From contig NJFT01000021.1 in the NCBI GenBank assembly GCA_002221725.1, positions 62,001 to 126,000 of the forward strand: a DNA stretch of 64,000 bases, read 5' to 3'. Source of the DNA: Scedosporium boydii (lineage: Eukaryota; Ascomycota; Sordariomycetes; Microascales; Microascaceae). The notes under the pieces are model-generated. The model was not told where the DNA came from, made no database searches, and saw nothing but the letters and a program-made list of their open reading frames with translations. The position numbers and the translations under genes are program-made. Shown in pieces: positions 1 to 64,000 of the stretch (the stretch's first letter is position 1; every line of letters begins with the position of its first letter).

Positions 1-876
1 CAGTCGATATCACAGTGGATTGGTCTACCAGACCCAGGGAATTAGCTACTTGACACAAGTCAATAACATCGAACGTGAGACGAGCCTACCTGTGCCCATC
101 GCGACGGATTTGACCCCGGAATTCGCTTGAATGGTAGGGGAGGAAGTGTGCGACCTCCCCAAACGAGGACGTTCTGAACGGTCTCTAAAGGCGCGAGGAC
201 GACCGCTGCCGGGAGACGGTAGCGACGGCGCCTGGCCGGAGCCAATTGTAGGGACGCCGTGAGCGGCTTGGTCATTGCCGCCCCCAATGGGTGGAACAAG
301 AGAAGAGGCGGTCGTGACAACAGGCGGAAAATAGCCTTCTCCCGCTTCAGACGGTCGCCCGCTATCCACGGCAAAGTGGGATATACCGGGAGCGTAAGGC
401 GCTGCGGGTCGAGGTGAGGGCCGAGGAGTCCTTTGTTGAGGAATATCAACGACAAGAGCCTCGTCAACGGCTTGGCCGCCTGGATAATAATGGTCGAGCG
501 TATTGACGAGGACCTCCTCTGGGCCAAGCTGGCGCGCTTGTCGCTTGTCCCGTGAAGTAATGTGCAGGGTAAGGTCAGGAGCGTCGAAGTGACGCCCTAG
601 AGAGTTGGCATATTTTCTCAGTATCAAGTCGCGCACGTCGTCTACCAGAGCATCGGCGGAAACAGCGATAAGTGTAGCTGATGCCCCGCGGCGTTTTACC
701 CACACTTTACGCATGGAGGCGGGAGGTTCGGTCGGGAAGAGACCGTCACTAAAAGTTCCTTCCGGTTCAATGCCGCGGGACACTTGCAACAGGGCTCGAA
801 GAAGGGACGCTTGTGTGTTCTCGAGAGGTTGTTGTGGGTGATCACTAGTGGCACTCGGGCCCGACATTGCTGCCAT
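1..876 (-). CDS. SSK1: SSK1-type response regulator, N-terminal part (3' end beyond window)
   Basis: The visible part is the N-terminal, non-receiver half of what looks like the HOG-pathway response regulator Ssk1, which passes the phosphorelay signal to the MAPKKK Ssk2. Translation from ATG at 876 contains the block MRKVWVKRRGASATL followed by DDVRDLILRKYANSLGR, a ubiquitin-like region I associate with filamentous-fungal Ssk1, then a proline/serine-rich stretch ending in HTSSPTI. The coding exon 90-876 ends at a GTAGGC donor (GT at 89-88). A CTAAT branch and a TAG acceptor (26-25) would resume the frame at 24, so the last exon bases run off the left edge. The receiver domain itself is not in the window, so the name rests on recalled family resemblance of the N-terminus only. 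Confidence 0.6.
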
Positions 877-2077
877 TGCGAAGCGTGTTCTGGTGGAGTT
901 GCGCCGAACGAAATCGTCTCCGGGAAGCGGTTGATCTTGGGAGATTTGAAGTCGTCGCGTGCAGGGGAGAATAGAAATTCATGACCATCAATAACGGATC
1001 GAGCTCTTCAGGCAGCGTTAGCAGGCGAAAATCAGAGGTATTATAAAATGCAGGCAGGGGTTGCGAGGCGGAACTATTCGCAGTTTGAATTCCACCGAGG
1101 CTGGAAGAGCTAGGCGAGGACTCGGAAATCGACCGAGTCAAAGTGCGAAGCTTGGTGATGGCTCGGGACTGTGCAAGGAACAACCAATCCTGAGGACTCC
1201 TGCATTTCCACAGAAGAGGCAAAACACTGCTCGTGCCGTATTCGACGCTCACAACCAAGCTAGGCAGGAGGAGTATTGATGCGAAGCAACAACGCCAACT
1301 GCCCTCCTTCCAGTTCCCATCTACTGAAGCATACAGTGCTTGCTGGGGAATTAAAGCTGCCAGGTGATGCTGAGTCTAATGTGCAAACTTTCTAATAATA
1401 CTGTACGGAAATACTGTGTTGTTTCTCGTTGCAATGCCCATTCAAGCGAGTGCACCTGGGGTTAGTCATCAATCCTCAAATCCATAGACTGAGGTACTGC
1501 AACATTGAATTGTGGCTTCGGTCCTTGGTTTGTACGAACCAGTACGCAGGTAAACATCAATCATCGATCAATTTTTACATGGGAAGAGCAGCTCAAGAAG
1601 TAATTCAAAACAACAACTTGAATAGCTCAGTACATAGAGGATTAAAAATATAAACGAGTCTAAATGTTAGAAAATGAAGACTAAGTGGGCTTCAAGGTTT
1701 CGATGTGTTCCCAATTCGCAGAAATAGTATTGTCGCCCCAGCTGCTCAGGGCCCTTCAACGGATCATAGAAGAGAGAGGCTACATACGTCAAATGTACTC
1801 CTTATATACACATTGAAAAGGGCGGCTGCTTGGATCAAAGACTAAATCATCAAACATCATCAGGAACTTCGAGGAGAGATTCCAAGCACCTATTGTTTTC
1901 CCACACCTACCTACTATTATGTACGGTTCCACACATGTCCTCAGCTCACTCCCAGTTCGTCGGGTCTCTGCCTGAGACACACGCGTGGTTAATACACACT
2001 CCCGGTACCGATTTTCCAGGACAATCCGCCCACCACGACGTTAAGTGAACAGCAGGCTCTTTGCAAGGGGAAGCATC
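877..2077. other. Intergenic, divergent promoter region of SSK1 and the CCDC97-like gene
   Basis: About 1.2 kb between two genes that point away from each other. Short open frames occur on both strands, but none has a recognisable domain or good splice context. A serine-rich minus-strand frame (845-1258) overlaps the SSK1 start in another frame and probably lies in its 5' leader. Confidence 0.5.
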
Positions 2078-2978
2078 ATGGTCGGGTCTCCTCTGCCAGA
2101 GACCACCGATGCGGGCGAGTCGGCCGATTTCAAAAGCCGGTGGCCCATGACTCAAAGCCCAAAATCTCCGAGGACGATTGCCCAGGTCAGGGTGCGCAAT
2201 AGGAGGAGGGAGTATCTTCGTCGGAACCCGGCATATTTGGCGGATTTGGAACATGAACTCGCCGGTAAGTCAAGCAACACTTATTCAAACATTTCCACTG
2301 CGAGAGCTCACTTCAGTTCCTTTCTTCTTTTCTATTTTACTCTTCTTCTGCTTGAAACATCCCCTCACCACACATCATAATCCGAACCCGCCTGTGACTG
2401 GGCGTTGCCTGTGTCTCTACTGTTTAACTTACAGCGCCTTGCGACCAGATCCCGTCATGTACGAGACGTTAATTCTCAAGTTCCAATCCCGAGCGGAAAG
2501 GGACGCAGAAGCGCAAGCAAAAGGCTACTCGCGAATCCTGGAAGGTGATCTAAGGCGAGGGGAGGCCAAGCTCGCCACACTTGCGGCCGAGGCTACCAGT
2601 GATGAGAGACGCAAGGGTGCGACTGCAGAACCACAATCAGCTAGCGAGCGGGGTTCCCAACCATCTAGGCTCGACCGCGACATAATTCTCCTTGAAACTG
2701 AATCGAGCAAGGAAGAGGAAATCTCCATGACAAAGGACCAAGCTCGGGAGCTTTGGAACGAATTCCTTACTCGGCGATTTGTTCGAGGCGAGGATTCAGA
2801 CTTCGACTATTCCCATGTCGATGCTGATGATGAGCTCGACGTATTGGAAAGGCAAGATGCTCAGGATGCCTGGTTCGATGATGAGGAACCGAGCTGGATA
2901 ATTGATCAAGAATATGAAGATAGCTCGCATAACCAGGCCAAGGTACTCCAGGGAGAAACAGGAATTCAAGACTTTTGA
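2078..2978 (+). CDS. CCDC97 / DUF2052 family protein
   Basis: Two exons, join(2078..2264, 2449..2978), 238 residues. Exon 1 carries the arginine-rich entry of the DUF2052 domain (NRRREYLRRNPAYLADLEHE). The donor GTAAGT at 2265 and the CAG acceptor at 2448 rejoin the frame as ELA-D-PVMYETLILKF, which is the family's usual 'DP.(L/M)Y..LI..FQ' step. The next block (QAKGYSRILEGDLRRGEAKL) and the late motif RRFVRGEDSDFDYSHVD, followed by an acidic tail with DAWFDDEEP, are also typical. The human homologue CCDC97 is reported to associate with the SF3B splicing complex; the fungal role is inferred only. The frame extends upstream to 2045, but 2078 is the first ATG. Confidence 0.85.
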
Positions 2979-4299
2979 CCCTCCCGACACACACACATCA
3001 AGCGCACAGGTGAATAACAGCATGATAGCGGTCATTGAATCTCATAAATCAAATCTCTTCCAGGCATATCGCCTTGTGAGTATATCAAGAGAGGGGATGG
3101 GTAATAGTAAGCCGAGGATGATGCAGAAGACAAGGCGGTTTACTTCGTGGTTGGGACGCAGTACTTGTACAATAGCTCCATTAAGCTGTTCCTTAGAAGA
3201 GAGCTTTTGCCGACAACATAAGAGCTGTGAAAGCGCGAGATGCAGGCGACACTGAGAAAACAACTTGGTGCAAACACTCAATTCTACGCAGCGCACGCGG
3301 AACACTGATTGCAATATCATTGATGTCCGGAGGTAATGATTCCTAGAATCATCTCGCCCGTCACCCGTCCCGTATTGATCTCATGAGCCCACCTGTATTA
3401 CTCTAATAAGAACATGCAGCACACCACGACTCCGGGACTGGACAGAACCAGGTCGGCCCAGGCAGCCGTCATCCCGAAAATGTTCAATGCACCCACAATT
3501 TTAAACTTGCAAAGGATGTACATAATCTTACATACTGGTGACGTCCCGCTCCAAAACAAAATCGACTAGCGGATCTCAAGCGAGCGGTTTGGCCGACAAG
3601 TGTATCAATATCAGTCGTCCGTTTCCTTTTATTTCCTTTCGCTTTGCTTTGCTCATTTCTGCCCTCTATACGAAGGTATTGAATTCTTTTTTTCTTCCCC
3701 CCGGTCGTTGATTTGACAGGCCTGAAATATTGATACTCAGCGTTGCTTCTTTTGAACGTCGAGGCTTCTCCTCCTTGGACAATGCCACCGTGAACCCATT
3801 CAGCCGGATAGGCCCAGCCAACAGCGCTCGTTTGAACTCCAAAATCGGGGTAGCTTGGGAACCGTTCATTTTTCGCCCGAATGCGTCCTCTGTTCCCAGA
3901 CTGGTCTGGCTTCCCCATTGAAGGGACACTTGAAGCCGTCCCCAAGCCCAAGGAGGATAAAAGCGGTTAAATGCTCCTGGATAAATTGACCTCCCGTCCC
4001 CGAGTCCCACATCGCTGGGCAACTTGCCTTGTGAAACTGCTTCTCCTCATGAGTCGTATGAGGGGTTGCTTTCGCACGTTTGAGGGGCGCTTGCCGAAGT
4101 GACGCTTGGGAATGCTCGAGGGCGTGAGGACTGCACTGACGTATATAATAACCCTTCGAAGCTCCCCCCTCTGCGTCCCTGGCCAGCCCTCGTAGGAGCC
4201 TCAATTCTCATCTGCCTCGGACTTCTTGGGTTCGATATATCCGGTACTACTACATCGCTTATTCAAGCTCGGCCGTACAGATCGAGTGCTACTGTAACA
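2979..4299. other. Intergenic region upstream of the GH43 gene
   Basis: No convincing gene is seen. Several overlapping minus-strand frames (3484-4204) have no domain signature. A TATA-like element lies near the right end. Confidence 0.5.
4142..4150 (+). promoter_or_regulatory. TATA-box-like element of the GH43 gene
   Basis: TATATAATA lies about 150 bases before the ATG at 4300. It sits inside an upstream in-frame open stretch beginning at 4099, which argues that this stretch is promoter/leader and that translation starts at 4300. Confidence 0.45.
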
Positions 4300-5283
4300 A
4301 TGCCCCCGATCATCACCAACGTCTATACCGCCGACCCTTCGGCTCACGTCTTTAATGGCCGTGTCTACATCTACCCTTCCCACGACAGGGAAACCGACAT
4401 CGAGTTCAATGACAATGGTGACCAGTATGACATGGCCGATTACCATGTCTTCAGCACGTCCTCTCTGGATCCACTTGAACCAGTAGTTGATCATGGCGTC
4501 GTCCTAAAGGCAGAGAGCGTCCCCTGGGTGTCTAAGCAGTTATGGGCCCCCGATGCTGCCACTAAGAATGGAAAATACTACCTCTACTTCCCCGCCCGCG
4601 ACAAGCAAGGAATCTTCCGGATCGGTGTTGCTGTTGGTGACAATCCCGAGGGGCCCTTCACCCCGGAGCCCGAACCTATCAAGGGAAGCTACAGCATCGA
4701 CCCGGCCGTCTTCGTTGATGATGACGGCCAGGCGTACATCTATTTCGGCGGTCTCTGGGGTGGCCAGCTCCAATGCTACCAGAAGGGGAATGACATTTAC
4801 GATGCAGAGTGGCAAGGCCCCAAGGAACCTAGCGGCGAGGGCAAGTTAGCTCTGGGGGCTCGCGTAGCGAAGCTCAAGGACGACATGCTCCAATTCGATG
4901 GCGACGTCCAGGAAATTCAGATTCTCTGCCCCGATACCGGCAAACCCATCCTCGCCGACGACCACGACCGACGTTTCTTTGAGGCGGCCTGGCTCTACAA
5001 GAAGGATGGGCTCTACCACTTCTCCTACTCCACCGGAGATACACACTACCTTGCCTACGCCACCGGCACAAGCCCGACCGGCCCATTCACCTATTCCGGC
5101 CGCATCCTAGAACCCGTCCTCGGATGGACTACCCACCACTCCATTGTCGAGTTTAACGGTAGATGGTGGTTGTTTTACCACGACTGTGAGCTGAGTAAGG
5201 GCGTTGACCACCTCCGAAGTGTCAAGGTGAAAGAGATCAAGTTCGACGAGAATGGCAAAATCATCACCATGAAGTCAGATTAG
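4300..5283 (+). CDS. Intracellular glycoside hydrolase family 43 (beta-xylosidase / arabinofuranosidase type)
   Basis: A single exon of 327 residues with the five-bladed propeller motifs of GH43. The N-terminal general-base aspartate is in YTADPSAHVF (Asp12). The pKa-modulating aspartate is in YSIDPAVFVDDDGQ (Asp134). The acid glutamate is in RFFEAAWLYKKDGLYHFSYS (Glu228). A conserved His pair is in WTTHHSIVEF (279-280), followed by WWLFYHD. GH43 enzymes release xylose or arabinose from hemicellulose oligosaccharides. Starting at MPPIIT there is no signal peptide, so a cytosolic enzyme acting on imported oligosaccharides is likely. Lack of introns, cytosolic location and compact length resemble bacterial single-domain GH43 proteins. 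The exact substrate and subfamily cannot be fixed by eye. Confidence 0.9.
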   Translation: MPPIITNVYTADPSAHVFNGRVYIYPSHDRETDIEFNDNGDQYDMADYHVFSTSSLDPLEPVVDHGVVLKAESVPWVSKQLWAPDAATKNGKYYLYFPARDKQGIFRIGVAVGDNPEGPFTPEPEPIKGSYSIDPAVFVDDDGQAYIYFGGLWGGQLQCYQKGNDIYDAEWQGPKEPSGEGKLALGARVAKLKDDMLQFDGDVQEIQILCPDTGKPILADDHDRRFFEAAWLYKKDGLYHFSYSTGDTHYLAYATGTSPTGPFTYSGRILEPVLGWTTHHSIVEFNGRWWLFYHDCELSKGVDHLRSVKVKEIKFDENGKIITMKSD

Positions 5284-5698
5284 GCAGCGCATTTGGTTTA
5301 AAGGGCTCAGAGAACTGTAGCCAAGGGTGCCCTGGAGGGCCAAGGGCGGTTGTTTGGTGGGTGGGTGAATTAAAAGGGGCACCGATGCTGCATTGTGCTT
5401 CCCGAGAAGGCAGGACCGTTTGTATCACAACTGATGTAGTGCTCGGTGAGTTTGTTCTCGGGCAAATATGAACAAGAAACCTCTATATATCTCTGTGAAG
5501 AGGGTGCTCTTTCCTTTTCAACTTTATATAGCGCGTAAATCAATAATCCTGTGTATATCATCATATCCTCGTTACATCGTGGCGCTTGCCCTTTCTCCAT
5601 CATTAACTCTTAATGACGCTGAATCGGCCTGCGAATGTGCATGTGCCAATCCATTTACGCCGCCATGACATCTGGATATCGTTGGTTAACTAACGATC
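5284..5698. other. Convergent 3' spacer between GH43 and lipase genes
   Basis: About 415 bases between the two stop codons. It is AT-rich around 5460-5600 with TATATAT runs, consistent with 3' untranslated and termination sequence. No gene is seen. Confidence 0.5.
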
Positions 5699-8600
5699 TC
5701 AGCATCCAAAATCAGACCCGCCCACGCCCAGCCTGAGCGTGTTGAGTGCGTCCTCATACGAGGCTGGGCTATGGTCGAGCAACATGCTTGTCCCAAACTT
5801 GGCCTCTCTAAAGTGAGCTTCGACATCCTTGATATATTTCAAAACTGCTCTCCTTGCCGGCCTCCCGATATGGTCTTCATCCGACTTCACAAAGGCATCC
5901 CTTCTTAGGACGCGAGTGCTCTCAATGACGAACACCTCTCCTGGCGGTAGGAGTTTCTCGTGGATCATGTTGGAACGGAGCATTTTGAGAGTGGCAAAAG
6001 CCCACTCATCATCTCTGGGCTTTGCAAAGCTGGCCTGGTTGTACCATTTCTCAGCCAGGCGGCTCTGAAATGCATGCCAGACCCGACGGCGGATTTCGGC
6101 CTTAGCCGAGCTGGTGTCATTCTTAAAGGCGAGGGCTACTGCTTGGAGGTCGTGAAGAACGCCAAGGGAAAGGTAAGGTACGAGATCGTTGCCCTGAACG
6201 ACCGTAGTTATGAGCCCTCGAGTAGCTTTCCGAAGCGATGAGGACATCGTGCCCGGCGGACCGTAGGCATAAACATGTATCGGCCGCCCAGATGGCAGAC
6301 ACACGTGCGTGTGTTTCGCGTCTTTCCCACAAGTATTTTCTAACCCGAGCCGGCTGTGAGGCTCCGCGGAAGTGACAAAATTGGTTCCGAAAGAATTAGG
6401 CTCGCTTAGCATGATGCCGAGGAGCGCCGTTACCGCACCGCCTAATGAGTGGCCGCAGAGGACAAGGCCGTAATCCTTGAACTCGTCCAAGGCCTCTTTG
6501 AGAGTTAAGAGGACTTTGCCGTCAGCGCCATACAGCAGACGCCTCGCAGAGGCGTGAATTCCCTTGTGGACTTTGTACGATTTGCCCTTCCATGCGAGCT
6601 CGTCATAGTCGCAGGTCATATCTGAAAGGACGTCTTCAAATCCCAGAGTTCCGCGACAGGCGAGGACAACTGCCTTAGACTCGTGATCTAGCGATATGTA
6701 GTGGACCAAGGGAACCCCGGTGTTGGTTGAACCAGTCGAATCAGACCCTCCCTGGGGGTCAACAAATGAAGCTAAGAGAATGCTTTCCGCATGGGACTCG
6801 GTGTGGTGGACGAAAGATCGAATGTCGTGGTGTGTATTATCTAGAACTTTCAGGATGGGCATTTCCTTCGATATGCCCATGTATTTCATGAAGCTTGAGC
6901 CGTAGGATGCGGTCGAGAACCTTACATATCTCGTAATATTGCGAAGGATGTGAAATCTGGGAAAAGTACCATCTACCATACCCGTACGTCGGAGGTGATT
7001 AAGGGCATCTGAGTTGGCGTATGCACTCCTTTGGTAATATGAAGAGAGAATCAGTGATGTTTGGGATTCGTTCGTCGCAATACTGCAAATGCTCGGCGCT
7101 TTTTTGCGATGATTTCCCCTTTCCGGGTGAGTTAAAATTGTGATATCTGGCTCCTCTATCTCGAGTGAGGATGAACCGATATGATCGTCAACGTCTACTA
7201 CGTCGGTTCTCGATAGAATAGGAGAAGGAGGGCGATAGTCATCGGTAGAGTGGATCGAATATGTGTCAGTGAGAGAGACGATCGAGTCACGGCACCTCTC
7301 GTGCACGGAGATGTAGCTAGAACGCGAAGGGCTCCGGTGAAGCGTCGGCGGGTAGTCGATGTCGAGAGAGAAGTTGGTCTCTTTACTCCCAGACCCTCTT
7401 CCCCTCTGACTAGAATCGCCCCGGGCGACGCCACCCGCGAACTTGGCAACCCCGGAGGCGATGGAATGCGACGATGGATGCTCCATCGAAGTATTCTCCT
7501 TGTTCCACAAGTTCGACAAAGTGCTGCTGGATCCCATCTTGAGCGCATGTCTCAGACCAGTCTTCTTTTCGGATGTCTTTCCAGTGTTGCTCTGTGGGGG
7601 TTTCGGTTCTTTCTTCGGTCTAGTGGATAGTTTGTGCGCCGCCGAGGATATTTGGCGAGTTGTGGAGAGCTTCCCTCTCGCGTCGCCAGATGCCAATGGG
7701 GTCCTGAGGCGTTTCTGGTTTGCTTCATTGGTCAGCCGCGCATGGCCAGCATGGCTAGGCGGGACGGGAGCTTTATTAGCCGGCGAAGAAGCTGGAGGTG
7801 GCTCTCGGGTTTGGCTCTTAGATTGGACGGCCGCAGGTGGCCGGCTTCGTGGCGGGGCAGGGCGAGCGCGAGCCTGGCTGTCCCTGGTCTGTGGGGGCGA
7901 TTGATAGGAAGGACTAGGCGCCGAGTTTCTAACGCGCGCTTGTGGAGATGGAGGGGAGCTAGGGGTGTTGCGAATCGTAGGTGCTTCTGCCGCCTTTATA
8001 CTAGAGGTAGAAGGGAGTTCATCGCTGTCGCAGCGCCGTAACGCAGTCGTCTTTAATTTGTTTCGATCCACGCGGTAAACTATGCGGTAAGTTGGTGTCG
8101 CATCCTGGGACGTGGGCTGTGAGTTAGAGGATACGTTGCCGGACTTCCGAGGAGCCAGCTGCTTCTCCTCAATGACCTTCACCCCTGCGGGCGGTGCGAG
8201 CACTGGAATCTCGGTACCACTGACGTCTACGGTAATGGTCTTTGTTGTAGTGATAGATGTAGAAATGGATACGGCCGTGTGCGCCGGTAGCGATTGCATG
8301 ATCTGTTTCTTCAGACGTATTTCCGGCAAGCTATCGTCGTCAAGGCCGTCATCGTCTTCTCCACCAGCCTCCTCGATGCTGCCATGCTGTTCTATCGATT
8401 GAATTATTGCCGGGCCAATTGGAGATGGGCTGCGCAATGTAGCATCGGATGCATCACCGTCGAGGCGGTCATCGCTTTGAACATCGACCCTCTCACCATC
8501 CCTAAGTACAACAACATCCCAGACAATCTCTAAATGTCCCAGGCGTCGACTCTCGGAATCGACTGCCTTCCGGCATGTATGCTGAAGAATGGCGAGCGCG

Positions 8601-9211
8601 CAGAGGCCCATTACTAGGTCCGCAACACCAACCTTTTCTCCGTCCGCTCCAGTGGCGGGGTTCTGAAACTCGCGGCGTATCAGTGTGACGATACTTGCAA
8701 TGGCGCGAGAAGAGTCCGTTGACCCGAAGAACTGGTCCAGGGTCGAAAGAACCAGCTGTGATACTCCAGATGCGATCGAAAATGTGGTACCCGTCAATTC
8801 GAAGCCCGCAGCGGTCCAGAACACGGCTTTTGACATCGCATGGTGTAGACTAGCGAGACTCGATTCAAGGACGCTCTCAGCCTCTTCACGAGACAGTTCG
8901 GTCGTCGATCTGGCTAAGACATGGCTCCCTGCTCGAGAAAGGATGCCTTCCACCACGCTTCGGCCCAGCTCTAGGCTTGAAAGACTCGCAAGCTTAGCCA
9001 CGTCGAAACCATAGGAGCCCACGGCGGAGCTCGCTCGGATGGCGAGACAGGTTGAACGAGTCGCTAAGCTGACGGCCTGGGCAAAAGGGCCGGGAAGAAC
9101 GGTCCGACTGGGCGGGGTGGCGGTGGAAAGCGCCGGTAGTGTTGGGTGCGAATGCGGAGGTTTCTCATTTTTTCCAGAGACCCCCGTGGCCATCATCTCC
9201 TCCGAACCCAT
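5699..9211 (-). CDS. Class 3 lipase of the sn1-specific diacylglycerol lipase type
   Basis: An uninterrupted frame of 1170 residues from ATG at 9211. The nucleophile elbow GHSLGGAVTALLG lies around residue 920, after a lid/core block (SLDHESKAVVLACRGTLGFEDVLSDM). The probable acid is in VVQGNDLVPYLSLG and the histidine in LLDHSPASYEDAL near the C-terminus, which gives the Ser-Asp-His triad of lipase class 3. The first 300 residues contain hydrophobic and helical stretches. Residues about 370-620 are proline/serine-rich and probably disordered. This layout matches the large fungal DAG-lipase-like proteins, thought to act on membrane diacylglycerol. Substrate is inferred. A short upstream frame precedes the start. 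Confidence 0.88.
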   Translation of the reverse strand: MGSEEMMATGVSGKNEKPPHSHPTLPALSTATPPSRTVLPGPFAQAVSLATRSTCLAIRASSAVGSYGFDVAKLASLSSLELGRSVVEGILSRAGSHVLARSTTELSREEAESVLESSLASLHHAMSKAVFWTAAGFELTGTTFSIASGVSQLVLSTLDQFFGSTDSSRAIASIVTLIRREFQNPATGADGEKVGVADLVMGLCALAILQHTCRKAVDSESRRLGHLEIVWDVVVLRDGERVDVQSDDRLDGDASDATLRSPSPIGPAIIQSIEQHGSIEEAGGEDDDGLDDDSLPEIRLKKQIMQSLPAHTAVSISTSITTTKTITVDVSGTEIPVLAPPAGVKVIEEKQLAPRKSGNVSSNSQPTSQDATPTYRIVYRVDRNKLKTTALRRCDSDELPSTSSIKAAEAPTIRNTPSSPPSPQARVRNSAPSPSYQSPPQTRDSQARARPAPPRSRPPAAVQSKSQTREPPPASSPANKAPVPPSHAGHARLTNEANQKRLRTPLASGDARGKLSTTRQISSAAHKLSTRPKKEPKPPQSNTGKTSEKKTGLRHALKMGSSSTLSNLWNKENTSMEHPSSHSIASGVAKFAGGVARGDSSQRGRGSGSKETNFSLDIDYPPTLHRSPSRSSYISVHERCRDSIVSLTDTYSIHSTDDYRPPSPILSRTDVVDVDDHIGSSSLEIEEPDITILTHPERGNHRKKAPSICSIATNESQTSLILSSYYQRSAYANSDALNHLRRTGMVDGTFPRFHILRNITRYVRFSTASYGSSFMKYMGISKEMPILKVLDNTHHDIRSFVHHTESHAESILLASFVDPQGGSDSTGSTNTGVPLVHYISLDHESKAVVLACRGTLGFEDVLSDMTCDYDELAWKGKSYKVHKGIHASARRLLYGADGKVLLTLKEALDEFKDYGLVLCGHSLGGAVTALLGIMLSEPNSFGTNFVTSAEPHSRLGLENTCGKDAKHTHVCLPSGRPIHVYAYGPPGTMSSSLRKATRGLITTVVQGNDLVPYLSLGVLHDLQAVALAFKNDTSSAKAEIRRRVWHAFQSRLAEKWYNQASFAKPRDDEWAFATLKMLRSNMIHEKLLPPGEVFVIESTRVLRRDAFVKSDEDHIGRPARRAVLKYIKDVEAHFREAKFGTSMLLDHSPASYEDALNTLRLGVGGSDFGC

Positions 9212-9220
9212 CACTTACAA

Positions 9221-9313
9221 CTACTCAGTGGTCGTCAGCACGGTTGACCTCGAACAAGTTGCAGAGCCCCAGGGGAGATATTGATAGAACTGGGAGGAAT
9301 CGACTTCAGTCAT
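9221..9313 (-). promoter_or_regulatory. Possible upstream ORF in the lipase leader
   Basis: An ATG at 9313 opens a 30-codon frame that ends with TGA ten bases before the lipase ATG. If the transcript includes it, reinitiation at such short distance would be poor, so it could restrain lipase translation. A GTAAGT just before the lipase ATG could instead mark a leader intron. No transcript evidence is available. Confidence 0.25.
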
Positions 9314-11584
9314 TGTGAGCAGTATTCGAGGTTCACGAAGAAAAAGGGCAAACCTACATGTAGGAAGTAGTAGTGGAAACGAAGCCAGTGACGAGGTGGG
9401 GCGGAAGCATGGTTGGAACACCTTGACCCGTTCAGTCCGCAAACGCGGGTTACGCAGCTTATTCTTCGGAGGCGGCAAGGTCGTGCAGGAAGGAGGGTTC
9501 TGTCAACCAGAGATCAATGCCAACTCGAAAAATGCTCCACTTGGCGATACGCTGAAACTGATTGATATTTAAGTCCGCAATCGAAATGCGTTTACTTTTA
9601 TAATGGGCAGGTGGGATTCGTGTTCCTACGTACTCCTCGACGTGGAAGGTGCCGTTTTTCTATTCTTCTTCTTTGGGGGTGACACGTTTCGCGTGGCCTC
9701 ATGGCCGAGGCGTGTCATCAGAGTCTCAACTACAAATCCAGACCGCTCTCTTTGGCCACCGCGTCGATTGGGTTTAATCGATGCGTGTCTCCTTAACTTG
9801 TTCCTCAAATCCGAGGCTTAGCGTACACGCCAGGTACGAAGTATGTGGGGAGCACAAATCCAACCATGCGATTGGTGTGAAGTCAATTAATTGTAGGGGA
9901 CGGAGTGTGTCAACTCGTCAAGTTGTTGGGAATTCTTCAAGGATGGATAAGCATGTGATTCCAAGCATCAAGGAGTGGACTGAGACACTGCATTGTTGAA
10001 TAAGCACCAGTTCTTTCATTAAACTTTAGGGTATGCGTCTATCCGAGGTGGATTGGGCCAATAAGTAATTTAATGTTGTTATTCATTTATGAGAGTCTTG
10101 AGCTTCTTTCGATTGAGCTTCTTGTGAGATATAAAATTGGCCTCAGCGGCAGAGAGCAGAAACAGCCACGCCAAGACAGTCGAACGACTGGACGAGCTGG
10201 CTTAAAAGCGCACCACGAAATTCGTGTGGGAAGAACGTCATAAACTTGTATATGGGAAGAAGGATTCCTCCGATAAGACGGCAGTTCGTCAAGGTGCTAT
10301 TGGCCCAGACACCCGAACGCCTGGCCTCACGACCGTGATCCGCATGTCGGCGAAAAGAGACCCGGACTAGTATTCAAACAAGAATGGCACGATGCATCAT
10401 TGGGCATGCCTCTAATTCTGATATTGTCTGTGGTTATGTACAGTGTCCTTCCATAGGAAAGCTCGCGAAAACGCCTTCGTAATTCTACGCACTGGGCTTA
10501 ACCAGCCCCGTCACCGTTTCTTCTATTTGTTTGTCGGAAAGACCTTAGAAAACATGTTAGCCAGTGTGTCCGCAAGCCCAATTAGGGATTTAACAATGGA
10601 TCATACCCTCTAATGACTGAGTCTTCTCCTGGCCGAGCTCTGTGAACCATGTCCATGTTAGTCCTCTATAACGTTCAACCGACCCCTTTTAGAATTTCGA
10701 ACGAGGAAAAAGAGGGCAGAGTAGTTGCCAGCATACCGTATCGAGCATACACCCGTGGTAGGGTGCCCGTCCCCTCGCGGATCAATATCGGTACATGGGG
10801 GTTGTTCTTCTTCATGATGGGATATGCCCGTGTGAGAAAAGACCTGTAAAAAAAAGCATTCAACCTATTAGCTGCTGAAATTATCGGAAGGCTACTTCCC
10901 CCAAAAGACTAAAAGGCTCTGAAGGGAAACCTGTTCAAGCCCGGTGGTCTCCATCCCAGATGTCCAACCACAGGCTAGGACACTGCTTACCGGACGGCAT
11001 TGCTGTGCTCGGAGGTCTGGCAGAAAAGGAACCGAAGCTCCTTAACTGTTTTAGTGAAGGCGTATCGACCTGACATCTTCGGGGTCTTCGGGTTCGGTGC
11101 GTATCGGGGTCAATTGGGAAGGCGGCGATCCTGAAGAGTTGCGGTCCCTGGACAAGTTTTCCCGCTCAAACATCCCATTACGCATTTCTGTGATGATGGT
11201 CTCCGCGATGCAATTATCCGGAGCGGATAATCATTAAACCGCCGATGCTGACATTTGTCTCCCAATAACATCAGGATTTCTTTGATTGGCCCAAGCGATA
11301 GCAAATCAAGATTCGATATGAGTCACCACAATTTTATTACCTAATCATCACCCACGTTTTTGGTGGGTCGCCCTTCGAAACTCCGTTTCTTAACCCCGAC
11401 CCAACCAAAAACTGGTATTGAACTTCAGTCCCTGCATCCTCAACGTTTGCGATGAAGCTTGATGATTATCAAGCCCAGCATCTCCCCGACTGTCGATAGG
11501 ATATAAAACCTCCTACCTGATCGCCAGAACCCCCGACTCGAATCTTCGCTGCCCAGGAACGTCTGAGAGGATAGCAACGTGACC
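9314..11584. other. Intergenic, 2.3 kb
   Basis: The lipase (minus) and MPC2 (plus) genes diverge from here. Only short frames without recognisable domains are seen. One perfect TACGAAGTA motif lies at 9835-9843. No tRNA or other RNA gene was recognised. Confidence 0.5.
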
Positions 11585-12353
11585 ATGTCCGCAACCAGAA
11601 CCTTCTTTAACGCCTCGCGGCCTCTCTTCCGCAAGCCGTTGGCTTCGACATGGAGGACAACAGCACGTGCTAGCCCTTCCAGAGCGGCCAACTTCAGAAA
11701 TGGTACCAAAAACACCGGTAGGAGGTGGCAGAGTACTACTGCTGGCCCCGGGGCCCCTGAAAGTTGGTTCAAACGCATGTGGGATAGCCCCATTGGTCTG
11801 AAGACAGTACATTTCTGGTAGGTTGCGTCCTTGGATCCCATCAGCAAGATCGCCAGTATAATACGAAGGTCATGGGGCTTAACCTATATCTGTACTAACA
11901 ATTGACTATAGGGCTCCTATGATGAAGGTGTGTCGGCCCGAAGAGCCTCTTCCTCGGTTATTTCTATGAAGCATATGTCTAACCATATTTTCTAGTGGGC
12001 TCTTGTCCTCGCCGGTGTCTCTGACTTTGCTCGGCCAGTAGAGAAGCTGTCATTTACTCAAAACCTTGCCTTGACAATGACGGGGTTGATCTGGACGCGA
12101 TGGTGCCTTATCATTAAGCCCAGAAATATCTTGTACGTTCTGCCCGCATATCACCTGGCAATCCGGGTTCCATTCTTACCAAGAAGAACTTACTAATAAT
12201 AACTTTTGTTTTGATAGGCTTGCCGCAGTCAACTTCTTCCTCGGATGCGTTGGTTTGGTCCAGATTACCCGCATAGCCATCTACGAGGCAAAGAAAAAAT
12301 CCACTTCAACTGTGGAAGATGTCAAGGCCGAGCCCGAAGAGGTGAAGGCGTAG
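11585..12353 (+). CDS. MPC2: Mitochondrial pyruvate carrier subunit MPC2
   Basis: Four exons, join(11585..11817, 11912..11927, 11996..12132, 12218..12353), 173 residues. The second exon is only 16 bases (A-P-M-M-K). The joined product reads WDSPIGLKTVHFWAPMMKWALVLAG across the junctions, then FARPVEKLSFTQNLALT, GLIWTRWCLIIKPRN and LAAVNFFLGCVGLVQITRI, which are the signature segments of the MPC/UPF0041 family. The first 50 residues are rich in Arg, Ser and Ala without acids and look like a mitochondrial presequence or matrix-facing extension. MPC1/MPC2 form the heterodimer that imports pyruvate across the inner membrane. The long N-terminus and FWAPMMKW favour MPC2/MPC3 over MPC1. Confidence 0.92.
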
Positions 12354-14052
12354 AATCTAATGGCATAAATCTAAAGGGGGTAAAGGGAGCAAATCCGATA
12401 ACTTTGGATGTTGGAATGGAAGCAATGAGCAGAATTGGAGGTACCGCGGCGGAAACCGCCGACCCTGCTTGTCCTACAGCCCCTGCATTCCTGACGTCCT
12501 ACATCTTTTCACACTATAAGTATCTTTCATCGATCACTAGATGTATATATTTGTGAAGGGTCACGGTTAATAGACCTGCAAAGGGCATCTCTAGTGTTTC
12601 TAACTTGGCCAAAGGTAGACCTTGATGTGGAGAGGGTCATGTTTGAACACATGTGTAGATTGGATACAATCATCTCTTCTGTCAAGTGAGGGCCGCCAAG
12701 ACCTCGGGCCCCTCAGTCGACACGTCTCTAGAGGCTCAAACCTGGAGACTTGTCTCCAAGCGGGAGTAAATCCGTGCGAATCGTTATTGGGCTGAAGGAA
12801 TCTACAGCCAAAATCGGGAGTGATGAGGAGAGACCACGCCTTGAGAGATCGTGCTCATGCCTTCCAGGAATGTATTCACGTAGCGTTGTGGAATTGGCAG
12901 ATTTTCCCTCCGTGCTTCTAGCGCCGAGATAGCCGGAACCGGACCGGACCGAACCTGCGCGGTGTGATAAATATCGAACGACAGCCTGAAGAGAGGTCGT
13001 ATGCAGATTGGAAGGCAAGAATATCCAAAATCTTGGCCACATTTCCAAAGTACCTGTCTTCATAAAGGGCGACCCAATGGTTCTACTCACAGCTTAGCCG
13101 AAGTCAATGGCTGGAGCATGGAATCCTTACTCGACTCCGGAAGCATGTGGCAGTCAGTCTGCAGCGTAACGGCTTTCTTGCTCATAGTTCGTGGTACAGA
13201 ACTGTTTAAACATCGAAGACGAATCTTTGGAATCGTCGCCAGCTACCGACCTAGTCCCAAGTAGCATATCATCAAACAATGGGGCCTCGGGCTCCTTGGC
13301 GGGATGTTTACGAGGGTGCCAACCACGTCGAATTCACATGCCTTCCGTCACTATATCGTGCCCGGTACACAGGCACTGAGCCTTTCAGCCTTCCGGGTTA
13401 CCGAGACATCTTCGCTCTCCATTTCCTACTAGGAGATTTGAAATTATATCTCCTTATCCCCTAAAGCTCACATGGGATCTATTAATGGCGAAATATTGAA
13501 CGGCTTTATAATTGTCGTCTTGGGGAGTCGAAATGCTGATCTACGAAGTAGAGAACAACACTGTTGAAAACCCATGGAAACACGTCGCAATTGTAGAAGG
13601 CCTAGACTGGATTTACCTCGAAATGCGTGGTTCCTTGCTGGGTCTTCCGTGAACCGTCATCGATTTATATTTGCAGGGGAACATGTAAGAAGGGTCTTGG
13701 ACGCTTCTTAGCAAATGCAACTATCGCAGGGTGGAGCGTGTACTCTAGCTTCGAGCTTGAGCTGTTTTAGGATCGTCGAGGCCGCGATGCTGTCAAATTA
13801 TGTTGGTCAATCGATTTGATCGATTCTTAGGGCTGGTGAGTAGATCATAGACGGTTGATGAAACTATTAGATAACATCAAGATTAGCAGTGCATGAACCA
13901 ATGTACTTCATAGATTTATCAATCAATTCATCATTTCTAAAAACAAGACATCTCCAAACTTAGGGAACTTTCACACCTCCACACCTTCACCCCTTTTGAA
14001 AACCTGCACACTTTAATACAAAGTAATTTGTATTTGTTGAGCGCCGGTTGCA
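12354..14052. other. Intergenic, 1.7 kb
   Basis: No gene is recognised. The right half (13,800-14,030) is AT-rich and leads into the start of the next gene. One perfect TACGAAGTA lies at 13,542-13,550. Confidence 0.5.
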
Positions 14053-14715
14053 ATGGCTACCTCACCGACTGTCCCGTTCCCAGATTTCCCTCTGAATTCA
14101 CCGGCGAGGATCTTGTCCAGCTGCCTTTCGACGCCGACGTATGGAGCTGGTGGATCTATGACTGTTGCTTGTTCAACCTCAATATCCGCAGCTCCTGAGA
14201 AATGTTTAGCAGCCATGCTCCAAACATTCTCCTGGTCTCAATGGAATAAATTCTGCCCCCGTGTCGCCAATCTCAAGTTACCACCCAATGCCAGTTTCCC
14301 CGCCTCAGTTTCTCAGCTCTTAGAAGGACGACGTGATGTCCTTGCGCCTGGTTCCCAAGTCACTTTCGAGGTGCATATGGACCTCGATGAAACGGTGAGC
14401 GTTAATCAGCCTATTGTCATCACGCATCTCGAGGAGTTCGAAAGGGCTGGCAAGAAGGGTCTGCGCGTCGCATGGAGAGCTGGTGGTGTTATGCCAGCAT
14501 TTATCTTGAGATCAGAGCGGGTCCAGGAGTTTGTACAAAGCGATGAAGTGGGCGAGGGGGGAGGGTGCGAGTATTTCTGCTGGGAGACGTTTTATGGGGT
14601 GATTACACCCGTGCTTCGGTTGAGCGTAGGCTCGAAACTTGAGCGCGGGTTTGATGCATGGATGAACGGTTTGAAAGACTTTCTCGAGAAGGAGAGAGCC
14701 ACCGACGGACCTTGA
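14053..14715 (+). CDS. SRPBCC (START-like) fold protein
   Basis: A single exon of 220 residues. The pattern SISAAPEKCLAAMLQTFSWSQWNKFCPRV near residue 45, an intermediate block LAPGSQVTFEVHMDLDE, and a late ETFYGVITPVLRLSVGSKLERGFDAWMNGLKDFLEK matches fungal SRPBCC / polyketide-cyclase-like proteins. In these a helix-grip fold forms a pocket for a lipid or aromatic ligand. No catalytic residues can be assigned, and ligand and role are unknown. There are no introns and no signal peptide. Confidence 0.7.
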   Translation: MATSPTVPFPDFPLNSPARILSSCLSTPTYGAGGSMTVACSTSISAAPEKCLAAMLQTFSWSQWNKFCPRVANLKLPPNASFPASVSQLLEGRRDVLAPGSQVTFEVHMDLDETVSVNQPIVITHLEEFERAGKKGLRVAWRAGGVMPAFILRSERVQEFVQSDEVGEGGGCEYFCWETFYGVITPVLRLSVGSKLERGFDAWMNGLKDFLEKERATDGP

Positions 14716-15780
14716 CGTCAGAGCAGAGCGAGCCGTGAGGTGTGCGCTGGGGTTTGGTGCTATGGTGTGGAATATTTCATCCTCGGGGAATTATTATTTC
14801 CTAAATGACAGCCTTGAACGACCGGCCAAAATCCCAGCTTAGGTCAATTATAATCTAGCAATCTAGCAGCTCCTGCTTTTGCCTGTACTCGTCTCGACTC
14901 GCTTGAAGACCATTTCCTTGACAATGTCAGCAATGGTGCCACTGGTGAGATCAGGAATCTGGCTCAGCTGGCGGAGCCATGGGATGAAGGGTCTCGGTCC
15001 TCAAGCAGATCACATTTGCTAGCTGAGGTGAAACATCCTTCATATGATTAGAAGCTGACAAGAACAGCATGAAGACTGGTCCTAGTTTACATACTAACCA
15101 CGGGAATGGCATGACATCGTTGGGGTGCGGAAAGGGCAGAAATAAATAGTCGGGTGGTATAAGACTGGATGGACTGTTGCAGTTGGCAAATGCTCTCTGT
15201 AGAATGAGCGCCTCGACGCCTCATGGAGAAGAGAGCTTGAGCGAATCGACTGGCTCCCGACTGCCTAAGACACACATCCAACACGACCCACTGTCCGTCG
15301 CCCAAGTCAACTTACATAGTTAGCTTCTACGTTCCAGAATTCACACCATTGTCGGTGAAGCTAACTATAATTAGATAGGACTATTATTCTGATTGATAAA
15401 TCAGGAAGTAATTGACTACGAAGTAGAAAAGAGGGGAAAAAAAAAAGAAGAAACCCATTGACCTCGAGTCCAGCCAAGTTGGGGTTTGAACTGTCCAGAA
15501 GGTGCCTCTCCAAGGTTTCATCAAAGATGACGAGAGTTGAGTGGTTCCTGGCGCAGATTATAGCACTCGATTCCCCGGAACTCGGACAATCACTTTTCCG
15601 AACCCCGCGCTCCACGTCCTTTCAGTGCACTGCCCCGCGATGCCTTGCGACACTGGGGAGTTGGGACAGGACGGTTGAGACAAGCGTATGAACTGCATCT
15701 CTACGACTTAGATTCGGCTGGGTAAAGGAGCGTTCCCTTTCATCACCGTCCTTAGACTGTAACAATTCTTTACCTCCACC
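14716..15780. other. Intergenic, about 1.1 kb
   Basis: No gene is seen. A perfect TACGAAGTA lies at 15,417-15,425. The last 80 bases before the ankyrin gene hold a pyrimidine-rich leader. Confidence 0.45.
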
Positions 15781-16639
15781 ATGGCTGGAGACGAGCATGA
15801 GGTTCGTACCATTTCTCACTTAGTCCTTGATACGCTTCCTACATTTCGCAGGTATACTAATCCGAGCAGGGGGCCTCGAAGAAGGAGCAGCTCATCGAAG
15901 CTTGCCGGCGGAACAATACCGATCTTTTATCAGAAATCATAGAAGATTGCTCGAGCGAGGAAGAAATTACGCGGCTGCTCAACGATACTACGACCGTCTT
16001 GGGGAACCATCTCTACCATGAAGCAGCTCTACAAGGGAACTGTCAGTATCATGCTTCCCTTATTGCATTTCTATACCATTCATACTCCAAATAGTGGTGC
16101 ACTGGACTTCCGTGATTCTGGAAGATTGGGGGGCGGTTGAATGAGAGCTTCACTAACGCCTTCGAACGGCTCACTTAGACGAAGTAATCGACATGCTCCT
16201 GGACCAGCCCGACTTCGAATGCGATCCCATAAACCGTCGCGAAGGCGATACTCCTCTACACTCCGCCATCCGATGGATTAACTCCGAACCCCTCGCCCAG
16301 CGACCCTTCGGCAACTCCCTCGTCGATATGATGCTTGAGGCTGGCTCCAATCCCCGCATCAAGAACAAGGGCGGCCTCACCCCTTACCAATTAGTTGACC
16401 CTACCAATACCGGCCTCAAGGATCTGATACAGAAGCACGAATATGCGGCCCTTAACCGTGGGGATTTCATCCAGGCAGACGTAGGGGGCGATACTGCGGC
16501 GTCCACGAAGCCGGTTGTTCACCATGACTATCACGCAAACGGTGAGAGTGACGAGGATGCTGAATTTAGTGGTAGCGACGAAGAAGAAAGAGCGGAGTGG
16601 GAGAGAAGAAAACGGGAAAAGAAGGCGAGGAAAGGCTGA
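15781..16639 (+). CDS. Ankyrin-repeat protein (YGL242C-like)
   Basis: Three exons, join(15781..15801, 15870..16041, 16179..16639), 217 residues. The first exon encodes only seven residues (MAGDEHE). Junctions restore KKEQLIEACRRNN, then HEAALQGN-Y-EVIDMLLDQ across intron 2, which is a clean ankyrin repeat. It continues with REGDTPLHSAIRWIN, SLVDMMLEAGSNPRIKNKGGLTP and an acidic, then basic tail (DEEERAEWERRKREKKARKG). This architecture is common to a small fungal family resembling yeast YGL242C; the function is unknown and probably a protein-binding adaptor. An alternative acceptor at 15,851 is excluded because it would bring in a stop codon. Confidence 0.85.
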
Positions 16640-17703
16640 GAATGCTGGGAAATATAACTACTCTGTAGGCGGCACCCTCTGCGCACAACCTATAACAAAC
16701 TCCGCCCGAGCCCAGGAGTGTTGTAAACTCATATTCGGCATGGAGCTTGCTAGAAGAGCATGTGGTCCTTCTTCAAGATATACTGCAATCCGGCACATTA
16801 GAGCTTGATATGCCTGCTCGCCTGCCCCTGCCGTCACTGGATGCTGAGCGCCTTGTTGCCAGTTTTGATTACTACGATGGGCGTGCCCAACTATCCCCTA
16901 AGCTGCTCAACCACCTCTTCCTCTAGCCATGAAATAGTCCGTCTTGCTATATAGAAGAGTTCTTTTCTTTCGCCCATTCTCGCTCCTTATATCTGTTGGT
17001 CTTACTGGCCCGAAGAGGTTAATCTCGTAAAAAAACGTTTCCATGCCGGCAGCTCTTGTGACTGCACTAAGACATCGACTTATACCCCGGCAAATTGGCT
17101 GATTCAGTACATATCGATCGGTTGGTGCTGCTGGATTCAATAATGCAGAATAAGGCTGGGAGGCCTGCTGGGAGGCCTATCAAGGACAATGTCGTCAAAG
17201 AAATTTGATATCTATAAACTCGAAAATATTCATCAAGCCATACACGGTTGTAACACCGTCCTGCAACCCCCCCTCCGATCCACAACCTTTTCGCTATTAA
17301 CGAGATATTGAGACATGTGCATAGCAGGGAGCGTGAGGGGAGTCGATCGAAATATCCTCCATCATGCCATGCCATTCTTGCAAAGTCGCTCCTAACCAGA
17401 TCCAACATCAAAATAAAGTAATGCCCACCAACAAGCCCGTCTCACTAGCAAACCTAGATTCTGTCTCCTCCACAATATGTACGCTGCATCTCGTCGAATT
17501 TTAAATCCCTAACGAAGAGAGAAATGCGGGCCGAAATTGGGCCGTCCGTCTCACCCACCACTCAATCCCTTGCACTGTAGGATGGCAACGTTCTTGAGGT
17601 ATCATATGATGAATCGCCGGGCTGGGTATCTAACAAGAAGAATAAGGCGATTTCTAGGGCTTGAAGTGCCGTCTTCTCCGTTTCGTTTCTTTTCTCCCCT
17701 CCT
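16640..17703. other. Convergent spacer, about 1.1 kb
   Basis: The spacer lies between the 3' ends of the ankyrin and Hsp70-like genes. No coding potential is recognised. Confidence 0.45.
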
Positions 17704-20229
17704 TTATCGGAAGCGAGCTCGGCACCGGCCCATAACCTCGCCTTGGCATACCAGCTCCGCGCTAAACTCAGAACCATCGAGAGTAAGGTAGATATCAAAG
17801 TACACTCGGTAGAACGTTCCCTGGGGCGTGTCCATTCGCTCAAAGTCCTTCTCCAGGTTCTTTCGAGACAAATCCGACGTAAGCGTGACAACTTCCTTGA
17901 TCCCTAAGTGAAGAAAAACAAAAGTTAGCATCGTAATGTCTTGTCGACGCGCCCATTGCGCGCAACAAGGTGGTTGGTAAACTTACGGGGATCCTTAGTG
18001 TATTCGGGGCAAACATCATCGTCGCATGCGTATAAGATATCCTCGTACATGAGGGTAGCACCAGGAGCCACCTGGCGGAAGAATGATACTTTGACGGGCT
18101 CACCAATCTTGACCTTTTGACCCTTTTGCACGAAGATTTGTCGCGTGAACTTGCACCGATCCTTGCCATCGAGAGAGGGAACGCGGTAAGCTTCGGGATG
18201 GTATCCCTCCTTGAAAGGCTGGAGGGTAGCCATGAGGTAGTGTCGTCGAGCAACACGGTGAGTGATAACACGCTCGGTGATACCGGCTGTGACTGCACCC
18301 TTGACAATGGCTGCCACCGAGTCCATGGGTCGGACGACCTTGGACTGGAACTGAGGCGGAACGTGTAGCTTGATCTGCTGGAAGAGATACTCAGAAGCAC
18401 CGAAGCCTCCGACGACGAGGATGTTTTGGAGCGTCCTGTTTTGCGCCTGGATAGCAATGATCTGGTTTCTCACAAGCTCCAAAATTCGATTGACGACTGG
18501 CTCGAAACATTGTAGAATTTCCTCGTTCGTGAATGTCATGTATCCTTCCTCAATGCCGGCCTCGGGGAATTCGGCCTCGATGCCCACGTCGACAGCCCAT
18601 TTCTGGCCATTATTGCGGAAATCGGCCTTGATACGGTTCTCAAAATCCATGATACACTTGGCGTATACACGGCCGGCTGTCTTGGAACCGTCAGGAAGCT
18701 TCATCTTTCGAATTTTTGTGCGAAGGATGTTGCTGAAGTTGCGGTTTAGGGCTGTCGAGCCGCACGAGTCGCCAGATCCGGCTGTGCACTCGGCGACCGT
18801 AAACGGGTTTTCGTCTTCGACTTCATACGCAATAAGATCGACGGTACCACCACCACAATCGACAATCAAGACGGCATCATGCACCTTGAGGTTCAGGAGA
18901 CCAGTCTTGGAGCAAAATAGAGCGGCGGCTTCGGGTTCGGAGATGAGGGTCAAACGATTATCATTCTCGTCTCGGAGGAATCCGGCTTGGATGGCGGCGG
19001 AACGAGTGGCGGCCTTCCCGGCGTCGTTCCAAATGGCAGGAACAGTCAGGTAATACCGAATGTTGCGTTCCTCTCGGTTGAAAACCTCACCTAGAGTCTT
19101 CTGCAGGGCTGAGCGCATGGCCTGGCGAAGCTTAAAGAGATAATCTGCCGCAACATCGATTTCGGACTTCCCGGGTGGAAGGGGGGGCAGGTTGATCGGG
19201 TCGATGTACGTGTTTCCGCTCAGCATCAACTGTAGCTTAAACCATTCGACCTTTTGCACTCCGGGCTTGGGATATCCAGTGGGGGCAAGAGCATCGGCAA
19301 TATCGGGACCCCATCCAACAACCTTCTGATACTGATCGTAGTATAGCACAGTCGGAATCTGAAGCCATGGCCATGATTAGCTATTTCCTCAACGTACAGC
19401 GGCAAGTCGCTTTCCCGAACCTTTTGCTTGGTGTAGGAGCCAGCACCGGGCCACTCGGTGATGATATCCTCCTTGGCTTCGTTGTTGGTCGCGAAAGCGA
19501 ATGCAACTCCCGAAAATGTCGTGCCCTGTTCGTACATATCCATAGTCAGCTAATACTGCTATACACTGAGGAGAAGCTCTCGCGTTGGGAGGGCTGTGTC
19601 TAGAGGGAGCAGGTTCCTACAAAATCAATGCCAACAATTAATTGGGCCTTGCTGCGGCTATTGCCTTCGACCTCGGCGGGGTTTCCGGGTCGATGATATT
19701 GGGCCATGGGAGCGCCTGGTTGTTGCTGCTGCTGCTGCTGCGGAGGCGGCGGGCCAGGAGGGTAGCCGGCGGGTGCACCACCGTAGCCAGGTGGTCCTCC
19801 CATCGGGGGAGGGCCGCCGGGAACGGGGGCATGAGGGGGATAGCCCGCAACAGGGGCTCCCGTGTTGATCGGAGGGGGGCCTCCAACCATTTGGCTCGGG
19901 GGAGTTCGTGTAGGACCGGGGTGAGTTAGAGGGCTGGTGCGACCGAGGGGAGGTTGACCATGAAAGTTCGCCGTATAGCTGGGCGGTCGATTTCCGGGGG
20001 GCGGATGATTCATGGGGACGTTGGACACAGAAGCGGCGGAAGAAGACACAGAAGAGGTGGGAGCGTGGCCCGGAGGCGGTTGCGATATTTGAGAGAGAGG
20101 GGGCAGGCTGGGATGATAGCCTGGCTGGCTCGCGGGGTTGTCAGGGGTGGAGGGCGGACCCTGGATGCTGGCGGTGGATTTCCGTTTACCGAAACCGAAA
20201 GCTTTCAGGCGCGAGTTCATAGAATTCAT
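17704..20229 (-). CDS. HSPA12-like Hsp70-family ATPase with a proline/glutamine-rich N-terminus
   Basis: Four exons, complement(join(17704..17903, 17987..19358, 19421..19525, 19621..20229)), 761 residues. Residues 1-195 are Pro/Gly/Ser-rich with a seven-Gln run, and resemble a disordered scaffold. The actin-like ATPase domain starts at LIVGIDF-GTTFSGVAFAFA (phosphate-1 loop built across intron 1). It continues with YYLTVPAIWNDAGK, LISEPEAAALFC, VLIVDCGGGTVDLIAYEV (phosphate-2) and NILVVGGFGASEYL (adenosine loop). The usual Hsp70 substrate domain is replaced by about 130 residues of other sequence, as in the HSPA12 group. Such proteins are numerous in filamentous fungi and their clients are unknown. 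All four junctions are phase-consistent. Confidence 0.9.
19720..19741. repeat. CAG/CTG triplet tract encoding poly-Gln
   Basis: (TTG)2(CTG)6 on the plus strand, read as consecutive CAG/CAA codons in the N-terminus of the Hsp70-like protein. It is a likely length-variable microsatellite. Confidence 0.8.
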
Positions 20230-23200
20230 AGGCAGGACAAGGAGGGCGGGCAGCGAGGGGATATGTCTGAGAAATCGAAGGACGGGGGAAACAATATGAG
20301 GGGAAGGACTGCGAGAGTCTCCCGAGTGCGCTGGGGGGAGGCGGGGTGTGTGGTGGCACTTGAGGGGTGTGTACGAAGTACTAAGTAGGTAATACTATAT
20401 TAGTTTGTCGGTTCCCTCGTCAGCCGCTGACGGTATGGGAGGGATGTCGACAGAACGGGAAACAAGAATAACTAGGACTTGGGGAGGAAACGGTGTAGGG
20501 ATTGAGGGCTAGGATGGCTGTGCTTCTTTTTCAAGAGCACCGAAACCGACCGAGAGTGTGATGGCAATGAAGTAACAGATTGAAAGGTGATGCAAGGACA
20601 GCAGGCAAAGGTAGCTACAATTGTAGAGGGAGGGGTTCTGCGTCAATTAGAAGTTTGGAAGTGAGTGCGTGGGGCAGAAAGGCAGAAACTACGAAGGTAC
20701 CTGAATCCATCAAAATCTGTCGGGTCTGTCGAATCAATTGATCACACAGCCCACCTGTCTCCAGAGCCTGGGACTTTTACGGAGTACTACAAGCACGAAG
20801 TAGGATTAGGATTCATAGGACCTCCCTCCCCAAACTGATAGAGACCAGGATATAAGGAAGGGGGACTTGTTTGATACCGTGTTCATCCTCGACTTGGTGG
20901 TGTGTGGCTGTACCAGAGCTGAAAGGACTAATGGATTCTCGGCACCCATTGTCAAGGTCCTGACCCTCAAGAACGGCGCAACTAGTGTATTTTATGCAGT
21001 CTTATTTGGGAATTGTAAGGCTGAGCCCTTGTCCGTTTCGTCGTGCACCTCGCCAGTACCGTTACCAGTGACGGATTAAGGATGCAGCACGAAGTGCGAG
21101 CGAGTAACTATTAGTGGCGAAAAGGACTGTGGTTGAGCATGGGTCAGGGGCAGAAGTGATTGACCGTCAATCAATGGAGTCTTTATCGTACTGCCCGACC
21201 CACGGCAGTTCGCACCCTCGAACATATCCCCGCCAATAAGTCTCTGATTCCGTAGGCTGATTCTAGATGTCGAATAGTCCTCGCATGAGACGGGAGTTGA
21301 GTCTTGGGTTGGCAACCGTGGATTGCGTAGTCTACTTCGTATCCTTGGAGCACACGAGGGAGCCAGAGCCTGGATTGTAATCAAAGTGTGCACTGGAGAT
21401 TCGTAAAAGATCAACAATGCCCCGTCTTACGTCGACCTTGTACTCCGAGTGGTTTTCAAGTACTATGGACTACATCAAATGTGCTTCGTAGACGTCTCTG
21501 GTCGCAAAGAATACCCCGCTTCCGAGCTGAGGATGGCTTGAAATGGGAAGGCATTGCCTGGACCCCTAAAGCAAATCAGTCCGTTATTATGGCACGTCGT
21601 GAACTGTCCTTCGACCCAAGGCCTCGGCTTGTCTATTCAAGGACAGGTTTGGTCTTTCGGGTACCGTTACTTATGCAGGTTCATTGATTACTGTCTGACG
21701 GTGTTCGACACGATTGGCATCCATGGTGACACTGCATTTGATGTTGCCTGGCAATTCGAAGACCAAGGGAATTCAGGACTTTTCCTAGGACTTTCCCCAC
21801 CGTTCTGGGCTCTTTGGTCACCCAAACGGTAAGCCTTCTTGTACTTCGTAATCAAGCCAATTGATACTTCGAAGTTGTACCTGACGACAACCAGAGCCCA
21901 AACCGTCGAAGAACTCGTATTATAGCGTAGTGGGCAGCATTTCCCTGGTTAACATTTGTGCATCTAATTTCTCCATCCTTGGCATTTATTGGCGTATGGG
22001 GCTTTCTCTACTTCGCACTGGTAGTGGTGATGGAATCTATCCTGGAAGACAGTCGAGGACAGGCTCTTACAGTACGTACACGATGCAGATTCGAAGGACT
22101 TACGGGCTTGCCATTCATCGTCGGCACTACACAAGGCTGAAAATTTCTTCATCCTCTCCGACTAGCAAATCCATCCGATAATTTGGGGCTCCTGTGCTGA
22201 GCCTTCCAAGGTTCCACTTTGGTGGGTGACAACAAACTCTGTCCAAGCGTGGATTGAGGCTCAGCCCGCTCAGTCAGGGAGGACTTCACCATGATTGATG
22301 CTCAAGCTGGTAGTTCTGTCACCTGTGGCGTGCCACGCCCTGCCTAGACCATGGCGTGGGCCGCAGCCCTTAACTCCCAACTTGCGAGCACGATCTGCCT
22401 CTTTCAGAACTGTTGACCTGGCTGGCTGGTCAAACTCACAAATACCCGATGAATGCAGCTACCCTACTTCGTTCTCCGTATCGACAACCAGAGGAGGCTT
22501 CCACCCCCGACCTCTCTGCGTCTGTTTTCAGGGGCTTAAAAAGGCACTACAAAATAAATTCAACAGCAGCCGCAGAAAGCTCCAGCACCATGTGAGAAGA
22601 CACCGATGCAATTAGTTGCTCTGGTCCCCTCGTCCACTCCCTATCCTTTGATCTGCTACACACTGCTTCGTCCGTGGGTTTGAATCGGACCCAGTGCCGG
22701 CTTGCTCTCTGCTCCATCCTCATGCAAGCCCGCTTTGTTGAAACCTTTTTGAATTATTCTGGAATGACCCGTCGTGGAGTTCAAGGCGCGCTCAGACATT
22801 CTGGACCGCGACTCGAGTCTGGGATCGACATGTACAGTTAGCTGTACATACCCCATCCTCCTGTGTTACTTCGTACCCAGTGAAGTACGAAGTAGTGTGT
22901 GGGACTCCACGTTTGCCGTCAATTTCATCAAAAAACTCAAAACCGCGATGCTAATAACCTCTATCACACTCGTAAAAATGCACCACAACCATCTATTGAT
23001 CTCTCGTCTGATAAACTATTGCTGTGTGGCATTATTTCTTGTGTGCGCAGGGTGCATCAATCCATGTTAGTCATCTTGCCGTTGGCTCGGCGAGTCTCTT
23101 AGTATTCCCCCGGAATTTATTAACATCAGTTGATATATATCCTATTTCGCATATATTTATATTCTAGGAGGCCGTGGAAGATGAGAGAAGCAAGAGAACA

Positions 23201-25856
23201 GAAGCCATTGCTTCATATTAGTTCCGAATCCGCTGTTTTCCGCGTTGATGGATACAATGGCAGACGATGAAAAGCCCCGTCCTATTAGCATTTCCGTCCG
23301 TACTGGTCGTCGTCAGCCTGAGCGTCCTAAGCATTTCCTTGCCAGGCTGGCATTTTCGTCCAATTTGATTACACTCTTAATCTCAGAGACCCTCTGTTGC
23401 TGGGGAATGCGTCCAAGAGCAAGAGAAAGGAAGAGCAGGCGCAGAGCAGAGTGAGGCAATGAAGTGGGGGTTCTAAGAGTGCAGCTGCTGGCTGCCGGTG
23501 CCAGAAGATTCGATGTCACCCCTTGAAGAATTCGTAGTTACTAATTACAAAGGCACGCACGAAACGAAGAGTTCAAGACTAATGAGAGGTTGATGTGGTA
23601 GAGCAGGAGAGAAGTGTAACAGTGGAGCGTGAATGATCCCTATGACCCTATGATCTACGAGTACAATTCGATGTGAACCCTTGCCGACCCAGGTTTAGCA
23701 ACATCGAGACCAACTTCAATTGACCAATGATGCATAAATTCATCAAAGACCTAACATTTTCGGCACTTGCAGGTCAAGCCTGCCACTCCAATATAATCCC
23801 CCCAATCTTCCCAATTCTCTCCATGCTGTGTCGAGTTCAACTCCTCAGCATGCCTCCACCACATTGATTTTTCCCTCGGGTTTTGCATCGAGATCAAAGT
23901 CTGCCTCAACACTTGGTGGAGGTTGTTCGCATCCCAAACTCCTTCTCTACCTTTGTACACATTCGCATTTCCTGACGAGCAACGCCTTGACCTCCTCCTT
24001 CATACTCCCCTGCAACATTTCTCAAGTTTCGCTTTTTATATTGATCCCTTTTGTCACCAAGCTCACACATTTTCCATCGCAAGTTATTTTGTTCTCCTTT
24101 CGGACCTAATTCGCCACCGCCGCCCTTATTACCGCCTTGCCTTCTTTTCTCAGCTTTCCAAGTATCGTGGGCGTTGCAGAACCTCGAAGCACGGTATCCG
24201 GCCCTTCTCCTAATGCGCCGACGCCACTGCCCTGCCTGGAGGCAACATAGAACGTTGCTGGCGACCTAGAACGCTCCAAGTTGCAAGTCCGAAGTAGCGA
24301 TCGGGAGGGTCCCATTTTACGTACAAGAACCCATCCAGGGTTTCCGTCACATTCACTCCATACCACCGAGTTAAACCAATTTCTCGGCGTCCACATTTAA
24401 CCTAGGAATAACTAGAGAGCATTCGATGCACTGCAAGCGCCAGAGCTCCAATTGACCAACGGGAGGAGCAGGAAAGTTGGAACCTACTAGCCTTGCGCTG
24501 AACAAGTTTGCATTCGGAAAAATTACCGTCAAGACGTCTTCCCCATCGGACGAGGCGGAGGCTGGCGCCGCCTGGCGTCCAGTCGACCCATACCTGGACA
24601 CTCCGGGTAGCAAGTCTCATGTCAAGGAGGACCAGCCGTGGAAGCCCGGCACCGGTTCTGAAGGCTCACGGAGTTTGAGTCTGTTCTGGTCCCCCAATAT
24701 TAGCATCTTGTCTGGCTTCCTCTTCATCCTTGCCCTGCTGGTAAGTGATACATTCTCCTTCATTTCTGGTAATAATCCGGACTCGCTCTCGCATTGCGCT
24801 TTTCATTTAAACATCACGCTCGTCTCTCTTCCTACGATTCCCCTGCCCTCTGCCCTCTGCCCCTTCCCATTACCATATCAGCCAACGATTCACATTCCGT
24901 CGTGGTCGCGGGATCCCAGCATCGTGGTCTTATGGTGTGGGTTGCCCAGCTTCGGGGTGGCGATTGACTGAGAAGGTCAATGGGCAGCGAGCTTGTTTCC
25001 CGTCCTTTCCACGCGCGGTCTCACTGCGTTTTTGTGTCGATGGACCGACGCCAAGCGGTATCGAAGCGGGAACTGCACCATCTCCGTACAAAGTAGTCGA
25101 CGCCCTCCTCCGGCCAACCAAAATGCCGCCGAAACAACCCCGCCCCTTGTCTTCGGTTCTGTTATTACAATTAGGAAGCTTCCAAGTCTGCTTTGGCTCT
25201 GCGAAGTAACATTTGTAGTCTCGTTGTGTCTACTCGTACGACCTGTTCAAATGGGTCCAGCCCCGAGTCTGATGCAGCCATTGCGACCTCCTGGCACTCA
25301 TTGATGCATGCATCATAGACGGCCGGTTATGGGAAGGAGCCGTTACTTACGCCGGCCAACGCCCCGAAGCTTCGCCCCCATACTCCTGCTACCTGCCACA
25401 CTTGAACATGACCTTTCCCCGCATCTAGCTCAAGACCTGGTCATTGCTGGCTTCGAGATATGTGTGTTCATGATTCCCCCAATTATCCACTTTTAACCAC
25501 CCGAGCCGCGCTGCCCACAGCAAAGCCTTGTATCTATCATGCGACTATATCAGAGCTCCTGCCCCTCCGTATTCTTCATTCAATAAATTCCTTTTTGTCT
25601 GGCATCATAAGCCCCCAAAAGCCGTCGCTCAAGAAGCGTTTACTGACGATCGCCGACCGCTACCTGTTCCCTGTACTAGACCTCACAGCTTTTACTCCAA
25701 GACGCCAGCCGCCTGCGACTCTCGGCCAAATTATTCTCGTCGCAATTCTCCCTTGGTCCCTTATTCTCTCCCGCTTCGCAGCTCCTCATTCAAGAACCCG
25801 TGTGCGAAAATCCAGCGCCCTTCCCTACCGTTCTGCCGACCTCGAGACTTCTCACA
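20230..25856. other. Large gene-poor interval, 5.6 kb
   Basis: This is the largest gap of the conserved part. Open frames are short, overlapping and lack domains. Five perfect TACGAAGTA-type 9-mers occur here (20372, 21333, 21842, 22867, 22886). From about 23,900 the plus strand becomes C/T-rich up to the hexokinase start, which suggests a long promoter and leader. A 164-codon frame at 24,477 begins at TTG, has no ATG in a sensible place and no recognised domain, so it is not called. Confidence 0.5.
22867..22894. repeat. Inverted pair of the TACTTCGTA / TACGAAGTA motif
   Basis: TACTTCGTA at 22867-22875 and TACGAAGTA at 22886-22894 form an inverted pair 10 bases apart, able to make a hairpin. 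It is the densest instance of a motif found at ten places in the window. Confidence 0.7.
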
Positions 25857-27782
25857 ATGGCCCTCGAAGCCGAAACTAAAAAGGTAGTCTCCCAATTCGA
25901 GCTAGCTGATCAAGATGTCAACCGCGCCACACTCGAGTTCCTCCGACAAATGGGTAAGTCGAAAGGATGGTTAAGATTGAGAATTGTTTTCTACAAATCT
26001 CACACATTCGGTTCGATCCTGTCGTGAGTGTGCAATGAAGCTGACTCCCACCAGACGAGGGGCTCAAGAAGGATGGTACAAGCTTGAGCCAGATCCCCAC
26101 ATTCGTCACCGGCGTGCCAGACGGGACTGAGAAGGTAAGAATCCTCCCCTCCCAGACGATCGCGAGAACTCTGGCAGTAGGAATGCTGATGCGAACCAAT
26201 TTCTAATACCACCTTGTAATAGGGTCTCTATCTTGCCGTCGATCTTGGAGGCACAAATTTTCGAGTGTGCTCGGTGCAGCTAAACGGCGACACTACTTTC
26301 AATCTTACCTACGATAAGGTTGCCATTCCCAAGGAATTGATGGTCGCCCAAACTGCCCGCGAGCTGTTTGCCTTCCTAGCCAAGCAGATTGAAGAATTCC
26401 TAAAGAAACATCATGAGGATCATTTTGCCGCCCAAGTCGCGAAACGGAAGCTAGGCAATTCTCATGGAAAGGAGTCTTTTCGACTCGGCTTCACTTTCAG
26501 CTTCCCTGTAAACCAGATGGGAATCAACAAGGGCGAGCTTATCCGTTGGACCAAGGGCTTCGATATCCCCGATGCCGTGGGAAAAGATGTTTGCGCACTC
26601 CTCCAAGAGGAAATCGATAAACTTGGGCTTCCCGTCAAAGTTGCGGCCCTCGTCAACGATACCGTTGGCACGTTAATGGCCCGGTCGTATACCTCCACGG
26701 GGAGGGCCAAGTCAATCCTGGGTGCTATCTTTGGGACAGGAACGAACGGAGCCTATATCGAAAAGCTCTCCAACATCAAGAAACCTCTTCAAGGCATCTA
26801 CGACAAGTCGACGGGCGAGATGGTTGTCAACACGGAGTGGGGTTCTTTCGATAATCAGCTGAACGTGCTACCCACAACTCCGTGGGACAAGGCCCTGGAC
26901 GAATCGACGGTTAACCCGGGCTTCCAGATGTTTGAGAAGCGGGTTTCCGGAATGTTCTTGGGCGAAATTGTGCGCCTTGCGATTGTTGACATGATGAAGA
27001 ATGAACGGACCTCACTATTTCGAGACGCCAATTCCAGCTTCAATGACTGGAAATCCGTCACCACTGTCAGTCCTGAATCTAGTCTCCTGAAACCGTGGGG
27101 ACTTGACAGTGCCGTCATGTCTGTCGCGGCCTCCGATAACACGCCGGAGCTCTCCACCCTTCGGCAAGAACTGGAGGACACCTTGGAGGTTTTTGCGCCC
27201 TCCCTCGAGGATGCCCAAGCCTTCAAGGCCGTCGCAAACGCTGTGGGCCGGCGCGCCGCTAGGCTATCTGCGGTTGCTATTGGTGCGATTGTGTTGCAGT
27301 CCGGAAAATTAAGCGACCCCAAGGAAGATGTTATTGACATTGGCGTGGATGGAAGTCTCGTCGAGCACTATCCCTTCTTCCGCGATATGATATACGATGG
27401 CTTGAGGGCTATTGACGGCATTGGTCCCAAGGGCGCAGAGCGTATCCGAATTGGGATTGCCAAAGATGGCAGTGGCGTGGGCGCTGCTCTCATTGCGCTG
27501 ATGGCTGCTAATATGGAGAGCAATACAGACTTGGAGCAGCAGAACACACCAAGAGAGACAGGTACGTGGCTCAAGATTAGCAGCTACCCAGGCCCACAAA
27601 CCCATTAATATCACAATATTAATGATCAATAGTAGTAGATTGAGGAATTTGCATACTGACAGGCTCTGTTATTTTTTAATCTAGGAGAGGATTTGATTTC
27701 GAGCACTGCATTCACAGTAGCCGGCGTTGTTGGTATTGTTGCTCTTGCAACACTCTGGTGGACGAGACGTCAAAGAGCATAG
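25857..27782 (+). CDS. hxk: Hexokinase with C-terminal transmembrane anchor
   Basis: Four exons, join(25857..25953, 26055..26134, 26223..27561, 27685..27782), 537 residues. Hexokinase marks in order: GLYLAVDLGGTNFRVCSV (ATP phosphate-1), RLGFTFSFPVNQ and IRWTKGFDIP (sugar site), AALVNDTVGTLMA with the catalytic Asp, GTGTNGAYIE, VNTEWGSF, and a C-terminal GIAKDGSGVGAALIALMAA. It phosphorylates glucose or fructose at C6 and often takes part in glucose sensing. The usual protein ends near ALIALMAA. Here a GTACGT donor at 27562 and a CTAG acceptor at 27684 add a last exon with an 18-residue hydrophobic segment (AFTVAGVVGIVALATLWW) and a basic TRRQRA end, a tail-anchor pattern. If that intron is retained the protein ends 15 residues later without an anchor. 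Confidence 0.93.
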
Positions 27783-28133
27783 CATCCATCATGAATGACT
27801 TTCGAGTTTTACTTCCTCTTTTTTTTTTTTTATGAACGAGACCAATAGCCATGGCACTTCCTTATGATATTTCTAATTGCCTTTGCTTCTGTGTGTTTTT
27901 GTCTGGAGAGTATTGATTCCTGTTATCCTGTTCATTCTGTATCAATGTGTTTCATCAGCATAAATATATTAGTATACATATCAAACCCAAAATATGTAGG
28001 TTGTTCTGTATATTATCTCTAAATTCAATCGTTTTCAGTCATAATGCATCCTTCTGATGATCGTTTCCATCGCTTACTCTATGTCTAGATACACATATGG
28101 AAATAATATCACCGGTCGGCTCTTACCAGCCAT
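27783..28133. other. Convergent 3' spacer after hexokinase
   Basis: About 350 AT-rich bases with a T13 run near 27,820 and TATATT-rich sequence to 28,020, consistent with cleavage/polyadenylation regions for both flanking genes. No gene is seen. Confidence 0.45.
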
Positions 28134-29213
28134 CTAGCTTCCAAATGCCCCAGAAGGATAAGCCCTATCCCTCTTCTTCCTAGCGGTCGAGCTACTTCTA
28201 GAGCTTTGCCCCGAGCTACATCCACTCGCGCGACCACCTGCCTTTGGCGGGGGTGCCATGTCTGCGGGGAGGTCGTTCCACTCAGTCTCCGGCCTCTGGT
28301 TTTGGAATGACTGACCCGAGCCAGTTCTCGGGGGTGGCGGCGCGCTCCTGGGAGGCAAGTTGGCGAGTCTGGCAGTCGCGCCAAGGGGCAACGGTTGCGC
28401 AATTGGCGGAGATGAGTTTGACGGTATCGAAGACGGAGCAGCTAGAGGGGATATGTCGCGACGAACGACCCAGGCCGAGTCCGGGCGGAGTTTGAAGTAG
28501 TAGCCTTCTACCGGTTTTGGATCCGAGGTGAACCCCCTGGACTTGTACCACCTGAGTCCTTCTTCGTTTTCTGTCCAGGCGTGCGCGTAGACGGCTTGGA
28601 CGTTTAGGCTGGGATCGCGCCGTACCGTGGCGAGAACTTCGTCGAGGGCCGCGGCGGCGAGACCGAGCGCGCGATAGGGGGAGAGGAGGCAAAGAGATTC
28701 GATGTAGAGGACTTGATTCGCGTCTTCCGAAACATGGCCAGGCGCCCTGGCGCCGACAGCTACGGTTGCATCGTCAATACGACAGACTATGCTGCCGACA
28801 ACCTTTGACGACGAAGGTGACAAAGGAACATCGTCGGACCAAGTTATGACGCGAGAGAAGAGAGCGGACGCGGCGGGGTCGAGCATGCGTTGGTAGAAGG
28901 TGTCGGGGTACGCCACGGGGAGGAGGAGGGAGTTGATGCGACGAAGGGCGGTGATGTCGTCGACGGAGATGGGCCGGATGGTGGCCTGGGGGTGGGGGTG
29001 GATGATGGGTGGGATCGTCGGGGCAGCGGTGGGAGCCACTGGCTGCGGAGGGGCGGATGATGATGACGGAGTGGACGGTGGCTTGGCGGCGGGGGGTTGC
29101 TGGGGAGGCTGCTTCGGTGCGGTCGAGGGAGGAGGAGCGTATTTGGGCTGCTTCTTTTGGTTCAGGAAAGAGAGGATGGACGACTGGGTCGTCTTGGCTG
29201 TTGGGAGAGACAT
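28134..29213 (-). CDS. GNAT N-acetyltransferase, NAA50 (San)-like
   Basis: A single exon of 359 residues. A proline-rich leader (about residues 20-70) precedes a GNAT domain. The domain opens with ATIRPISVDDITALRRINSLLLPVAYPDTFYQRM, the substrate-entry helices typical of NAA50. It continues with GSIVCRIDD, YIESLCLLSPYRALGLAAAALDEVL (acetyl-CoA loop, here RALGLA in place of the usual R/Q-x-x-G-x-G/A) and YAHAWTENEEGLRWYKSRGF, ending EGYYFKLRPDSAWVVRRDI. NAA50 acetylates N-terminal Met of selected proteins and supports sister-chromatid cohesion in animals. The extreme N-terminus QSSILSFLNQKK resembles a PCNA-interacting (PIP) box. The C-terminal 110 residues are low-complexity and basic. Start chosen as the first ATG. 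Confidence 0.8.
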   Translation of the reverse strand: MSLPTAKTTQSSILSFLNQKKQPKYAPPPSTAPKQPPQQPPAAKPPSTPSSSSAPPQPVAPTAAPTIPPIIHPHPQATIRPISVDDITALRRINSLLLPVAYPDTFYQRMLDPAASALFSRVITWSDDVPLSPSSSKVVGSIVCRIDDATVAVGARAPGHVSEDANQVLYIESLCLLSPYRALGLAAAALDEVLATVRRDPSLNVQAVYAHAWTENEEGLRWYKSRGFTSDPKPVEGYYFKLRPDSAWVVRRDISPLAAPSSIPSNSSPPIAQPLPLGATARLANLPPRSAPPPPRTGSGQSFQNQRPETEWNDLPADMAPPPKAGGRASGCSSGQSSRSSSTARKKRDRAYPSGAFGS

Positions 29214-31258
29214 GGTACAGGCAGACTATCGAATAATTTCGTTTTCACTCCGTAGCACGTGGGAAACGCAGGGCTCGCGACGAGGGAAGGCGTGTTAGGT
29301 GTGAGGTGGTTGAAGGCGAGGAGAATAACAATAATACAACTTGGGAAGGCAAACTGGAAGAAGCAGTGGGAATATAAAGTCTCAATTCGGTCTCCAATCT
29401 TGTTGCCCCTGAGACTTGAGATCGTAGCGCTAAGCGGGATGGGGAGTTTGGTTTGGCGCATGAAGCCACCGTCTATGGCTGAAAGAGGTTCCACATGGGA
29501 GAGTTCATGCAAACAGACTCCCATGTGAGGATGCTGGATCGGAGAGGCAGTTTTCAGTTTAGTAGATTGTCCTCAGACTAGGTTAGCCTGGCACTCAAAC
29601 CCGCCTAAGTGCGCACGCAGTATGAAGAACATTTGACATACTGAGGAACGATGTATGCACCTTGATGACTTATCGAATTGATACATCTGGTGTCAAGGTG
29701 CTTTCGGCAACATTTTAATGCAATGACTACTCTTGCCTAAGAAAGACCTGAACACAAATAACATTTACGGAGGACCACTGGTATTAGCGCCCGTAAACAT
29801 TTGCGACAAACGGCATTAAATGGTGTTTGGTGGTCTTAAAGACCACTCTAGACAATATATATTCATCGATGTGCCTGTCCTCAAAACAACCAAACACAAC
29901 GCAATGGCAAGATGACGATGAGACTGAAGCACCTCCAGGTTACTTGGAGAATGTGGACGACAGACAGTCTTCGGCCGGGGTCGCCCTGGGGAAACGACGG
30001 AGAAGAAGACTGCTTGTGGTCACTTGAGTCATTCGACTCAGTCTCGATTGCGTGCACGTTGAGGAATACTATGGCAGTGTCACTTCGTACGCCAAAGTTT
30101 CCTGCCTTGTGTCAACGGCAAAGGAGCAGGCCCAACCCATTTCCCCCTAACTCTAAGTCATTCCATATACTGCCCGGATATTATCAGACCTAATGCCCAT
30201 CCGTAACTCGTAGAACGACTAGATAGAGCAGGGGGATCCACATAGAAGGGGGAAAACTTGAGCTGAAGGAGGGAGTTGGGCTGGAACCTGAGGTGATATG
30301 GTGCTTGAGACCATGTTCAATCTATCCCAATTTTTTGAGTAAGTTTATACTGGATGCGGCATCAAACGATTACTTCGTAAGACTTCCGTAGCTCGCCGCC
30401 AGCTGGGTCTCGGTGCCTGCATCAACGGCGAGTACTTCTGCGTACGAAGTGGTGTTTAGTATTAGAGCCTGGCCTGGCTCCTACAGCGCAGGCAGCAGCA
30501 ACTCAAATCCAATAATCAAGCTGTTGGCTGAATCAAAATGCTCGAGTTTGCATTCATCAATGACTTTATGTTAATAGTAGGTCTGAAGAGTGAACCTTCT
30601 TCTCCTAAGAGTTCTTACCGTGCTCCCACTATTCAATAGTGGACGTTTATTAATACTTTGCAGGCTGCAGCAAGATGTAGCTCATCAGGACGTACATCAT
30701 CGATGGAGTCTCGCAATTCATCCCTGACAACAATTTGAATGTGAATGGACCTTCTCTTCCGGTGCTCTCCCGGATTTTGCCCGTCCTGATTCGACGCGGC
30801 TCTCTCCCTAATCATCCAAACTTGAACCTTGCAAAACCTCCCTCCACCCACCCGAATCAGAAATCCTGCTAGGCCCTTTGATTCTGATGAGCATCTAAAC
30901 GCAAATGGTGACAGCTCTGATTTGATTTTTTTTTTTTTCCCTCCCTTTCTTTATCGAAGCCCCTGATTAAGCCAACAAGCAGGCTCCATAATTTATTGTC
31001 TTCCTCTTTCCAATCTCTTTCCTCCTTTCTCTCTATCCCCCTTTCCTCACTTTTATTGCATCATCGATCTCTTTTTGCGGGAGGGCGTTGCGTATCCTCC
31101 ATTGGTCCAGATCCAGAGGGCGTCGCTCGGAACAATTGGGTCTATCACCCGACGACTGTGTCGGATCTCAGGCTGAAGGACTCGCCATCACAGGAGGCAA
31201 CCGAACCAACTCAAACATCCTTGTACAACACTTTTATTCATCATCCCTGAATACAGCC
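29214..31258. other. Intergenic, 2.0 kb, divergent promoters of the GNAT and SGF11 genes
   Basis: No gene is recognised. A strong plus-strand pyrimidine tract (about 30,925-31,075, with T11 at 30,928) precedes SGF11 and looks like a fungal promoter/leader CT-block. One perfect TACTTCGTA lies at 30,371-30,379. Confidence 0.5.
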
Positions 31259-32554
31259 ATGGCTTCGTCCACTGGCAAAGCGGGACTTATCTCCCCTAGT
31301 GAGGATGGCGATGCCCTCGATCAAGTCGTGAGTACTATTTCCTCGCATCTCGTCCTATGAAAGCCCCTCGACAACAGCACGAGATCGAACATGCTACGCC
31401 CCCTCCGGCAATGTTGGCGTCCCACCTAGCGACGCAGAACTCACTCACATTTTGAAATGTACCGCCGGCTGACACTTGTTCCACCGTTCATCCAGGCGCG
31501 TGCTGTCCTCGACGACATCCTTTACAACATCATCCAAGACCTCCTAAGCAAAACCCACATGGAAGAAAAACTTGCCCGGGCCACGACAGCCTCAATCCGT
31601 GTCGAGAAGCTCGCCGCCGACGCCGCGGACAGCAGCGGCGACTCGAAACCCGACGTACGAATCGAGACCGACGCAGCGATATACGAAGACGGCAAAGTGA
31701 TGCTCAAAGGGAACCCGCTTAAGACGACGAAGGATATCCTATGCCCGCGTTGCCATCTCCCACGCCTCTTGTACCCGACCGATGGTAAAGGTGCGCGGAA
31801 GCCAGATCCTAGCGGCATTTATTGCAAGAAGCATCCTTATATCGATAAACCCGGCTACGACATTTACGGCCAAACCTGGGTTCCCCAAGGCCCAGGTAGA
31901 GGAAAGAAGAAGAAGGACATGGAGAAGAAGCTCGACGAGACGGGCGCACCCGAACAACGACCTGCAAACGTGCTTTCGTTCCCGTCCGCCACATGCAGTA
32001 AATGCAAGCGCTGCATCCTCGTCACAAGGCTCAACAATCACATGGGTGCGTGTATTGGAAATAGTGGGCGGAATGCTAGCAGGGCCGCTGCTCAAAAAAT
32101 CAGCAACGGCAGTAATGCCAATAGCCAAGATGCAACACCCCCTTCGAGCCAGAAAGGCACTCCAAGGCCCGGCTCAAGAGCGACGAGTCCAAAGAAGCGA
32201 GACGCCGAGCACGTGGAAGATGAAGAGGACTCTGAGACTAACCATAAGAAGAAGAAGCTGAAGCCGTCGGCGCCAGCCGTCAAGATCAAGATAAAACCGC
32301 CCAAGCCGTCTACGCTTGGTGGAAAGAAGGCCAGGCCGAGCTCCAACCTGAGCATGGAGCACAAGCTAGATGGTCCACAGAAGAAGGGCTTGGACGCCGT
32401 GCCAGCAAAGAAGGCGAACCCTAAGGCACCCTCACCTCTGAAGAAGGGTAACAAGCTTATGAACAAAGCTCTTCTCTCGTCCCCGGCGAAGAATGGCAGG
32501 GATGCCGAGGTCGCGTCGGAATCGTCGGGCACGATGTCATCACCTCCCCGTTAG
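31259..32554 (+). CDS. SGF11: SAGA deubiquitinase-module subunit SGF11
   Basis: Two exons, join(31259..31327, 31496..32554), 375 residues. After a 23-residue first exon, ARAVLDDILYNIIQDLLSKTH is the long N-terminal helix by which Sgf11 packs against Sus1 and Ubp8. A four-Cys/His patch follows (CPRCHLPRLLYPTDGKG, then YCKKHPYIDKPG). The Sgf11 zinc finger is CSKCKRCILVTRLNNHMGAC with the C-x2-C...H-x3-C arrangement, then GNSGRNASRAAAQ, the diagnostic GRN(A/S)SR segment that in yeast contacts the nucleosome acidic patch. The last 180 residues are Lys/Ser/Pro-rich and disordered. The protein acts in removal of ubiquitin from H2B. The yeast protein is only about 100 residues, so the extra Cys patch and basic tail are additions seen in filamentous fungi. 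Confidence 0.82.
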
Positions 32555-33456
32555 AGGCGTAATCATCTCCACCCAACAAAATTTGGTTCCTATTCACACG
32601 CACCCCGCTTGCGTGTCAGGGCATTCTTAAATCCGCAAGGAGGCCCGGAGGCTCTTTCATTGTCAAATCCTTCCCCATTCAGACTTAATGGGATACTCGT
32701 GGTCTATTCGTCGAAGGCCAAACCTATCCAAAGGAACAAACGTTTGATTCCAAACAATCCATGCGACCTACCACTCTTATCTTTCGATGACGTCGACTCT
32801 CGACGTTCTTCGAATGTTCCCGTAACTGCCCCCAAAAATCTTGTTTTCCTTGGATGAAAGGAGAAACAAACCCTCTTCTACAGCTCCGCGCCCAGGGTTT
32901 AACATCCTATATCATAACCTTTTATTGCCTTTTGGACGCTTTCGAAGCAGTCCAGACACAATTGTACCAATTCAGAAAAGAAAATGCCAGCATACGGCAG
33001 ATTCGCAGTAAGGGCGGCTTATCCCTCGTTTGGCTTCCATGCATGCCTATATCCTTTTTTTTTCTTGATCTTGGTTTAGGGTCCCACTGTGGTCATACAT
33101 CCGGTCTTGCATCTACGTTTGCATCAGGGAAGGCGAAGGCGTTTTAGTGTTTAGAACAGTTGCTTTCCAGAAAGAAAATGAAGCATGGTGATTTCTGCTT
33201 TACTAGCCCGTATACAAACTTAACTGCAGCTGTTCTCGGTGTTTCAGTTCTTCGTGTTGGTTATTTTGTGCAGCCCGTGAGCGATACGCGTAGACGAAGG
33301 GGACCGTGATATCTTTAGAAGACTGACGAATTGATCATCCAACTCCAAACTCCTTTACACTGGGAAAGCAAATAGGCCCACGAAGCCCGATTCCCGCTAG
33401 CTAGAAACCCAAGGCCCAAAGTCTATATACTTCCAACCCCGGCGTCTCACCGGCAT
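32555..33456. other. Convergent spacer, 0.9 kb
   Basis: The spacer lies between the stop codons of SGF11 and the cyclophilin. It has T-rich patches (T10 near 33,054) and no recognised gene. Confidence 0.45.
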
Positions 33457-34089
33457 CTATACCCTGGTTACAGCATTCTCGGCGTCATCTACAACCCAGG
33501 CCCTCACGATCTTCACATCCTCCACCGGTCGGTCCTCAGCACCCGTCTTGACAAGCCCTAGCCTCTTCACGACGCCCATCCCGCTCTTGACCCTACCGAA
33601 GACGGTATGCTTCCCATCAAGCCAAGGCGTCGGCGCTAACGTAACGAAGAACTGCGATCCGTTCGTATTCTTCCCCGAGTTCGCCATGGAGAGGACGCCG
33701 GCGCCCGTGTGGCGCAGCTCGGGGAGGATCTCGTCCTCGAAGGGCTGGCCCCAGATGGAGCTGCCGCCGCGGCCGGTGCCGGTGGGATCGCCGGCCTGGA
33801 ACATGAAGTTGGGGATTATGCGGTGAATCGGGGTGTTGTTGTAGTAGCCGCGGCGGGCGAGGGAGGAGAAGTTTTCGCAGGTCTTGGGGGCATGGTCGGT
33901 GTAGAGCTCGAGCGTGAATGTGCCCTGTTTATGGTGGGGGACGGAGGGGCAAGGCGCCTCGAGTTAGCTCTTGGGGTCAACAGATGGAGGCGAGTAAAGC
34001 GTACGTCGGTCCGAGTGCTGGGCAAATTGGGGGGTTTTGGGGTAATTATTGCTTACCATTGAGGTCTCTATGGCTACGTTTGTCGTCAT
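33457..34089 (-). CDS. CYP1: Peptidyl-prolyl cis-trans isomerase, PPIL1-type cyclophilin
   Basis: Two exons, complement(join(33457..33924, 34057..34089)), 166 residues. The 11-residue first exon ([11 protein letters not shown]) joins in phase 0 to [19 protein letters not shown]. The active-site set is present: [13 protein letters not shown] (Arg, Phe, Met, Gln), [24 protein letters not shown] (including the Trp and His linked to cyclosporin binding), and a closing [13 protein letters not shown]. The short form without extra domains corresponds to the spliceosomal PPIL1/Cyp1 group. Identity rests on length and N-terminal sequence; another small cytosolic cyclophilin is less likely. Confidence 0.92.
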
Positions 34090-35023
34090 TTTCCCACTCG
34101 TCCCTTTAGACTTTTGCGGCAGTTTGTAGGGAGAGTACTGGGGTTTTGAGAATTCTCAATTGAAGCTTCACCAATTGATACTCTCGATGGGCGACGAAGT
34201 TCAAGTCTCAATACTGGATCAATTTGGAGTGTTTTAGTGGGTCCCAGCGCTCGGCAGCTCTGAAGTGAGCCTCGCTCCTACCTCAGACACCATTGCAGCA
34301 CACTAAGATTGAGAGCTGAAGAAGGCACATCCACTATCCGGACCAGTGCTGGTTCCAGTAATAGGCCACGAATACGTAATAGTTGCGGCCAACCAGGCAT
34401 TGATCCAATCCCAAATCTGTTTGTCCTGGCTCAGTCGGACTCGAGCCAAACTTTAAACTAACCTGGATCAAAGAACAACTAACTTCCAACCATCATTGAT
34501 CTTCAATGTTCCTTCTCCGGTTCTTCATCATGATTGATCAATTGATTTGATTCCTCACTCTTATTGAAGCCCTTTCTTATGCACTAGAGCACTAGTTACT
34601 TGAAATTGAAGTCTGTATCACGGTTTACTTATTTGTCCTTCCGTCATCATCTCTGTCTTAGAATTCAATTTCACTGTTTGATACAGAAGCACATTCATCT
34701 ATAGAGTCGCCAACCTCGCACTACAAGCTCGTGCCCACATCAGTCTTAGAGCTTCCATGACGTTGAGCCTGTAGCTCTGCCCCAGAGCACTTCGGATCTT
34801 GATTTTGTCCCTCTGGCATAGGCCTCCGGGGCCTTTGTAATAAGAGATCAAACGGTTCGCTGTTGCCAGACCAACATTACGTGTCTCTTTCCGAGTCTTC
34901 CCCCTCCGTTTGCTGCCCATTCCAACATCTTTCACACTCCGAGAATCTTCTGTCCATACTCCCCTCTCCCAAAACTAGTCTCCTTCTCCCGGCCACTACG
35001 GAACAAGATCATCTACCGCGGCC
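34090..35023. other. Divergent promoter region, cyclophilin / signal peptide peptidase
   Basis: About 930 bases with no gene. The final 150 bases before the plus-strand gene are C/T-rich, as expected for a leader. Confidence 0.45.
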
Positions 35024-36851
35024 ATGTCCGTCTTTTCCGACGTTCGAGGCACGGCACATTCTTGCGCCTCCCTGTTTTGGAATTTCTGGGAAACACACAG
35101 CGAGTTCCTGCACGTCGAACTGAAGATCCTCGTCATCACCCTCACCATACTCTACGTCGGCTCTCATGCAACTCTTCATCGACCCGCTTCTGCACAGCCA
35201 CGGAAGAAGGGCAAGACACCTTCTTCGTATGGCGATGAAAACGAAGAGGAAGACGAGAAGCCCAACAACATAGGTGGACTACAGCCCTCCGATGCCATCG
35301 TCTTCCCTATCATGGCTTCCGTCGCATTGGTGGGCATGTACTACGTCATTCAGTATCTGCGCAAAGCGGACCTCCTTAATCTTGTGATGCGTTGGTACAC
35401 ATCTGTTGTCTCCGTCGGAAGCCTGGTCACGCTTTACAGTCACGGGTTGCAGCTCGCAACGAGCTTCGTCTTCCCGCGATATTGGACGGCCAATGGCGGA
35501 ACTATCTATCGGGCCAACCAAGTCACCCGCCGCCATCATGTTTGGGAGCAGGGCAAGGCGGTGAAGGATCAAGACACTGCCGAGATGCCCCTTGGTCCTC
35601 TCCCTTACGCCAAAGCCCCTTTCCGCCTGCCGGCGTCAGCTCAGAACTTTTTGTGGGAGCTCCGGGGGCTTTTCACTGAGAAATGGATCCTCGAGATTAA
35701 GGTTCATGGCATCCTTAGTGAAAAGATGCCGCTACGTTTCCAACACGGTCTCGCTGCGTTCATGGCTGTGATGACGATTCTCGTCTACAACTTGACCAAT
35801 TCTGCCCTGCTTTCCAATATACTAGGTCTTGCCTTTTGCTATGCGACGCAGCAGCTCTTGTCACCGACGAAATTTGTCACGGGGTTTCTCGTTCTGATAG
35901 GCTTGTTTGTGTACGATATTGTCATGGTATTTTACACGTACGTTTTATCAAGACCGGGCTTTCTCACTATGAATAACTATGAATAAGTAACTAACAATTC
36001 ATTACAGACCTTTCATGATAACGGTGGCTACTAAGGTCGACGCACCTGTCAAGTTGACGATACAGACTGGCTCTAAGTCGAACCTCTTAGGATTGGGAGA
36101 CATTGTCATTCCGGGTATTATGGTTGCCCTCGCCCTTCGGTTCGATCTCTGGATGCACTACCAGCGAAAGGTGCAATATGTCGCCGTCGATGCGAAAACC
36201 GAATCCAGTGAAGAAAAGAAATCTGACCAGCTTACGCAACCTACAAGCCCGAGGCGGGTTGCCAAGAGAGCCCAATACACCGACGTGACCGGAACTTGGG
36301 GCGACTGGTTCTGGACTTCGAGGCTCGCATTCCCGTTCCGAACCTCACAACAACCCCCGGAGATCCTTGCATCCTCATTTCCTAAGCCCTATTTTTATGC
36401 TTCACTCCTTGGCTATGCTATGGGTATGGGATTTACGATGACAATGCTCATGGTATTTAAGCACGGACAGCCGGCCCTTCTTTATCTCGTTCCCGGTCTT
36501 ATCGGATCTCTACTCCTTACCGGTCTCGTTCGAGGTGAGATTCGGGAAATGATGATGTATAACGAAGATGGCAGCCTTGATGTGGAAGATGCCGAGGTTG
36601 AACTGGACCAGAATGGCAGGCTCCTTCGCATTATAGAAGCTAAAGAGGAGGAGAAAGGAAATGAGAAAGGAGATGGCAAACAGGACGAAAGTAGCGGCGA
36701 AGAGAAGAAGGAAGGAGAGACAGCCACAGGCAGCGAAGTGGCCGAGGGCCACCAGGAAAAGAAGAAGCAGCCCGACGTCCTGCTGATTCGAATCTCTGCG
36801 CCAACTATTGACGCTGGGGACAACGCACAGTCGAAGATTCACGAGGAGTAG
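35024..36851 (+). CDS. Signal peptide peptidase (intramembrane aspartyl protease, family A22B)
   Basis: Two exons, join(35024..35937, 36008..36851), 585 residues, with the junction reading DIVMVFYT-PFMITVA. Nine or so hydrophobic segments can be seen. The catalytic motifs of the presenilin/SPP family are present: YD in GLFVYDIVMVF (about residue 297), GLGD in SNLLGLGDIVIPG (about 336) and the PAL motif in GQPALLYLVPG (about 446). SPP sits in the ER membrane, cleaves signal-peptide remnants and some tail-anchored proteins, and in moulds helps SREBP processing and hypoxia response. A 40-residue acidic cytosolic insert follows the first segment. A long Glu/Lys-rich C-terminal tail lacks an obvious ER-retrieval signal. 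Confidence 0.93.
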
Positions 36852-39295
36852 CCAAAAGAAATTTGGGCGACGGGCTTTTTTTTAATTGTACTTTTATAAC
36901 ATGGGTTTAGCGATCGGGGGCAATTAGATTAAGAACGAACGACAACACGGTTAGACATGTATAGAAGAATCGTTTCCCTCCTATTTGAGGGGCCTACTAG
37001 TGAAAGGTATTTTCCAGAGACGACCAGTGTGACATTCAACGATCAAATCTATGTATTTCTAGCCTGCATTGGTAGGTAATTCTCGGCGTTAGTTCAGTTC
37101 TGACCGCAGAAAACCGTGATCCCCCACACCACGTAAAGGTTCAGGCTCAAGCAAGGGACCCTCCACAAGGTTTCGTCAAGACGTCCGGGATCCTCCGCTC
37201 CGGATGAGGAAGAGACTCCAGCGACTCGCATCCTCCAGGTTTCATCGGGGTTGCCCAACAGTCGGCGTTAAGATGGGCGGCGTATAGACAAAAAAATCGA
37301 TCCTCTGTATGTAAGAAAAGAAAAGAAGAAGAAAAAGAAAAAGTAACTGGGAGAATAGAAAAGGGGTGGGGAGTCAAGGAAGATAAAAAGGGACAAGATG
37401 ATGTCTCTTGTGTGTGCCAGGTTCACCAACGAGGAGCCCAACGACGAAAGGGGAATTCCACCAGGGTGCCTCGTATGGGAAGGCGGTCGGGGAACTCAAA
37501 CCCTCTATCACAGGACAAGAGCTGATATCGCGGCAACAGTGTCAAACCGGGGAATACTATCGACCTGGGAGACTGTTGACCGCGGCTCGATTGTCGTGCG
37601 GCGCCATTCCGCAACCATGGCGTCTAGTCGATTGTCTCGGAATTTTGAAGAAAAAAACATAAACTCGGGGAAACTCCAGCTCCATTTTCCCTTCAAGACT
37701 GAGGAAAACGGAGCGGAGGTTTGTCATCTGGCGTTCCTTTGACCCTTCCCCTTTTCTTTTGGGCTCCTTCGATCCCACGGGGAGAATTAAAGCGGTGCGA
37801 ACTCGATCCTTCGACTGGTGGAGAGGCTCTACATCTCTCAAAACCTTTGCTCCGAATTCGGAGCCTCGACGACATGTTCGGGGTCCGCGATTTCGCGTCG
37901 TTGCGCAGAAAATATCAGCGGACGGGAACGTCGCAAGGCCGTATCGAGGGCAAAAGGAGGGAAGTGAGTTCATCTCGGGGAACCAGGAGGCGATGCTCAA
38001 GCAGGTAGGAAGGTTCTCTCATGGGCGAGGGAGGTGAAAGAAGTGAAGAAGAGGAGGGGGTGGCGGGCGTAGGCTGGACTCCGAGATACGCCGGGCCCTA
38101 GCATGATCTCGGAGGTGGCAGCGAGGCCGGCGTGGGAGACGGAGAAGACCGGGCGTAAGAGCCGGGTGATAGATCTCAGGTCTCCCGCGTGTCCCAGGTC
38201 ATTTCGGGAGATGCTAGATAGATGCAGTCTCTAGACGGGGACACGGAAGGGACAAAAAAGCAGATTGTCCGGCGGCTGCGCAGGGCAGCGGCAAAGTCTC
38301 AAGGATAACTCGACTTGAGAGGAGGGCAAGCTCTAGGCCATTCCGCCGTGGGGAGACTTGGGGCGGAGTGTTGCTGCCGGGTTGTCAAGGGATGGCGAAA
38401 GCGATGCTAACACCAAGGGGGAGAGCATGTCCGGTAGGGGGGGTGCTGGTTGACTTTGGTGAGCCCGAATCCGAAATGGTCTCACAGATGTCCTGGCACG
38501 GTGGTGCCGGGAGGCTTCAATTGGTGATGCAGGATTCTCCCGGGGGAGGACTCGGGGAGAATCTGCTGGGGAGAAGAAGAGAGCGAGAGAGGAGATGGGA
38601 CGTGAGTGGGCATGGAATCGCGATTTTTATAGATAGTCACACACATGCAGCGGATCAGCGCAATGATTGACGTTCAAAGAGTCGACAAGGATCTATTGAA
38701 CTGTATCTTAGTATCTTGCGTAGATGCGTCGATTAACTAGATCGATCGGGGGTAACCTTGAAGCCAAACCCCTCAACGGTGCACCGCATTCTCCAAAAGG
38801 GATCATTCAATGGAATGATTTGCGTAGGCTCAAACAGAAAAACAGCCGATTCTCGAAGCTTCAATGCTTCTGAAGCACAGCTAAAGTCGCACTAAAACTT
38901 GCCCGTCCCCGCGCTTTGCTGCTTTTCTCCGTCACGGCCCGGAACATCTGAAACGAAGACCCTTGCGAGGCGGCACCTGCGCGACCCTTTCCCCTTTTTA
39001 ACTTTGTTTCACAGGCGAAACGACCCCTACTTTGGATTCTTTTGTATTGTTACTTCGTACTCGTTCAACGGAGCTTCCCAGAGAGTAGTTCCCGAGGAAT
39101 TAAGCTCGAGATTCGAATTGATCAATTGAAGCCAGCCACAGCGCGCATCTCGACGTACGATCGAGTCGAGCCAAGGCGCCCGTTCCCCCTCCCCAGTGTC
39201 TGAGTTCGCAAGTCCCTGCTTGTCCTTTCTCCTTGGCCCCGGCTCTTGTACTTCGTCGACGGTATTTCCCCCCCAGGGCGAAGGCATCCAATACC
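36852..39295. other. Intergenic, 2.4 kb
   Basis: Between two plus-strand genes. Many overlapping frames occur at 37.1-38.1 kb on both strands, but none carries a known domain or clean splice structure. The 37,750-38,600 segment is G-rich on the plus strand. A perfect TACTTCGTA lies at 39,051-39,059, about 240 bases before the next ATG. A non-coding transcript is possible but not supported. Confidence 0.45.
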
Positions 39296-40515
39296 ATGGC
39301 TGGCAAGGGCCCAGCCGTGACTGTGTTGCAGTGGGTTGTTGACACGAGGGACCTGTTCCCTGAAGCGACCGAAACGAAACAGCTCGAGAAAGTCGTAAGT
39401 CAAATTGTCTCTTGTCTTTCTTCCCTTGTTTCTCGATACCCTTCGCCACTGTTTTAGTTCATGTAGCATTTAGAGTTTAGAGTTTGGATGAGCTACGGAA
39501 AGACGAAAGAGGCATTTCGCTTATCTTCCCCCAACCCACCTCCCGATTCACATGAACCCCCATCTCGCCCTAGGTCTCTCTTTGTTGAACCGCCTCGCCG
39601 TAGTTCCTTTCTCACCGCCGCTATCCCGGCTCTCAAAACCCTCTCTAGGCATCCCGGTACCTCTCTCTCGTATCCGTGCCCGAGAGCACCGCAGCGCTGA
39701 AATACGTCTTCCCCCGAGACGCCAAGCTCTCCCTGGCCTCTTCCCTCCTCAAACGCCACGCCATCTCCCTCACAACCTCTCTTCCATGGTCCTCCTCCGA
39801 AGCAACCCGTGATCCCCGCGGGAAGCCCGTTTGCCTCGACTCCTCAGGCCGGGAACCCCTAGCCTTCAACGTCAGCCACCAAGATGGCCTCGTTGTGCTT
39901 TTCGGCATAGCCGGCTACGGCAGTCCCGCCTCTTCATCTATTTCTGACTCGCGTTCAGAGACGAGGAAAGTAGAGGTAGGCGTTGACGTTGTGAGTTGCG
40001 CCGAGCGACGGCAACGTGATCTCGAGACTATCCAACGAGCCGGGGGCTGGTCCGACTTCATCTCCGTGTATGAGTCCGTATTCTCGCCTCGTGAGCTGAG
40101 CTATCTTGGCGCCCTCGAGTCCCAGCGATTGAGTGTTGACGAGAGGTTGAGGTATTTCTACGCCCTCTGGTGTCTCAAGGAGGCCTATGTCAAGATGACC
40201 GGCGAGGCGTTGCTTGCTGAGTGGATTTTGGGATTGGAGTTCCCCAGCTTCAAGCCACCTCCTCCTGCTGACCAGGATCGAGACGGGAGGAACCTGCGGT
40301 GCGGGGAGGTTGCGCGAGACATTGAGGTTGTAAGAGACGGTAAAAGGGACCTTGGCGTGAGGATGGAATTGATGAGTTTGGGAAAGGATTATATGATTGG
40401 GGTTGCTGTGAGAACACCTGGTAGAGCAGAGGATGCCTCTGGGTTTCAGCTTGGGAATTACGAAATGGTGGATCTTGAGGATATACGCGCATATGCCGAA
40501 AGCCACCGGGCGTAG
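39296..40515 (+). CDS. npgA: 4'-Phosphopantetheinyl transferase (NpgA/PptA type)
   Basis: Two exons, join(39296..39394, 39649..40515), 321 residues. Exon 1 gives LQWVVDTRDLFPEATETKQLEKV. The CTAG acceptor at 39648 rejoins in phase 0 to ASRYLSLVSVPESTAALKYVFPRDAKLSLASSLLK, as in the fungal broad-range transferases. Magnesium and CoA motifs follow: VEVGVDVVSC near residue 142 and FYALWCLKEAYVKMTGEAL near 205 (W-C-x-K-E-x-x-x-K). The enzyme loads phosphopantetheine onto acyl and peptidyl carrier domains of polyketide and peptide synthetases and of lysine biosynthesis enzymes. It is a genome-wide activator, so its position 13 kb from the gene cluster at the right edge may be chance. Confidence 0.92.
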
Positions 40516-40911
40516 TCGTGAACGAAAGCAAAGAAGAAGAATTAAGTAGTTGCATGAGTGACGTCCATATATTTTTGTTTCCCGTGTCCAACAAAGCTTG
40601 GTGGACTCTTTGCTCGAATGCGGGAACCGTCTTTGCAAGACATGAACTTGGGAGGAGTAGCTGTTAGTATCTGCCATCTTTACTGACGTCTTCCCACTCA
40701 TCCTCTCTCTGGTAACCCGCAAAGTCTCTCTCCGGACCACTCCGCGTTAACCCAAAAGAAAAGAAGCTACGAGGGCACAAAAACAAGGGGAGGAGGGTAA
40801 GCAGAGCTTCCCCGAACCGTTCGACCGCGTTCGATACACTATGAGACGTCGACGCAGCAAGCCTGCTTCAACAAGGCAATCTCCCGAAATGAAAATTGGT
40901 TACGCTAAAAG

Positions 40912-40954
<43 letters not shown>
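40912..40954 (+). repeat. Homopolymer A tract (43 bases)
   Basis: An uninterrupted run of 43 adenines in the convergent 3' spacer between the phosphopantetheinyl transferase and the SRP receptor gene. The exact length may be an assembly artefact, since such tracts are hard to sequence. Confidence 0.95.
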
Positions 40955-40959
<5 letters not shown>

Positions 40960-41052
40960 CAGAGTTGAGGCGAACATGGCCAAAGTGTCATTTTTTCTAT
41001 CATTATCCATCTCCTATACAAAATGGACAACTAATCCCAAGTTGCCCGCGCC

Positions 41053-43284
41053 TCAAGACGTGGGGCTGAGAAGTTTCTCTACAGCCCATTTAACGGAAAA
41101 GTTCCTCAAATCAGAGTAATGCTGTCCGACGCCGACAAAGAGAACCGGCACATTCGTCGCATGCACGAGACTGACGAGCGTTCCCACCATGTCGCCCACC
41201 GTGTCACATTTAGAGATGATGAACCCATCAAGAGTCCTGGATGATCCAAAAGCAGCGTTAAAGTTGCGAGCCTGCGCGACAGAGTCCGTCCCCACGAGAG
41301 CCTAATGGAAAGAGTTAGTTTTAGGTATGATATATAATCCATGAGGCCATGAATGCTCACCTCTCCAACCATAAGAATCTTGTCAGGCTGGGCAAATTTC
41401 GCAAACTTCTCGAGCGAGGACATGAGCCGCTGGTCATTGTGTCGACGGCCCGCCGTATCAATGAGCACAACGTCAAAGTCTTCACTGGCCGCATATGCGA
41501 CGGCGTCCTTGGCGACGGCAGCGGCATCCTTGCCGTATCCCCTTTGGTAGAGTTCCACCTGCCCGCCTTCACGGGACGTCAGTTCCTTTAGGTTACGGAC
41601 GTGCACCGCCAACTGCTCTACCGCGCCGGACCTGAAGGTATCACCCGCAGCGATGAGGACCTTGTACTTGTTTTGCAAGAGGAAGAAACAAATCTTGGAC
41701 AGGTTCGTGGATTTCCCAACACCGTTGACTCCAACGATTGACATGACATAAGGCCGGCGCGTCCTTCCGGAGAGCCTCGAGGGGTTAGTGATGGCATCAA
41801 TCTCGCGCAAAAGGTCTAGCGAAGATGTTGGAGTAAGCATCTTCGTCAAGGATGCTTCCATGGCAGATTTTATCCTAGCGTTGATGCCTGCAAGTTGGGG
41901 CAGGTGTGTTAGTTATTCCCAACCCATAAACGTGACGTCCGGGGCGGATGCTGGAAAAACTCACTCTCAAAACTGCCCGTCTTTACCCCGACTAGCTCCT
42001 TCTCAACGCCTTCACAGAGCCGGACGGCCGCCTCTCTAGCCACATTCTTCTTCAAAAGATGATCTTCCATCCCCTTCATCGCCTTGTCCAAATCTTCCTT
42101 GGTCAGGACCTTTCCACCAACAACATTTCGCAACATCCCGCTGATGGCGCTGAGTCCGGACCCAACGAGTCCACCAGAAGAACCTGACTTTGCGGCAGCG
42201 GCATTGGAACGCTCTTGAGCGGATTCCAGGAGGTCTTGCACTTCGTCGTCGAGGTCCTTCAACACGAACTGGCCCTTCGCAGTTTTGGCTCCCCAGGTTG
42301 ACGAATCGACGTGTTCAACAGCTGAAGACCTCCCAACATCGCCATCGGAGTCGCTTTGAGCATTGCTAGTCATCGAATAGTCGAGCTGAATATCGTCATC
42401 CTCCGTAGCCATTCCATCAGCATCCCACTTCCTTCCCTTCTTCTGCGCCTTGGTGTTCTTGGCCTTGCGCCGCGGAGACTCGTCTCCAGAGGATGCTGCC
42501 GCCGAGGCGGCATGTTGGACCTTGCGCTGACGTCTCGACATCTTTCCGGCCAGGCCTTTCGGTACAACAAGATGGTTTGCGCTCGGGGTGGTCGGTCGCG
42601 ATGCATTGGGACTCCCGATAGGGGAGTCTTCGGCCGCCGAAGTTTCGTTTTGAGTGACGTGACCTGCTTCTAGTTAGCATACTGGCAAGGGACTATGGAC
42701 TAAAGTGAGTCTAACTACGATGTATGAGACCTGGGGAAGCTGGAGGCTGCGCACCCCCGGACTCGAGGCCACCCGCATCTCCCTGTTCGACATGTATGCC
42801 TGACTTTTCCAAGGCTCGAACTTGCTGATCATAGTAATCGTCGAAATTTCCGCACTTCACGAGGGTAGTGTTTGGCTTCTTCAACTGTTCACCATAGAGA
42901 CCGATAAAGATGGCTTTGATATTATCCACAAATTGGTCGACCCAGGAGAGGTGAAGAAGTGATCTATAGACAGCCTGGTATAGTGGGATTAGTTCTAGTC
43001 CTCGACATGGAAATGTAATGTTTGTGAACCAGAAGAGGCGGGAGACTTACAACAAAGATGACACCCAGCTCCTTGACCATTGCCCATTTTAGGGTGTGCT
43101 GCTCGCTATGATATGGAGGGTTCGCTGTCGCAGACTGAGGATCCTTGGGACCGGCCACTGAGGCTTTCTCCTCTATGAATACATCCGAGATAAAGTTATT
43201 GATAATAGAAGGGCTGATCGGGGCGTACGAGCGCGACCAAAGGACCACCCCGGAGGTGGTCAGAATCGTAAAGGTATCCAACAT
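41053..43284 (-). CDS. SRP101: Signal recognition particle receptor alpha subunit
   Basis: Five exons, complement(join(41053..41301, 41361..41887, 41965..42663, 42719..42974, 43051..43284)), 654 residues. The N-terminal SRX (longin) domain starts MLDTFTILTTSGVVLWSRSYAP and anchors the protein to SR-beta. A charged linker (SRRQRKVQH, RRKAKNTKAQKKGRK) spans residues about 190-290. An N domain and a GTPase G domain follow: VGVNGVGKSTNLSKI (G1, about residue 446), AAGDTFRSGAVEQL (insertion-box), LIDTAGRRHNDQRLM (G3), IISKCDTVGDMVG (G4) and a closing VGVGQHYSDLRNF. It receives ribosome-SRP complexes at the ER. Every junction is phase-consistent, with canonical GT-AG borders. Confidence 0.93.
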
Positions 43285-44024
43285 TGTTTCCGACCAGAGG
43301 GGTAGTAACTTCGGTGTTCTTGTCTAGGGTGCCGCCTTCGGGGGAGCCTGTGCGTGATGAAAAGGCAAGAGAGGATTTTTGCGCGCGTGTCTCCCGAATG
43401 AACCGTGGATGGGAGACTGATCCCTTCGATGGTTGCGAGATTCTGTGGGTTCCAGATAAATGGAAATAGGGGTCCCGCCGAGTAGCGACATTCAAGGCTC
43501 CATGTTGGAATTTAGCTAGAAGTTGTTCGAAAGACAGCTTGCGAGCGGCGAATTTGGAAGGTGTGATGATTGGTTCGATAAGCAGCAGCCCACCACACAA
43601 CAAGGATTAGCGCACAGTTTTCACAGTTTGGGCGTCGCTTTCTCGCAGCTGTTGACACAAGCTGGCGCCGCGTTGACCTTGGCGCACAGAGACGCCACAG
43701 TGAAAACGCCACGTTTCTAGTTTCGATTCCAAGCGGACCGTCCTAATATTATCACGTGGATTTCATACTCCAGCTACCCCTGCAAGACTGCACCGTGGCT
43801 TCGACGGGGCAGAAAGCAAGAAGAGTGGCAGCCGGTGACGCTGTCATCAATAGGAGAACGATTCCAACCTCAAATCCCAAGCTGGCAACCAACCCTCGCG
43901 AATCCTAGCACGATAACCAACCCCATCGCCCGTCCTCCCTGGACCCCATTCCTTCCCTCTCCAGAGTTATAATCGAGCGGCTCTCCGACCCTTGCCATCG
44001 CCAAGCGAGGGTTCAGCGGCAAAG
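43285..44024. other. Divergent promoter region, SRP101 / YIF1
   Basis: Two secretory-pathway genes are transcribed away from this 740-base region. Short frames inside have no domain. A shared promoter is possible but not shown. Confidence 0.45.
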
Positions 44025-45168
44025 ATGAACCCCCCGAGCTACGCCCACTCGCCTCCCCTTCACCACCCCGTCCCGCAACATGTATCGTCCGTTCCACAAC
44101 TACGATCACCTCCTCCACCGGTACCCTCGCAGCCGCAGCAACCGGGCTATGGCAACCCCTACCAGCAGCAACCACAGCACGGCGGTGCGACGGGGAACGC
44201 CTGGGGACAATACGGACAGTTTATGAATGATCCCACAGCCCAGGTTGCAGCTCAGTTTGGGCAGACGGCTTTTAAGCATGGGCAGGAATACCTCGAACAA
44301 AACGTGAGTTTTATGCTAGTGCGACGGGCCTCTGGTTGATATGGAGACTCCGGTCAAGTGCGAGCTGAGAAATCTTAAACTAACATATTGGTGCTAGGTC
44401 AACCGATGGTTCAACTTCGCGACGCTTAAACCGTACTTCCAAGTCACGAACTCCTATGTGGTGAACAAACTGTTTCTGGTACTCTTCCCTTGGCGACATA
44501 AGCCTTGGTCACGGAAGCAGGCCCCTGGTCCTAATGGCCAGGATGGGTGGTATCTTCCTCCCCGCGATGATATCAACAGTCCAGACATGTATATACCAGG
44601 TACGCTCTCCCTCCCGCCAATTCTTCTATAGTGCGATGACGAAGGTCTCGAGAGGCATGCGCTAATGATCATGAGAATAGTTATGGCTGTTGTTACTTAT
44701 GTTCTTCTGTCGACCCTGATCGCGGGCCTGCGAGGAGACTTCCAGCCAGAAGTACTAGGAAAGACGGCATCCACAGCGTTAGTAGTGGTCATCATAGAGA
44801 TCCTGGTCCTAAAGCTTGGCTGCTACCTGCTTGGAATCTCGAACCAGTCACAGCTCCTCGACCTAATCGCATACTCGGGCTATAAATTTGTCGGCATGAT
44901 CGTCACCATCGCCCTCGCTCAGCTAGCCAGCGGCGGTCAGGGCACCGGAGGATGGGTAGGCTGGCTTGCTTTCAGCTACACGTTCCTCGCCAACTCTCTC
45001 TTCTTGATGCGCTCTCTCAAGTATGTCCTTTTACCAGAGAGTTCCAGCAACAGCGGTGGGCCGATGCAAACAGATTCGCGGGCGAAGAGGAGCCAGAGGA
45101 CTCAGTTCCTTTTTGCCTACTCTTATCTTGTACAGCTGGTCTTCATGTGGATGTTGACCAGGGCATAA
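44025..45168 (+). CDS. YIF1: YIF1 family ER-Golgi transport membrane protein
   Basis: Three exons, join(44025..44303, 44398..44599, 44681..45168), 322 residues. The N-terminal 60 residues are Pro/Gln-rich cytosolic sequence. They are followed by NDPTAQVAAQFGQTAFKHGQEY and VNRWFNFATLKPYFQVTNSYVVNKL, the conserved pre-membrane block of Yif1/Hrf1 proteins, and PDMYIPVMAVVTYVLLSTL, where intron 2 splits the valine codon. Four or five hydrophobic segments run to the C-terminus. Yif1 partners Yip1 on COPII vesicles and early Golgi in Rab-dependent transport. Codon use and structure are ordinary. This is the last clearly conserved housekeeping gene before the accessory region. Confidence 0.92.
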
Positions 45169-46614
45169 AAAGTTTTAATGGGAGAGGGGCATAATGAGAT
45201 GGGAATCGGAAATTATGCTCTTTATGGCACTTTCAAATATTTCTAGTAAGTAGAAGAATGGAGAAGTCGGTCGTGTACGAGGAGCGAGCATATCCGTGGG
45301 AATATAGCGAGGGGTGTTCGGGTCCGAAACTCTTTTCTAATAGACTTTTCACCTTGGTCATGTACAAATACCTGAAGAAGAAGAGAAGATAGCGCTGGGA
45401 TAGATATTTAATTCCTCTGGATTAAGAATTGTGAAGTCGAAGGTGGAAGGTAGAAGAGAAAAAACCCGTTCCCTTTACACAGGTAGGCTACTGCGCGATA
45501 GGCGCGCTCGTCTGCTCCACAGGCCGACTTTTTGAAAGCCCGGGCGGTAGAAGCAAGAGACAATCAGACATGTGTGGGCACCTGTCCGACAGGTGCATAA
45601 GAGACCTCGGTGGAGAAATTGGTAGGAATATGCCTCAAAAAACTACGAATTGTACAATGAACCTAGCCTGTCCTACAAGACTCTTCAGTAGCCAATGGCG
45701 TATATACTGAAATACGAACTCTTCACCATATATCGTGGATTCCTCTTGACTGTCTCCCGAACGAGCACGGCACAACCCTAGCCCTAGCTGTACGACCCTC
45801 TTGGTATGCGTGATATAAGTGTTACTAAACAGCCACCACTAGACTTTGGACTTGTCAATATCTTGGAGTAACTGGCGAACCTTGGACTCGGGCTTCATGA
45901 GAAAGTCGAGCGAAAGAACGATGTCCACCATAGACTATAGATAGCATTGGACTCCATCGAATCGATCTTGTAATTGCACACCAGACCCTCGACGACAAGT
46001 TCATAGTTTTGAGTACTCAGCGCGGAGCCCGACGGTGTCCTCCTTAGTCAGGCCAAGTTGGTTTTCGAGGAAGCCATTCGTCAGGCCCAACGTGACTTCC
46101 TGGACCCTTGTGCCTAGAATCACGGTTTCCGTTAGCTAGAGTCTTCGACAAACCCTAGAAGACAGAGGAGTGACAGGGATAGAGAGAAAGATGTCTAGAG
46201 CCCGGGGCGTGATACAGAGATCCCGCCACTCGTGCATGAAGGCAGTCATTTTTGTCGTGCCAAGGCTGTTACAAGCAAAAAACCAGGGGATCCATCACTT
46301 TCCAATAATTGTCCGGTATGGATGGGCTTCGAGTACACACAAGAGTACAAAGACTCGCTAATACCCTATATAGTATACTGCCTGAAACCGACCCAATCGC
46401 CCCAGTGGGCATGGCCTGGCCAACGCACGCATAAGGCGGACGCTGCACACTGCATGAGCCAGGGGCATCGCACCATTCTCAACTGTTCGCCTCCTCATCC
46501 TTGCTCGTCAAGAATACAGAAATCGAAGCTTCCCTACAAGAACGTCTGGCCTTGATAAAGCTAGAGCCTCGCGGGAAAAGAAAAACAATATCGCCGACCG
46601 GTGTAACTGTCAAT
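45169..46614. other. Spacer at the edge of the accessory region, 1.4 kb
   Basis: No gene is recognised. From about 45,700 onward the sequence has many stops in all frames and looks like decayed DNA. Confidence 0.4.
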
Positions 46615-48068
46615 ATGCCGCCACATAAGATCGAGAAGCGACTCAAAGTCGCTATTATAGGAGGGGGTCCAGCGGATCTTGGCGCCGCGATCGATTTAGC
46701 AAAGCTGCCGTTCGTTGACTGGGACTTATATGAAAAGAGACCAAGAATGTCCGAGATAGGAGGAGGGTTCTCATTGCAGCCACAAACATGGGGCCTGCTC
46801 GAGCACAACGGTGTGGCCGACAACATCAAGACCGAGGACTACTATCGGTCTGCCGAATGGCAGATCGAGCAGAGGCGGTAGGTATCCTTTCCTCCCCCCA
46901 GGCAGATCATTGCCGTGCTCTTACTCACTAGATCCTGATAGAAACGGGAGGACTGGTGAGCTGCTCACCAAGAAGTATAATCCGGAAGACATACCGCCGA
47001 ATCGACAGAGCTGCCGCCTTGCTCGGGCCAAGCTCCAAGGTGCGCTACTAAAGAGCGTGGACCAAACTCATGTACATTTATCGAAGAGGCTTGTTGGTTT
47101 AGAGCATGTGTCAAATAACAGGGTCCGAATCTCGTTTGAAGATGGTACCGTGGATGAAGTCGACCTGCTCGTAGCGGCGGACGGCATTAGATCGGTAGGA
47201 TGTCCACGCTGCTGCCCTTACTGCAAGCAATAAACTAATATTTCGCTAGTATATCCGCAGATTCACTTTCCCAGATCGCACCCTTCGTTACAATGGACAA
47301 TCTGTGTACCGCACCATCGTTAGTAAGGCTGAAGTTGCGAAGATCGGAGGACTTCCGTGGGCTCCAACCTTTTGGAAGCATGTTAGCGGCTTATATGTGT
47401 ATACATGTCCGCTTGGAGATGATGATTTCGAGGTGACAGCTCGCATCCGCCGGCAACATGAGGGACAGGAGCCAGTTAGCTGGGGCCGGTCATTCGACCT
47501 CCATACTCTTCTCCACAAGTACGACGACTTTTGGCCACCTGTGCGGCGGGTCTTGCGCCTTGCTGCTGAAGGGGATACGCAAGAGTTTGCTTTATTTTCC
47601 GGCCCTCGTCTGCAGCGCATTGTATCCCTTGGCAACATTGCCTTTATTGGCGATGCTTCTCATGCTCTGCAGGGAAACTTTGGGGCTGGTGCCGGATTTG
47701 CGCTGGAGGACGTGTACACGTTAGCCAAGGCGCTCGACTGGGCTTGGTTGAGAGGAAGGCCCCTGGCGGAGGCACTCGAGCTGTTCGATTCCGTTCGGTC
47801 TCCTCATTATGAGCGTCTTTACAAAGCCGTGGACAAGTTTGCCACAATCAAGGCGGCGCTTCAAGCGGAGGACCTTTCGGTCGATGAGGAGATTGCAGAG
47901 CGTGTAAGCAGGATATCGCTCGCTTCGGAGTCGTGGATGTACTACTACGAGATAAAAAAGGTGGTCTCCGAGGCTCTTGTTCAAGCAGATAAACGCATCG
48001 AAAACGCCCGGATGGCCACCAAGCTGGCCGAAGAAGCGGACCTTCGCGAGGCCAAGAAGGAGGTCTAG
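46615..48068 (+). CDS. FAD-dependent monooxygenase (salicylate-hydroxylase-like) with altered nucleotide motif
   Basis: Three exons, join(46615..46877, 46942..47194, 47250..48068), 444 residues. It belongs to the group A flavin monooxygenases. The N-terminal dinucleotide fold reads VAIIGGGPADLGAAIDLA. A DG motif follows in VDLLVAADGIRS, interrupted by intron 2, and the FAD-ribityl motif is IAFIGDASHALQGNFGAGAGFALED. Such enzymes hydroxylate aromatic or polyketide substrates with NAD(P)H and oxygen. The third glycine of the GxGxxG loop is Asp (GGGPAD), a one-base G-to-A change from the usual GGC/GGT codon, which would be expected to harm FAD binding. The frame is otherwise intact and ends in a normal charged tail. 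Whether it is active or a recent pseudogene is open. Substrate unknown. Confidence 0.82.
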
Positions 48069-48189
48069 ACGTCAAGGCGGGGTGACTTAGTCTTAGTGGT
48101 AGCTAGGCTCCAAGAATAGCCTGGATATCATTCTCGTTATCACACTCGTCCAGCACATCAATTATAAGTAAAACTAAGAATGGGGGGGA

Positions 48190-48990
48190 GTGCCTGGTAA
48201 ACTGGGAGAACGGATCAATAATCAATCGATTCCGCTTATCCAGGAGGAAATGCTTCATCACATATTCCTTCTCTATAATTGCTTCACAGCTGCGGGATCT
48301 CGCCTCCAGTGCTCTCGAAAGCTGGCAGGCAAGAGTTACAACCAGTGCGTTAGCTTTACAGAGATCATCGCCGCCCTTTAAGAAGAAACAGATCGCTCCA
48401 AGACTACCCGAATTATAGTAGGCCTAGCAATGGCACAAGTGACAGTAGGCTCCCATGTGCTTGCTCTTCCGCTCAACTAGAAGATACACCTCTCTTTAGT
48501 GCCATCAGTCCATACCTATATATGTTCGAGAAGTTAGATAGGAGCGTTTAGGAGGCAGGCTAGCTCGTTCTAATTATGGAACGAGTTGAAGGCTGTGTCC
48601 ATAGCAACCAGGTAGCATAGATAAGAAATGATCCAATATAGTATACTCTGCGTCCTTCTTGCCAATCTTCTGCCAGCTCTTGTGGACCTCCTGCCGGAGT
48701 CATACAAACGCGTTCTCATTCTCGCTGTACAGTGGCGGAAGGAAGACGTCAAAAATCCCTAGTAGGTAGTATGCCGTGTCTTCCCTGCACTTGGTCAGTT
48801 GTATTGCCGCCCACAGAAAATCATTCCTCCACATTGAGATTGCTCAGCGCATCGTCTCCTCACACAGGCTCGCATGGGATTCCCGTGACTTCGTGGATGA
48901 CTGGTACCAGAGACATCCTGCCATTTAGTTATATGCCTTCTTTGGAGAAGAATTCGACAGATTCTGGAGCGAGAAGCTCCCGGAGAGTCT
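48190..48990 (-). pseudogene. Decayed HET-NACHT (NOD-like receptor) gene remnant
   Basis: Reading the minus strand downward, the end of a HET domain is recognisable from 48,985: RELLAPESVEFFSKEGI, a stop, then MSLVPVIHEVTGIP. After a frameshift comes REDTAYYLLGIFDVFLPPLY followed by ENENAFVRLRQEVHKS (about 48,650-48,800). A stretch of about 250 degraded bases takes the place of the P-loop region. Then an open NACHT segment follows, FLKGGDDLCKANALVVTLACQ..., ending NRLIIDPFSQFTR (about 48,195-48,390). In intact homologues these blocks occur in this order, in incompatibility proteins related to HET-E. At least one in-frame stop and two frame changes separate them, so no product is expected. The start and the repeat domain are gone or unrecognisable. 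Confidence 0.68.
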
Positions 48991-50069
48991 AGCTATAAGT
49001 AAACTATATACTGTGGCAGGAGGCTGATTCCTACAAATTTGCAGAGGACTGTCGATTTTTATCATCACCAGCCGCTTCATGCACTGAACCATCCATTAAG
49101 TATGCGCAACATCAAGCCACATTACAGGAACAGAAAAACGTGCTAATTATCGCCTCGTGAGGCCCAGTGCTGCTCTTTTTATTACTGCAGTAGATGTCAA
49201 CGCAGAAACATTCAAAGCTATCTTTGGTAACTTAACACTCGCTATGGGATTGGATTTTGGCGCCTTCCTGTCAGGTTCGGTATTAGTATTTCCTTAGCTA
49301 GGTCATCAAAACTGACGTCGAGGTCATTATCTGGCAGCTAGGTATGCGATCGAACAGCATACCCGGAGAGATCCTCCCCCACTAGGTCCTTGCAAGTTCA
49401 AATATGCCTTATTTGCGTCGCAGGAGTCGCATCTTGATCTAGGGGTCTGGAATTCCAGATTCAAAGAAGTGAGTTTCACGACTAAGGAATTACACTAAGC
49501 CGCCTAAACTAGTTGCACTAAAGTAGTAAGAAAGATTCACGCCAGGCGGTTATGGGTACGAGAAAAGAGATAATACAGAGTGGGATTCAGACCAGCCGCT
49601 TGGGCGGGCTGATCCGATGTGCGGCCCGTGTCTGGTTTCACAGCATGTCTGCAACGAAGTTATATTTTGTGGAATAGCAATTAGGCCAGAGTAACTCAAC
49701 CCTCCTGTCAAGGCCCCAAAGCCCACCTCACTTTCTTTCGGATGGTTTCGCTAGGACCTAGTTCGTGAGAACAAAGGTAGTCCTCGAGGCTCGCCCCGTT
49801 TTGGGGTGGGGGTAGATCACCAGGGTGTTTGGCTCGGTGCACAACAGTAGCCCTTAATTTTTCATCCGTACTACATAAGCGGCCCTGCGTGTTTTTGTAT
49901 TTATCCTATGTTACCTAACTACTTCACTTCTAGATTAGGGTATATGCCCAAGTCCACTTGACCCCCACGAGGTGGAATTACTATCGACATCCAGACCCGG
50001 CATAATCTTATTACTATGCATATCAGAGCTATCCTTTCCAGCTATCCTGGGCTATAACTTATAAGAGTC
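48991..50069. other. Decayed non-coding DNA, 1.1 kb
   Basis: Stops are dense in all six frames, and no domain or terminal repeat could be read. It probably contains further remnants of the HET-NACHT gene's 5' part or of mobile elements. Confidence 0.4.
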
Positions 50070-51670
50070 TCACTAAGAACCTTGCTGGTCCCCAAGAGCT
50101 GCCCACCGCGGAACCTGGGGCCATAAGAGATATACCAATAGGAATGTCATTATCTCTAACAAATGTAAGTATAGTGATGACACGTATATGAAATTCATGT
50201 GCAAGTTAGCAACAAATGAGGTAGAGAAGAAGCAATAGAGGCACCCGCCATCCAAATAATATTAAAAGCTACAATGCCCATATTTTCAAGCCCAAGTGGA
50301 GCCTCGTCAACAGCACTGGGCATAAGGATAATAGAGTAGTTCTCAGCTAGTTACTAGTTATGCGCTACATGTTAGTATATATATTAGAAGCTTCCATCCT
50401 GCCTTTATAGGTAGTGTTGGACAATGCGGCAAATTTCCTTGGCCAATTTCATTTTACCAACCCGATATTCCTTGACCTAAGGGTGACGACTTTCCATATT
50501 CGCTTCAGGGCCTCGAGGTTAGCGACTTTAGATAGAAAGGAGACTTCCCCAACCTTTACATCACTGCGTTAGAAAATGGTAGCAGCCCTCTCCACGGACG
50601 ATACCGGGCCGGGTCCTGCCAAGGGCAACATGGGAGTCTTCATCAAAGCAACAGAGACCACTTCCAGCAGCATGTCTTTAGGGAGCTTGTCGTCCTGGAG
50701 GCGAAAACGTCCGCAAGTAGCTATAGATCCTCGATGCTGCGAGCAAAGAGACCGAAGGTATCAAAGGTCGGTGCGAAGACCGTTTGGCCTTCGAGTGATA
50801 TGGCGTTGAAGGTTGGTTTCATGGCGAAGACCCCCGTAAAAGATGCCGGGCGAATGATGCTCCCGCCGGTCTGCGCTCCGAGGCTTAGCGGCACTTGTAG
50901 GTCGGCTACGGCTGCTGCCGATCCACACGAGGAGCCGCCCGGGGTGCGATTCGGATCATGGGGGTTAGTTGTCTCGGTTCCCGAGTTGGTCACAGTGAAC
51001 TCGGTCGTTGTTTGTAAGGACAGCTGGTGCAGTGGCTATATAAGACTACTTACAGTCAAGTGGCGCTGGTCGCGACACTTGGAGCATCTTTTGTTGTCAA
51101 ATGGTCTAGCTGTAAGTAGATCACACATGACATTGTTGTTTTACCTGCGGGCGAAGTCAGATTACGAAAAACGAAAAAGAAGTAAATCGGGGAGCTGACG
51201 AACCGAAGATGAGAGCCCTAGCAGCTCGTAGAATCGCCACGGCGGAAGAATCGAAATCAGCCTGATGCCCTTGGTAAATGGGGGAGCCAAACTGCGTGGG
51301 CATATCTAGGATGCAGGCATAAGCTACGTTACCAACAATCGATGTCTTATGATACCTTTAGTATTCACGATATCCTTGACGCCTATTGTGCAACGGCCCC
51401 CTTTGGTTGTGGGGAATCTGGTCTAGAGCTCGTGCTTGGCCGAGTACGAAGGCGGGATCTGAATGTAGAAGTCAGCACACATCTTCGCGAGAGCGACGGG
51501 GGAATGTGAAGAAGGAAATGCTTACCGAGGTATGCCCATGCCTTGACAATGCTGTCGCGCTCCTTTATAGGGTCCAAGAGAGAAGAGGCATACTCCTCCA
51601 CCGTGATGGTGTTATTCTTGAGCAGGTCAAGTGCCTGGGTAGCCGTCAAGCTGTATAATCGTGGCACCAT
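50070..51670 (-). pseudogene. Amidase-signature family pseudogene
   Basis: From ATG at 51,670 the product starts MVPRLYSLTATQALDLL. Exons 51526-51670, 51356-51458 and 51204-51305 have good GT-AG borders and read DPAFVLGQARALDQIP, IGVKDIVNTK-D-MPTQFGSPIYQGHQ and DSSAVAILRAARALIFG-K. Exon 4 starts at 51,144, is split by a 120-base insertion, and resumes as TTEFTVTNSG and TPGGSSCGSAAAVAD, the Ser-Ser/Lys amidase core. Defects: exon 2 is out of frame by a small deletion after GPLH; the insertion; a TAG where Gln is expected after FGLFARSIEDL (near 50,721); another frameshift and a TAA near 50,580. C-terminal traces (PIGISLMAP) persist to about 50,090. It once coded for an enzyme that hydrolyses amides. 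Confidence 0.85.
51013..51132. mobile_element. 120-base solo-LTR-like element, copy 1, inside the amidase
   Basis: The element has TGT...ACA ends, an internal CTATATAAG resembling an LTR TATA box, and lies between two copies of TTGTT (51008-51012 and 51133-51137), a 5-base target duplication as made by LTR integrases. The amidase codons continue on both sides (GK-TT, then TTEF), so this is an insertion of the short element alone, not one end of a longer one. A matching copy lies at 52853-52972. Confidence 0.72.
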
Positions 51671-52852
51671 GGTCGATAACGGCCGGCGAGGAGATGGTAG
51701 ACAAGGACAGATACGACGTAGGCTGAATAAGATGTTTTCACAGATGAGAGAGGACATATGGGTTAAAATTCCATCGGGCCCTGCTGTTGTATGTTATGAA
51801 GAAGAGAGGATACAAGACCATAAGAGCCAAAGCCATATGGTGTGGTAAAGGAGGGAGAATGTGTGAGGCATTGAGGCGTCGAGGCCATTGGACCCAATCG
51901 CGCTTCGTTATCAGACGCAGAGAGTGAGGCAAAGCAGCAGCAGCCTGGCCGGGGTTGTATGTCGGCAGGCTGAAGTTCCTCCAAGAGAGAAAGAGGGGAC
52001 TGTCGGACCTCGATGCTAAACGTCGGAGCCCGACCCTTGGGCAAGATGAGAAAACCGGTCGTTCTCCCCCACGATAGCCAAGGTTAGAATTTCACATATT
52101 TTCACGATGACCTCCCCAATGCCAACACCCGCTCGCCGAGGCACTTGTCGCACTGGTGGTTTGGCGTGGAGCTGACGGAAGAGGAGAAGCTCGCGATAAA
52201 GGGTCATATGACAGAGATGAGATCATAAAGTGATCCAGCTTAGAATTAGCTAGTAGTGTAATTTTACAATCCGTGTCACTTCCTGTTTCTTCCAAGACAT
52301 GATACATCGAAAGAGACACGCCCACATGCTTTTCCCTGTTGTCAACTCCAACATCAATCGCATGTGACCATCGAATACGGCTAGAACTTTGAGGCTGCAT
52401 CTGCCTATAAAACTCTGATGGCTACAGGCTGCGTAGTGGGCAATCTTGGGGGTTGGATCAAGCTCGCAACCCAGAGGCTAGCAAGGCTTCAATTGAATCC
52501 TCTCACGATAGCTACCCCTTCTCGATTGTGTATCGTCTTGACACCTTTACGGCTAGCAGCCAGTGCCCTTGAGGAGAAACTGGGGTTCCCATCGGAGAAA
52601 ATCACGGAAACTGGCTGGAATCTATCTTGGTCCGGTCCACCGAAGTCAGCCTCATCAGAAGCACCGCGACAATCGTCTTCGAACCGCGCGGCTGAGGCTA
52701 TTAATAACTTCAGCAGGGTCCATAGCGTGGAGAAGCCCACGACCGAGGTAACCCTTTTCACTATGATATCCTAAATCCCGAAACCACTCGAGCTCGCTGT
52801 GAGGCCTATGCTCAGAGCTCTCCCGTCGGCCCGACTTTTATATATGTTACCG
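51671..52852. other. Decayed DNA with unresolved minus-strand traces
   Basis: The minus-strand sequence 52,090-52,760 has moderately long broken frames (for example ending GVKTIHNREGVAIVRGFN near 52,490) that faintly recall TauD/TfdA-like oxygenases ('EGRGFAVVRGL'), but too little is preserved to name a family. A TATATAAAAG-like box is present on the minus strand near 52,840. Confidence 0.3.
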
Positions 52853-52972
52853 TGTAAGGACAGCTTGCGCAGTGGCTACATAAGGCTACTTACAATCAAG
52901 CGACGGTGGTCATGACACCCGGAGCATCTTTTGTTGTCATATAGCTCAGCTGTAAGTGAGTCAAACATGACA
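52853..52972. mobile_element. 120-base solo-LTR-like element, copy 2
   Basis: Same orientation and exactly the same length as copy 1, aligned without gaps, with about 21 differences by hand count. About 17 of these are transitions. Flanks (TACCG left, CACCC right) no longer form an exact duplication. Confidence 0.72.
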
Positions 52973-53365
52973 CACCCCTAGCTGGTAGATGGTTGAGAAG
53001 CGTTCTAGACTAATGATGAAGCGCACTTGGAACTGTCCCTTCATACGCTCAACTCTGTCAATTTGTGTTACCGTCTGTTTTTTATCATCGCGATCATCTA
53101 GTTTTACCTAGTCTGTGGCTACGATTCTAACTAGACATAGCTGGTGGAGGAGTTGTTGAGAGAGGCGCTCTTGGAAGGTGCTAGACTCGACATCATTGCC
53201 TTTGACAAAATAGCAACGCTCACCGATGGCGGAAAGCCTAGGTAATTTCATCATAATCCGGGGCCGCATCGGAAGTCGGTTCAAGTAAAACTACACTCTG
53301 ACATTTGAATACGCACACCTTACCAAAGTATCGACTCGCGATTACTTCACCACCCGCATCGCATA

Positions 53366-53416
53366 ACCCTAACCCTAGACGAACCCTCCCATATCTTGGT
53401 GACCTAGGGTTAGGGT
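53366..53416. repeat. Inverted telomere-like repeats
   Basis: ACCCTAACCCTAG (53366-53378) and its perfect reverse complement CTAGGGTTAGGGT (53404-53416) flank 25 bases. Each arm holds two units of the fungal telomere repeat TTAGGG. It lies between the decayed region and the gene cluster. Confidence 0.8.
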
Positions 53417-53734
53417 CGGCAACATTTATTTTCACTCTCCTCTCCTCTTCTTCTCCCGCTCCTTTGGGTGCCCCTTCCTGCAGAGCTACACCTATCTATA
53501 ATCCGTCCCATCTATATCGATCGGGAAGGTGTTTCACCCCTCATGTTGTGACCTTTGGTCCCTCCCTCTTCCCCCCTTTTTCTTTAAACTAAGATCGTGC
53601 GATAGTTTTCTTAGAGTCTCGTGGGGCTCCGCGCTTATCAGACTAATATAGATACGGGCCTACGGGTTCACGGCCCATTTCACTACTCTTATATTTACTC
53701 GAGAGAATGCCCTTTCAGAGTTAGAATATTCAAG

Positions 53735-54826
53735 TTATTTTGACAATTTGTAAACGAACTTCTTTCCGGAAATCTTCTTAGCTCTAATCGCTTTGATGCC
53801 ATCTAGAACTCCTCCCAGCCCTGTAGATTGTACTAACAGGGGATGCTCATGAATTAGCCCCCGGTCGAGTAGATCCTGGACAGTTCTTGTCCACTTCACA
53901 GCAAACTCGTACGCTTCTGGATCTGCCAGACGCCCATGCGGCGATGGCCACCCAATGTCCTTCCCAAGCATAGTCGGGCCTAAGACCCAATCTGCTTTTA
54001 TGATCTTCCGCTTGGCAGCTACCGCCATTGGATACGGGTCGAGGGCCGTGTACTTGCCGCCCACCCGCCCGATGGCTCCATAGCATATCTCCATACTCTC
54101 CGTCGTCGTGATGCAGTCGAGTGCGTAGAGCAATCCGTTGCGCGTATATGACCGGATGGCGGCTGCGCAGTCAGGAGCGTGGTAGTCGAAGACTTCCTCG
54201 GCGCCGTAGGATCTGACTAGTTCAAAGCTGTGTGGGGAGCAAGTCGCCAATGGCAGGAAACCAGCCAACCGAAGGAGTTGGATGGCGGCGGTCCCGGTAG
54301 CAGTCGAGCCGCCATAGACGAGTACGGGGACGGGCTTCGGGCTGGGCGCTAGTGGGTATCCTGGGAGACCAAGGCTTTTGAAGAGGGCCAGGCCGGCAGT
54401 CATGAAGCTGGTTCCAAGAGCGGCGCCGCATTCAAAGCTTACGGTATCGGGAAGTTTTATGACGCCAACGGGACGAGCCCCAACAAACTCCGCAAAGGCA
54501 CCAAGAGAAGGCTCCAGTGGATTCATGCCCATAAGAATGGCAAAAACTCGATCGCCGACATGGATACCATTGCTGTGCCGAGAAGCTTCGGGACCGATCT
54601 CTTCGACAACTCCGGCGACGTCGCATCCCAAAATTGCACCTGGTGTCATATATGGCCCGACCATCTTAGTGTCGACCGGATTCACAGAGACGGCCATGGC
54701 CCGAATGAGGACAATGTCGTCCGTCACCTCTGGGACTGGAGCCTCGTGGGAAAGCTCCAAGTCACCCTGATCATTGCCCACAACGGCAGTTTGGATGCGA
54801 TTCAAGCCATTCGAGCCTCCTCCCAT
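53735..54826 (-). CDS. Trans-acting enoyl reductase (LovC/EqxC type) of a polyketide cluster
   Basis: A single exon of 363 residues in the zinc-independent medium-chain reductase family. Marks of the trans-ER group: [45 protein letters not shown], the NADPH loop [22 protein letters not shown], then [20 protein letters not shown] and [12 protein letters not shown], and [20 protein letters not shown]. These proteins reduce enoyl intermediates on a partner polyketide synthase whose own ER domain is dead, and set which cycles are saturated. They are therefore almost always encoded beside a highly reducing PKS or PKS-NRPS. None is in the window. The gene diverges from a Zn2Cys6 regulator. The protein is intact, with normal length for the family. 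Confidence 0.93.
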
Positions 54827-56249
54827 TTTGCCGAGTACAAAGGCCGGGAAACTGTGCTTGTACCCTGATGTCTGATCCCGGGAAGTGGGGCGTTAAGTCC
54901 GTATTTTCGGCCTTGGTTTCTAGTTAAAAACCACCGGAGTGTCGGCGTTGCCGAAATCGGAAACAATCAAACAGATGCGAGCTGGACACTTGTGGTCTGT
55001 TCGAGGGGTTAGATGCAGTGCGCAATGCATTTGGTGTACTTATAGCATGACGATCGAGTGCGACCAGGCCCAATAAACTTGGCCCAAAGCCACACATGAT
55101 AGCACCTAAGGATGTCATCTTACGCTGCTCGATGGTTGAAGTCCTTGCTACAGGAACCGAAAAGCCCCGAATAATACCGAAAAAAGAATAAGTCATACGG
55201 CGTAGAAAATCCTCCGAGTTTATGGACATCCAGGAACTGAACTCTAGCGAGAGCACCTATGTAACACTCTTTTGAAGAATCGAAAGTTCCGGAGCATAAT
55301 GGGCATGGTAGGATTGAGTGGGTTCAAATATCATTCTGCTAGCGAAACTGGGAGAAATCTACGTTGTATGCTAGGAGAGTGTATGTTACGACGGATGATC
55401 CCATGGGTTTAATAATGGATGCGGATTGTCAGTTCCGGATCGGTAGCCTCAATAGCCACAATTCTTATATGTTAGTAGTCATGATGGGAAAGGTTGGACC
55501 TATTATTGTCAGTTCTGTATACGCGAGATCTTCATGTTTTAAGCACTACCCTGCAGCTTGGCGAGTTATGACCGTGGTCAGTTCTTCATGTCGCGCCATC
55601 CGAGAAGGGTGTGTGTGCAGCACGGGTAGATCCTTCATTCGAGACTTGGCGGCGGCCCATCGGCCCCGTAAGGTTTAGCCAGGCACTATGAAAGATAAAA
55701 GTACCCCTGCTAGTTCATGTTGTACCCTTTTTTGTGGCTTGAAGATTATTAGATGTGATGTAGATCAGTGATGCAGATATTTTGCCCAAAACTACCACCT
55801 TTTCAAGGATCAATGCCCCCCAATCAACGCAGTTGCGTCTCATCCCCATAACACCTTCCTTACTTCTGACCGGGATTGAAGATAGGGAAAGCACTGGCAT
55901 TAGAACGGTGCAGCATAGGAGCAAAATCCCTCATGATGGATTGATTCAATGGTTCCATCAGAATCGTATTCCACCATACAGGAGGGCCACGCCCCTGACG
56001 TGCTTGATGCTCTTAAGCACACGAACCGTACTCTGCCTTCAGCTGTCATGACCGGCCCCCAAAACCCCATCTTTACGTCTAAAATCTCATGCCCCAACCA
56101 ACCGTCTGCGGTAAGGGTCACGAAATGCAACACACGTGACCGATGAAATAAGGAACACATATATTGGCCCTGTCTCTTGCGCAGATGTCTGCATAGTGTT
56201 ATTTCCGCCTGGTGCCGACCATAGAAATGACCTGGTACGCTTTCCTATC
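54827..56249. promoter_or_regulatory. Divergent promoter region between trans-ER and regulator genes
   Basis: 1.4 kb with no gene recognised. As it separates two oppositely transcribed cluster genes it probably holds binding sites for the cluster regulators; no specific site could be assigned by eye. Confidence 0.4.
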
Positions 56250-57707
56250 ATGGCTTCGAACACATCTTCCGACGCTTTCCTCTCCATCCGAACTTCTTGT
56301 GATAGGTGCCGCTGCCAGAAACTCAAATGTCTCGTCCAGCTCTCCGCCGAAGCTCCGAATGGTAATGTATGTTGTCAGCGATGTGCCCGTGCCATGGTTC
56401 CGTGCGTGTTTAGCCGTCGGAGCAGGTCTCGGCGCACAAAGGTGGATTCGGATCGGAAGCGAAACTGGAGGAATGGTGCGGCGATCTACAATCCACAGGA
56501 TCCTGATGTCGTCACGGGGACCCGCCCAGCGAACCTATCGGATACTCAATGTCCGAAACTTATAGAGGAACATATCACGAGTATCACACCTCCGAACGGC
56601 CTCATGACCCCCGGAACCGAGGTATTCTTCGACGGCAGCTGGAATCAATGTCCTCCGCAGGATACATTGGCACTAAGCCGCATTCCGGCAACAAAGGACG
56701 CGGACGATCACTATCTGGAGTACGCGTTCCCCGTGAATGACAGCATCAACGGCGTCCAGTTATTCTCTGATGAAACAACCCTTGTCAGTCAGGTAGGCTG
56801 GGAGCTGGACTTGTCGGACCATGGGGTCCTGCCTCCCTCTTCATCATCCATAGAAGGGAACCAGAGCTCCACTGGATCCACCACTTTCGAAAATCACAAT
56901 CTACTCTGGGAGCGCGGTACGTCTACGAGGATGCTTCTGGATCTGGCTTCTGACTTGCACGAAAGGTTGGAGGCACTGGAGAAGGGGACGTGGCAGCAGG
57001 AGACCCACAATGCCCTGGACAACTATCCAATCGGAAGTGTACTACACCTATCTCAGAAATTCACCAACCTCGCGAATGCACTACGGAGGGCTGGTCCGTC
57101 CGGCGAAGAGGCCGCGGCTTCGAGTCGAGGATCCCCAATGAACTGCGAGGCAGACTCCATCCATGTGCCAGACTCCGAGAGATCCCGGAACGACTCCATA
57201 GCGACCGGAGGTCTTTCATCAAGCTCCGACCCGTCAGTTACCCTCATTCTACTAAGCAGCTATATCACCCTTACTCGGATCTATACGATTGTCCTGGGGC
57301 ATTTCCAGCGCCACCTCAACCTACAGCCCAACGCCTGGGTACGAGCCCCACCACCGAGCCTGGACCCTGGGCCAACAGTATGTCTTGGCGAGCTTCCAAT
57401 GATAGATGCGTCATATAGTCGCACACATACGGCTATCCGCATGGTCCTCGACTCACTCGGACAGGCCGAAGATGCTTTGGGCCTTTACCTCCCACAAATT
57501 CACTCTCCTGACGATCATGAATCCTTACGAAGCGGCAGCACTGATATCAAAGCCCTCTCCGACGTCCAAGTAAAGCCAGACCTCGCCATTGCGGTCATTC
57601 ACAGGGAGGTATTAACTGGAGCCGGCAGTATCAAGGAAGTGCTTACTACGCTGGGGAAGAGGGTCACGGATATCAAGGAGCTACTGCGCGAGAAGATGGG
57701 CCTGTAG
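56250..57707 (+). CDS. Zn2Cys6 transcription factor, pathway-specific (AflR-like layout)
   Basis: A single exon, 485 residues from the first sensible ATG (56,250). The binuclear zinc cluster is near the N-terminus: SCDRCRCQKLKC then VCCQRCARAMVPC, with 14 residues between the halves and a basic tail SRRSRSRRTK. This long-spacer zinc cluster followed by a poorly conserved activation region (LILLSSYITLTRIYTIVLGH, then MIDASYSRTHTAIRMVLDSL) is typical of AflR-like regulators embedded in secondary-metabolite clusters, not of the large Fungal_trans family. It most likely activates the neighbouring trans-ER, cyclase and transporter genes. Confidence 0.88.
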   Translation: MASNTSSDAFLSIRTSCDRCRCQKLKCLVQLSAEAPNGNVCCQRCARAMVPCVFSRRSRSRRTKVDSDRKRNWRNGAAIYNPQDPDVVTGTRPANLSDTQCPKLIEEHITSITPPNGLMTPGTEVFFDGSWNQCPPQDTLALSRIPATKDADDHYLEYAFPVNDSINGVQLFSDETTLVSQVGWELDLSDHGVLPPSSSSIEGNQSSTGSTTFENHNLLWERGTSTRMLLDLASDLHERLEALEKGTWQQETHNALDNYPIGSVLHLSQKFTNLANALRRAGPSGEEAAASSRGSPMNCEADSIHVPDSERSRNDSIATGGLSSSSDPSVTLILLSSYITLTRIYTIVLGHFQRHLNLQPNAWVRAPPPSLDPGPTVCLGELPMIDASYSRTHTAIRMVLDSLGQAEDALGLYLPQIHSPDDHESLRSGSTDIKALSDVQVKPDLAIAVIHREVLTGAGSIKEVLTTLGKRVTDIKELLREKMGL

Positions 57708-58300
57708 TGTAAGCGAGTAAGCAAGGACGATTACTGTGTCCGAGGATCGGCGCATCGGTAGGGCTGAAGGGGAAATGATGTAACGAATCCACGTACGATA
57801 TTTGCCATGAATAAATTACAGGTTGAACCTGTCTTACGTATAGCGATAGAGTGCTACGTAAACTAGTTTAGTGCAGGATCTTTTTCAACCTGTAGTCAAG
57901 GAAGATGGAGAGATGGAGAATTAGAGTTGACCAGGATCAAATGCGGTGGTGGTGTGGACAAGACCGCAAAGTGGGGGGAACGGGAGGCCGAACCGGGATA
58001 AAACATGGCACCACCTGCGCTGCACGAAGATCTGACTGGCGGACCATCCGATTGGCTGTGGGCGGCACTATGTAACGTATCGTTACACAGGGCAGGAACA
58101 TCGCATCATGCTTCTTCTCTTTTCTTATCCAAATCCTGCTTAGTGCGGGAGAGTCTCGCATGCAACTTGCATCTTAGATTGGTTCACGGCCGGAGCGAGG
58201 GCGGTGATTCTCAATGATACGGTAGATTTATTGATCCGACTGTTTTCCCCAGGATACTAACACTACGCCCGCGGTGATAAGTTCCCATGTCCATCGCCCC
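57708..58300. other. Convergent 3' spacer, 0.6 kb
   Basis: The spacer lies between the stop codons of the regulator and the Diels-Alderase. No gene is seen. Confidence 0.45.
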
Positions 58301-59491
58301 CTATGGCAGTTGGAGCTGACCACTCGCACCGCCCCCAACAAATCGTGTCTCACCATCCGATCCTCCGAGGACCCCCTCGACAAACCCCGATTTGCCCGTG
58401 CCGTTCGGCCCGGGCGCACTTGTTGGATTGCTCCACCATGCAATCTTATGACGCACCTCAAAACGCCACTGTTTGCGACATTGCTGCCTAGGCCCTTGGA
58501 CGAAGTCGATGAGGTAGCCAGTGTTCTTGTCCCGGAACGCCCCAGAGAGACCGCCTTCTTCGCGCATTTTCTGGATTGCAACAACATCTTGAATATTGAC
58601 ACCTTCCTCATTTTGTGACTCCGTGTCGACAACATGCTGCGCCGCGCACACTAGCTCATCGTCATGGTAGAGCCTGGCAACTATGTGCGGAACCCAGCCG
58701 TCGGCGGCCGAGGAGATAATGCGCAGAAGCTGCAGCATGTACGGCCCGGCGGTGGCGCACAAGTAATAGGCATCCGTCATAATCTGCGGCCAGGCTAGGG
58801 CAGACCACCCCCGAACCATCCCGCCGCGGGCCCCGTCTTCCTTACGCATGCTCAGCTCGCGCTTCTCCGCGGTACCACTCGCTTCGTCCACGATTTCGAA
58901 AGCCAGATCCGCAGTAGCGGCGACGGGTCCCATGGGGAAAATGTAGTATACTGACGGTCCTAGAAGCGCAACATCCTCCGTTTTCGGAAGTCGTGCCTGG
59001 CGGTCGCCTCCTAGCGAGTGTAGATGGATGGTCCCCTCCACGGAACCTGGGGCCCGGAACCGTACGGTGGCAGTCGATAAATCCGCGGCGATGCTGAATT
59101 CTGCAGTTGACAACTCTTCGCTGACGCTACCGCCACCTGAAGTCCATAGTCCATGCACGCGACCACGGCTCTCGGGAGAGTTTCCCTCACTCGTAATGAT
59201 AGACTCCGCAAAGTAGATTTCTTTACCCCACATACTGCCGTCGGGCCATACTGCGTTGAGATCTACGTGAAAACCTCCCTCTTTGATGCCCCGCGCATCG
59301 CGGTAGAAGGAAACCGACGTGGCTGACTCCATATTGAAGGCGTCGAATTGCCACAGCTCCCAAGCCGAGTCATTGATCCGGTTGACCATCTTCGGAAAGA
59401 GGTTGGGAGAGCTGGGCACGAATGGATCGAGCGGCACAGGGCCGGTGACGACGGAGTCGGCTGCCATATAGGACACAAATGTGCTCGTCAT
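58301..59491 (-). CDS. Lipocalin-like fungal Diels-Alderase (decalin-forming cyclase)
   Basis: A single exon of 396 residues from ATG at 59,491; the frame runs on upstream, but a TATAAGA box at 59,581-59,587 sits about 95 bases before this ATG. Family marks: SPNLFPKMVNRINDSAWELW near residue 30, GGFHVDLNAVWPDG, ALLGPSVYYIFPMGPV, VRGWSALAWPQIMTDAYYL, MLQLLRIIS, HIVARLYHDDELVCAAQHVV, SGAFRDKNTGYLIDFV, and the C-terminal RHKIAWWSNPTSAPGPNGTG followed by SGFVEGVLGG. This two-barrel family includes CghA, Fsa2, Eqx3 and Phm7, which fold a linear polyene-tetramic acid so that an intramolecular Diels-Alder reaction gives a trans- or cis-decalin. Which stereoisomer cannot be told from sequence. No cofactor is required. 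Confidence 0.92.
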   Translation of the reverse strand: MTSTFVSYMAADSVVTGPVPLDPFVPSSPNLFPKMVNRINDSAWELWQFDAFNMESATSVSFYRDARGIKEGGFHVDLNAVWPDGSMWGKEIYFAESIITSEGNSPESRGRVHGLWTSGGGSVSEELSTAEFSIAADLSTATVRFRAPGSVEGTIHLHSLGGDRQARLPKTEDVALLGPSVYYIFPMGPVAATADLAFEIVDEASGTAEKRELSMRKEDGARGGMVRGWSALAWPQIMTDAYYLCATAGPYMLQLLRIISSAADGWVPHIVARLYHDDELVCAAQHVVDTESQNEEGVNIQDVVAIQKMREEGGLSGAFRDKNTGYLIDFVQGPRQQCRKQWRFEVRHKIAWWSNPTSAPGPNGTGKSGFVEGVLGGSDGETRFVGGGASGQLQLP

Positions 59492-59989
59492 GGTGTTAGT
59501 TCTTGTGTTGTCTTCTAGTAATCGTGGATGGAGTAAGCGGGAGAGCGAAAGATGACCTTTGGTGACACAAGTATGCTCTCTCTTATATCCCGTAACGAGG
59601 AAACCAACGAGAGAAAAGAAATGACATTTTAATGCCTTGAATTGAATCTCGTCGAATTTCGGACCTTTTCGGCAGGATTGTGTGTTGCTGACGCAGGATT
59701 CGAGGATATACGATACGATATTATACGAAAAAAAGCGGACCGAACTCTGCGCATTAGCTTCAGACATTTTTAGACAAATTATCGTGCAATTATTATTACG
59801 ATAAATCTATGTATAAAGGCTATCACACGCGCAGTCTAAGGCCCAGAATGATGTATCTATAGACCACAGAACATAATGTTTTTCAAGCGATGGTGGGTTG
59901 GGCGTGTTTGCCACTGATGGCGTCCACGACACCAAGGACAGATTTGAGACTCCGCCAACGATGATGAAGAAGCGTAAACATGAGTCTAA

Positions 59990-61825
59990 TTAGTAGTCTA
60001 CTGCAAACCGCTTTCTCAAATACTCGCCGTACTTGTAAAATGAGAATGGAACAGGGGCAAGCCCCAAACCAATGAATGCCAACAAGCTATTTCCCCATCC
60101 TAGCCCCAAATTCTGGTATAAGGGACTACCTGCAAGAGGCAAGAACGCTCCTGTAACGTTACGCAGCACGGTGTTGGCGGCGAGAGCAGAAGCAGCAGCA
60201 TCCGACCCAAAGGCGTCCACGAGGTAGAGTTGCGCGGGCATCATGACAAGGAAGGTGCTGAGGCCGATGATAAAGGTTCCGATTATGGGTACAATCCAGT
60301 GCGTGTGCTTGTCGGCACTCCAGCCGTAGATGAAAAAGCCGATAGGCATGAGAGGACTGCACCACATCATCAAGAGCAGGCGGAGCTCCGGCCGGGAAAC
60401 TGTTCCTCCCCGTTGCTGGTGGAGGAGCTTGTCACTTAGCACGCCGAAGAGGACGACGGCGAGGAGCATCCCCAGGCCCAGTCCAAAATATGAAAGTCCC
60501 GCGAGACTAGGGCGGAACCCGTAAGTTTCCTCGAATACGGCGGGAAAGGTTGTGAAGAGGAGGTATATAAGGCTGAACATAAAGGCAGTGTAGAGAGAGA
60601 TGAGGAAGACAACGGGTGAGAATAAAAGCATCCTAGTCGGCCGTATAATGGCACGAGCTAGGAGCTCTGGTTGACTGAGGTCTTTGTTGTGTGTACGAGG
60701 CCGGAGTCGGTCGTTTCCAGTAGCATTTCGTAGTCGCTTGGCTTTACGCTGGAGGAGAACGGGCTCATACGTTTCCCGCATTAATGGAATGGCTAGTAGA
60801 GAGATAACGCCGGCCTGGGGAAATCGAGATTCTATTAGTCAAGCCGTAATAAACACTCAGAAAATTTCGCGAGTCTAGGGACTCACCAGGATCAGAACCA
60901 GCCAGAATGTCCAGCGCCAGCCAAGATATTCAGTGACAAAACCACCAATAACAGGACCGATTACCTATATCGTGGGTGTCAGTGAATAATTTTCACCCTG
61001 TAAATACCACGGAAAGAAACAAGCAACTCACCGGACCTAGAAGCGGGCCGAGGCCAAACAGTGCCATGGCTTTTCCACGCTCCTCTTGTTTGTGGAGGTC
61101 TGCAATAGTCCCACCTCCTATTGCCATTGGAGAGGCGGCGACACATCCAGTGATGAAACGAAAAACTAAGAACATGGCAGTGTTGGTGCTTAGGGCACAA
61201 CCAATGGTGAAGGCGCAATAGAGGCCGTTCCCGATGTAGTAAATAACGAGTCTCCCGTAGATCTCGGACATGGGACTGATGAAAAGAGGGCCGAGGGCGA
61301 AACCCAGGATGTAGATAGTAACAGTTAGGGAAGCGACAACGCTGTCGGTAATGCCAAACTCTTTGCAGAGCGCATCAGCTCCCGGGGCAAATATCACCGC
61401 AGCTAGGTTCCTGCTCGGTATTTGTCAAAGGGCTTATCCATGGAGAAAGGGATCAAATTGTTGGTTGAAACCTACGAATACAACGTGAAAGCGCTGACGA
61501 GAAGGACATGTGTCAGCTTAGTTGCCGGCTTCCAGTTTCGAGGATGTGCTGGATCGTCGGGACCCTCCCAATCGACAACGTTTGACTCGTTAGCTTTCCC
61601 TTCTCTTTCGCTCTTCTCGGCCATTCTTGATTCCAAGTCATCTCTCTCGTGTTCGTTCGTCGGGACTAGGCCAGCCCTAACTTCCCTCGATGAAGCCATG
61701 GGGGTGTCCGATAAAACTATGTCCTCGGTGGGCTGTCTAACATCGAGTGGTAGAATGGCGGACGAGCTGGAGTGTGGGTGTTGCCAGGGAATGATATGGC
61801 TGCGGCGGCGAGATTTGAATAGCAT
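59990..61825 (-). CDS. MFS exporter (DHA1 multidrug type) of the cluster
   Basis: Four exons, complement(join(59990..60814, 60887..60964, 61032..61410, 61476..61825)), 543 residues. An 80-residue hydrophilic N-terminus ends in VVDWEGPDDPAHPRNW, the usual entry to fungal DHA1 transporters. Twelve membrane helices follow. The motif-A-like loop is LFISPMSEIYGRL. The junctions read [39 protein letters not shown] and LVLIL-AGVISLLAIPLMRE. Such proteins export drugs and self-made metabolites by proton antiport, and related genes sit in equisetin-type clusters. The start could also be the downstream ATG at 61,699. It lies head-to-tail 0.5 kb upstream of the Diels-Alderase start. Confidence 0.9.
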
Positions 61826-62967
61826 AGGTCAACAAATGTAAAGGCGAAAAGATGCAAACGGATGGAGTTGGTATGTAGACTGTTATGTAGACTCTATGGA
61901 AAATAAAGAGAAAATAAAAATACAAAAAAAAAAAGATGGAATATATATCGTGACTGCTACTCGTGGTGATGTTTACTGGCCAGGCTCGAGTAACTGTTTC
62001 CTGCCGACTTTTGCCCCTTTACTTCCGGGAATGAAGCTTCGATTGCCTCGACCATGTCTCGAAGCCCGGTTCATCCTCCGCACACGCGTCATCCGCCAAC
62101 CAGCATCCTGGTCCAGGTCGGCGTTCCTCTTTACTTGTACCCGAGAGATTGGTCGGCGGACATTGTCGGTTCAATATCGTGCCGCCAAGGCGGAGGTCTG
62201 GCTGCTTAAATCCGATAGAGTACAATACAAAATGTATACAATAAGAGACTAAAATGGATGTGGCCAATCTACATAGTTTACGCACTTACACGGGCCCGCT
62301 CAGAAGCTCAACACGCGCGATGAAGGGATGGTGGTACGAAGGAATTACCAAAAACACCAAGACATATAAACGGAGTTGGATCGTTGCACATAGAAATGTC
62401 TTTCTTGCTTTGTGACCTTTCGGGGGTGGTTGATGTCGAATACACTGCTTGTTACGACAGCCTATATGTTCTTTTGAGGGTAGGTCGGAGTACGACTATG
62501 CGAATGAAATTAATGAATGAATACTGTTATAATTTACTCAGCTACGAAGGCATTGTATAAGGCGCACACCGTTGAATTTAACATATCCTCCCTGTGTCTC
62601 ATGGACGCGACGTCACGGGTCGTTGTATTTCAGGGTGTGGCGCGGTTTCAACCTTCATGTTCCAATGGCACATCTGCTAACCATTATACAGTATACACTA
62701 TACGAGGTATAGCATTAGACTGATGAATTGCCACGTAAGACTCGGAGCAAAGACTGTACGACCATCCGCGGATGTCCGAAACACGTGGCTATCGTCTTCA
62801 TAGGTGATACTTAGCCTGCCACCGTGCCACCTCACCGTCCGCCGTAATCCCCGCCATCCCTTCCACCAAGACAGCTCCCTCAACCGACGGATAACTCCGT
62901 CCATATAATTTTCCGGGGTCATCAAAAAGGCATAAATCCTATCAACTCATTCATATCAACAACGGCC
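61826..62967. promoter_or_regulatory. Divergent promoter region, MFS exporter / second regulator
   Basis: 1.1 kb without a recognised gene. A TATAATT-like sequence near 62,903 precedes the plus-strand gene by about 65 bases. Confidence 0.4.
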
Positions 62968-64000
62968 ATGCCAGATGTCAACGTTCCTCCTGCCTCAATG
63001 GTACAAGACCCAGCCCAGGGATTTACAGCCACAACCCCCTCAAGCGAGAGGGAACGTCGACGTCCCCCACCTGTTTCCAGGCGCCGAGACAAGCCACAGT
63101 TGAGCTGTGACGAGTGTCGGAGGCGGAAGTGAGTGAACCGTGAACCTGCCGGCTTACACCACTTTCCCCGAAAACCTACGTTACACTATCTCCGATGTGT
63201 AGAGTGATCGTCCGACGCCTCCTGCTGCGGTCTTCGGTCACTCCCCCACCCTTTACTCGGGACTCGGCTGGGTAACTATGTGGACTTTGAGATCTAATAT
63301 GGGCTAATAGGGTGCGATGCGACCGTCTGCACCCCTGCGCCAATTGCTCGAGTAGGGGACGAGGCTCTTCCTGCACCTACCCCTCCACCACCTCCCGTGC
63401 AGCGGCTCTAGGACCACCGCATGGGAGCAACTATGTGCAGGATCGCATCAATCAGCTCGAAAATCTGGTCATAACGCTTATGCAGCAGGGCGGCGCCAGT
63501 CCTCGAAGTCCCCTGTCAGACCACCTCCCGCCGGTCACTCCGGACGGCAGCTCTCCTGGCCAGGCTATCCCGCCACCCGGAACCCAACCCGAGCTTTGTG
63601 AAGCGACAGCCGGACCAGAGGGGCTGCACGACGTGCCGCCATCCCCATCTGACTATGGTAGTATCAGAATTCGGGAATCAGGTGTTAGTTATGTCGGCAG
63701 CGCACACTGGGCCGCCGTACTCGACCGAATCACCGAACTCCGGGACCACTTCGAAAAGGAGGATGAGGCCCGCGCTCGGAGCTCCGACCCTCCCGTCCAT
63801 CTGCAGGGCCATCTTCTCAGCCCCCAGCTACTGTATGGTTGTTCAATGCATACGACCCTCGCCTCCATTCTCGACGCCGTCCCACCTCGGTCAGCTGTGG
63901 ATAGACTAGTAGCCCGTTATTTCAACGACTTAGACATGGCTGCAGGTACATTTTGTTAATCTTCGCTGAGGCCCCGAAAAACTCCGTTGTATCCCGTTTC
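62968..64000 (+). CDS. Zn2Cys6 transcription factor with fungal-specific TF domain, partial
   Basis: The first exon 62968-63128 gives PQLSCDECRRRK. The next exon starts at 63,311 and completes the zinc cluster as VRCDRLHPCANC...SSCTYPS, followed by a coiled-coil-like DRINQLENLVITLMQQG. A Pro/Ser linker leads to SYVGSAHWAAVLDRITELRDHF and RLVARYFNDLDMAA, the start of the Fungal_trans (PF04082) region. A GTACAT donor at 63,946 ends the exon, and the rest lies past the window. Unlike the first regulator it has the large two-domain layout. In equisetin-type clusters two regulators of different kinds are common, so this may be the second cluster regulator or the first gene beyond a different cluster boundary. 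Confidence 0.85.

Follow-up and report, generated by a model that had tools for sequence, protein, structure and literature searches.

The pyrrolocin (prl) and phomasetin (phm) systems are the nearest characterised relatives, among the named matches, of the locus described here, and we take their proteins Prl3, PrlS, Phm7 and Phm1 to be enzymes of tetramate decalins. The trichosetin cluster of Fusarium fujikuroi, as presented in PMC5408200, has the same six-gene content as our locus, likewise lacking an N-methyltransferase, but its genes stand in a different order and our Diels-Alderase is of the Phm7 rather than the Fsa2 type. For macrophasetin (mps) of Macrophomina phaseolina, the locus tags given in PMC9701702 yield the order found here (synthase, regulator, MFS exporter, Diels-Alderase, regulator, trans-acting enoyl reductase), except that a P450 lies between the last regulator and the reductase, and none was found in our case. 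The original prediction held that gene order might mark a new member of the family. The order does depart from the Fusarium trichosetin list, but it equals the mps list minus the P450, and therefore order alone defines no new type.

A six-gene set at the window edge

The window, a stretch of 64,000 nucleotides from Scedosporium boydii, sits on a 304-kb contig, and the sequence to its right was examined in extended numbering. Profile and sequence matches confirmed all five genes previously named from the window: the trans-acting enoyl reductase (trans-ER), the Diels-Alderase, the MFS exporter and two regulators. The trans-ER, of LovC/EqxC type, is a single exon encoding 363 amino acids at 53735..54826 (minus strand). 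It matches Pfam ADH_N (2e-11) and ADH_zinc_N (4.4e-8), and its top solved relative is LovC (3b6z, 310 bits), which places it in the LovC family, as is looked for in a decalin-tetramate cluster. The exporter (59990..61825, minus strand) matches MFS_1 in two exons (8.1e-14 and 8.7e-19); its candidate gene models range from 551 to 558 amino acids, the longest having three introns, with intron ends that are provisional.

The first regulator (56250..57707, plus strand, 485 amino acids) had been called AflR-like. A Cys pattern is visible by eye, its Zn_clus match (E 0.0026) falls under the Pfam cut-off, and the Pfam AflR family gave no match, so the AflR label was dropped in favour of 'probable Zn2Cys6'. 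Its position beside the trans-ER and Diels-Alderase genes suggests that it is perhaps a TF22/EqxR-like activator. The second Zn2Cys6 regulator, anticipated correctly, starts at about 62968 on the plus strand; its first part occupies 62968..64000, and the gene, whose outline is approximate, runs past the window to ~65.6-65.7 kb in extended numbering. By eye, its Cys motif is interrupted by an intron, and a Fungal_trans match (4.1e-12) falls in the exon just beyond the window end (L003:161-1564).

The missing PKS-NRPS was expected to the right, within 40 kb, and it begins 2.3 kb past the window end (extended 66320-78874, contig positions 128320-140874, plus strand). The gene model encodes 4021 amino acids and has seven GT-AG introns, intact motifs and no internal stop. 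Its domain order is KS-AT-DH-cMT-psiER-KR-ACP-C-A-T-R/DKC, which includes the complete KS-AT-DH-cMT-KR-ACP-C-A-T-R set of an equisetin/trichosetin-type synthase. As to whether the last domain releases a tetramic acid by Dieckmann cyclisation or acts reductively, the published survey in PMC7421883 found no residues that mark the Dieckmann type. A genome scan for condensation domains only (38/38 candidates scored) returned 35 matches, and the single one on this contig (136612-137880) lies outside the window, in agreement with the claim that the window holds no PKS-NRPS.

Ten open frames in the flanks (104-220 amino acids) were compared with Pfam for further biosynthetic genes, a scan that short exons could escape, and the only match was an amidase piece at 50721-51035, in one of the five frames left of the cluster. 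No P450 on this contig appears among the 112 P450 matches listed (92 of 184 candidates scored), and neither a P450 nor an N-methyltransferase was seen adjoining the cluster. The tetramate is therefore probably N-unmethylated and without further oxidation. Together, the six genes apparently constitute a complete and intact cluster for a 3-decalinoyl-tetramic acid. We infer this product class from sequence, and the locus is almost certainly a decalin-tetramate cluster.

Family placement of the Diels-Alderase and synthase

The lipocalin-like Diels-Alderase, a single exon encoding 396 amino acids at 58301..59491 (minus strand), carries DA_N (1.5e-65) and DA_C (7.1e-55). Its four solved relatives are entries of Phm7, Fsa2 (two) and CghA; the Phm7 entry, titled only 'Diels-Alderase', was assigned through its sequence agreement with P0035, a protein named phm7. 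The enzyme is 56% identical to Prl3 and 43% to Phm7. In a tree of 48 rows, a group of 33 that includes it together with Phm7 and Prl3 is split from the 15 rows holding Fsa2 and CghA (support 100/98). At eight CghA pocket positions it carries S N Y W A L K L, identical to Phm7 and Prl3 (8/8), where Fsa2 has G F Y W S M N C. By these sequence comparisons the enzyme is of the Phm7/Prl3 type, not the Fsa2 type, and falls in the group acting on tetramic acids.

The tree had been proposed as a means of predicting cis or trans decalin geometry, and because the enzyme is Phm7/Prl3-type, a trans-decalin product is likely. PMC12947280 reports that SdtD, a cis-forming enzyme, has Ser at CghA position 242. 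Our enzyme has Ala there, which weakly favours trans, since the trans-forming Fsa2 also has Ser.

Over its full length, the synthase is 73% identical to a Lindgomyces 'equisetin synthetase', 66% to PrlS and 59% to Phm1. Within the C-A-T-R region, the nearest characterised proteins among the named matches are PrlS (61%) and Phm1 (56%). No Microascales entries were recognised among the named relatives of the Diels-Alderase and the synthase, many entries being nameless. Both proteins of the original prediction for which family membership was at stake, the Diels-Alderase and the trans-ER, thus belong where they had been put. A review notes that gene content by itself cannot tell a decalin pathway from, for example, a cytochalasan one, but a pathway without a decalin is very unlikely given where the two enzymes fall, the Diels-Alderase beside Phm7 and Prl3 and the synthase beside PrlS and Phm1.

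Conflicting signal in the adenylation core

Most segments of the synthase agree on its ancestry. The KS domain nests with Lindgomyces (97/96) and so does the C domain (99/96), both within the pyrrolocin/phomasetin clade; an approximately unbiased (AU) test on the C domain rejects grouping with Coniochaeta (p 1e-7). Residues 3525-4021, at the C-terminal end, fall into the PrlS/Phm1 clade (99/98), and the N-terminal part of the A domain (3040-3215) lies nearest this native clade, without starred support. The A core between them, from about residue 3214/3238 to 3508/3520 (about extended 76481-77353, plus strand), behaves differently in segment trees and at diagnostic sites. This mosaic was not named in the original prediction and is invisible from the window alone.

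In the A-core tree, this synthase and Coniochaeta are together sister to the serine clade (98/96), and they stay joined when the code columns are omitted (100/99). Diagnostic sites favour Coniochaeta over the serine clade by 32:11 within 3225-3400, compared with 82:500 outside (Fisher p 4.8e-17), and an AU test rejects grouping of the A core with the serine clade (p 0.003), although the AU and Fisher p values are optimistic because an identity scan had already been seen when the block and groups were chosen. None of 15 serine-clade members shows a similar excess (all p >= 0.24). One break point lies close to motif A3 (3233-3244) and the other close to where A8 stops (3496-3509).

These findings suggest that the A core was probably exchanged into this synthase lineage, a direction of transfer that we infer. 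The core is common to one relative only, Coniochaeta P0063, and at ~80% identity this implies a distant donor. A close donor within the genome was sought and rejected, since the next best A-core match in the assembly is only 45% identical (47/47 candidates scored). The base composition of the block shows no anomaly (0.545 vs 0.523 and 0.548).

Shared selection on the binding pocket could explain part of the A-core signal. Taken further, the locus might be an ordinary serine-derived cluster of the trichosetin/phomasetin kind, its A core belonging to its own lineage and resembling Coniochaeta through convergence of the pocket. The gene set fits trichosetin, the KS, C and R parts fall in the pyrrolocin/phomasetin clade, serine presumably has more than one code, and diagnostic sites in 3401-3500 are divided, 11 siding with Coniochaeta and 8 with the serine clade. 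We nevertheless give this reading roughly one chance in four, because the excess persists when nine code positions and three residues on either side are removed (19:9 vs 82:500, p 6e-10), a tree of 3400-3520, which contains none of the ten code positions, still joins this synthase and Coniochaeta (99/98), and placement with the serine clade is rejected by the AU test.

The sister position of this synthase and Coniochaeta to the serine clade would also be consistent with retention of an old type of core, the serine-type core having spread among the relatives by recombination, and codes of the form DF[DE]SFGN[IT]AK do occur in outer groups. Against this, the nesting with Lindgomyces in KS and C means that retention needs at least two replacements where exchange needs one, and we consider it improbable. 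Less credible still is an assembly chimera of two synthase genes, even though the draft comprises 442 contigs and contains other A and C domains: the block lies within one long open exon, and with a next best A-core match of 45% there is no close copy to mis-join. An exchange of the A core thus remains our preferred reading.

Proposed product and comparison with known systems

The A-domain code here is DFESFGNTAK, compared with DVDVFGNLAK in PrlS and Phm1. All 15 of the nearest full-length clade relatives carry D[V/I]DVFGNLAK, which we take to be a serine code and which this synthase lacks. The code alone was rejected as a predictor because two distinct codes occur in enzymes presumed to use serine (DFDTFGGILK in the Fusarium equisetin type, DVDVFGNLAK in Phm1/PrlS). 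The fusaridione-type (tyrosine) code DFESFGNIAK equals that of our synthase at 9/10 positions, and 21-23/30 pocket residues agree, but the A-core tree does not put our synthase in that group, and FsdS is absent among the matches listed. Tyrosine is our leading guess for the amino acid used, with an even chance that the exchange changed the amino acid at all. The fuller proposal, that exchange of the A3-A8 core turned a serine-type line to another amino acid, most likely tyrosine, and so to an undescribed N-unmethylated trans-decalin tetramate, is tentative.

Known compounds were considered as products. Lindgomycin, whose benzyl unit we read as phenylalanine-derived, could not be linked to the locus; the Lindgomyces ingoldianus synthase carries a serine-type code and comes from a strain other than the producer in the lindgomycin paper. 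Nor could ascosetin, for which an NMR table indicates an isobutyl-type side chain, read as leucine. Nor was a P450 for the acid side chain seen at the locus. Among the papers listed, literature searches matched no tyrosine-derived decalin tetramate and no tetramic acid product of Scedosporium, a genus named in PMC12947280 as one that a cis-decalin tetramate from Aspergillus terreus targets. Passages from PMC10212144 and PMC8224775 (colposetins) brought nothing further.

The reading that we favour as a whole is an intact decalin-tetramate cluster with an exchanged A core and probably a changed amino acid. The reducing PKS half and the trans-ER would build a methylated polyene chain, to which the NRPS half would join one amino acid, and the terminal R/DKC domain would free the chain as a tetramic acid. 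The trans-decalin ring would be the work of the Phm7-type Diels-Alderase, the MFS protein would ship the product out, and the two cluster regulators would be in control. On this view, a core akin to the one in a Coniochaeta PKS-NRPS took the place of the original A core, from about motif A3 to A8. The T and R domains would have remained native, as would the C-A linker and the A subdomain. Serine is the presumed amino acid of the nearest relatives, and the exchange would probably have replaced it with another.

In bacterial NRPSs, as PMC8097286 describes, exchanges can be limited to the A core, with the native C-A linker and A subdomain retained; the extent proposed here is the same, in a fungal PKS-NRPS hybrid. 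Fungal PKS-NRPS chimeras are called challenging to build in PMC6854747. Among the papers listed, our literature search met no A-core exchange in fungal hybrids, and passages of these two papers gave none either, although PMC2644324, on the evolution of fungal siderophore NRPS modules, may hold related cases. A natural exchange near A3 and A8, if true, would suggest where fungal hybrids tolerate cuts, as shown for the bacterial enzymes of PMC8097286, and would allow the amino acid rule for these antibiotics to be tested. Even with the exchange refuted, the cluster would stay a clear new member of the decalin-tetramate clusters. It is of the known equisetin-like type, and its synthase is an unusual variant within that type.

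Completion of the cluster by a PKS-NRPS gene

The original prediction grouped a trans-enoyl reductase (trans-ER), a Diels-Alderase, an MFS exporter and two regulators, and expected a PKS-NRPS to the right of the window. To follow this up, 60 kb right of the window (G000:C21:62001-126000; contig C21 has 304,321 bases, in a 42.9-Mb assembly of 442 contigs) were added to the analysis and numbered on as extended coordinates. All five gene types are present at the locus, and the expected PKS-NRPS gene starts at extended 66320, 2.3 kb beyond the window end, which supports the interpretation offered. The six genes lie within extended 53.7 to 78.9 kb in the order trans-ER (-), regulator 1 (+), Diels-Alderase (-), MFS exporter (-), regulator 2 (+) and PKS-NRPS (+), with regulator 2 and the exporter as divergently oriented neighbours. 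The cluster is a further member of an already known kind. The synthase gene encodes 4021 residues in one consistent frame with one terminal stop and seven introns, all GT-AG. Its exons carry Pfam matches to KS, AT, DH, methyltransferase, KR, ACP, C, A, T and a terminal reductase-like domain, and catalytic motifs are present, by eye, in KS, AT, DH, cMT, KR, ACP, C and T.

Right of the synthase, the next gene found encodes an Mpv17/PMP22 family protein (extended 79.9-80.5 kb), and a histidine kinase gene lies at extended 85.3-89.3 kb. The best named relatives of the kinase are from Lomentospora prolificans (72%, whole length; Microascaceae, Microascales) and Parascedosporium putredinis (70%, over 36% of length), so the DNA probably comes from a fungus of the Microascales. 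A Pfam scan of 10 open frames on both flanks yielded a single match, an amidase piece, and no methyltransferase gene adjoining the cluster was seen among these frames. The amidase match (window 50721-51035, perhaps with 51383-51793; minus strand, open frame, E 7e-30) lies left of the cluster and may represent an intron-containing gene or a pseudogene. None of the 112 genome P450 matches listed is on C21 (92 of 184 candidates scored). Directly left of the trans-ER, telomere-like repeats form a short inverted pair (CCCTAACCCTA and its reverse complement; window 53367-53377 and 53405-53415), with two matches in the window versus 0.02 expected from shuffling.

The Diels-Alderase and the distribution of relatives

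A tree of the Diels-Alderase family, proposed earlier as a guide to decalin configuration, was built from 48 rows (45 relatives found, our protein, CghA and Fsa2). A branch with support 100/98 splits 33 rows, including ours and the phomasetin and pyrrolocin enzymes Phm7 and Prl3, from 15 that include Fsa2 and the long-branched CghA. At eight CghA pocket positions named in a review, our protein carries S N Y W A L K L, identical to Phm7 and Prl3. Because the enzyme is of the Phm7 type, and the review describes Phm7-pathway and Fsa2-pathway decalins as mirror images, our best guess for the product is a phomasetin-like trans-decalin. Other matches to this family occur in the genome at G000:C193:63362-63886 and G000:C231:16219-16790, the latter in two pieces with one stop within a match.

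Two metagenome proteins are 96% identical to products of this locus, P0001 (from a 4-kb JGI contig) to the Diels-Alderase and P0166 to the histidine kinase, which suggests that a sibling species or strain is present in a sequenced environment. Among the matches listed, the closest named relatives of the synthase and Diels-Alderase are from Lindgomyces, Xylona, Penicillium and Nemania. This distribution is patchy for a probable Microascales cluster and may reflect horizontal transfer.

The adenylation domain of the synthase

A homolog search found 3446 proteins, and our synthase was aligned with the 83 of the best 120 that passed a filter (3500-4200 aa, TACSSS). Its adenylation code, DFESFGNTAK, recurs among these 83 only in P0063 from Coniochaeta ligniaria, and DFESFGNIAK occurs in nine, one named by its depositor as fusaridione A synthetase. 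The 15 nearest full-length relatives (P0046 to P0064 without P0063) carry DVDVFGNLAK (13) or DIDVFGNLAK (2). Three proteins in that stretch (P0051, P0058 and P0062) fell outside the filter; of the two that were read, P0051 has DVDVFGNMAK and P0062 has DIDVFGNLAK. A second reading with a different filter (94 sequences including ours) gave the same codes in all 75 shared rows. We take DVDVFGNLAK to specify serine, from the phomasetin and pyrrolocin structures, and presume the same for DFDTFGGILK by similarity to equisetin-type genes. Of 30 pocket residues mapped via the alignment, 29 are common to our synthase and that of Coniochaeta. The number in common is 21-23 for fusaridione-like enzymes, 22 for two enzymes of unknown product (Madurella and Cadophora), 19-20 for those serine-clade rows that were printed, and 18 for equisetin-type Fusarium enzymes. 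Tyrosine is our leading guess for the amino acid used, because of this likeness to fusaridione-like enzymes and because fusaridione, according to the available text of PMC10967133, is derived from tyrosine.

Compared with Lindgomyces P0046, our synthase has 87% identity in KS, 78% in C and 63% in R (73%, 57% and 45% for P0063). Across A residues 3270-3400 the corresponding values are 66% (P0046) and 80% (P0063). The trees of the C domain and of the A core used 37 rows of our choosing (ours and 36 of the 83). Our synthase pairs with P0046 in KS (97/96) and in the C domain (99/96), there nested in the serine-code clade (100/100), and falls within that clade again over 3525-4021 (99/98). Over 3040-3215 it is nearest P0047/P0046, without starred support. 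The A-core tree (3225-3400, nine code columns removed) joins it to P0063 (100/99), with the serine clade excluding it (100/97), and the tree of 3400-3520 likewise joins it to P0063 (99/98). AU tests of constrained clades gave p 0.003 for ours with the serine clade and 0.0004 for ours with P0046-48 in the A core, and 1e-7 for ours with P0063 in the C domain; these values are optimistic because the groups were chosen after the data were seen. Within 3225-3400, 32 diagnostic sites are shared with P0063 and 11 with the clade, whereas the counts elsewhere are 82 and 500 (Fisher p 4.8e-17). Once nine code positions ±3 residues are removed, the comparison is 19:9 versus 82:500 (p 6e-10). The same count shows no such excess in any of the 15 serine-clade members (p 0.24 to 1).

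The left end of the block is sharp, near motif A3 (3233-3244), because single sites switch between residues 3213 and 3238, whereas the right end, set at the end of A8 (3496-3509), is less so because sites are mixed across 3401-3500 (11 with P0063, 8 with the clade); the run's last P0063 site is 3508 and clade sites resume at 3520. Elsewhere in the assembly nothing resembles this A core closely, the best match being 45% identical. We read the synthase as a mosaic: it is an unusual variant, and its A core most likely derives from another lineage.

Comparison with known clusters and synthases

The gene-order comparison that had been proposed gave the same order as the mps cluster list in the available part of PMC9701702, except that mps has a P450 within its list. 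The F. fujikuroi trichosetin cluster, as described in the accessible text of PMC5408200, has six genes of the same content as here and is without the N-methyltransferase of equisetin. In that cluster, one regulator activates the synthase, Diels-Alderase and ER, and a second, product-induced, is required for the exporter. The divergent arrangement of regulator 2 and the exporter here would fit that pairing. The putative exchange in the synthase, as read here, resembles that described in the portion of PMC8097286 consulted for bacterial NRPSs, in which the A core is exchanged and the C-A linker, A subdomain and T domain are retained.
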